Below are positions 1 through 34,596 of a DNA stretch of 34,596 nucleotides, in pieces (the first letter of the stretch is position 1; each line of letters opens with the position of its first letter). Under the pieces are notes generated by a model. That model searched no databases, was not told the origin of the DNA, and saw nothing but the letters and a program-made list of their open reading frames with translations. A program made the translations under genes and the position numbers. Source of the DNA: Candidatus Omnitrophota bacterium (GTDB lineage: Bacteria; Omnitrophota; Gorgyraeia; Gygaellales; Profunditerraquicolaceae); contig JAQTPA010000016.1 of the NCBI GenBank assembly GCA_028713155.1, positions 1-34,596 on the forward strand. The letters run 5' to 3'.

Positions 1-1564
1 AATCCAGGATCTGATTTAAATTATTTATATCCCAGGCCCAGATTTTTTCTTCTAACGCCCTGAGCCTGGTATTCATATCAATATCCTTTAAGGTTATGAT
101 AATTTTTCTTTGCAGCTTATGCCGGTACCTGCGGCATTCCCGGGAAAATTCCAGTACGTCCTCTTCGGTCAGTAAATCCGTTTTTAACGCTACAATCCAC
201 AGGCTTTCATTAGAACGGCCGATCAATCCATTTTTTAATACCCGGCTATTAAAACGCAAGGGCTTAATTTCACGGAAGTGGTTTAAGCGGATCTTTTTTC
301 TTTCCAACTGCACCATTTCATTTTCAAACAGGCAAAGCAGTTCATTCATCCTTTCCATAAGCGGCTTTTGGGCATTGGCTATAAATTCCTGGATTAAATC
401 CTGCAGGCTATCGCGGAACCTGGTCTTCTGGTTTTTAGCGTCAAAGGTGAGGGAATGCAGCTTCTCCTGATAAACAAACTTTATCCAGAAACTAAACACC
501 CTATCGTTGATCTTTAAAAAGTCTGCGCTGCGCGCCAGGGTATCCAGCTCCAATAAATAGTTAATTCTGGCAAGTAATTCTTTTTTCTGCATATGCAGGA
601 TATGGGCGATATCCTTTATCCTGTTCCTGCCGTTGGAGACTAAATAAAGGATAGATATGCAGTCATTGCTGTGCGGATGCTCAAGGAACATTTTGACATA
701 GCTGGAAAATCTCTGGTTTAATAGGCCGGCGGAATCAAAAAGCAGGCTCTCCAGTATTTCTGAAAGCGTAACCCCCTTATTTTCCAGTAAGGCATTGGAG
801 ATAATTTCAAGATACATAGGGCAACCGCCGGTAAAATGCACGATGAAATTCTTTAATGGCGTACTTAAATTAACGGTATAAAGCCGGCTAGCCAAATATT
901 CTTCACTGGCCTTTATGTCGAACGGTTCAACTGTCACTACTTCAAAATTACCGAACAGAAGGGAAAGGTTCTTGGAGAGCACGCTTTTAGCTTTAAATTT
1001 CATCGAGCTTAAAATTATATACATCGTGTTCTTATTAGTAACGAGGAGTTTGGACCATTCACGGTAGAGGTTGGCAAAACCCACGCTCTCTAAATTTTGG
1101 AATTCGTCAAATATTACCACGCAAGACTTGCCTGTCTCCTGGTGGATTATTTCACAAAGCAGGTTCAATTCGCTAAATATATCCTTCTTCTTTCTTCTGT
1201 TCAAGCTGCTCAGGATAAAACGTATCTTTTCCACTGTTTTAGGCGCATATTTTTCGGATTTGCGTATAAGAAAATCCAGGTCTTCTTTTAAGGCTATACC
1301 GCTATTGCTGAGGAAATTATAGAGCAGGACTCCGCTAAACCTCTTGGCGAAAGAATCCAACGATTCGGGCCTGGCCTCAAGATAAAGCATGACAATGCGA
1401 TTATCCTGGAATTTATCGAGAAAACGGAAGATTAGAGAAGTTTTACCTACCAGCTCGTCACCGATTATAGCGATGTTCTGGCGATAGTTGTCTTTTAATC
1501 CGCTTACACGCTTCTCCAGCAACTCCAGATAGGAATCTCTTCCAAAAAATATTTTTTTTATCAT
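1..1564 (-). CDS. AAA/STAND-type ATPase, archaeal-ATPase-like (C-terminus cut by window edge)
   Basis: An open frame of 521 codons runs from an ATG at 1564 to the left edge with no stop, so the C-terminus is missing. The N-terminus has a GR-type lead (FFGRDSYLELL), then a Walker A motif GDELVGKT (residues 35-42) and a Walker B motif VVIFDEFQ with Asp153-Glu154. A winged-helix-like region follows, then a segment (NDRVFSFWIKFVY) resembling the DUF234-type tail of archaeal ATPase_2 proteins. These are P-loop NTPases often found next to signalling or toxin-like genes; their substrates are mostly unknown. The start overlaps the stop of the NlpD-like gene by ATGA, so it is probably translationally coupled as the last visible gene of the operon. 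The family assignment is good; the function is unknown. Confidence 0.8.
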   Translation of the reverse strand, partial: MIKKIFFGRDSYLELLEKRVSGLKDNYRQNIAIIGDELVGKTSLIFRFLDKFQDNRIVMLYLEARPESLDSFAKRFSGVLLYNFLSNSGIALKEDLDFLIRKSEKYAPKTVEKIRFILSSLNRRKKKDIFSELNLLCEIIHQETGKSCVVIFDEFQNLESVGFANLYREWSKLLVTNKNTMYIILSSMKFKAKSVLSKNLSLLFGNFEVVTVEPFDIKASEEYLASRLYTVNLSTPLKNFIVHFTGGCPMYLEIISNALLENKGVTLSEILESLLFDSAGLLNQRFSSYVKMFLEHPHSNDCISILYLVSNGRNRIKDIAHILHMQKKELLARINYLLELDTLARSADFLKINDRVFSFWIKFVYQEKLHSLTFDAKNQKTRFRDSLQDLIQEFIANAQKPLMERMNELLCLFENEMVQLERKKIRLNHFREIKPLRFNSRVLKNGLIGRSNESLWIVALKTDLLTEEDVLEFSRECRRYRHKLQRKIIITLKDIDMNTRLRALEEKIWAWDINNLNQILD

Positions 1565-2223
1565 GGTAAATAAAATAAAGGATTCTGGGAAATATGCCCT
1601 TTCCTTATTTCAAAATGCAGGTAAGTATTCTTATCCCGCCCGCTTGAGCCTGTCCTGGCGATAACCGAGCCTTTCTGCACATTATCCCCGGCCCTCACCA
1701 ATATCTCGGAATTCCTGGCGTAAACCGTAAATAATCCGTCTTGATGTTCAATAATTACGGTCTTACCCAACCCCGCGAAATCCCTGCTTAAAAAAACCAC
1801 CTTACCGCCCCGGGAAGCGGCTACTTCTAAAGAACCGTAAGGTTGTATATTTATGCCTTTATTGACCTTATTATTAATCATCTGGCCGAATGAACCGATT
1901 GTCCTGCCGGCTAACGGCCAGATAAAATCGTCATTATCGCTGTACCCGGCGCTTGTCGGCTGTACTTTAAAACGGTTAGGGATAAATAACTGCCGGCCGA
2001 TTTCTATTGCCGTGGCGTCGGTAATGCGGTTTATCCGGGCTAACTCTTCCAGGTCGACTCCATAAATCCTGGATATCTTCCAAAGGGTTTGGCCTTTTTG
2101 AATGCGGTGATAAGTGCCGGTCATGCCCGCAGGTATTTTGACCGCGGCAGGCTGTACATAGGGAGCCGTTGCGCAGCCGCTTACCCCTAAACTGAATAGA
2201 ATTATTAATAATTTCTTCTTCAT
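1561..2223 (-). CDS. nlpD: LysM + degenerate M23 lipoprotein (NlpD/EnvC-like murein hydrolase activator)
   Basis: A 220-residue lipoprotein. A short hydrophobic signal ends in the lipobox LGVSGC with Cys17. A LysM domain covers about residues 38-83 and an M23 (LytM) domain about 100-220. The usual zinc ligands are largely missing: the HxGxD motif reads NKGIN (121-125), the YAH motif reads YAR (168-170) and HLHFE reads YLHFE (201-205). It is therefore probably not a peptidase. E. coli NlpD shows the same type of loss and works as an activator of cell-wall amidases at division, and the C-terminal pattern (LHFEIR...NPL.YLP) matches NlpD closely. A good Shine-Dalgarno (AGGAG) precedes ATG 2223. 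It lies after tRNA-Gly and overlaps the ATPase gene by 4 nt. Confidence 0.85.
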   Translation of the reverse strand: MKKKLLIILFSLGVSGCATAPYVQPAAVKIPAGMTGTYHRIQKGQTLWKISRIYGVDLEELARINRITDATAIEIGRQLFIPNRFKVQPTSAGYSDNDDFIWPLAGRTIGSFGQMINNKVNKGINIQPYGSLEVAASRGGKVVFLSRDFAGLGKTVIIEHQDGLFTVYARNSEILVRAGDNVQKGSVIARTGSSGRDKNTYLHFEIRKGHISQNPLFYLP

Positions 2224-2239
2224 TTCTCCTGCTGCATTC

Positions 2240-2313
2240 TGGAGCGGGCGAAGGGAATCGAACCCTCCTATCCAGCTTGGGAAGCTGGTGTTCTACCGAT
2301 GAACTACGCCCGC
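2240..2313 (-). tRNA. tRNA-Gly (CCC)
   Basis: The minus strand folds as a full cloverleaf: acceptor GCGGGCG with CGCCCGC, D stem GTTC/GAAC with a loop containing GG, anticodon stem CCAGC/GCTGG with loop TTCCCAA (anticodon CCC), and T stem GAGGG/CCCTT with loop TTCGATT. The discriminator is U, as expected for bacterial glycine tRNA, and CCA is encoded. Its first 10 nt lie inside the last codons of thiC as read here. It sits between thiC and the NlpD-like gene and may be cut out of the long operon transcript. Confidence 0.95.
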
Positions 2314-3608
2314 AAACCTGGCCTGCCGGCAGGCAGGCATTTATCCATCAGCTTAATGGAACAATATCTCCCGCACATCGTGCAGACATCGTTATTCTTC
2401 GGTTGGGACGATTTCCGGTATTCCCTGGCTTTCTGCGGGTCTATAGAGAGCTTAATCTGTTTTTGCCAATTACGTTTCTTGCGGGCCAGAGACATTTCCC
2501 TGTCCCATTTTATCGCCGAACGGTTATTTTTTACTATATCAGCAGCATGGGCGGCGATCCTGGAAGCGACAACTCCATCCTTAACATCATCTATTGACGG
2601 GTGCTTCAGGTGTTCAGCGGGAGTGACATAACATAGAAAATCCGCACCAAAGCCAGCAGCCACAGCTCCGCCTATGGCAGCGGTAATATGGTCATAGCCG
2701 CTGGCCACATCAGTCACAATAGGCCCCAACACATAGAACGGCGCCTGATGACAGAGCTTTTTCTCTAAAATTATATTTTTTTCAATTTGATTTAAAGGAA
2801 CATGCCCCGGCCCTTCAATCATCACCTGGACATTCCTTCTTTTTGCTCGCTTCGCCAATTCCCCTAACGTTTTGAGCTCGGCAAGCTGTGTTTTATCCGT
2901 AGCATCAGCGATAGAGCCGGGGCGCATCCCGTCACCCAGGCTTAAAACCACATCATATTTATAGGCGATATCCAGAATTTCATCAAAATATTCATAAAAC
3001 GGATTTTCCTTACCGTACCTGCTGATCCAATTCGCGATTATTGCTCCTCCCCTTGAAACAATCCCCAGCACTCTCCGGTTTTTTTTAAGAACCCTTAAAT
3101 TATCCCTGGTTACTCCGGAGTGGATAGTAAAAAAATCTACCCCCTCCTCTGCCTGCGCCTCTAAAACATTTAGTATATCGTCCGGTCCAAAACTAAGAAA
3201 ATCCTTTTTTTTGTCCTGGGCATTTACGGCAATCTCATATACCGGTACTGTTCCTACTGGAATAGTGGAAAATTTCAGGATCTGGCTGCGGACTAGCCTT
3301 AAGTTACCGCCCACGCTTAAATCCATCACTGTATCTGCGCCGTATTGTATAGAAACAGCTAATTTTTTTAATTCTTCTTTAATGCGGGATTTGTCAGTTG
3401 AGGTACCCAGATTGGAATTTACCTTAGTGCGCAGGGAGAATCCGACAGCGCAGGGCTTAGCCAGGTTATGTGATCTATTCTTGAGCAAAACTACTTTGCC
3501 TTCTTTTATGTACCTAAGCAGGTTTTGGGCAGACACTCCCTCCTGGCGGCAAATCTTCCGCATCAAGGAAGTAAGTTTATTATTTTTAGCGCATTCTAAT
3601 TGCGTCAT
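2304..3608 (-). CDS. thiC: Phosphomethylpyrimidine synthase ThiC (HMP-P synthase)
   Basis: Radical-SAM enzyme converting aminoimidazole ribotide to HMP-phosphate in thiamin synthesis. The start ATG 3608 overlaps the thiE stop (ATGA) and gives MTQLECAKNNKL, the usual ThiC opening; an upstream in-frame ATG at 3707 would lie deep inside thiE. The protein has 434 residues, the short form without the long N-terminal domain. The core carries family blocks such as GADTVMDLS, SLGDGMRPG, VMIEGPGHVPLNQI and LGPIVTDVASGYDHI. The Fe-S motif near the end is CTMCGRYC (Cys409, 412, 416), spacing CX2CX3C; the textbook form is CX2CX4C, though shorter forms seem to occur in anaerobes. The last 11 residues (CLPAGRPGLRA) come from a GC-rich palindromic repeat, and the stop lies inside tRNA-Gly. 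Confidence 0.93.
   Translation of the reverse strand: MTQLECAKNNKLTSLMRKICRQEGVSAQNLLRYIKEGKVVLLKNRSHNLAKPCAVGFSLRTKVNSNLGTSTDKSRIKEELKKLAVSIQYGADTVMDLSVGGNLRLVRSQILKFSTIPVGTVPVYEIAVNAQDKKKDFLSFGPDDILNVLEAQAEEGVDFFTIHSGVTRDNLRVLKKNRRVLGIVSRGGAIIANWISRYGKENPFYEYFDEILDIAYKYDVVLSLGDGMRPGSIADATDKTQLAELKTLGELAKRAKRRNVQVMIEGPGHVPLNQIEKNIILEKKLCHQAPFYVLGPIVTDVASGYDHITAAIGGAVAAGFGADFLCYVTPAEHLKHPSIDDVKDGVVASRIAAHAADIVKNNRSAIKWDREMSLARKKRNWQKQIKLSIDPQKAREYRKSSQPKNNDVCTMCGRYCSIKLMDKCLPAGRPGLRA
2317..2337. repeat. GC-rich palindromic repeat in the thiC 3' end
   Basis: The stretch CCTGGCCTGCCGGCAGG and following CAGG is a near-copy, with one extra G, of the perfect palindrome at 9198-9217. Here it falls between the conserved end of ThiC and tRNA-Gly, and supplies the last codons of thiC. 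Two copies of an almost identical palindrome in one window suggest a dispersed genomic repeat. Confidence 0.7.
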
Positions 3609-4246
3609 TTCGTCTCTTTTAATTTTACGGAAAAATATGCCGCAGCCTTTTGTATATCCCTGCTTTTTAAAATTGCGCGGCATATCGCTATCCTCTTTAT
3701 GCCGCAAGCAGTAATTTTTTTCAGGTTATCCCGGGTTATGCTCCCTATGGCAAAAACCGGGATACTGACCCTCCGGGTTAATTCTTTAAGGCTTTTTAGG
3801 CCAATAGGCTTACAGCCGGCCTTGGTCGGCGTTTTAAATACCGGCCCCAGACCTATATAATCCGCTCCGGCTTTTTCTGCCTCCAACGCTTCTTCTAAAT
3901 TAGAACAAGAAACCCCGATCAGCCTGTTTTTACCCAAAATACTCCTGGCTTTTTTAAGCGATACGTCGGATTGCCCGATATGCAAACCGTCGCTTCCCGA
4001 TAATTTCGCTATATCGGGATAATCATTGACGATAAAAATGGTGCTCTTATTTTTAAGCGCCCGGCTGATGGAAACAGCTTCTTTTAATATGCTTGCCCGG
4101 GGAGAATGCTTATCCCTTAGCTGGATGATATCTACCCCGGAAACAGCTAATTTTTTAGCCAGTGCCGGACTAGGTTTCTTAATCGTATCTTTATTAATGA
4201 GCGCATAAAGCCGAGATCTTTGCAGACGCCTTCTTCTCAATCGCAT
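3605..4246 (-). CDS. thiE: Thiamin-phosphate synthase ThiE
   Basis: Joins HMP-PP and the thiazole phosphate to form thiamin phosphate. A (beta/alpha)8 barrel of 213 residues with clear family blocks: GVDIIQLRDK, IFIVNDYPDIA, GSDGLHIGQSD, LIGVSCSN, GADYIGLGPVFKTPTK (binding the substrate phosphates) and PVFAIGSI. The first 12 residues (MRLRRRRLQRSR) are very basic, lie within the upstream thiD2 frame and do not look like ThiE; the family fold begins at LYALINKD. The start ATG 4246 overlaps thiD2 by 53 nt out of frame and has only a weak Shine-Dalgarno. In many bacteria ThiD2 and ThiE are one fused protein, so this may be a split fusion. The stop overlaps the thiC start (ATGA). Confidence 0.92.
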   Translation of the reverse strand: MRLRRRRLQRSRLYALINKDTIKKPSPALAKKLAVSGVDIIQLRDKHSPRASILKEAVSISRALKNKSTIFIVNDYPDIAKLSGSDGLHIGQSDVSLKKARSILGKNRLIGVSCSNLEEALEAEKAGADYIGLGPVFKTPTKAGCKPIGLKSLKELTRRVSIPVFAIGSITRDNLKKITACGIKRIAICRAILKSRDIQKAAAYFSVKLKETK

Positions 4247-4634
4247 ATATTTTATACCTAACCTTTTTGAATTTAAGGCTGGAATTTATATTAATCAGCT
4301 TGCTGAATTCCTCCAAGACTCTTACTGATTCCTTGACTCTTTGAATATTGGCAAAAAAGATATCCTTAAGGCTGTCCCTTTTTAATTCGTTGGCATAAAT
4401 ATTTTCCCCTACATCGCTTGAACTTAGCCTCTCCTGGAGCAATTCACTGCGTGCGGCTAGGCTCCTTGCCGCTGCATCGATCTGGTGGCGCGCTTCTTTA
4501 AGCTCGCGGGTAAGTAAACGGTTATTTAATATAAACCGGGTAATTTCTTCGCAGACGCGCAATCCCTCCTTTACGCGGTTTATATTGGCGTCAATTATTC
4601 TCTTGGTTATACTTCTCTTAGCGCTTCCGGGCAA
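4194..4634 (-). CDS. thiD2: ThiD2-family HMP-phosphate kinase domain protein
   Basis: A 146-residue, all-helical protein with two copies of the pattern ANINRVKEGLRVCEE (about residues 17-31) and ANIQRVKESVRVLEE (about 95-109), plus a SSDVGENIYAN loop. These are hallmarks of the ThiD2 domain, usually found in front of ThiE and reported to act in place of ThiD as an HMP-phosphate kinase. That would let the thiD2-thiE-thiC set process HMP-P. The start is uncertain: the only usual codon before the conserved block is TTG at 4634, overlapping the upstream gene by 17 nt, with a weak AAGAAG. The end overlaps thiE by 53 nt in another frame. Confidence 0.8.
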   Translation of the reverse strand: MPGSAKRSITKRIIDANINRVKEGLRVCEEITRFILNNRLLTRELKEARHQIDAAARSLAARSELLQERLSSSDVGENIYANELKRDSLKDIFFANIQRVKESVRVLEEFSKLININSSLKFKKVRYKIYAIEKKASAKISALCAH

Positions 4635-5127
4635 TCTTCTTAATCAGATTGGTAGTAGAAAGGCCTTTTACCAGCCTTACGGTCTGCACTTTTCCGCCGT
4701 ATCCCAGCACAAAGTCATTGCCTACTATATTACTTTTATTCCAATCCGCTCCTTTAATCAGGATATCCGGCTTAACCTCTTGGATTAATTTAAGCGGGGT
4801 AGCCTCTTTAAATAAGGTTAGGTAATCAACGCTCTCTAAAGCAGCTAATAACTTAAGGCGGCTTTTTTCACCTACAACAGGCCTATGCTTACCTTTAATC
4901 TTTCTAACCGATGTGTCGCTATTTACACCCACGACCAGGATATCGCCGGCGTTCTTGGCATCCTGAAGGTATTTGGCGTGGCCATAGTGCAGGATATCAA
5001 AGCAGCCGTTGGTGAAAACTACTTTTCTGCCTTCTTTTTTTAATTCTTTAACTAATTTCTTAAGCGCATTTAAACTTTTTATTTTACTGCCGCTTAAGCG
5101 ATGCCGGCTTCTTCTATGAGTTCGCAT
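4618..5127 (-). CDS. rfaE2: D-glycero-beta-D-manno-heptose 1-phosphate adenylyltransferase (HldE C-terminal type)
   Basis: Nucleotidyltransferase activating heptose-1-phosphate with ATP for ADP-heptose, the LPS core and S-layer sugar donor. The 169-residue protein matches the C-terminal half of HldE: VVFTNGCFDILHYGHAKYL with the HxGH signature at His47-His50, then VGVNSDTSVRKIKG, RPVVGEKSRL and IKGADWNKSNIVG, and the end LVKGLSTTNLI, where the TTNLI residues contact nucleotide in this family. The kinase half is not in this window, so it is the stand-alone RfaE2 form. The ATG at 5127 overlaps gmhA by 34 nt; no closer in-frame start is seen. Its place after gmhA supports the heptose role. Confidence 0.92.
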   Translation of the reverse strand: MRTHRRSRHRLSGSKIKSLNALKKLVKELKKEGRKVVFTNGCFDILHYGHAKYLQDAKNAGDILVVGVNSDTSVRKIKGKHRPVVGEKSRLKLLAALESVDYLTLFKEATPLKLIQEVKPDILIKGADWNKSNIVGNDFVLGYGGKVQTVRLVKGLSTTNLIKKIARKR

Positions 5128-5663
5128 AAAATGTGTCCTATAGTAATATGCGCTTCCTGGATGCGGGCAGTGACGCTAGAGGGTACGACTAAAGCCAGGT
5201 CCGCTGACTTGACCAGTTCCCCCCCATCCCCTCCGGTTAAAGCAATGGTTTTTAAGCCCATTTTTCTGGCCTGCTTAAACCCTAACGCCACATTTTTCGC
5301 CTTTCCGCTTGTAGATATACCAAGGGCCACGTCAAACTTTCCGGCTAATGCCTCCAGCTGGCGGCTGAAAATTATATCATAACCAAAATCATTGGCTAAA
5401 GCCGTAATTATAGAAGTATTCGTGGTCAGGGCTAGCGCGGCTAAGGCTGGCCGGTCCTTTTTAAACCTCCCGACTAGCTCAGCAACGATATGCTGGGCAT
5501 CGCCCGCAGACCCTCCATTGCCGAATACAATCAGTTTGCCGCCTTTTTTAAGCGCCTCTATTATTGCTTCCGAAATCTCCAGGATCAAACTGACTTTGCT
5601 CTTCAATAGCTCTTCTTTGATCTGGATACTCTCTAAGATAATCTCCTGAACTCTTTCTCTCAT
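5094..5663 (-). CDS. gmhA: Phosphoheptose isomerase GmhA
   Basis: Sedoheptulose-7-phosphate isomerase, first step of ADP-heptose synthesis. A 189-residue SIS-domain protein with a helical N-terminus, the sugar-phosphate loop VFGNGGSAGDAQHIVAELVGRF, the second loop GISTSGKAKNV and the C-terminal block QEAHITIGHILCELIEE. The His and Glu residues in these blocks are those expected for GmhA zinc and catalytic sites. DiaA is a close relative, but the downstream rfaE2-type gene argues for GmhA. ATG 5663 is preceded by GAGGGTGG and lies 11 nt after the pfk stop, so it is in the same operon. Confidence 0.92.
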   Translation of the reverse strand: MRERVQEIILESIQIKEELLKSKVSLILEISEAIIEALKKGGKLIVFGNGGSAGDAQHIVAELVGRFKKDRPALAALALTTNTSIITALANDFGYDIIFSRQLEALAGKFDVALGISTSGKAKNVALGFKQARKMGLKTIALTGGDGGELVKSADLALVVPSSVTARIQEAHITIGHILCELIEEAGIA

Positions 5664-5674
5664 ATTCCACCCTC

Positions 5675-6706
5675 TTAGCCAAAGAATACCTTGGCGATAT
5701 CGTAAAGCTCCATATCTACCGTTTTTAAGGCCTTGACTGCGTCGGATAACGGGACATCGATTATTTTAATCCCTTGCAGGGCAACCATCCTGCCGAATTT
5801 TTTATTTTTGATTAACTCTACCGCTTTTACGCCGAAGCGCGTGCCTAAGACTCTATCAAACGCCGTGGGCGTGCCGCCTCTCTGGATATGCCCGAAAACA
5901 CTAACCCTGGTTTCATAGCCCGTCCTTTTTTCTATTTCATTGGCCAGCGCTTCTCCGATTCCTCCCAGGCGCACATGGCCGAATGAATCCAATTTTTGCT
6001 CCTGGGTAACTAAGCCCTTGTCTTTAAACTGCGCGCCTTCGGCCACCACGACAATGCTGAAGGTTTTTCCCCGGGCGTGGCGTTTTTTGATAATATTACA
6101 AACTTCTTCCAGGTCAATGGGTATTTCAGGGATTAACACCACGTCTGCGCCTCCGGCAATACCCGCTTCAATGGCAATCCAACCGGCGTGCCTCCCCATA
6201 ACTTCTGCCACAATAATACGATGATGGCTCTCGGCGGTAGTATGCAGACGGTCAATACATTCCGTAGCGATATTCAAAGCAGTATCAAAACCAAAGGTGT
6301 AGTCTGTTGCCGAAAGGTCGTTATCTATAGTTTTAGGCACGCCCACAATATTGGGTATACCGTCCTGAGCTAATTTTGAGGCCACACCCAGAGTGTCCTC
6401 TCCCCCCACAGCCACCAAAGCGTATAGCTCCATCTTTTTAAAACTATCTTTGACCTTTTCTGGATCTCCCTCTTTCTTATAAGGATTAGTCCTGGATGTA
6501 CCCAGAATCGTGCCTCCCCGCGGTAATATTCCGGATACCGCATTCACATCTAACGGCATAGTATCGTTTTCTACTAATCCTTTCCAGCCGTTCTTAATGC
6601 CTACTACTGCATAGCCTTCCAATAGAGATTTGCGCACTACTGCCCGGATTACCGAATTTAACCCCGGGCAATCGCCTCCGCCTGTCAGTACTCCTATTCT
6701 TTCCAT
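5675..6706 (-). CDS. pfp: 6-phosphofructokinase, pyrophosphate-type signature
   Basis: Phosphorylates fructose-6-phosphate at C1. The 343-residue protein is a short, single-domain-pair PfkA homologue with PKTIDNDL and GHIQRGGTPTAFDR blocks. The phosphoryl-donor site reads GGEDT (101-105) and VPKTIDND (123-130). In ATP enzymes the second positions are usually Gly (GGDGS and PGTIDND); Asp104 and Lys125 are the changes that mark PPi-dependent enzymes. The most likely donor is therefore pyrophosphate, giving a reversible, ATP-saving step; this is an inference from known residue rules. A strong Shine-Dalgarno (AAGGAG) precedes ATG 6706. It is the only glycolytic enzyme in the window. Confidence 0.9.
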   Translation of the reverse strand: MERIGVLTGGGDCPGLNSVIRAVVRKSLLEGYAVVGIKNGWKGLVENDTMPLDVNAVSGILPRGGTILGTSRTNPYKKEGDPEKVKDSFKKMELYALVAVGGEDTLGVASKLAQDGIPNIVGVPKTIDNDLSATDYTFGFDTALNIATECIDRLHTTAESHHRIIVAEVMGRHAGWIAIEAGIAGGADVVLIPEIPIDLEEVCNIIKKRHARGKTFSIVVVAEGAQFKDKGLVTQEQKLDSFGHVRLGGIGEALANEIEKRTGYETRVSVFGHIQRGGTPTAFDRVLGTRFGVKAVELIKNKKFGRMVALQGIKIIDVPLSDAVKALKTVDMELYDIAKVFFG

Positions 6707-6721
6707 CTGCTCTCCTTTATT

Positions 6722-7327
6722 TTATGCCCTATCGTATCCTCTAAAAGGAACCGTAGGTTCTTCTTTTGCAATATTCTTTTTATTTCTTTCCTTTTCATCC
6801 AGCGCGATAATCTTGGCTATGTGTATCCTTACGGTAATCTGCTCTTCAACCCCTAAGACCTCCTGAATTTTAGACTTGGTGATATCCTGCAGCCGCGAGG
6901 TCAGTTCCGGTATGTTTGCCTCTTTTTTTAAAACCACCCTCAAATCTACCATAATGCCTTTCTTGTTAGCAATAACATCCGGCCTTAATTCCTTGATTTC
7001 GGGAATAACCCCGGTGAGCCTGCGGATCAAATCCTCTACGGCGGATAAAGCAATGGTAACTTCTCCTGAAGCGGTGTCAAAAGCAATGGTCTTTTCGCGC
7101 TGCAGGCGGCCGAGGATAATCCGGGCAAAGGAAAAACTCACCAGGATTAAAATTACCCCGGAAAGCCCGGTGAAGATCCGGGAATTAGGGCTGCTCTGGA
7201 TATAATCAAATATGTTATTTATATACTGGGGCTGGAGTAAGTTTAAGGAGAAAGCAACTAAAATGATACCACCTAATATAATTACCGCGGCATAAAATAA
7301 TACACCGAGAACCGTAAATATCCTCAT
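6722..7327 (-). CDS. amaP: Alkaline shock response membrane anchor protein AmaP (Asp23-related)
   Basis: About 200 residues with two hydrophobic helices (roughly 5-30 and 50-70), then a soluble Asp23-like domain (IAFDTASGEVTIALSAVEDLIRR onward) with the alternating GIMVDLRVVLKKEANIP pattern. AmaP anchors Asp23-type proteins to the membrane in Gram-positive bacteria; its role in diderms is poorly known. ATG 7327 overlaps the accC stop as TGATG and is spaced 7 nt from AGGAG. A TTG one codon upstream is in frame but worse placed, so the ATG was chosen. No asp23 gene is visible in the window. Confidence 0.8.
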   Translation of the reverse strand: MRIFTVLGVLFYAAVIILGGIILVAFSLNLLQPQYINNIFDYIQSSPNSRIFTGLSGVILILVSFSFARIILGRLQREKTIAFDTASGEVTIALSAVEDLIRRLTGVIPEIKELRPDVIANKKGIMVDLRVVLKKEANIPELTSRLQDITKSKIQEVLGVEEQITVRIHIAKIIALDEKERNKKNIAKEEPTVPFRGYDRA

Positions 7328-8697
7328 CAATTGCTCCTTTCTATCTCTGCCTCTTCTTTCAGTAAATCCTGGACAAAATGCGTGGAAATATCGCCTTTTA
7401 AGAAAAGCGGGTTCTGCATAAGTTTTAAGTGGAACGGAATAGTAGTCTTTATCGGTGAAACATGAAACTCGGTTAATGCCCGGTACATAATCTTAATTGC
7501 CTCCTGGCGGTTATCCCCATGAACGATCAACTTAGCTATAAGTGAATCATACTGAGACGGGATTGTATAACCAGCGTAGATATGCGTATCTACGCGCACA
7601 TTCGGGCCGCCGGGCAAGACCAGGGTCCCGATTTTGCCCGGTTGAGGCATAAAATTGTTATCCGGGTCTTCGGCATTAATACGGCATTCAATCGCCGCGC
7701 CCCTGATACGGACATCTTCCTGCTTGATCTTCAGTTTTTCCCCCGAGGCAACGCGTATCTGCTCTTTAATCAAGTCTATTCCTGTAACCATCTCGGTAAC
7801 CGGATGCTCGACCTGGATACGGGTATTCATCTCCATAAAGTAAAAATTATTTGTTTTCTCATCCAATAGGAACTCAATCGTCCCACAGCTCACATAATTT
7901 ATGGATTTTATCCCCTTAATGACCATTTCGCCCAGGCGCTTACGCATCTTTGTGTCCACAACGGATGAAGGAGATTCCTCGAGTAACTTTTGATGGCGCC
8001 TTTGAATGCTACAGTCCCTCTCCCCCAGCTGCAGGACATGACCAGAATGGTCGCCGATAATCTGGACTTCAATGTGGCGCGGTTTCTCAATATATTTTTC
8101 AATATAAACATCGGGATTACCAAAATTTGCTTCAGCCTCTGCCTGTGCAGTCATTAAGCTGGATACTAAAGTAAGGTCATTATGGCATATGCGCATCCCT
8201 TTTCCGCCGCCCCCGGAAGCAGCCTTGATGATCACCGGATAGCCTATTAATTTGGCTGTTTTAAGAGCCTCTTCCTTGCTCCTGATTACGTTGGCGCTCC
8301 CCGGGATTATCGGTAAGCCCGCCTTATGCATGGAGGTACGGGCAGCCATCTTATCTCCCATAAGCCGGATATTTTCCGGAGTCGGCCCGATAAAAGTAAT
8401 TTTACAGGATTGGCAGATTTCGGCAAAATGCGGATTTTCGGCTAAAAAACCGTAGCCGGGATGGATTGCTTCTACGTCGGTAATTTCGGCTGCGCTGATG
8501 ATTGCGGGGATGTTTAGGTAACTGCCAGATGATGCTGCCTGGCCTATGCAGATGGCTTCGTCAGCCAGGCGCACATGCAGGGAATCCCTGTCTATTTGTG
8601 AATATACGGCAACAGTCCGGATCCCTAATTCACGGCAGGCGCGTATAATCCTGAGGGCGATTTCGCCGCGGTTAGCAATGAGTATTTTAGAAAACAT
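7327..8697 (-). CDS. accC: Acetyl-CoA carboxylase biotin carboxylase subunit AccC
   Basis: ATP-dependent carboxylation of biotin on AccB, first half-reaction of malonyl-CoA formation. The 456 residues match the full family length: N-terminal [28 protein letters not shown]-grasp glycine loop [56 protein letters not shown], and the active-site block [23 protein letters not shown], then the C-terminal ASGEKL and CRINAEDP blocks. No key residue seems missing. It lies 22 nt after accB, the usual accBC pair. No carboxyltransferase genes are in the window, so pyruvate or other biotin carboxylase use cannot be fully excluded. Confidence 0.95.
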
Positions 8698-8719
8698 TTA
8701 ATTTTAACTTAACTTCCAA

Positions 8720-9172
8720 TTATGCCGGTTCAATCAGAAAAATGGGCTGGCCAAATTCCACGGGCTCAGCATTATCTACCAGGATTTCCAGGATTTTACC
8801 CTTGACCTCAGATTTAATTTCGTTCATCAGCTTCATTGCTTCAATTATACAGATAACCTGCCCGGGCTCAATATTTTGGCCGACCTCCACATAAGGAACA
8901 GCTTCAGGGCTGGGAGCACGGTAAAAAGTCCCGACCATCGGAGATTTTACCTCTACTGTCTTAACCTGTGACTGCCTGGCTGACTCGCTGATCTGTTTTG
9001 TTCCCGTATCCGCGCTGTTCTGCCGCTCTACAACAATAGGCCCGCTAAAACCTTCAATGCCAGATGAAGTCTTTTTAAGCCTGATCCGCATACCTTCTTT
9101 TTCTATCTCCAACTCAACGAGGCCATTTTCATTCATCAGGTTAACCATCTCTTTTATCTCTTTGATGTTCAT
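8720..9172 (-). CDS. accB: Biotin carboxyl carrier protein AccB
   Basis: Carries biotin for acetyl-CoA carboxylase. A 150-residue protein with an N-terminal helical region (NIKEIKEMVNLMNENGLVELEIEKEG), a linker rich in Ser, Gln and Glu (about 36-72), and a C-terminal biotinyl domain from about residue 75. The biotin attachment motif is EAMKLMNEI with Lys114, and the thumb-like insert FYRAPSPEAVPYVEVGQ typical of true AccB is present. Shine-Dalgarno AGGTGAG precedes ATG 9172. It is separated from efp by a perfect 20-bp palindrome. Confidence 0.95.
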   Translation of the reverse strand: MNIKEIKEMVNLMNENGLVELEIEKEGMRIRLKKTSSGIEGFSGPIVVERQNSADTGTKQISESARQSQVKTVEVKSPMVGTFYRAPSPEAVPYVEVGQNIEPGQVICIIEAMKLMNEIKSEVKGKILEILVDNAEPVEFGQPIFLIEPA

Positions 9173-9197
9173 TTCTCACCTTTCTCCTACGAGGCTC

Positions 9198-9217
9198 CCT
9201 GCCTGCCGGCAGGCAGG
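9198..9217. repeat. Perfect 20-bp palindrome between efp and accB
   Basis: CCTGCCTGCCGGCAGGCAGG is its own reverse complement. It begins 4 nt after the efp stop on the minus strand. As RNA it would form an 8-bp GC-rich hairpin with a CCGG loop, but no T-run follows, so it is unlikely to be a full intrinsic terminator. It could slow decay or lower accB expression. A near-copy lies at 2317-2337, which suggests a dispersed repeat family. Confidence 0.8.
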
Positions 9218-9221
9218 CTCT

Positions 9222-9785
9222 TTAATTAACCCTCTCAACGTATTCGGCGCTACGCGTATCCACTTTGATCCTGTCGCCTACATCAATAAATAATGGCACC
9301 TGGACAGTTGCCCCGGTTTCTATCTCTGCCGGCTTGGTCCCGCTTTTAGCCGTATCCCCTTTTATGCCGGGTTCGGTATGAATAATCTCAACTTCAATAA
9401 AATTAGGAAGGTTGACCGTAAGAAAATCATTTTTATAGAAATACCCCATTACCTCCAGGTTGTCTTTCAGGAACTTCGCCCTATCTCCGACATTATCCTC
9501 GGAAACGGTAACCTCTTCAAAATTATCCTGGTCCATAAAATGGTAGAGGTGCCCGGAGTTATACTGGTATTGCAGCTTCCTTTCATCCACAAATGCCTGT
9601 TCTATTTTTTCATCGCCCCGGAAAGTCTTCTCCTGGATATTGGAATTCTTCATATTCCTTAGCTTAGCCCGCACAAAAGCCGCGCCCTTGCCGGGTTTCA
9701 CGTGCTGAGCGTCTACGACCACATAAACAGCATCATCTACCAAAATAGTTACCCCGGATTTAATTTCATTTATGGACAAAGCCAC
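9222..9785 (-). CDS. efp: Translation elongation factor P
   Basis: Relieves ribosome stalling at polyproline. The 187 residues fit the family: an N-terminal KOW-like domain with the tip loop HVKPGKGAAFVRAKLRN (Lys33 at the position modified in many EF-Ps), a middle OB domain and a C-terminal OB domain ending in GDRIKVDTRSAEYVERV. A Lys at the tip fits the EpmA type or unmodified types, not the EarP rhamnosylation type with Arg. The start is GTG at 9785, 6 nt after GAGG, within the last codons of the M24 peptidase gene; the other option, TTG at 9779, is less well spaced. Pairing with an Xaa-Pro-type peptidase and accBC is common in bacteria. Confidence 0.95.
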   Translation of the reverse strand: MALSINEIKSGVTILVDDAVYVVVDAQHVKPGKGAAFVRAKLRNMKNSNIQEKTFRGDEKIEQAFVDERKLQYQYNSGHLYHFMDQDNFEEVTVSEDNVGDRAKFLKDNLEVMGYFYKNDFLTVNLPNFIEVEIIHTEPGIKGDTAKSGTKPAEIETGATVQVPLFIDVGDRIKVDTRSAEYVERVN

Positions 9786-10827
9786 TGAGCACCTCGCATC
9801 CCTTCTTGGTTACTAAAATCATATCCTCTATTCTTATTCCAAACTTGCCTGTCAGATAAACAGCCGGCTCAACCGTAAAAACCATGCCCGGAAGTAAAAC
9901 CCCCCCAAAATTAGCTGATATTGACGGAGCCTCATGTGTTTCCAGGCCTACTCCGTGGCCTAAGCTATGACCAAAAAATTTTGCGTAACCCTTGTCCGCT
10001 ATGTAGTTACGCGCCAAGGCATCAATCCTAGCTATCTCTTCACCCGGCCGGATCTTAGTTATTGCTTTTCTCTGCGCCTCAAGGACAATATCATAAATAC
10101 GCTGGGTAAGATCTTTAATTTTATCTGAAAAGAAGACCCTTGTCAAGTCAGATTTATAGCCAAAATAATCCACCCCGATATCAATCAGCACTAGTTCGCC
10201 TTCCCGGATCTTTTTCTGCCCCGGACGATGATGCGGGTAGGCAGAATTAGGGCCGGAGGCGACAATAATATCAAAAGCCGCGCCAATCGCTCCGTTATAA
10301 CGGATAAACCTTTCCAATTCTGCAGCAACTTCCAGTTCTTTTGTCCCCGGCTTAATAAAGCTTCTAACAAATTGCAGGGCCAGGCCGGTAATCTTAAGCG
10401 CCTCTCTTATTTTTTCTATTTCCCCGGCATCCTTAACCTGCCTCAAACTTTCAATCAAACTGTGCGTAGGTATTAAATATTCACCGGGCCGAAGATACCC
10501 TTTAATCTTTCTATATTCGGCATAAGCCATATGCCTGCCTTCAAAACCTATTCTTTTTAGCTGTAAGTCCCGGCAGGTGTTGGCGATAATTTCAAATACC
10601 GAGCCGTTAATCTTCTTCAGGCTAGCCCACCTTTTAAGTTTAGGCTTTACTTCCTGCGCGTACCTGGAATCGGTAAAGTAAACTATTTCTTTTTTAGCTG
10701 CTAAAAGATAAGCGTCACAGGAAGTAAAACCGCTAAGATAGGATATGTTCGCGGGAGATGAAACAATGAAGCCCTCGAGGTTTTCTTGTTTTAGACGTTT
10801 TAAAAATTTTTGCAGGCGCGCTCTCAT
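9766..10827 (-). CDS. M24B Xaa-Pro aminopeptidase/dipeptidase family protein
   Basis: Cleaves N-terminal residues or dipeptides next to proline. The 353 residues show a creatinase-like N-terminal domain (ISYLSGFTSCDAYLLA...FTDSRYAQE) and a C-terminal pita-bread domain with all five metal ligands: Asp in DIGVDYFG and SDLTRVF, His in GHSLGHGVGLETHE, Glu in VFTVEPAVYL and Glu in GIRIEDM. Aminopeptidase (PepP or YpdF type) and prolidase (PepQ) cannot be told apart from sequence, so no symbol is given. The start overlaps the aroQ stop as TAATG, and the end overlaps efp by 20 nt. The pair pepQ-like/efp is a common conserved neighbourhood. Confidence 0.92.
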   Translation of the reverse strand: MRARLQKFLKRLKQENLEGFIVSSPANISYLSGFTSCDAYLLAAKKEIVYFTDSRYAQEVKPKLKRWASLKKINGSVFEIIANTCRDLQLKRIGFEGRHMAYAEYRKIKGYLRPGEYLIPTHSLIESLRQVKDAGEIEKIREALKITGLALQFVRSFIKPGTKELEVAAELERFIRYNGAIGAAFDIIVASGPNSAYPHHRPGQKKIREGELVLIDIGVDYFGYKSDLTRVFFSDKIKDLTQRIYDIVLEAQRKAITKIRPGEEIARIDALARNYIADKGYAKFFGHSLGHGVGLETHEAPSISANFGGVLLPGMVFTVEPAVYLTGKFGIRIEDMILVTKKGCEVLSGFVHK

Positions 10828-11264
10828 TATGCATCAAGTAAGTCCAGCAGGGCCTCAAGCCCCAATAGGTAGCTCTTGGCGCCAAAACCCAGAATCGAAC
10901 CCTTAACTACGGGGCTGATAAGAGATTTTTGCCGGAATTCTTCGCGGGAATAAATATTGGATAAATGCACTTCTATAGCCGGTATTCCGCAAGCGGAGAG
11001 CGCATCCCTTACGGCCACGCTCGTATGCGTATAGGCAGCCGGATTAATCAAAATAGCGTTAAATTTTCCCCTGGCCTTACCGATTAAATCTACGATCTCG
11101 CCTTCATGGTTAGATTGCTTAATGACCAGGCTAGCTTTTCTTTTTTGGGCTATTTTCTTAAGGCTACTGTTAATGGTTGCTAAGGTCACCTTACCGTAAA
11201 CCTGAGGTTCTCGCTGCCCTAGTAGATTTAGATTCGGACCGTGGATCACCAGTATTTTTTTCAT
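10827..11264 (-). CDS. aroQ: 3-dehydroquinate dehydratase, type II
   Basis: Third step of the shikimate pathway. A 145-residue protein with the full type II signature: [20 protein letters not shown] (the flexible-loop catalytic Tyr23 in YG), [30 protein letters not shown] and [18 protein letters not shown] 11264 gives the standard [13 protein letters not shown] start; an in-frame TTG at 11288 would add eight basic residues inside the upstream gene and is rejected. It begins 4 nt after the Trm112-like stop. It is the only shikimate gene in the window, so regulation is probably that of the whole operon. Confidence 0.95.
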
Positions 11265-11268
11265 AATT

Positions 11269-11424
11269 TTAATCTTCCGCTTCGTCAATCAGCATTACCG
11301 GAATGCCATCTTTTATGGGGTATTTCTTGCCGCATTTTTTACAAACGATCTTATTACCTTTCAGCTCCACATCCGCTTTGCAACCGGGGCAGGCTAAAAT
11401 ATCCAGTAACTCTTTATCGATCAT
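11269..11424 (-). CDS. Trm112-like zinc-ribbon protein
   Basis: A 51-residue gene that starts with [15 protein letters not shown]. The four Cys residues (12, 15, 28, 31) form two CxxC knuckles, and the end [15 protein letters not shown] is the classic Trm112/YcaR ending. Eukaryotic and archaeal Trm112 activates methyltransferases; the bacterial role is not settled, though links to cell-envelope or methyltransferase partners are known. ATG 11424 overlaps the DUF1844 stop (ATGA). It sits in the common bacterial context of small conserved genes near translation genes. Confidence 0.88.
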
Positions 11425-11705
11425 TTGGCTTCTCCTTTGCCTTTGGTAAGATAGGACGTTCTTAACTCATAGAGCAGGTTCTCTAAAAGAGCTGCTTCCT
11501 CCTCGCTCAGATTTCCCTTGGTTTTTTCCTGGAGCATCCCTAAGGTATCAATAATGAATTTTGCCTGGGGTAAATCCTCTTCATTCTTGCGGGTAACCGG
11601 ATTCGCAAGCTGGCCTAAAAAAATGGAAGCCTGTAAAGAAAGCGTGCTGATAAAAAATTTAAAATCCGGAACAGGAGGCATAAATTCTTTCCTTTTATCT
11701 TCCAT
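11421..11705 (-). CDS. DUF1844 family protein
   Basis: A 94-residue soluble protein of unknown function. The block DFKFFISTLSLQASIFLGQL followed by LPQAKFIIDTLGMLQEKTKG and EEEAALLENLLYELRTSYL matches DUF1844, a small helical family widespread in bacteria and often near translation or cell-envelope genes. There is no signal peptide, though the first helix is quite hydrophobic. It lies 1 nt after the MEMO-type gene and overlaps the Trm112-like gene (ATGA). The family call is confident; no function can be proposed. Confidence 0.85.
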   Translation of the reverse strand: MEDKRKEFMPPVPDFKFFISTLSLQASIFLGQLANPVTRKNEEDLPQAKFIIDTLGMLQEKTKGNLSEEEAALLENLLYELRTSYLTKGKGEAK

Positions 11706-11706
11706 A

Positions 11707-12531
11707 TTAGTTTATGATTATGCCGGCATAGCCGACAACCGCGCTCTCATCGCCGGTTGAATCCGCGCTGGTCTGGTATTTTACCAGCCGGGCGCCTTTA
11801 GCGCCTAAAGAGTTAACCGCAGCTAACATCGCTATCACCGGAGCATAGCCGCACATCGAAATATTAGAATTTTTTACTTCCCGCATTAGCTTATCCGGAT
11901 TAAGCTCTAAGATGGCCGCAATTGCTTTTTTATCCTTCTCCACGGCTGCGCTTTGCGGTTCGTAATGGGTCAGGTCCGAACTGGCGACCAGCAGGGTCCT
12001 CTCTTTTAAACCGGCATCTTGAATAACCCCGGCAATCTCTTCCCCTATTTTTTTAAGCACTGTCAAATCATCCGACATAAACGCGATGGGTACAATTTCA
12101 AAAGCATCTTTAAAATACTGTAAAATCGGCAATTCTACCTCTAAAGAATGTTCCCGGGCATGCGCCAGGCTATCATTCTCTAAATATTTTGACCCGACCA
12201 GTATACTTTTGGCTAATAGCGTATCTATATTTACCCGGCCCAGGGGCGTCTGCCATGCGCCTTCAGCCATTAAGCTGTACACTGCCCCGTTACCGGTATG
12301 ATTAGGCCCCAAAAGGACTACTTTATCTTTTATATTGATCCTGGCAACGGTCTGGCTGGCTACCCTGCCCGAATATTGATACCCGGCATGAGGAAGCAGG
12401 CAGGCTAAAGCGTCTATTTTTACCTCTTGGCCATCGATAAAACCGCCGATTTGTTCTTGGATATCCGAAGCTTTCGCCGGATAGAACTGGCCGGCTACCT
12501 GCGCCCGGCGTATTTTAGATATTTCCGTCAT
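11707..12531 (-). CDS. amrB: MEMO1-family protein (AmmeMemoRadiSam system protein B)
   Basis: A 274-residue MEMO homologue, related to class III extradiol dioxygenases. Metal-site-type motifs are visible: [12 protein letters not shown] at the start, [11 protein letters not shown] (His), [10 protein letters not shown] (His), [16 protein letters not shown] (Glu, His) and SSDLTHYEP (His). The end [12 protein letters not shown] is typical of the family. In many bacteria amrB is grouped with AMMECR1 (amrA) and a radical-SAM gene (amrS). Neither is in this window, so it is an orphan here; its enzymatic activity is not established. It overlaps the sugar-isomerase-like gene by 17 nt. Confidence 0.88.
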
Positions 12532-13438
12532 ATATATTTTCCAAAAATTCTTTGCTTTTCTTGATATCCTGGGGCGAAGCCGGATAATGCGCTTCCATAA
12601 CTTTTAGGGTCTCTTTCTTCAGGTAAGGCGCAAGCTCTAAGAAATTTAGATCTCCGTTAACCGGCGCCTGATGGTCCTGGCAGCCAATTATATTATGCAG
12701 ATGTATGCCGACCATATTTTGAGCATATGCATCCAGGTAATCTTTATGACGGGCAAACCCCAGATTCTCCATAACCTGGGCATGACCGGTATCGTGCCAG
12801 TAAAAAATATGGGAGGATTTAAATTCCTCCAGGATTATGCCTATCTCCTGCAGATTAGGTATCTCGCGGTAATAAAACCTGTTTTCTATGCCTAAATAGA
12901 CCTCCTGGCTTTGAGCGTAGGCATTTAATTCTTCCAAAGACCTGAGGGTATAATCAAAAAATGGCTGGGCAATGGTCGCCCTTTCCCTCAAGGTATCTTC
13001 TTTTACCTGAAGAAAGACAGGAGTATCTTTAAGCCCGAGGTCATAAAGTTCAATAAGTTTTTTTGTCTGGTCCGGCATCTGGACCCTGCCGCAATGCAAA
13101 ACAACTACCTTAGCTCCTAAAAGCCTGGCTGTATCTATGGTTATCTTAGTGTATTTTATGGCTAAATCCCGCTCCTCTTTATTAAAAGAAGACATGGAAT
13201 AGCAATCCGGCAGGGCATCCTGGCGCAGAAAACCTTCGGGAATAGGGCAATAATTATGCACACTGCCGATGTGAAATGCGTTATTCGCGCTCAGCCGGCC
13301 AATCTCGGATACCATCGCGGCGGTTAAATTAAAACTAAGCTCTAAATCCGCAAAGCCCAGCTTTTTTATTTCAAAGAGCAGATTTTTGACGTTAGTGTGG
13401 CGTGCAGCGTTCCAGGAAGTTGAAATAGCCAGAGGCAT
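12515..13438 (-). CDS. TIM-barrel sugar phosphate isomerase/epimerase or endonuclease IV-like protein
   Basis: A 307-residue xylose-isomerase-like TIM barrel. It starts [11 protein letters not shown], then shows [46 protein letters not shown] and VMEAHYPAS. The Glu, Asp, His and Glu in the last four blocks are the expected metal ligands of the AP_endonuc_2 superfamily. The substrate cannot be read from sequence. Its ATG 13438 is 2 nt after the rpsU stop, so it is probably expressed from the rpsU promoter. DNA-repair endonuclease IV is unlikely because that family has other, more complete metal-binding signatures. Confidence 0.8.
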
Positions 13439-13440
13439 TC

Positions 13441-13602
13441 TTATCTTCTCTCTTTGGCCCTCTTTCTCTTACGCTCACTGGGTTTCTCGTAATGCTTGCG
13501 GTCCCGGACTTCTCTGAGGATGCCTTCCTGTTCAATTTTCTTCTTAAAACGGCGCAGTGCCGATTCAAAAGACTCATCTCTCTTAACTTCGACTTCTGAC
13601 AA
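13441..13602 (-). CDS. rpsU: 30S ribosomal protein bS21
   Basis: A 53-residue basic protein matching bS21: [21 protein letters not shown], then [20 protein letters not shown] and a Lys/Arg tail. The start was set by the ribosome site: AAGGAG sits 9 nt before a TTG at 13602, giving (M)[10 protein letters not shown], the usual bS21 N-terminus. An in-frame ATG at 13611 directly abuts AAGGAG and would add three residues with no workable spacing. It is the first gene after the strong promoter at 13661-13689 and likely heads the long operon. Confidence 0.93.
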
Positions 13603-13660
13603 TATAATCATCTCCTTTCCTTAAATAAATAACCCGCTAAAAATAGGCTAGATTGGATTT

Positions 13661-13689
13661 AATATACCACTCTTTACGGGGAGTGTCAA
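13661..13689 (-). promoter_or_regulatory. Sigma70-type promoter of the rpsU operon
   Basis: On the minus strand TTGACA (13684-13689) is followed by a 17-nt spacer and TATATT (13661-13666). The -35 box is consensus and overlaps the tilS stop codon. Transcription would start near 13654, giving a leader of about 50 nt before rpsU with AAGGAG. It is the best promoter match in this part of the window. Confidence 0.85.
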
Positions 13690-14669
13690 CAGCTTGTGCT
13701 GCCGTGCCTACAATAGAAAAGAATACTCTTAGCCTTCTTAAGTACCACTATGCCTTTAGGCAGATCAACAATGGAATTTACCGGGCGGTTGGCGATTAAG
13801 TCCTCAATTTCCTTTACATGCGCAAAGGTTATCCGGCGGGTTGAGCCCTGGAGCCGGGATATATTCAAGCGCAAGATAAGCCTTTGCATTGCCGGATGCA
13901 GTTTTAAGAATTTGGCGATATCTATCCGGTTGTGCTTTCCCTCGGCTAAGCTCAGGGCTTGCCGGTTCAAGTAATCATAATCAAAAGCAATGCTTTCAGC
14001 CATATTGCTTAAAACATCCTTTATGCGCGGGTTATATTGCTCTTTAAGCAAGGGGATTAATTTATTACGGAGCTTATTCCTGAAATAAACATCCTGAAAG
14101 TTTGTTTTATCGATACGCGGCTTGATTCTTTTTCTCTTTAGGAATGCCTCTATCTCCCTGCGCTGCACCCGGATTAACGGACGGATAACTGTAAAACCGT
14201 AGAGTTTTCTTTTAGGAATAATCCCGGCTAAACCGTAGAGGCCGGTGCCCCTTAAAATCCGCATCAGCACTGTTTCAGCCTGATCATCCAAATTATGCGC
14301 TAAAGCAATTTTATCCGCTTTGATTCCCTTAGCCACCTTCAGTAAAAACTCTAAACGCGCGTTCCGGGCAATTTCCTCAAGTGAGCCTTTTTTAGCTAAT
14401 CCTCTTACATTTATTTTGCCGGTAACAACGGGGATACCGAGCTTAACCCCTAAGCATTTAACGAACTCCGCATCTTTCTTTGAGCCCTTACGCAGCATAT
14501 GGTCTAGATGTGCGATTTGTAACTTAAACCCTAAAACTCGGCTTAAGGCCTGCAACAAATAAAGCAGACAAACAGAGTCTGCTCCGCCGGAGACAGCGAC
14601 CAGCACCAAATCCCCTCTGTCAATCAGCTTATACCTTCCGATTGTATCCTTTAGCTTAACCAGAATCAT
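13686..14669 (-). CDS. tilS: tRNA(Ile)-lysidine synthase TilS
   Basis: Uses ATP to put lysine on C34 of the CAU-anticodon isoleucine tRNA, changing its decoding to AUA. The 327-residue protein has the PP-loop SGGADS (27-32), then IAHLDHMLRKGS, EEIARNARLEFL, ALAHNLDDQAETVLMRILRGTGLYGLAGI and VIRPLI, FRNKLRNKLIPLL, all typical of TilS. It lacks a long C-terminal domain, as in the short forms. ATG 14669 fits the family start, but has no Shine-Dalgarno and lies only 7 nt from a -10-like box, so the mRNA is probably leaderless. A CAU tRNA that might be its substrate lies at 17649-17725. Confidence 0.94.
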   Translation of the reverse strand: MILVKLKDTIGRYKLIDRGDLVLVAVSGGADSVCLLYLLQALSRVLGFKLQIAHLDHMLRKGSKKDAEFVKCLGVKLGIPVVTGKINVRGLAKKGSLEEIARNARLEFLLKVAKGIKADKIALAHNLDDQAETVLMRILRGTGLYGLAGIIPKRKLYGFTVIRPLIRVQRREIEAFLKRKRIKPRIDKTNFQDVYFRNKLRNKLIPLLKEQYNPRIKDVLSNMAESIAFDYDYLNRQALSLAEGKHNRIDIAKFLKLHPAMQRLILRLNISRLQGSTRRITFAHVKEIEDLIANRPVNSIVDLPKGIVVLKKAKSILFYCRHGSTSC

Positions 14670-14676
14670 TGTATAA

Positions 14677-14705
14677 ATATTAGCATAACCCGGCTGCTTT
14701 GAAAA
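14677..14705 (-). promoter_or_regulatory. Candidate tilS promoter (leaderless)
   Basis: On the minus strand TTTTCA (14700-14705), a 17-nt spacer and TAATAT (14677-14682). Each box matches 4 of 6 consensus bases, so the match is moderate. Only 7 nt separate the -10 box from the tilS ATG, which would put the transcription start at or next to the A of ATG. It faces away from the promoter at 14715-14743. Confidence 0.5.
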
Positions 14706-14714
14706 GATTTAAGA

Positions 14715-14743
14715 TTGACTTTTTACTTTTTAAAGTGTAAATT
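14715..14743 (+). promoter_or_regulatory. Candidate flippase-gene promoter (leaderless)
   Basis: TTGACT (14715-14720), a 17-nt spacer and TAAATT (14738-14743). The ATG at 14751 follows 7 nt after the -10 box and there is no Shine-Dalgarno in TTGAATGCG before it. Transcription would start at or just before the start codon. Confidence 0.6.
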
Positions 14744-14750
14744 GAATGCG

Positions 14751-16022
14751 ATGGACAAAAAAATAATCACGCCGAAAGAAAAAAGGGTTATCTTAGAGAA
14801 CTTTACTTCGCTTTCTACCCTGCAAGGAATCAGTTATCTCATCCCCCTGGTTATCCTGCCATACCTGATCAGAGTAATCGGCCCTGAAAAATTCGGCCTG
14901 ATCGCCTTTGCCCAGGCATTAATCCAGTACTTTATGATTTTCACGGATTACGGGTTCAGCCTGACCGCAACCAGAAAGATATCTTTATGCAAAGACCAAA
15001 AACAGGCCTCTACAATATTTTCGACAGTAATGACCGTAAAATTCATTCTTGCTTTTTTAAGTTATTTAATCTTACTGTTCCTGATAAACGCTATCCCTAA
15101 GTTCAGGCATGACTGGCTGCTCTATGTATTCAGCTTCGGAGCGGTTATCGGAAATACCCTCTTTCCGGTCTGGTTATTCCAGGGGGCCGAAAAAATGAAG
15201 TTCATAACCATAATCAATATTATCGGCGGCATAATCTATACGGTTTCGCTTTTTATATTTGTGAAAGAGCCTGCGGATTATCTCCTTGTACCTTTACTGA
15301 ACTCCCTGTTTTTTATAATAACCGGGCTTTTGGGGCTCTATATTGCCTTTAAGGAGTTTGACCTGGAATTCGTATTTCAAAGTTATAGCAACATAAGGGA
15401 GGAATTAAAAACGGGCTGGGAGATCTTTATTTCTATCGTCGCCATAAATACCTATACCGCCACGCGTATCTTTGCCGTTGGCCTTCTCACCAATAATACG
15501 CTAACCGGTTACTACTCCATCGCCGAAAAAATAACCGGTGTTATCCAGGCATTCCCCCTTGCTTCTCTCTCGCAGGCAATCTATCCGAGGATAAGCAAGA
15601 TCTTCGCTAAAAGTAAACGCCGGGCCTTAAGGCTAATGCATAAAGTCCAGCATTCCACCACCCTGACCTACCTATTGGCTATACCGGTGCTTTTTTTCCT
15701 TTCGCCTGTGATTGTAAAAATCGCCTGCGGGAAAAATTATCCAGAGGTAGTAATCAGCTTGAAACTCCTGCTTCTATCAATGTTCTTTATTAGCGCCAAT
15801 GCCTTTAAGGTCCAGTTTTTACTGGTTTGCGGAAGGCCGGATATCTACTCCAGGATACATGTCCTGGCAGCGCTCCTGGGCTTGCCGTTAATCTTTATCT
15901 TTATCCACTATTTTTCTTATTTGGGGGCGGCGGCGGCAACCATAACCATTGAAACAATTATCTTTATTTCTACCTCACAAATACTCTACGCCCTGACCAA
16001 TAATTATAGAAAACCCCGTTAA
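14751..16022 (+). CDS. Wzx-type oligosaccharide flippase (polysaccharide transporter)
   Basis: A 423-residue integral membrane protein of the MATE/MOP exporter superfamily, with about 12 to 14 hydrophobic helices. The N-terminal NFTSLSTLQGISYLIPLVILPYLIRVIGPEKFGLIAFAQ pattern is typical of RfbX/Wzx proteins, which move lipid-linked sugar units across the inner membrane for O-antigen, capsule or similar polymers. No glycosyltransferases flank it, so its sugar is unknown and it is an isolated flippase gene. ATG 14751 begins MDKKIITPKEKR; an in-frame TTG at 14715 lies in the -35 box and is rejected. Its stop is 3 nt from the start of a terminator hairpin that serves mainly the opposite strand. 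Confidence 0.88.
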   Translation: MDKKIITPKEKRVILENFTSLSTLQGISYLIPLVILPYLIRVIGPEKFGLIAFAQALIQYFMIFTDYGFSLTATRKISLCKDQKQASTIFSTVMTVKFILAFLSYLILLFLINAIPKFRHDWLLYVFSFGAVIGNTLFPVWLFQGAEKMKFITIINIIGGIIYTVSLFIFVKEPADYLLVPLLNSLFFIITGLLGLYIAFKEFDLEFVFQSYSNIREELKTGWEIFISIVAINTYTATRIFAVGLLTNNTLTGYYSIAEKITGVIQAFPLASLSQAIYPRISKIFAKSKRRALRLMHKVQHSTTLTYLLAIPVLFFLSPVIVKIACGKNYPEVVISLKLLLLSMFFISANAFKVQFLLVCGRPDIYSRIHVLAALLGLPLIFIFIHYFSYLGAAAATITIETIIFISTSQILYALTNNYRKPR

Positions 16023-16049
16023 AAAAAAGAGGAGATTTTTCTCCTCTTT
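16021..16049 (-). terminator. Intrinsic terminator, minus strand
   Basis: A 9-bp stem AAAGAGGAG/CTCCTCTTT (16026-16034 and 16041-16049) closes a 6-nt loop. Read on the minus strand it is followed by a run of T (the A-run at 16021-16028), so it ends the transcript of the small gene at 16072. On the plus strand it is followed by AAAAG, so it is a poor terminator for the flippase gene. Confidence 0.8.
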
Positions 16050-16071
16050 AAAAGCAAAAGATTAATTAAAT

Positions 16072-16311
16072 TTAAAAATTTATTTTATCAATCTGCTGGT
16101 AGTAATCGTTTAGCACCTTAAGCGAACCGCCGATGGCGATTAGTAACAAAAGAGACAGGATGATTATTACAGCGCTAATAGCTATCTTGGCCCCTTTATT
16201 GTAACGCGGGTTAGTCCAGACTAAGGGTAAAACAAGCGGCCCGACGCATAAGAAACCAATGATTAAAGAAGCGGGGCTGAAATACCATTTATCCTTCTGC
16301 TTAACATCCAT
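16072..16311 (-). CDS. Small two-helix membrane protein
   Basis: A 79-residue protein of unknown function. A short polar start (MDVKQKDKWYFSP) leads into a hydrophobic helix (about 14-32), a short loop with the motif VWTNPRYNKGAKI, and a second helix (about 42-62), then a polar tail. The WTNPRY type of loop is seen in small conserved membrane proteins of several candidate phyla (from general memory). It lies 4 nt after the PAS gene on the same strand and just before the terminator at 16021-16049, so it is the last gene of that cluster. A sensor-linked membrane role is possible but not shown. Confidence 0.65.
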   Translation of the reverse strand: MDVKQKDKWYFSPASLIIGFLCVGPLVLPLVWTNPRYNKGAKIAISAVIIILSLLLLIAIGGSLKVLNDYYQQIDKINF

Positions 16312-16315
16312 TCAA

Positions 16316-16816
16316 TTACCTCTTCTGCGAGGGCTTGGCGACTTCATTACCGATACAAAGGATCTCTTTAATTGCTCCGGAACTATCTATAATAGCTTTA
16401 TTCGTCCAGAGGATACGCACGCGTTCTCCGGAACTGCGGATATTCTCATTTTCATTCACAGAGTGCAGCTCAGGATTTGAGGTAATATCTTTAATCATCT
16501 GCGTCAGGTCATTTCCGGATAAATCCGTTTTAGCGACAATCGTTCCGACAATATTCAGGCCCAGGACATCCTTTTCGTAAAACCCGAAAAATCTCTGGGC
16601 AAACTGGTTAAGAAACCTAATATTACCCCGGGTATCCATAAGCATGATAATACTGTTAGCGTTCTGGACTATCTGCCTATATCTTGCTTCATTTATCCTT
16701 GATGCCTCCAGCTCCTGCGAAAGCTTCTTTTCCCGGGCTTGTAATTCTTCAACGCGCTTATGCGCCAAGCCAAATTCAACCAGGAGCTCCTGCAGGTTTT
16801 CCTCTCTGTTTTCCAC
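16316..16816 (-). CDS. Stand-alone PAS-domain protein with N-terminal coiled coil
   Basis: A 166-residue protein. The first 45 residues are rich in Glu, Lys and Leu and look like a coiled coil (NLQELLVEFGLAHKRVEEL). A PAS domain then follows: YRQIVQNANSIIMLMDTRGNIRFLNQFAQRFFGF and a second half ending in KEILCIGNEVAK. No kinase, cyclase or DNA-binding output domain is present, so it would pass a signal by binding a partner. The start is GTG 16816, spaced 8 nt from GAGGA; no ATG fits. It lies 9 nt after the EF-hand gene. No histidine kinase is encoded nearby. Confidence 0.85.
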   Translation of the reverse strand: MENREENLQELLVEFGLAHKRVEELQAREKKLSQELEASRINEARYRQIVQNANSIIMLMDTRGNIRFLNQFAQRFFGFYEKDVLGLNIVGTIVAKTDLSGNDLTQMIKDITSNPELHSVNENENIRSSGERVRILWTNKAIIDSSGAIKEILCIGNEVAKPSQKR

Positions 16817-16825
16817 GCTATATCC

Positions 16826-17230
16826 TCAAAATTTTATTCTCAGTTTCCAATAATCGGTGTACTCATCTTCCGATATTTTGTTATCTTTATTGGCATCCAT
16901 TTCCCGGAAGTATTCTTTGAATTGCGAGCTGGATTCCTGCCGGGTAACTTTCCCGTCTTTATCTTTATCGGATTTCCCCACTACTCTTGTCTTATCCGCG
17001 CCTACTTCCTCTGCCTCCAGTACCCCGTTTTTGTTCTTATCTAATTCATTAAAATTCTTCTCCTGGTGAGCCTGCATTTCTTCGGGGGTAATATGGCCAT
17101 TTTTATTTACATCTATCGCCTTAAACTCGGCTTTGATTATCGGCGCGCCAATCTGATCCGCAAAAGCATCGCTGCAGGTAAGCAAGCCAAGAACACAAGA
17201 AAAAGCTCCCGCTAACTTCAGGTTCTTCAT
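16826..17230 (-). CDS. Secreted EF-hand calcium-binding protein
   Basis: A 134-residue protein with a cleavable-looking signal peptide (MKNLKLAGAFSCVLGLL, probable cut after AFA-24). Four EF-hand loops follow, each with 12 residues: DVNKNGHITPEE (40-51), DKNKNGVLEAEE (64-75), DKDKDGKVTRQE (88-99) and DANKDNKISEDE (112-123). All start with Asp and end with Glu; the fourth has Asn where Gly is usual at position 6. The protein is probably periplasmic or secreted and binds several calcium ions. Neighbours are a PAS protein and two small membrane proteins, suggesting an envelope sensor or buffer. Its partner is unknown. Confidence 0.9.
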   Translation of the reverse strand: MKNLKLAGAFSCVLGLLTCSDAFADQIGAPIIKAEFKAIDVNKNGHITPEEMQAHQEKNFNELDKNKNGVLEAEEVGADKTRVVGKSDKDKDGKVTRQESSSQFKEYFREMDANKDNKISEDEYTDYWKLRIKF

Positions 17231-17265
17231 AAATTTCTCCTTACTCTAACGCTGCCTGATTAAAC

Positions 17266-17451
17266 TTACCTTCTCTTTATATCTTTAATAAGTTTTATTA
17301 TCTGGGTATTTTTTTCGTGGATCGCATTATTCAACGTATCGATCTGTTTTCTCGACTCTTTAGCGTTTTGAAAATTTTGATAGGCAATGCCAACGGCAAT
17401 GACTAAAATCAATACGGTTATCTCGATAACAATGTTCTCTTTCTTGGCCAT
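17266..17451 (-). CDS. Small single-helix membrane protein with coiled-coil tail
   Basis: A 61-residue protein: MAKKENIVIE, one hydrophobic helix (about 9-25), then a polar, heptad-like tail (KESRKQIDTLNNAIHEKNTQIIKLIKDIKRR). It has a strong Shine-Dalgarno (AAGGAGGAA) before ATG 17451, which supports translation of this short frame. The tail would lie outside or inside the membrane depending on topology. It starts the minus-strand cluster that ends at 16021. The function is unknown. Confidence 0.65.
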   Translation of the reverse strand: MAKKENIVIEITVLILVIAVGIAYQNFQNAKESRKQIDTLNNAIHEKNTQIIKLIKDIKRR

Positions 17452-17508
17452 CTTTCCTCCTTTTTTTAAGAAACTGCTATATTAAAAAGTTTAAAATAAA
17501 AACATGTA

Positions 17509-17664
17509 TGGTGGCGGAGAGTGGTCCTGCTTCGCAGGACTGCCTAAATAGCTACAACGCCACTACTTCGTAAATAGCTGGTGGCGGAGAGTGGTCCTGC
17601 TTCGCAGGACTGCCTAAATAGCTACAACGCCACTACTTCGTAAATAGCTGGTGGCGGAGAGTGG
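17509..17664 (-). repeat. 70-bp tandem repeat built from the adjacent tRNA
   Basis: Units at 17511-17580 and 17581-17650 are identical, and a third copy of the first 14 nt is the 3' end of the real tRNA (17651-17664). On the minus strand each unit ends in CCACTCTCCGCCACCA, the tRNA's own 3' T-stem strand, acceptor, discriminator and CCA. Each also has TGGCGTTGTAGCT, matching the tRNA 5' end (TGGCGGAGTAGCT) at 11 of 13 positions. Between the two is a 7-bp hairpin GTCCTGC-GAA-GCAGGAC. Each unit thus contains a 53-nt shrunken tRNA-like body (17509-17561 and 17579-17631) with no anticodon arm. No T-run follows the hairpin, so it is not a clear terminator. Confidence 0.85.
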
Positions 17665-17725
17665 ATTTAAACCACCGACCAAGCGGGTATGAGCCGCGTG
17701 CTCTATCAGGCTGAGCTACTCCGCC
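17649..17725 (-). tRNA. tRNA with CAU anticodon (Met or Ile2)
   Basis: Acceptor GGCGGAG pairs fully with CTCCGCC; D stem GCTC/GAGC; anticodon stem CGCGG/CCGCT with loop CTCATAC; T stem GGTGG/CCACT; discriminator A and encoded CCA. The anticodon is CAU. Elongator Met and the TilS-modified Ile2 are both possible; the CCGCTTGGTC variable region looks like E. coli Ile2. Odd points: the D-loop has U where G18 is expected, the T-loop reads TTTAAAT (U56 instead of C56), and 27-43 is C-U. The elbow is therefore atypical, and the gene may be diverged or decaying. Tandem copies of its 3' end follow directly. Confidence 0.85.
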
Positions 17726-17766
17726 ATAAGTAATATACTACCAATAAACCGCAATTAACTCAACTT

Positions 17767-18555
17767 TTACTTTTTCCTATATGCCTCTAAATACGAACTA
17801 CAGTATATATTCTTATTCAAAATCAACTCGGAGGTAATCAAGGCCTCCATCAACTCCTCATCCGTCGGATCTAATATAGCCGAATCCAGACCGTAAGCAA
17901 TAGCCATAGTCAGGAAAGTGCGGTTTACCAGGCCCCTGGTATTAGTGCCTTGCGAAACATTGCTTAGCCCTAAGGTGGTTTTAGGGCTAGGTTCAGAGAT
18001 GATTTTAAATTCGCGGATTGATTCCAGGATATCCTTTAACTGCGCCTGGGCGACATTTACCGGCAAGACTATCGGGTCCAGATACAGGTTCTCTACGGGA
18101 AATTCCTTATCTACGCAGGCAGAGACAATCGTCGCCGCCAGCTCCAGGCGCTGGTCTTTATTCTGCGGTATGCCTTTTTTACTGATGGTAATACCGATAA
18201 GCTGCGCACCATATTGTTTAGCTAAAGGAATGATGATATCCAACTTTTCGCTGTCCGCGCTAACGGAATTAATAATTATTTTATTCCTGGCCGCCTTTAG
18301 GCCGGCTTCAATAACCTGATGTCTGCTTGAATCTAAACATAGCGGCTTATCCGTAATCTCCTGGACAACCTCAACCAGCCAGGGCATATCAACTAAGGGC
18401 TGCTTTGACGCCGGCCCGCAATTAATATCCAGGGCATCTGCTCCACTTTCTATCTGCCGCAAGGCGCATTTTTGAATTTCCGCTTTATCCTTTTCTTTAA
18501 TCGCCTTGCCGATATTGGCGTACATCCCGTTAATTAATTCGCCGATAATAAACAT
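17767..18555 (-). CDS. acsE: Methyltetrahydrofolate:corrinoid/iron-sulfur protein methyltransferase AcsE
   Basis: Moves the methyl group of methyl-tetrahydrofolate to the cobalt of the corrinoid Fe-S protein (AcsCD) in the Wood-Ljungdahl pathway. The 262 residues form a pterin-binding TIM barrel: FIIGELINGM, SGADALDINCGP (pterin-binding Asp and Asn), PLCLDSSRHQVIEAGL, IIINSVSA and TLGLSNVSQG. The length is that of MeTr enzymes such as Moorella AcsE. It is 3 nt after acsD and is the last acs gene of the set; the tRNA and its repeats follow it. Confidence 0.94.
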   Translation of the reverse strand: MFIIGELINGMYANIGKAIKEKDKAEIQKCALRQIESGADALDINCGPASKQPLVDMPWLVEVVQEITDKPLCLDSSRHQVIEAGLKAARNKIIINSVSADSEKLDIIIPLAKQYGAQLIGITISKKGIPQNKDQRLELAATIVSACVDKEFPVENLYLDPIVLPVNVAQAQLKDILESIREFKIISEPSPKTTLGLSNVSQGTNTRGLVNRTFLTMAIAYGLDSAILDPTDEELMEALITSELILNKNIYCSSYLEAYRKK

Positions 18556-18558
18556 AAC

Positions 18559-19497
18559 CTACCTTTCAAATAAATTATCTATGTACTTACCGACCTTTTC
18601 TATCGCCTTAGGATGGCGCATAACCAGTAAATTCGCGCCTGCCTGGACCAAGGCTATCGCGGTAAGCGCCTCCCAGATTACTCCCTGTTCCGCCGGGCCC
18701 ACCTTTGCCTCTTTTGCCCTCCAGGCTTCCTGGCCCACAAAACAGATAAACGGGCAGGCCAGTGTTTTATCTCCGGAAAGGCCGGCTAGGCGGCTGCGCT
18801 CCATAATAGAATAAGCGTACTCCAGTCCATAACCTAAAGCCCCGATAGTCGGATCCATAACAATACGCTCTAAGGTCAGGCCCATATCCGAAATTAAAAC
18901 ATTCAACTGCTTAGCGATATTGATATCTATGGGACTCTCGGCAATAATATTATGTCCGTCAGCCAGAACGCTAGCGACAATCGTCTTATAATTATCCTGC
19001 GTAGCCGGACCGATCAAACAACGTTCCTGCTTAGCTGCTTCGGAACAGGCGGGTAAAAGCAGGTTATCCTTAGCATCATCCCCGCAGCCTAAGATAATTA
19101 ACGGCACACGCACACTCTTTAATACTTTTTGGATAAGCTGCGCTTCTTCTTCGGGGGATTTGTTGCCAAAATCCTGATGCGCTCCCTGCAATCTCAGGCA
19201 TATCCCTTGTGCCTTATATTCTTTCACGCACATTTGCGCCCATTTCACCGGATCGCCGAGGACATCTTTATATCCACGAGTCAATTCATCCGGCCAATCC
19301 AAAGGAAGGGTATCCCAGACTTCAAAAACAATCTGGGGTCTATTAGGGAGCGAACCTTCCCGGAATAAACAAGGTAAAGATTTTTCTCCGCCTATTTTCA
19401 GGATGTGCGAGCGCGTGCCTTTGTCTTCCTGGGTTGCTCCGATACTTACTACCGAAACTTCTCCGGACCATTTTTCCGTCATTAGTTGCAGTGCCAT
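18559..19497 (-). CDS. acsD: Corrinoid/iron-sulfur protein small subunit AcsD (CODH/ACS delta)
   Basis: The B12-binding-partner subunit of the corrinoid Fe-S protein. The 312-residue TIM-barrel protein shows PQIVFEVWDTLPLDWPDELTRGYKDVLGDPVKWAQ and the blocks ICLRLQGAHQD, LGCGDDAKDNLLLPACSEAA, RIVMDPTIGALGYGLEYAYSIMER and DKTLACPFICFVGQEAWRAKEA, characteristic of this subunit. ATG 19497 is 8 nt after AGGAG and was chosen over the internal ATG five codons later. It overlaps the cooC/acsF stop by 16 nt. It would form a heterodimer with AcsC to take methyl from AcsE to acetyl-CoA synthase. Confidence 0.94.
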   Translation of the reverse strand: MALQLMTEKWSGEVSVVSIGATQEDKGTRSHILKIGGEKSLPCLFREGSLPNRPQIVFEVWDTLPLDWPDELTRGYKDVLGDPVKWAQMCVKEYKAQGICLRLQGAHQDFGNKSPEEEAQLIQKVLKSVRVPLIILGCGDDAKDNLLLPACSEAAKQERCLIGPATQDNYKTIVASVLADGHNIIAESPIDINIAKQLNVLISDMGLTLERIVMDPTIGALGYGLEYAYSIMERSRLAGLSGDKTLACPFICFVGQEAWRAKEAKVGPAEQGVIWEALTAIALVQAGANLLVMRHPKAIEKVGKYIDNLFER

Positions 19498-20234
19498 ATT
19501 CTGTCTCCTAATTTGCCTAAAGCCGTTAGAGTTACATTATTATTATTCAGCTTGAATAAAGAATGGCCATCCAGGCTTAAACCTTCAATCTCCGGGTCAG
19601 TTGATAATACCCCGAGAAGCTCCAGGCTTAAACCCCTGATCTTTTCCTTGTCTATCGCTTTTTCGCAGCGGTTAACAACAAGGAAATCCTTTTTAGTCTT
19701 TAAGCCCAGTTCCCGGGTTAACACTGCTATTCTTTTAGCGGCCTTTAGCCCAACAACCGTAGCATCTGAAACCACTACCAGGATATCTGTCTGGCCGGTA
19801 GTGCGCCGGGATAAATGCTCCAGGCCTGCTTCATTATCTATCACCACAAAATCATAATCTTTAACTAATTTTCCCATAACATTACGCAGGGCGTTGTTCA
19901 CGTAGCAATAACAGCCAGGGCCTTCAGGCCTACCCATCGTCAAAACATCGAAATTATCACCCTCAGCTATAGCCGTCTGCACGCGGTATTCAATAAAAGC
20001 GTCTTTACCCATATTTACCGGAACACTTTGCGGATGGCTGGCCAAATCATCCAGTATGGAACTGATACTCTCTTTTATCTCCAACCCTAAAACTTCGGCA
20101 AGATTGCTGTTTGGGTCAGCGTCTACCGCTAAAACCGAACCCAGTTTTTTTTCCTTGATGATCCGCACAAACAGGGCGGCGAGAGTAGTTTTACCGGTTC
20201 CGCCTTTACCCGCCAGAGCAATAACCTGGCCCAT
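19482..20234 (-). CDS. CooC/AcsF-type nickel-insertion ATPase
   Basis: A 250-residue MinD-type ATPase. The deviant Walker A motif KGGTGKTT (10-17) has the signature Lys, VDADPNSNLAE follows, and the Cys pair CYC (108, 110) in GPGCYCYVNN is the metal-binding CxC that joins two subunits in CooC proteins. CooC and AcsF mature the nickel sites of CO dehydrogenase and acetyl-CoA synthase, respectively. Which target applies here cannot be told. The start follows the acsV stop directly as TGAATG, and it lies between acsV and acsD. The presence of a maturation ATPase suggests that a nickel CODH or ACS exists elsewhere in the genome. Confidence 0.9.
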   Translation of the reverse strand: MGQVIALAGKGGTGKTTLAALFVRIIKEKKLGSVLAVDADPNSNLAEVLGLEIKESISSILDDLASHPQSVPVNMGKDAFIEYRVQTAIAEGDNFDVLTMGRPEGPGCYCYVNNALRNVMGKLVKDYDFVVIDNEAGLEHLSRRTTGQTDILVVVSDATVVGLKAAKRIAVLTRELGLKTKKDFLVVNRCEKAIDKEKIRGLSLELLGVLSTDPEIEGLSLDGHSLFKLNNNNVTLTALGKLGDRIWHCN

Positions 20235-22148
20235 TCAACTTCTCCTGCCTTCCGCCGAAGAAAACCTATCCAAATCCGTGTGCGGAAAAAATAAAGCCGC
20301 CATATACTCGTCCATATAGCCCGCATCAACCGATAATTCAAAATAGGTAATTTTACGCGCGAGCTCTTCGGATATCCTGGCCGCCTCTGCGGATAAAAGC
20401 ATCTGCCGCGCCCCGGCCAATGCGCTGTTACCGATAAAGAAAAACCTCTTTCTCTCTAAATCCGGAAGCAGGCCGATCTTTATCGCGCTATCTATATCCA
20501 GGGAAGTGCCAAATCCTCCGGCAATAAAAATCTTTTTTACATCCTTAATTTTAAAATCCATATGTTTAATTAAAACCGCACTCGCCGAATAAATCGCAGC
20601 CTTCGCCCGTTTTATGTTTTCGATATCAGCTTCAGTGATAACTATATCCTCTCCCGAACCGGAATCTTCTTTAAAAACCACTACAAATTCTTTCCCGCTC
20701 TCGCCCTCCCTTATCCGCTTATGCTCCGCGATTCTGATCTTGCCGCTCCTATCCATAACGCCAACCGTAAACAGGCTAGCGATTAAATCAATGTAACCCG
20801 AACCGCAAATACCCGTCGGCCTAGTATCGGCAATAGTAGAAAGTTCAAGTGAAAAGTCTTCCGGGTTGATCTTTACTTTCTGAATGGCGCCGCTGGAAGC
20901 GCGCATACCGCACTTTACTCCACTTCCCTCAAACGCCGGGCCGGCAGAAGCAGCGCAGGCAACCAGAAAATCCTTATTACCGAGCGCAATTTCGCCGTTA
21001 GTACCGATATCGATCAGAATGCTCAAATCCCTTTCCTTATATAAACCGCTGGAAAGCACTCCGCTAGTCGCATCTCCTCCGACATAACTTGATACCCCCG
21101 GCACGCAGGACAAGAGCCCGCGCGGATTAATAATTATCCCGGCTTCCGATGCCCTTAAGACCGGCAGGAAATTTGCCGTTGGCACATACGGCTCGCGCCT
21201 GATATAAGTAGGGTCAACCCGCAGCAATAGATGTATCATTGTCGTATTTCCCGTGCAAACAATACAGGTAACATCGTTTAAATCTACGCTATGCTCAAGG
21301 GTCAATTCCTTGATTATCTGGTTCATCGTCTGGGTTACCGCAGCGTGTAATTTCTCCATCCCCTCTTCCTGGCGGGCGTAGATAATGCGCGTAATCACAT
21401 CCGAACCAAAACTGGCCTGTTTATTATAGGTTACCCTGGTGCCCGATATTTTTTTAGTGTTTAAATCCACTAATTGTCCGGAAATAGTCGTTGTGCCTAT
21501 ATCAAAACAAAAACCAAAGTTCTTATTTGAGGTATCGCCCGGCTCAACCAAAACAATTTCTACCGTATCATTTCTCTTGCCGAGAGTGACCGTAATCTTC
21601 CAATCGGAATCACGCAGCAATTCTCCCAGCTGCCTGATATTGCTTAAGCCGGTCTGCATAACCGGCAGACCTTGCGCTTTGCGGATACCGCGGAAAAGGC
21701 GGTCCAGGTCGCTTAAGGAATCATTTAAATCAGGCCGGGGTAATTCCAAATATAATTTTGTGGCCAGCGGCGAATGTTTAAATATCTTATCGCTTAAAAC
21801 CGCTTCCCGCGACTCTACCTCTTCGGAGGCTGAATAAATCCCCTGAAAGCCTGAATGCATCTCCATTCTTGATTCAACGGGAACTTCAACCTCCAAATCG
21901 CTATGCACGGTAGTAAGACAGGCTAAATATATATTGTGTTTTCTCTCTTGTGCGTCGATTATGCCGGTAGACTGGGTCAGGACTTTGCCTTTTTTTAAAA
22001 TAACTTTGCACCTTCCGCATACTCCGTCTCCGCCGCAGTCCGACTTTATATACACCCCGCAGGAGATCGCCGCCGAAAGGATAGTCGCATCCTTGGCTAC
22101 TTCTACTGCTTTATTATCCGGATAAAACGTAACTTTGAATTTATGCAT
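20235..22148 (-). CDS. acsV: Corrinoid protein reductive activator (RACo/AcsV-like), 2Fe-2S and ASKHA domains
   Basis: Reactivates the cobalt of the corrinoid Fe-S protein when it slips to Co(II), using ATP. The 637-residue protein starts with a plant-type [2Fe-2S] ferredoxin domain with Cys38, Cys44, Cys47 and Cys77 (CX5CX2C then a distant Cys). A linker is followed by an ASKHA-fold ATPase: FCFDIGTTTISGQLVDL (phosphate-binding), VCTGNTTMIHLL, LIDIGTNGEIALG and FIAGGFGTSLDIDSAI. This is the layout of RACo, encoded with acs genes in acetogens. Its start abuts the acsC stop (TAAATG). It lies between acsC and the maturation ATPase gene. Confidence 0.93.
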   Translation of the reverse strand: MHKFKVTFYPDNKAVEVAKDATILSAAISCGVYIKSDCGGDGVCGRCKVILKKGKVLTQSTGIIDAQERKHNIYLACLTTVHSDLEVEVPVESRMEMHSGFQGIYSASEEVESREAVLSDKIFKHSPLATKLYLELPRPDLNDSLSDLDRLFRGIRKAQGLPVMQTGLSNIRQLGELLRDSDWKITVTLGKRNDTVEIVLVEPGDTSNKNFGFCFDIGTTTISGQLVDLNTKKISGTRVTYNKQASFGSDVITRIIYARQEEGMEKLHAAVTQTMNQIIKELTLEHSVDLNDVTCIVCTGNTTMIHLLLRVDPTYIRREPYVPTANFLPVLRASEAGIIINPRGLLSCVPGVSSYVGGDATSGVLSSGLYKERDLSILIDIGTNGEIALGNKDFLVACAASAGPAFEGSGVKCGMRASSGAIQKVKINPEDFSLELSTIADTRPTGICGSGYIDLIASLFTVGVMDRSGKIRIAEHKRIREGESGKEFVVVFKEDSGSGEDIVITEADIENIKRAKAAIYSASAVLIKHMDFKIKDVKKIFIAGGFGTSLDIDSAIKIGLLPDLERKRFFFIGNSALAGARQMLLSAEAARISEELARKITYFELSVDAGYMDEYMAALFFPHTDLDRFSSAEGRRS

Positions 22149-23477
22149 TTAAAGATTCTTTAAAAATGCGGGGATGCCGGCTGCCTCTTTCGGACCGACA
22201 ATGATCTCAAACCCTGATTCATCCTGTAGTTCACCGCTCATTACCGCCACATACCCCGGAATAACCAACTGCTTATGCGAAACAGCTTCTTTAATCCCGA
22301 ATTTATTTAGGGATTCGGTAATTTTGTGCGGAGTGAATTTCTCTGCTGCCCAGGCAGTCAATACCGACATACCTTCCGTATCCACGCTGATAATGTAAGC
22401 TGGGATCTTACTTGCCTCTACTTCTCCCAGGACCGTATAATAAGAAAGGGAAAAATTAGTAGTAATTAATACCGGCGATTTGTCATTTACCTGGCCTATC
22501 GGATAAAGCTTGGGTTCGATCTGAAGCGGCTTTTGCGGGTCAGTATAGATATTCTGCCGAAAAGTCAGGAGCGCCAAAACCTGCCAGGGCTGAACCCCTT
22601 TCATCAGGATGATCCCGGCATACTTGGAAATATAACTGGCTGCCTCCTGCACCTCCTCGTAAGGGTCGTCCTGTTCAATAACAGCTAAAGACGGGTATCC
22701 GAGGCTGCGGTCAGATTTTTTTAAGGCCAGCCTGCGCCCTTGCGTTAAATCCCCTATTTTTTCGCAAATACCTTTCTTTCCTGTTTCTATAACCAGATCG
22801 TTTACGCCCTGACTGGCCAGCGCAACTGCCAATCCAGAGACCTGCTCCAGGTCTTCTCCGTAAACAACTAAAGGCGCTTTATATTCTTTGGCTAACTTAC
22901 TAACTTCATTTAGATTTTCTTTAGTAGCGTGGTAAACCAGCGGATTCCTGCCTTTTAAAAGCTCCAGCCCCCCTTTTAAGGCCTGCGCATCATTAGTCAT
23001 TAGAACCAAAACTAAAGGAGTGGTAATTGATACCAGCCTAACCGCATCAATAAACCTTGCGCTGCCATTATTCTGCCGGATAGCCACCAGGTTAACCTCT
23101 AGGGACTGACCAACGCGTTCAAATTTCAATTGATTAATCTTTTCAACTTTAGCTTTAATTTCGCCATCGCTAAGGTTATCCTCCAGGATAAAGCCAATCC
23201 CCGTGGGCCGGTGAAATTTTTCTTCATGCCTGAACATTACGGTTTCATTGCCGATCTCCAGACGCTTGTCTCCCGAACCCATAGTAATTAATTTTATCGG
23301 CGGCAATGCCTGGGCTTCTAATTTATCTTGGACTTCAGCAGTCAGGTGCGGGCACTTGTCAATACCAACTGCTTTCTTGGCCAATTGCATGGCAAAGGCC
23401 AGACAAGTGGCAAAACCGCATTCACGACAATTTGTTTTTGGCAGTAACTTATAAATATCCAATCCTGATAAGCCCAT
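22149..23477 (-). CDS. acsC: Corrinoid/iron-sulfur protein large subunit AcsC (CODH/ACS gamma)
   Basis: The corrinoid-binding subunit that carries the methyl group. The 442 residues begin with a small [4Fe-4S] domain, NCRECGFATCLAFAMQLAKK, with Cys17, Cys20, Cys25 and Cys42 (CX2CX4CX16C). A TIM-barrel region follows, and a C-terminal cobalamin-binding domain ends in GYVAVMSGELQDESGFEIIVGPKEAAGIPAF. The pattern is the full-length acetogen-type gamma subunit. A Shine-Dalgarno (AAGGAG) precedes ATG 23477, 14 nt after the FmdE-like gene. acsC heads the corrinoid part of the cluster (C-V-F-D-E). Confidence 0.95.
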   Translation of the reverse strand: MGLSGLDIYKLLPKTNCRECGFATCLAFAMQLAKKAVGIDKCPHLTAEVQDKLEAQALPPIKLITMGSGDKRLEIGNETVMFRHEEKFHRPTGIGFILEDNLSDGEIKAKVEKINQLKFERVGQSLEVNLVAIRQNNGSARFIDAVRLVSITTPLVLVLMTNDAQALKGGLELLKGRNPLVYHATKENLNEVSKLAKEYKAPLVVYGEDLEQVSGLAVALASQGVNDLVIETGKKGICEKIGDLTQGRRLALKKSDRSLGYPSLAVIEQDDPYEEVQEAASYISKYAGIILMKGVQPWQVLALLTFRQNIYTDPQKPLQIEPKLYPIGQVNDKSPVLITTNFSLSYYTVLGEVEASKIPAYIISVDTEGMSVLTAWAAEKFTPHKITESLNKFGIKEAVSHKQLVIPGYVAVMSGELQDESGFEIIVGPKEAAGIPAFLKNL

Positions 23478-23491
23478 AGCGCACTTACTCC

Positions 23492-23893
23492 TTAGTTTAG
23501 GGTAAATATCTTCTGTTTACCTATCTTCAACAATCTCCTGGCAAAGTTTTCTGAATTAACATGCCCTTTTAGATTATCCAGTTCCTTTATTAAAGAACCT
23601 TTAAGCCTAAGCGTAACCGCCTTGTTATCCTCCGTGTTACGCATAATGACCTTTATCCTGCCGGAAGCATATTTCCTGATGTTCCCTTTACCGTAGGTTG
23701 CGCCGGTAGATAATTGCAGGCCATCGATAAGGCAGGACTTTGGCTTAATATTTACGCCGTAAACTTTAATTTCTAAGCCGAAATATTTTTTTGCGCCTGT
23801 TTTTTTTAAACCCAACTCTCCGGCAAGAAGCCCCAAAACTAAATACGGGCCGAGGTGGCCATGGAATTTTATCGCTTCTTTTAAAGGGATCAT
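23492..23893 (-). CDS. FmdE-like domain protein
   Basis: A 133-residue stand-alone FmdE-type domain. It shows FHGHLGPYLVLGLLAGELG (HGH at 11-13) and SCLIDGLQLSTGATYGKGN (Cys54, Asp57), the two signature blocks of this family, named after a formylmethanofuran dehydrogenase subunit. In bacteria that lack methanofuran the domain is thought to bind metal or a cofactor, with no settled function. There is no zinc-ribbon C-terminal extension. It overlaps larB by ATGA, so the two are translationally coupled, and it sits just upstream of acsC. A role in metal or cofactor handling for the acs enzymes is an inference. Confidence 0.82.
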   Translation of the reverse strand: MIPLKEAIKFHGHLGPYLVLGLLAGELGLKKTGAKKYFGLEIKVYGVNIKPKSCLIDGLQLSTGATYGKGNIRKYASGRIKVIMRNTEDNKAVTLRLKGSLIKELDNLKGHVNSENFARRLLKIGKQKIFTLN

Positions 23894-24558
23894 TTATTAA
23901 CCAAGCCGGCAAAATATCCCGCACCAAAGCCATTATCAATATTTACCGTGGCTATTCCGGGAGAACAGCTGTTTAACATAGTCAATAATGCGGCCAGGCC
24001 TTTGAAGTTTGCTCCGTAACCGCAACTCGTCGGCACCGCGATCACCGGAACGCTGACTAAACCGGCGACTAAGCTGGCGAGTGCGCCTTCCATTCCGGCA
24101 ACCACAATAATCACTTTCGCGCTTTTTAAAAGAGCTTCATGATGTATCAAGCGATGAACTCCGGCTACCCCCACATCATATAGCTTTTTTACGCAATTGC
24201 CCATAGTCTCCAGGGTAACTACGGCTTCTTCGGCTATCGGCATATCCGCTGTGCCGGCAGAGATTACCAGGGCCAGCCCCTTCTTAACAGGAGAACGCCT
24301 CCTTATTAAAAAACCTGCTTTGGCTAGCGAATTATATTTTAATCCGGGGATTTTCTTTTTAAGATAAACAAAGGTTTTTTTATCCAGCCTGGTAAGCAAT
24401 AAATCCTGTTTATTTTTTATTAACTGGCTGGCTATCCTAACGATATGCTCCCTGGCCTTACCCGGACAATAGATTACTTCGGCAAAGCCGCGGCGCTTCT
24501 GTCTGTCTATATCCACCTTGGCAAATCCTAAATCACAAAAACCGGATTTTGAAGACAT
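23890..24558 (-). CDS. larB: Nickel-pincer cofactor synthesis protein LarB (PurE-like)
   Basis: LarB carboxylates and hydrolyses nicotinic acid adenine dinucleotide in making the nickel-pincer nucleotide of lactate racemase. The 222-residue protein has an N-terminal region with GFAEVIYCPGK and a PurE-like C-terminal domain: LVISAGTADMPIAEEAVVTLE, VYDVGVAGVHR-type block (LYDVGVAGVHRLIHH), VIIVVAGMEGALASLVAGLV, PTSCGYGANFKG and NIDNGFGAGYFA. All the family blocks are present. No larC, larE or larA is in the window, so it is an orphan here, coupled to the FmdE-like gene and close to nickel-enzyme-related acs genes. Confidence 0.92.
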   Translation of the reverse strand: MSSKSGFCDLGFAKVDIDRQKRRGFAEVIYCPGKAREHIVRIASQLIKNKQDLLLTRLDKKTFVYLKKKIPGLKYNSLAKAGFLIRRRSPVKKGLALVISAGTADMPIAEEAVVTLETMGNCVKKLYDVGVAGVHRLIHHEALLKSAKVIIVVAGMEGALASLVAGLVSVPVIAVPTSCGYGANFKGLAALLTMLNSCSPGIATVNIDNGFGAGYFAGLVNK

Positions 24559-24574
24559 TATATTATTTTTTAAT

Positions 24575-24883
24575 TTAACCCCGCAAGAGTATTATAAGCA
24601 ATAAAATTACCGATAAAGCGGCCAGTATATAAAAATCGTTGAAATAGAAAAAATCGCTTAACTTATCCCTGGCAGTGCTCTTGCGCAGAGGCGTAACTTT
24701 AGGAGAGGTTGGGCGGGATGATTTTTGATACCCAATCACCTGCTCTCTTTTAAATCTTAAATATACGCCGCCTACCTTGTACGCCGGCAAGGCGCGGCTT
24801 TCGGCTAAATTCATAACCTCTTTTTCTGAAATATTCAGAAGCAGCGAGACTTCTCTTACCGTTAAAAGTTTTTCGTCAGCCAT
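24575..24883 (-). CDS. Excisionase-type HTH protein with C-terminal membrane anchor
   Basis: A 102-residue protein. The first half (about residues 5-52, LLTVREVSLLLNISEKEVMNL...YKVGGVYLRFKREQVIGY) is a clear helix-turn-helix of the excisionase/MerR-like HTH_17 type. A basic Pro/Ser linker follows (about 54-76), then a hydrophobic helix at 84-100 (YILAALSVILLLIILL). A DNA- or protein-binding head on the membrane is implied, with the head on the cytoplasmic side. It is 15 nt after the bactofilin-HTH gene, which carries the same type of domain. There is no phage or integrase gene nearby, so an excision role is unlikely. Confidence 0.8.
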   Translation of the reverse strand: MADEKLLTVREVSLLLNISEKEVMNLAESRALPAYKVGGVYLRFKREQVIGYQKSSRPTSPKVTPLRKSTARDKLSDFFYFNDFYILAALSVILLLIILLRG

Positions 24884-24898
24884 AATTTTATCCGCCGG

Positions 24899-25402
24899 TT
24901 ACTTATCGATCTTTCCCGAAGCGACCCAGGAATCGATCGCCTTCCTCTCGAATTTCCAGTCGTTGCCTTCCTTGTTGCCCGGGACCCTGCCTGAATTTGC
25001 CCATTCCATGATTGAACCAAGGTCCACTTCCAGATACCTGGCTAGCTCTTCGGCATTTAAAAAGTCGTGCAGCATCCAACATCGGCCTTCCAGGATTGCG
25101 CCCTCGGCGACATTTAATTTAGCCGGGTAAATATCTCCTTCCACTATTGCCGAAGGCAGAATGGTTAATCTCTCTTTAGCGGTTATTCTGCCCTTAACCC
25201 TGCCTCCGATAATCACGTTATCCCCGATAATGTCCGCGAAAACTACCGCTGTCGGGCCGACCGTTAAGTTACCTTTGGTCTCAAGATTTCCTTCAAATTT
25301 ACCGTTAATACGTAAATTTACGGCATCTTTAAAAATTAAGCTGCCCTGCATGGAGGCGTCAACGTCTAAAATTTTTTCTTCCATCTTTTTTTTAAAAGCC
25401 AT
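24899..25402 (-). CDS. Bactofilin fused to a C-terminal HTH_17 domain
   Basis: A 167-residue protein in two parts. Residues about 15-108 form a bactofilin beta-helix (DUF583), with repeating short strands and Gly turns (GSLIFKDAVNLRINGKFEGNL, VIIGGRVKGRITAKERLTIL). Bactofilins polymerise into filaments without nucleotide and act in cell shape and positioning of proteins or chromosomes. Residues about 112-165 (LHDFLNAEELARYLEVDLGSIMEW...WKFERKAIDSWVAS) are an excisionase-type HTH. A strong Shine-Dalgarno (AGGAGG) precedes ATG 25402, and a consensus-like promoter lies about 75 nt upstream. The next gene has a membrane-anchored copy of the same HTH type. Confidence 0.85.
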   Translation of the reverse strand: MAFKKKMEEKILDVDASMQGSLIFKDAVNLRINGKFEGNLETKGNLTVGPTAVVFADIIGDNVIIGGRVKGRITAKERLTILPSAIVEGDIYPAKLNVAEGAILEGRCWMLHDFLNAEELARYLEVDLGSIMEWANSGRVPGNKEGNDWKFERKAIDSWVASGKIDK

Positions 25403-25474
25403 ACCCCACCTCCTTGATTTTATACTCTTTCTCCCGGCAGCGATACGCGCGAGTCCGCCTGTTTTATCTCTTTA

Positions 25475-25503
25475 TATATACCAAAAACATAGAGCGATGT
25501 CAA
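25475..25503 (-). promoter_or_regulatory. Sigma70-type promoter of the bactofilin-lar-acs run
   Basis: On the minus strand TTGACA (25498-25503), a 17-nt spacer and TATATA (25475-25480), within a longer AT-rich TATATATAAAG stretch. The leader before the bactofilin gene would be about 65 nt. No other promoter of this quality is seen before acsE, so the HTH, larB, fmdE-like and acs genes may share it. Confidence 0.75.
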
Positions 25504-25517
25504 TATTATAAGGCCGG

Positions 25518-26501
25518 CTAATTTAAATCCGCGGTTAAAGTTAAGTCTGACCGGTAGCCTTTTTTAAACAACTGGTGGGCCAAACCCGCAATCATTGCGG
25601 CGTTATCCATACAAAGCGATTGGGCCGGAAAATAACAATTTAAATTATTTTCCGCTGCGGCCGCGTAGAGCTTACCCCTTAAGCGGCGGTTAGCCGCCAC
25701 TCCTCCGCCTACGACCAAACGGTTCACTTTCTTCATCTTACAGGCTAAGATTGCCTTCTTAACCAAAGCATCAATCACCGCTTCCTGAAAAGAAGCGCTA
25801 ATATCCGCTTTTTCTCCCATACTTAAACGCCTGGCCCTTACATAATATAATACTGCGGTCTTTATCCCGCTGAAACTAAAATCAAGTTTGTCCCTGGTCC
25901 CGGAACAGTTAAACCTGATTTTCTTAAACTCTCCTGACGCAGCTATTTTTTCGATTGCCGGTCCACCCGGATAGCCTAAGCCTAAAATTTTAGCTACCTT
26001 ATCAAAGGCCTCTCCGCAGGCATCATCCCGGGTTTCTCCCAATACTTCTATTTTGTCAAAATCGCGGATATAGAATAAGCTCGTATGGCCTCCGGAGACA
26101 ACCAGCGCTACAAACGGTAATTTAATTTTTTCGCCAGTCAGAAAGTTAGCGTAGAAATGACTATAGACGTGGTTAACGCCTAATAAGGGCCTGCCTAAAC
26201 CTAAACTTAAAGATTTGGCAAATGAAATCCCGACTAAAAGGGATCCCAGCAATCCCGGGCCGCTGGTTACGCCGATCAGGTCAATATCCTTTAATTTTAT
26301 TTTCGCTTTTTTTAGCGCGCTCTCTACGACGCCACTGATTGTTTCCAACTGCATCCGGGAGGCTATCTCGGGGATTATTCCTCCGTATTTTTTATGGAAC
26401 TCCAGGCTAGAGGCAACTGTATTAGATAAGATCTTCCTGCCGTCCCGGACGAGCGCCGCGGAAGTTTCATCGCAGGATGTTTCTATGCCCAAGACGATCA
26501 T
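25518..26501 (-). CDS. tsaD: tRNA N6-adenosine threonylcarbamoyltransferase TsaD
   Basis: Transfers threonylcarbamoyl to A37 of tRNAs reading ANN codons. The 327-residue protein is a full ASKHA-type TsaD: MIVLGIETSCDETSAALV, GGIIPEIASRMQLE, SGPGLLGSLLVG, the metal-binding HxxxH in VNHVYSHFYA, FVALVVSGGHTSL, GETRDDACGEAFDKVAKILGLGYPGG, LVVGGGVAANRRLR and CMDNAAMIAG. All usual catalytic residues are present. The start overlaps the deacetylase-like gene stop (ATGA). TsaB, TsaC and TsaE are not in the window. Confidence 0.96.
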   Translation of the reverse strand: MIVLGIETSCDETSAALVRDGRKILSNTVASSLEFHKKYGGIIPEIASRMQLETISGVVESALKKAKIKLKDIDLIGVTSGPGLLGSLLVGISFAKSLSLGLGRPLLGVNHVYSHFYANFLTGEKIKLPFVALVVSGGHTSLFYIRDFDKIEVLGETRDDACGEAFDKVAKILGLGYPGGPAIEKIAASGEFKKIRFNCSGTRDKLDFSFSGIKTAVLYYVRARRLSMGEKADISASFQEAVIDALVKKAILACKMKKVNRLVVGGGVAANRRLRGKLYAAAAENNLNCYFPAQSLCMDNAAMIAGLAHQLFKKGYRSDLTLTADLN

Positions 26502-27259
26502 TGCGCCATCTCCGATAGAAATACGAATTTATAGCCTTCCCCGGCCAGTAGCGGCATAACCTCTCTTAAAACTTCCAGGGTAGCCCTGCGGTTATGCCCT
26601 ATCCCTATCGCAAAGCCACGCAGCCGGGCCTTAACTTTTAATTCATAAATTTGCTGTTTTATGTATTCCTTGTCCCCCTTATTGTCCAGAAATATGTCCC
26701 GCTTGAAAAAAGTCAGGTTAAGCTTGCGCGCTAGCCTCAAACATATGGATTTAGAAGTCACATAGCTATCCAGAAAATAAAGGTGCCTGCGTTTTAATTC
26801 TTTTAGAATAATCTCCATTGTCTTTAAATCGCTGGTCGCCTTTGAACCCATATGGTTGGAGACCCCCCTGGCGTAAGCTATACTGGCTAAGTCTTTATCC
26901 AATATCCGCAGTATTTGGGCCTTTTCCAGGGATACCTTTATAGTGTTTTTTTCCAGGCTGTATTTTTCTTCGGGCTCCATCGGCAAATGCAGGATTATCT
27001 CAAAACCTCGGTCATGCAATTCTTCAGAAATCCTCCCGGAATATTTAAGATTCGGTAAAACCGCTAGCGTAAGCGGATACCTTATATCTTCTAGGATTTC
27101 CAGGTTATTTAAATTATACCCCCAGTCATCCAGGACAATGGCAATTTTGCCCTTTACCGCTAAGCAAGGTCTTTCCGGAGGCCTGGGCCTTCCGGTAAAA
27201 ATAAAAACTACTGCTGCCAGAATAATTAAGGCCAGGATGACGATAGGGAGTTTCTTCAT
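26498..27259 (-). CDS. Divergent polysaccharide deacetylase family protein (YibQ-like)
   Basis: A 253-residue protein with an N-terminal hydrophobic anchor or signal (MKKLPIVILALIILAAVVFIF, ending near a PRPPERP stretch). The soluble part matches the divergent polysaccharide deacetylase family: KIAIVLDDWGYN, LTLAVLPNLKYS, IILHLPMEP, GVSNHMGSKAT and FFKRDIFLDN, ending GFAIGIGHNR. It is a NodB-fold relative with an altered metal site. The substrate is unknown. It overlaps ctpA and tsaD by 4 nt each, so ctpA, this gene and tsaD are one coupled run. Placement after ctpA is a common bacterial arrangement. Confidence 0.85.
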   Translation of the reverse strand: MKKLPIVILALIILAAVVFIFTGRPRPPERPCLAVKGKIAIVLDDWGYNLNNLEILEDIRYPLTLAVLPNLKYSGRISEELHDRGFEIILHLPMEPEEKYSLEKNTIKVSLEKAQILRILDKDLASIAYARGVSNHMGSKATSDLKTMEIILKELKRRHLYFLDSYVTSKSICLRLARKLNLTFFKRDIFLDNKGDKEYIKQQIYELKVKARLRGFAIGIGHNRRATLEVLREVMPLLAGEGYKFVFLSEMAQ

Positions 27260-28470
27260 TTTAGAAGGTTAATCGCGGCCATTACCTGCGGGTCAGTTTT
27301 ATAATCCCAGGGGGCCTTATTTTTTGCCGGATGATTACTCAGGCCGGCTTCCTCCAGCAACTCCTGGCCGCTGGCTCCTTGGGGAGTAACATCTAAAACA
27401 ATATCCGGAGTAACGCCCTTGCCGTGAATCTCTTTACCGGAAGGGGTAAAATATTTACTGGTAGTAAGCCTGAGTGCCGAACCGTCGCTTAAAGGTATGA
27501 CCGTCTGCACCGAGCCCTTACCAAAAGATTTTACCCCTAATATTGTGGCGCGTTTATAATCCTGTAATGCCCCGGCAATAATCTCGCTTCCGGAAGCAGA
27601 GCCTTGATTAATCAACACGACTAAGGGCAGGTTGAGTATGGGACTCCGGGCTTTAGAAATAAACCGCATATTTTGGTCCGCTTTTCTGCCTTGAGTATAA
27701 GCGATTAATTTCCCTTCGGGGACAAACTCTCCGGTTATCTCCAAGGCGCTTTCCAGCAGCCCTCCGGGGTTATTACGCAGATCCAGTATCAGAGCATCCA
27801 TCTTAAACCGGGAAAGTTTTTGAACAGCGGCCTTAAAATCCTTAGGGGTATTTTCCCGGAATTCTACCAGCCGTATATAGCCAATGCCATCAGTCAGAAT
27901 TTTAGCTTCCTTGATATCATTGATTTTAATCATGGCCCGCACGATCTTAAATTCCAAAATTTTCTGCGTAGATTCCCTCAAGATAGTCAGGGTTACCGCT
28001 TCCCCGGGCTTACCGCGCAGCTTCTTCGTTGCACCGCTTAAATCTATTCCTCGCGTCAATTCGTTATTGATTTTAACAATCCGGTCTCCCGGCTTAAGCC
28101 CTGCCTGCCAGGCCGGCGTATCCTCAAGAGGCGTAATGATAGTAAGCTGGCCGTCTTTTAGGCTGATTTCAATCCCCAAGCCGCCGAACTTTCCTTCGGT
28201 ATCAACTTTTAATTCATTGTAAGTATCGGGATCCATAAACTGGCTGTGCGGATCCAGGGAAGAAAGCATGCCTTTTAACGCGCCATAAATCAGGTCTTTG
28301 GCTTTTACCTCATCCACATAATCCGTTTCTATAGCAGCTAGGGCATCTGAAAAAAGCTGCACCTGACGGTATAGCTCATCCCTGGTTTTCCTGTCTAAAG
28401 AAATTGCCAGCGAAGCGGAAGAAAAAAACAATACCGCGATGATGAAAACGATAAACAGCCTTTTACGCAC
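27256..28470 (-). CDS. ctpA: C-terminal processing peptidase CtpA (S41 family)
   Basis: A periplasmic serine protease cutting exposed C-terminal tails of envelope proteins. The 404 residues have a signal or anchor (about 1-22), an N-terminal helical region, a PDZ domain (about 88-175, GKFGGLGIEISLKDGQL, QAGLKPGDRIVKINN) and the S41 core. The catalytic Ser-Lys pair is Ser293 in NQGSASGSEI and Lys318 in SFGKGSVQ. The start is GTG 28470, overlapping the gatB stop by 8 nt, with GAGAGG 7 nt upstream. CtpA proteins often sit next to divergent polysaccharide deacetylases and murein hydrolase regulators, as here. Confidence 0.94.
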   Translation of the reverse strand: MRKRLFIVFIIAVLFFSSASLAISLDRKTRDELYRQVQLFSDALAAIETDYVDEVKAKDLIYGALKGMLSSLDPHSQFMDPDTYNELKVDTEGKFGGLGIEISLKDGQLTIITPLEDTPAWQAGLKPGDRIVKINNELTRGIDLSGATKKLRGKPGEAVTLTILRESTQKILEFKIVRAMIKINDIKEAKILTDGIGYIRLVEFRENTPKDFKAAVQKLSRFKMDALILDLRNNPGGLLESALEITGEFVPEGKLIAYTQGRKADQNMRFISKARSPILNLPLVVLINQGSASGSEIIAGALQDYKRATILGVKSFGKGSVQTVIPLSDGSALRLTTSKYFTPSGKEIHGKGVTPDIVLDVTPQGASGQELLEEAGLSNHPAKNKAPWDYKTDPQVMAAINLLK

Positions 28471-29899
28471 TCTCCAGCCTCTCTCTCATTAATTCCTGCA
28501 CTACCTTAGGGTTAGCTTTCCCGGAGCTCTTACGCATTACCTGTCCGACTAAAAACATCAGCGCATTGGCTTTACCGGATTTAAAATCAGTAACTGACTT
28601 GGTATTTTCTCTAATAACTTCTTCGATAACACTATTCAAACTGCCGGAATCAGAGATCTGGGCCAGGCTCTTTTCGGTGATTATTGTTTGAGCGGTTTTA
28701 GCGGTATTCACCATCTCCTCCAAAACAACTTTACCGCTAAGATTAGAAATAATTTGTTTTTTCTCTACCAGCTCTATTAATTCCACCAGACTTTCCGGAA
28801 AGATCCCCAGTTCAGAAGTTTCACAGGCCCTACTCCCGGCCAAAGCAGCCAACGGCCCGATAATCCAGTTAGCCACCGGCTTTTTGTTTTTATCAGAGAA
28901 TCTTTTAAGGCACTCCTCGGCAAAAAGCGCACCCTTCTTTGAAGCAACCAGGGCCTTGGCGTCATATTCGGATAATCCGTAATCTTTAATGAAGCGCTGC
29001 ATTTTCTCTTTGGGCAGTTCAGGGATAGTTTTTTTGATCTCGGCGACCTTATCTTCTTTGATTATAAAAGGCGGCAGATCCGGTTCAGGAAAATAACGGT
29101 AATCCTTGGCGCCCTCTTTAGTGCGCATGGCAACTGTCTCTTGGGCCTTGGCGTCCCAAAGCCGCGTATCTTGCGTAAGCTTTCCCCCAGAATCCAGCAC
29201 TTCAGTTTGACGCTTGATTTCATAACTCAAAGCATCCTTAACGCCCTTAAATGAATTCATATTCTTTAATTCTGTTTTTACTCCCAGGGTTTTTGCGCCG
29301 GCTAGCCTCAATGAAATATTGGCGTCGCATCTAAGCGAACCTTTCTCCATATCGCAATCCGAGACATCCAGATATTGAATTGTGCTTTTAAGCGTAGCCA
29401 GGTATTCATAAGCTTCTTCCGGAGAATTGATATCCGGCTCACTCACAATCTCTAAGAGGGGTATGCCTGTGCGGTTAAAATCTACCAGGCTAATATCTTC
29501 CTGATGGATAAGCTTACCGGCATCCTCTTCCATATGCACGCGGGTTATACCAATACGCTTAAATTTACCACCCAGCTCAATATCAAGGAAGCCGCGAATG
29601 GATAGAGGCAGGTCATACTGCGAGACCTGATAATTTTTAGGTAAATCCGGATAAAAATAATTCTTCCGGTCAAATTTAGTATATTCCTGGACCTTGCAGT
29701 TTAAGGCCAGCGCAACTTTAATGGCATAATCCAGGACAGTCTGGTTATAGACCGGCAAAGACCCGGGAAACCCTAAGCAAACCGGGCAAACCTGAGAATT
29801 CGGCGCATTACCAAATTCCGTGGAACAGCCGCAAAAGGCCTTGGTTTTAGTATTTAAGTGCAGATGGACTTCTAATCCGATAACTGCTTCGTATTTCAT
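28463..29899 (-). CDS. gatB: Asp-tRNA(Asn)/Glu-tRNA(Gln) amidotransferase subunit B
   Basis: Part of GatCAB, which converts mischarged Glu-tRNA(Gln) or Asp-tRNA(Asn) to the cognate form by amidation. The 478 residues match Gat[29 protein letters not shown], a Zn Cys4 set (CGCS and CPVC), [53 protein letters not shown] and the C-terminal YqeY-like tail domain ending [28 protein letters not shown]. The ATG at 29899 overlaps the gatA stop as ATGA, so it was chosen over an in-frame start eight codons upstream. The order gatC, gatA, gatB is the usual one. Confidence 0.96.
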
Positions 29900-31317
29900 A
29901 ATTTTGGTTTCATTTTGTGCCACTCGGTATTCTGTTCATAGGTATACGCCAGTCGAAAAAGCATTTCTTCGTTCAAATGCTTGCTTAAAATTTGTAAGCC
30001 AACAGGCAATCCTTCTTTAGTAAAACCGCAAGGGACAGATATCGCCGGTATCCCCGCTAAATTGACCGAGATGGTGTAAATATCCGAAAGGTACATCTTG
30101 AGCGGATCATCCACCTTCTCGCCGATCTTAAATGCCGAAGTAGGAGCTGTCGGCGTAATAATGCAGTCAAAGTCTTTGAAAATATGATCGAAATCCTGCT
30201 TGATTAGCGTACGCACCTTTAAAGCCCGCAAGTAATAAGCGTCATAATAACCGTGCGATAAGGCAAATGTTCCTAAGAGTATCCTACGCTTAGCTTCGTC
30301 GCCAAATCCAAGGCTGCGGGTTTTTTTATACATATCAACCAAGCCCTCTGCCTTAGCCCTTAAGCCATACTGCACGCCGTCAAACCTGGCCAGGTTGGAA
30401 CTGGCTTCAGCAGTAGCAATAATATAATAAACCGGCACCGCGTATTCGCTGTGCGGCAGGCTTACTTCTTTAAATTGCGCGCCCAAAGTTTTTAATTTAT
30501 TAATCGCTTCTTCTATAATTTTCTTAACTTCGGGATCCAGCCCCTCCACAAAATATTCTTTAGGAATCCCTACTTTTATCCCTTTCACATCGTTGATTAA
30601 CGCTTTGGTATAATCCGGAACAGGCGTATTGATAGAAGTAGAATCCTGGGGGTCGTAACCGGAGATGGTATTCATTAAAAGCGCTGCGTCTTCCACATCT
30701 TTAGTCAGCGGCCCGATCTGGTCCAGACTGGAAGCAAAAGCAATCAGGCCAAAACGCGAAACCCGGCCATAGGTCGGCTTTAACCCGACTACCCCGCAAA
30801 AAGATGCCGGCTGACGGATTGAGCCTCCGGTATCTGAACCTAATGCCCAGATCGCTTCATCTGCCGCTACTGCTGCCGCAGAGCCCCCGGAAGAACCTCC
30901 CGGAACACAATTTAAATCCCAGGGGTTATGCGTCGGCCCGAAACAGGAATTTTCCGTAGATGAACCAAAAGCAAACTCATCCATATTGCATTTTATTCCC
31001 AGGAAACTGTTTCCCGAAGAAATTATCTTACTGATTACAGTAGCGTTATACGGCGGGTTAAAACCTTGCAGAATTTTTGAGCAGCATTCAGTATTATATC
31101 CATCGGTACAGATGTTATCCTTGATTGATACGGGAATCCCGTTTGGTTTGGAGTCCGGAGCCAAAAGCGTAGAGCTAGACGCCCTGACGTATGCTTGGAC
31201 CTTAACATCTACTCCTTTAATTCTCTTAGTTAAATCCGAAACGATTTGTTCAGAAGTGGTTTCTTTTTTCTTGATTTTTTCGAGGAGTTCGTGAGCGGTT
31301 AGTTTATACAGTTCCAT
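29896..31317 (-). CDS. gatA: Asp-tRNA(Asn)/Glu-tRNA(Gln) amidotransferase subunit A
   Basis: The amidase subunit that frees ammonia from glutamine or asparagine for GatB. The 473 residues carry the amidase-signature set: Lys66 in [10 protein letters not shown], the cis-Ser in [13 protein letters not shown] (Ser142) and the nucleophile Ser166 in [30 protein letters not shown]. The rest matches GatA in full, including the end [23 protein letters not shown]. It begins 2 nt after gatC and overlaps gatB by ATGA. The operon implies that Gln-tRNA or Asn-tRNA is made by the indirect route. Confidence 0.96.
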
Positions 31318-31319
31318 AA

Positions 31320-31607
31320 TTATTCAATGACCTTGGGCACGACAAAAAAGTTCCCTTGTTTATCAGGGGCGTTCATCAGGGTTTTTTCAATGGGCAAAGA
31401 CTTACGCGGCTCATCCTTCCTTAAGACATTGCTTATCGGAAGTATGTGGCTGGTGGGAGCGATATTTCCGGTGTCCAGAACGCTTAATTTATCAATAAAA
31501 GCCAATATATGCTCTAATTGCTTAGATAATTTCTCTAATTCCTTCGCTTCCAGCTCAATCCGCGCCAGATGCGCCACATCTTCTACTGTCTTTTTGTCAA
31601 TACTCAT
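31320..31607 (-). CDS. gatC: Asp-tRNA(Asn)/Glu-tRNA(Gln) amidotransferase subunit C
   Basis: A 95-residue linker protein that wraps between GatA and GatB. It has the usual blocks: [39 protein letters not shown], then [15 protein letters not shown] and [17 protein letters not shown]. All match GatC. A good Shine-Dalgarno (AAGGAG) precedes ATG 31607, and a promoter candidate lies just upstream at 31634-31662. It begins the gatC-gatA-gatB-ctpA run. Confidence 0.95.
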
Positions 31608-31633
31608 AGCGCTCCTTATAGTTATAAAAAATT

Positions 31634-31662
31634 ATATTAACATTCCCCGGCCCAAAAGTCAA
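31634..31662 (-). promoter_or_regulatory. Promoter candidate of the gatCAB operon
   Basis: On the minus strand TTGACT (31657-31662), a 17-nt spacer and TAATAT (31634-31639). A TATAAT also overlaps the -10 area at 31631-31636 but would need a 20-nt spacer. The leader would be about 20 nt with AAGGAG before gatC. Confidence 0.65.
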
Positions 31663-31683
31663 ACATATTCACAAAGCGTTTCC

Positions 31684-31711
31684 TTGACAAAAAGCTTAAA
31701 TCAGGTAGAAT
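31684..31711 (+). promoter_or_regulatory. Promoter candidate of the phosphorylase-like gene (leaderless)
   Basis: TTGACA (31684-31689), a 16-nt spacer and TAGAAT (31706-31711). The ATG at 31720 follows 8 nt after the -10 box and no Shine-Dalgarno is present, so the transcript would start at or near the start codon. It is divergent to the gatC promoter. Confidence 0.7.
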
Positions 31712-31719
31712 AACCTAAT

Positions 31720-34596
31720 ATGAAATCGCAAAATAAGAAACCCAAATATTACCTGAACATGGCCGGAGAATTCGTTATAGAAAATTATAACTATTCCAAG
31801 CCCTTCTCTAATTTCTTCCCCGGAATAGCCGGCAGGTATGGCATACCGATGTGGACATTTTATGTTAACCGGGGACAAGCCATTTCCAGCTTCGGAGTCA
31901 GGGATAAGGACCATGCCATATTGGAATTCCTTCCGGCAAATAAAGCCTGGCAGCTGGTGAGCAGCCAGGGATTCCGCACTTTTATTAAGCTAACTTCCAA
32001 AAATAAAACTGTTTTTTATGAACCATTCCATAACGGTTTCAGCAATCTCGGGTATAACTTAACCAATAAAATGCTGGTTAGCCCGGAAGGCCTGGCGCTT
32101 GAAGAGATAAACCATTCCTTAGGCCTGAAAATCAAAGTAGAATATTTTAACATTCCTTCTGATAACTACGCCGGCTTAGTCAGGATTGTTAAGGTTGAAA
32201 ATACCGGCAATAAAGATAAAATTATTGCGCTGGTCGACGGCCTTCCCCAGATAGTCCCCTTTGGGACGAATAATTTCTTTCTTAAAAAAATGTCCCGGAC
32301 TATCGAAGCCTGGATGGCTGTGGAGAACCTTAAGAACAAAGCGCCCTTCTTTCGCCTTAAAGTTGACCCGCTGGACCGGCCGGAAGTCATCCCTATTAAC
32401 GAAGGCAACTTCTCACTGGGTTTTTCTTTTGAAGGAAAGAAGGCAAAGCTGTCCACTGCGATCGTTGACCCTGAAAATATTTTTGGAGAAATTACGGATT
32501 TTTCCTGCCCGATTAATTTTATCAGAAACAAGAATCTAAAGATAAACGCAACAGTAAACAGCAAAGCCCCCTGCGCATTCTCTTTCTTAAATTTTAAGCT
32601 GAAAAAGAATGCAGAAAAGATTTTTTATTCGGTTACCGGGTTTATGCGCAGCCTGGAAACGCTGAATAGTTCTATCCCCAAGATTACTGCCGCCGGATAT
32701 CTCAAGCAGAAAAAAGAGGAAAACAAGAAAACCATCACTGCGTTGACCGATGATATTTTTACCTCTTCTGGCTCCTTAGAATTTGACTTGTATGCGCGAC
32801 AGACGTATTTAGATAACCTGATGCGCGGGGGTTACCCCTTTGCCCTTAAATCCGGCGTGACTTTTTACCTGTATTCCCGTAAACACGGCGACCCTGAGCG
32901 CGACTATAATAAATTCCAGCTTGCGCCTACCTATTTTTCTCAAGGTAACGGCAACTATCGCGATTTAAATCAAAACCGCAGGAGCGACGCCTGGTTTAAT
33001 CCTGAAATAAAAGATGAAAATGTCTTAAGCCTTTTCAATCTAATCCAGCTGGACGGCTTTAACCCCCTGGTGGTTAAAGGCTCTAATTTTATACTCAAAG
33101 ATAAAGAGGGCCTCAAAACAAAATTAAGACCGGCCTGCGGGCAAAAGAATCTGGATAATATAATCTCATTTTTAAATAAACCCTTTACTCCCGGCGAACT
33201 CATCCTATTTCTTGAAGATAACAAAATTAAACTTAATCTTTCTTACGATGAATTTTTAGGCTTAGTTACTTCCTTCTCGTCAAAAACCCATGCGGCTGAG
33301 CATGGCGAAGGTTACTGGAGCGACCACTGGCATTATAACCTTGACCTGCTGGACAGCTACCTGAAGCTCTACCCGGAAAAGTTAAAAGAAATAGTTTTTG
33401 ATAATAAAAGTTTTACTTTTTTTGATAATTCCGAGGTAGTCAGGCCGCGTAACGAAAAATTCCTTCTCTATAACTCTAAAGCCCGCCAGCTGCACGCGGT
33501 CACCTGCGATAATACCAAGAAGGAAATGCTGCGTAAACGTAAAGAGCTTCCCCATATCGTCAGGACACAGTTCGGCCGGGGCGAAATTTATAGCACAACA
33601 CTGGCCAATAAGCTCCTCTGCCTCTTGAGCAATAAGTTCGCCTCGCTTGATCCTTTTGGCGTGGGCGTAGAGATGGAAGCAGACAGGCCAAACTGGTTTG
33701 ATGCGCTTAACGGCCTGCCCGCCCTCTTTGGCTCATCGCTCTGCGAGACATTGGAATTAAAACGCCTGGCGCTTTTTATTAAAGATGCTTTGCAGAAAAC
33801 AGGGCTGGAAAAACTAAGCGTCTGCGAAGAAGTGTACTCTTTCTTAAATAAGCTCAGTGCGCTAACCTCTGAATACCTGAACAGAAGTATCGACGATTAT
33901 AACTGGTGGGACCAAACGCATTCTCTCAAAGAGGATTACCGGCTTGCGACAAAAATGGGAGTAAGCGGAAAAGAGCCGGAGATTACTGCCGCCGAAATAA
34001 CCGGGATTATCGATACTCTGTTAAAAAAGATCGATACCGGTATACTAAAAGCCTGGAGTGATAAAGAAAAGGTTTACTACGGCTATTTCATCAACGAGGC
34101 CGTTGAATATAAGAACTTAAATGAACATTTTATAAAACCGCTTAAGTTTAAACAAACCCGGCTCCCCTTATTTTTAGAGGCCCAGATGCACGCCCTGCGC
34201 CTGGCAGAGAGCGCGGCTCAAGCCAGGCTCATCCACCAAGGGACAAAAAAAAGTTCCCTCTTTGACAAAAAGCTTAAGATGTATAAGGTAACCGCCCCCT
34301 TAAACGCGATGCCCGAAGAAATCGGCAGGTGCCGCGTATTTAGCCCCGGCTGGCTGGAGAATGAATCCGTCTGGCTACATATGGAATATAAGTACCTGCT
34401 GGAACTTTTAAAAGCCGGGTTGGATGAAGAATTTTACGCGGAGTTTAAAAATGCGCTTATACCTTTTCAGAAACCTCAAATTTACGGAAGGAGCATTTTA
34501 GAAAATTCATCATTCCTCGTAAGCAGCGCGTTTAGCGACCCTAAGCTGCACGGAAATGGCTTTGTCGCCCGGCTCTCCGGCTCAACCGCTGAATTC
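31720..34596 (+). CDS. Large cellobiose-phosphorylase-like (GH94-related) protein, 3' end cut
   Basis: An open frame of 959 codons from ATG 31720 to the right edge with no stop. The N-terminus (GEFVIENYNYSKPFSNFFPGI, GIPMWTFYVNRGQAISSFG, GFRTFIKL) matches a family of very large proteins often labelled cellobiose phosphorylase, related to GH94. Further blocks are GNGNYRDLNQNRRSDAWFNP (about 409-428), LIQLDGFNPLVVKG and GYWSDHWHYNLDLLDSYLKLYP (about 531-552), the last from the (alpha/alpha)6-barrel. There is no signal peptide, so it is probably cytoplasmic. The substrate is not predictable from what is seen; known relatives act on beta-glucosides or are untested. It has its own promoter and no partner gene in view. 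Confidence 0.78.
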   Translation, partial: MKSQNKKPKYYLNMAGEFVIENYNYSKPFSNFFPGIAGRYGIPMWTFYVNRGQAISSFGVRDKDHAILEFLPANKAWQLVSSQGFRTFIKLTSKNKTVFYEPFHNGFSNLGYNLTNKMLVSPEGLALEEINHSLGLKIKVEYFNIPSDNYAGLVRIVKVENTGNKDKIIALVDGLPQIVPFGTNNFFLKKMSRTIEAWMAVENLKNKAPFFRLKVDPLDRPEVIPINEGNFSLGFSFEGKKAKLSTAIVDPENIFGEITDFSCPINFIRNKNLKINATVNSKAPCAFSFLNFKLKKNAEKIFYSVTGFMRSLETLNSSIPKITAAGYLKQKKEENKKTITALTDDIFTSSGSLEFDLYARQTYLDNLMRGGYPFALKSGVTFYLYSRKHGDPERDYNKFQLAPTYFSQGNGNYRDLNQNRRSDAWFNPEIKDENVLSLFNLIQLDGFNPLVVKGSNFILKDKEGLKTKLRPACGQKNLDNIISFLNKPFTPGELILFLEDNKIKLNLSYDEFLGLVTSFSSKTHAAEHGEGYWSDHWHYNLDLLDSYLKLYPEKLKEIVFDNKSFTFFDNSEVVRPRNEKFLLYNSKARQLHAVTCDNTKKEMLRKRKELPHIVRTQFGRGEIYSTTLANKLLCLLSNKFASLDPFGVGVEMEADRPNWFDALNGLPALFGSSLCETLELKRLALFIKDALQKTGLEKLSVCEEVYSFLNKLSALTSEYLNRSIDDYNWWDQTHSLKEDYRLATKMGVSGKEPEITAAEITGIIDTLLKKIDTGILKAWSDKEKVYYGYFINEAVEYKNLNEHFIKPLKFKQTRLPLFLEAQMHALRLAESAAQARLIHQGTKKSSLFDKKLKMYKVTAPLNAMPEEIGRCRVFSPGWLENESVWLHMEYKYLLELLKAGLDEEFYAEFKNALIPFQKPQIYGRSILENSSFLVSSAFSDPKLHGNGFVARLSGSTAEF

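Follow-up and report, generated by a model that had tools for sequence, protein, structure and literature searches.

What are the short repeats that directly follow a tRNA gene in a Candidatus Omnitrophota genome, and how did each of them come to end in a copy of that gene's own 3' end? Large elements are well known to integrate at tRNA genes. We analysed the stretch of 34,596 nt that contains the repeats (the window), together with related genomes. A first-pass annotation, made from the letters of the window, had offered three readings of the repeated units: decaying duplicates of the whole tRNA, attachment-site duplications, or small tRNA-like RNAs with a usable CCA end. Genomes are labelled G000 (own genome), G001-G006 (same genus), and G035, G068 and others (same family, f1).

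Two identical units follow tRNA-Met(CAU)

Comparison of repeats bore out the arrangement that had been annotated: two identical units lie downstream of the CAU tRNA at an exact 70-bp period (17509-17578 and 17579-17648), and each closes with the same 16 nt as tRNA-Met. The units follow the tRNA in its own sense, i.e. in falling coordinates, and a third, partial copy of the repeat (16 nt, 17649-17664) is the 3' end of tRNA-Met itself. Read in the tRNA sense, each unit consists of a spacer (GCTATTTACGAAGTA), the hexamer GTGGCG, a linker, the hairpin GTCCTGC-GAA-GCAGGAC and a tail copy (CCACTCTCCGCCACCA), the first C of which doubles as the last base of the hairpin. The features of the locus are as follows:

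17649-17725, minus strand: tRNA-Met(CAU), the gene that carries the array; intact, with an encoded CCA (ARAGORN and Rfam agree)
17649-17664, minus strand: 3' end of tRNA-Met (3' strand of the T stem, 3' strand of the acceptor, CCA); the duplicated 16 nt
17579-17648, minus strand: unit 1, 70 bp (repeat comparison)
17634-17648, minus strand: spacer of unit 1, GCTATTTACGAAGTA; spacers are alike in G005, G021, G035, G068 and G001
17628-17633, minus strand: proximal strand of unit 1, GTGGCG; reverse complement of CGCCAC in the tRNA tail
17594-17610, minus strand: inner hairpin of unit 1, GTCCTGC-GAA-GCAGGAC
17579-17594, minus strand: tail copy of unit 1, CCACTCTCCGCCACCA
17509-17578, minus strand: unit 2, 70 bp, same sequence as unit 1 (repeat comparison)
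17564-17578, minus strand: spacer of unit 2, GCTATTTACGAAGTA
17558-17563, minus strand: proximal strand of unit 2, GTGGCG
17524-17540, minus strand: inner hairpin of unit 2
17509-17524, minus strand: tail copy of unit 2, CCACTCTCCGCCACCA, which at its outer edge meets the native flank TACATG (TAGATG at the empty site)
17266-17451, minus strand: small ORF of 61 aa after a GGAGG motif, the first gene downstream of the array; conserved in this position in G005 and G006

The annotated 7-bp hairpin with its GAA loop is present in both units, against a chance expectation of 0.08 matches on average in the whole window. The 13-nt block said to match the 5' end of the tRNA at 11 positions is there too (p ~0.005 against resampled sequence; p ~0.018 with the tail-pairing GTGGCG held fixed, and 0.025 for any 13-mer of the tRNA). 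Our sample of the own genome comprised ~307 kb of stretches plus the window, 341 kb in total. Across it we detected only two other direct repeats of at least 14 nt at 30-200 bp spacing, plus one that spans an assembly gap. Within the sampled DNA of its own genome, the window repeat is a clear outlier.

Downstream of the array, the 61-aa ORF, for which we found no Pfam match, is followed by a gene for an EF-hand protein. Upstream of tRNA-Met, a Wood-Ljungdahl-type cluster (pterin-binding enzyme, CdhD, RACo) occupies 17767-22148. Several simple identities for the units were discarded. We rejected a terminator, since no terminator-like site was predicted in 17200-17900, and a dispersed repeat family, since the unit occurs in its own genome at this locus only, with no dispersed copies. 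A CRISPR-like reading (16-nt repeat, 54-nt spacer) was dropped, there being no Cas1 and few spacers. The locus was read from a single MAG assembly, and the exact copy number may be miscounted.

Units come and go at tRNA ends

The orthologous tRNA-Met locus was identified in 45 of 108 genomes of the family. A 12-nt tail copy (at most one mismatch) was found within 350 nt at 13 of 48 tRNA-Met loci, and either a tail copy or a GTGGC..GCCAC hairpin at 17 of the 48; the tail reversed or reverse-complemented, used as a control, matched at none of these loci. The search of relatives that the first-pass annotation had called for revealed copy numbers from 0 to 4, differing between genomes. Relatives with units at tRNA-Met have one to four different units, ~49 to 109 nt in length across the family. 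Within the genus, with both flanks conserved, G006 has no unit, G005 has one and G000 has two, while G001 has three units of another type. The junction is exact: CCA is followed by TAGATG in G006, and by the units and then TACATG in G000. A second filled/empty pair occurs at tRNA-Arg(tct), where G000 has a palindrome-rich insert of ~110 bp and the G001 site is uninterrupted; the G000 insert is bounded by a 20-bp repeat that consists of 3 nt upstream of the tRNA plus tRNA positions 1-17. We conclude from the two filled/empty pairs that whole units come and go at tRNA ends, both at the 3' end (16-bp repeat) and at the 5' end (20-bp repeat).

The genus also has two tRNA-Met alleles (GGCGGAG..CTCCGCC and GGCGGCG..GCCGCC), which differ at many sites; the flanks are unchanged in G000, G006 and G005.

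The inner hairpins at tRNA-Met are diverse, and include TCCTGC-GAA-GCAGGA, TCCCC-GAA-GGGGA, longer GAAGCGATAGC forms, GGTCCCGAGCGTAGCGAGCGGACC and GTTCACTT..AAGTGAAC. In G068 and G035, different inner hairpins are stacked at one tRNA; hence, the arrays reflect more than tandem copying of one unit. The tail copies, by contrast with this variety of inner sequence, agree with the local tRNA allele: CTCTCCGCCA is found by CTC-type tRNAs, and GCCGCCGCCA or a close variant by GCC-type tRNAs (G005, G023 and the first two units of G035). The exception is the third unit after the GCC-type tRNA-Met in G035, which is CTC-type. Another ~0.6 kb along is a displaced 3' half of a CTC-type tRNA-Met that has a unit of its own, as though a tRNA and two units had been swapped in. 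This stretch of G035 contig C131 (L003:1356-2400) reads, in order, tRNA-Met, units, a small cysteine-rich ORF (zinc-ribbon-like by eye), and the 3' half of the other-allele tRNA-Met with its own unit.

A shared layout around a variable core

The units have a common layout, in which a proximal strand complementary to the tRNA tail is followed by a variable inner hairpin and a direct copy of the tail. In Met units, the copied segment runs mostly from the first base of the T-stem 3' strand to the end of the tRNA or slightly past it. The register in which the proximal strand pairs differs between units (GTGGCG/CGCCAC, GAGAG/CTCTC, and another in G023). Structure prediction, also proposed at the outset, gave a hairpin for all 17 units that we folded, despite their differing inner sequence, with the tail copy mostly in the outer 3' strand, but it left the ACCA of the window unit partly buried in the outer stem (the A and the first C). 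Single-unit z-scores were modest (-1.1 to -2.5), so folding energies alone are no proof of a selected RNA. In the minimum-energy fold of a 236-nt transcript, the 5' strand of the tRNA acceptor pairs with the last tail copy instead of with its own 3' strand. Competition of the tail copies for the acceptor 5' strand would thus be plausible, the predicted fold being weak evidence for it.

Two of the three original readings fared poorly in this comparison. Similarity to the 5' end of the tRNA drops from 11 of 13 positions in G000 to 10 in G005 and G125, and to 6-8 in the remaining 14 units; hence, it is not a conserved part of the unit, and GTGGCG is explained as the partner of CGCCAC. We found no support for the window units as decaying duplicates of the whole tRNA, and rejected both chance and simple decay for them, since the inner hairpin and the outer pairing persist and the 5' similarity does not. 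A decayed duplicate does suit T-loop-interrupted partial copies of tRNA-Val and tRNA-Met/Ile in G035. On contig C40 of that genome (L129), the palindrome CCTGCCTGCCGGCAGGCAGG sits at the same point of the T loop (TTCG/AATC, TCCG/AATC) in the partial copies of tRNA-Met/Ile and tRNA-Val. The proposal of a tRNA-like RNA with a usable CCA was weakened by the burial of the A and first C in the window fold, and by tail copies ending in CTA, TTT, CTG or CTT next to tRNA genes that do not encode CCA (G125, G134, G010, G023). Because such tails exist, a usable CCA is not what is kept.

End copies at other tRNAs

Copies of tRNA ends extend well beyond tRNA-Met. In four genomes (G000, G035, G068, G001), we looked within 400 nt of each of 107 tRNAs for exact direct repeats of 13 nt or more of the tRNA itself and found them at 15, as compared with 30 of 4000 random 77-mers (0.75%) in a control drawn from G000 only (odds ratio 22, p ~1e-13). 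These genomes were partly picked for units at the Met locus; when their three Met loci are set aside, 12 of 104 tRNAs have such a repeat. Seven of the repeats are head copies, which cover the first 13 to 17 positions of the tRNA and all lie upstream. Tail copies start at tRNA positions 57-64 and all lie downstream. One copy is internal (G001 tRNA-His, positions 22-54), and no inverted copies were detected among the 15 tRNAs with repeats.

Several head units read head, hairpin, and TTTCGC plus the complement of the head, as in the tRNA-Lys example GGGCCATTAGCTCA-[TACCCTAACGGGTA]-TTTCGCTAATGG. The tRNA-Lys head frame encloses three different inner sequences in G035, G068 and G012, and a reversed control of the Lys head pattern had no match in 384 genomes. 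Two head units stand in tandem at tRNA-Met/Ile(CAU) of G068. The tail units of G035 tRNA-Glu contain GTCCTACGAAGC..GAAGCAGGAC, akin to the Met module, between CAACCG and the Glu tail CGGTTGGGGACG. Since this unit combines a Met-related module with Glu arms, we conclude that the recurring module is separable from the target-derived arms. When exact Met doublets and the Lys head unit were sought across the phylum, matches came from the own family only, save one in G089; the true range of the units may be wider, because exact patterns miss diverged units.

Origin of the units

We conclude that the window units are probably copies of a short, palindromic and non-coding insertion that lodges at tRNA gene ends in one Omnitrophota family. 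The unit lies directly after the tRNA, whose end recurs as a direct repeat (16 bp here) that delimits it, and a unit-free locus with intact flanks exists. Unit number and inner hairpin vary between relatives, and the outer arms follow the adjacent tRNA. By kind, we file the units as a small non-autonomous palindromic insertion that is a member of no named family. Of the three readings first offered, attachment-site duplication came nearest: the filled/empty pair, the direct repeat of the tRNA end and the stacking of different units at one site all agree with it.

We propose that a unit would enter the tRNA end as hairpin-forming DNA, and that the 3' end of the tRNA (the 5' end for the mirror-image upstream units) would be duplicated in the process, such that the tRNA gene stays intact. 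The repeated tRNA end would then permit tandem gain and loss by recombination or slippage. The complementary proximal strand may be kept since it would sequester the extra acceptor strand; left free in a nascent transcript, that strand would compete with the genuine one for pairing to the 5' strand of the tRNA.

Several observations count against an insertion. The direct repeat varies from 13 to 20 bp across units, which is not normal for a single transposase; we could link no transposase, integrase or other enzyme to the units; and the own genome has no dispersed copies of the window unit. In addition, a simple target-site duplication gives no inverted proximal copy, so that transcript selection or template switching must be invoked; the proximal complementary strand either arose by template switching or is kept to tie up the spare tail copy. 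It is also conceivable, though rather unlikely, that the units are target-armed mobile palindromes, in which a recurring hairpin module gains a direct copy and the complement of a tRNA end (Met-armed, Glu-armed). Such a unit might switch the maturation of that tRNA, because the complementary strand can pair with either the copy or the real tRNA end.

Replication error alone could also be responsible, although we consider this somewhat unlikely. Template switching at the tRNA end would generate an inverted and a direct copy, and slippage would amplify them, such that the units would be a mutational signature of the family's tRNA genes, with no element or enzyme involved. Template switching accounts for the order of tail, inverted copy and direct copy, for arms drawn from the local tRNA, for the variable repeat length and for the lack of a common enzyme, and slippage suits the identical tandem copies that we found in G000 and G139. 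However, inner modules are related across tRNAs and genera (GTCCTRCGAAGC at Met and Glu; a TTTCGCT frame at Lys, Arg and Met/Ile), and would not arise from copying errors that are only local.

An insertion invites a search for machinery, and here the leads bear on a further, improbable reading: that the units persist from larger integrative elements, repeats and palindromes being what stayed behind when an integrase or GIY-YIG element was deleted from its tRNA attachment site. GIY-YIG matches were detected in all 16 genomes searched, and solo GIY-YIG ORFs have a tRNA within 1.5 kb at 6 of 22 loci (p ~0.01 by a rough density estimate). In G035, an 83-aa GIY-YIG ORF lies between tRNA-Asp and a second copy of its 3' end (L134:304-839), and displaced halves of tRNA-Met and tRNA-Lys, with units, lie ~0.6-1.2 kb off, with breaks in the anticodon arm. 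At tRNA-Lys(ctt) on contig C127 (L244:1500-2830), the displaced 5' half and its own head unit are ~1.2 kb upstream of the intact tRNA, which has an identical head unit, and the interval holds a 120-aa ORF for which Pfam gave no match. The break of this half is in the anticodon region, a usual place of integrase crossover. We regard the GIY-YIG ORFs and displaced tRNA halves as leads, not proof. G005 and G006 have GIY-YIG matches only in UvrC-length ORFs, with no solo ORF, and we read no integrase in the G035 cargo. Most units have no cargo, and repeated independent deletion to a core of 50-60 nt is unlikely.

At the window locus, no recombinase gene or cargo lies between the repeats. Cas1 was absent from 15 of 16 genomes searched, G000 included, and a Y1 (RAYT/IS200-like) transposase was found once in G000 and not in unit-bearing G035 or G060; neither enzyme appears to be required. 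No autonomous partner was identified, and the inverted arms of the units follow the local tRNA rather than being constant. We rejected a phage origin (0 matches in an IMG/VR pattern scan; phage records match the tRNA part only) and a plasmid origin (no plasmid matches).

It is quite improbable that the units are functional small RNAs, cut from the pre-tRNA transcript as CCA-ended tRNA-like hairpins that serve as decoys for tRNA enzymes or have a role like that of E. coli RtT RNA. The window units do lie on the sense strand between tRNA-Met and the next gene, with no terminator-like site between, and hairpin shape is retained while sequence changes. The z-score of the 236-nt transcript is -4.2, but this value is inflated by the tandem repeats and by the tRNA itself. 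Tail copies without CCA in G125, G134, G010 and G023, and presence or absence of units within one genus, argue against such a role. A known Rfam RNA was rejected, as no family, RtT included, matched at E up to 10 beyond tRNA and chance matches.

An assembly artefact or collapse at the repeated tRNA end is highly improbable and is refuted as the sole explanation. In its favour, the own genome is a MAG of 48 contigs, repeated tRNA ends accompany N gaps at fMet of G000 and in G135, and contigs of G133 end at tRNA-Met. Against it, related but different units are present in assemblies made independently from elsewhere (LacPavin, Sandtown), which rules out the pure assembly error that the first-pass annotation had allowed for. 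On contig C25 of G000, a 100-N gap almost directly follows the initiator tRNA (L116/L127), with CAACCAATA on both sides, and may hide another array. The contig ends in G133 (L102, L103) and the N gap in G135 (L105) at tRNA-Met are as expected of unresolved repeats.

Comparison with known systems

Repeats in the E. coli tyrT operon reportedly have a 178-bp period and include a 19-bp copy of the tRNA. As outlined in a later paper, these repeats, associated with RtT RNA, are tandem units downstream of a tRNA, each with a copy of the tRNA 3' end (Bosl and Kersten 1991, in PMC4986893). The window units are likewise tandem, directly after the tRNA, on its sense strand, and with the tRNA 3' end copied in each. 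Unlike the tyrT repeats, the Omnitrophota units have a period of ~50-109 bp as against ~178 bp, hairpins with a variable core, presence or absence between sister species, and mirror-image units at tRNA 5' ends. The RtT covariance model gave no match at E up to 10.

GC-rich palindromes flank tRNA genes in Neurospora mitochondria (Yin et al. 1981, as cited in PMC4478555), and yeast mitochondria have mobile GC clusters (PMC4478555). Like these, the Omnitrophota units are small and would move without a known dedicated enzyme, and some are beside tRNA genes or in tandem arrays. Mitochondrial palindromes, to our knowledge, carry no arms copied from a neighbouring tRNA, whereas the Omnitrophota units have arms copied from the adjoining tRNA. 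REP elements are linked to RAYT transposases (PMC3733652). The units resemble REP elements in being short, non-autonomous palindromes outside coding regions that plausibly form RNA hairpins; they differ in that the window unit has no dispersed copies and the units form no constant family with a GTAG tag. A Y1 transposase was not found in unit-rich G035.

Casposons insert beside the 3' end of a tRNA with direct repeats and leave the target gene intact (PMC4046053). The window locus similarly has a direct repeat at the tRNA 3' end and an intact tRNA, but Cas1 is absent from 15 of 16 genomes and the units carry no polymerase cargo. Integrases of genomic islands attach in tRNA genes, and the tRNA 3' end then recurs as a direct repeat on the far side of the inserted DNA. 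Unlike such sites, the Omnitrophota insert is ~54 bp and gene-free, has one strand complementary to the tRNA end, and is also found at tRNA 5' ends. The filled and empty orthologous sites at tRNA-Met and tRNA-Arg(tct) are like those of MITE-type insertions.

In the open-licence literature we found no description of such units in Omnitrophota, and hairpins of 50-110 nt whose arms come from a tRNA end, with exactly one such end duplicated, fit no described bacterial class that we found. Should the units be confirmed, they would reveal the way in which tRNA flanks are remodelled in a phylum that has been little studied, and would account for contig breaks and N gaps at tRNAs in MAGs of this kind. 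They would also provide a comparative system for the entry of palindromes into the region of an essential RNA gene without breaking the gene.
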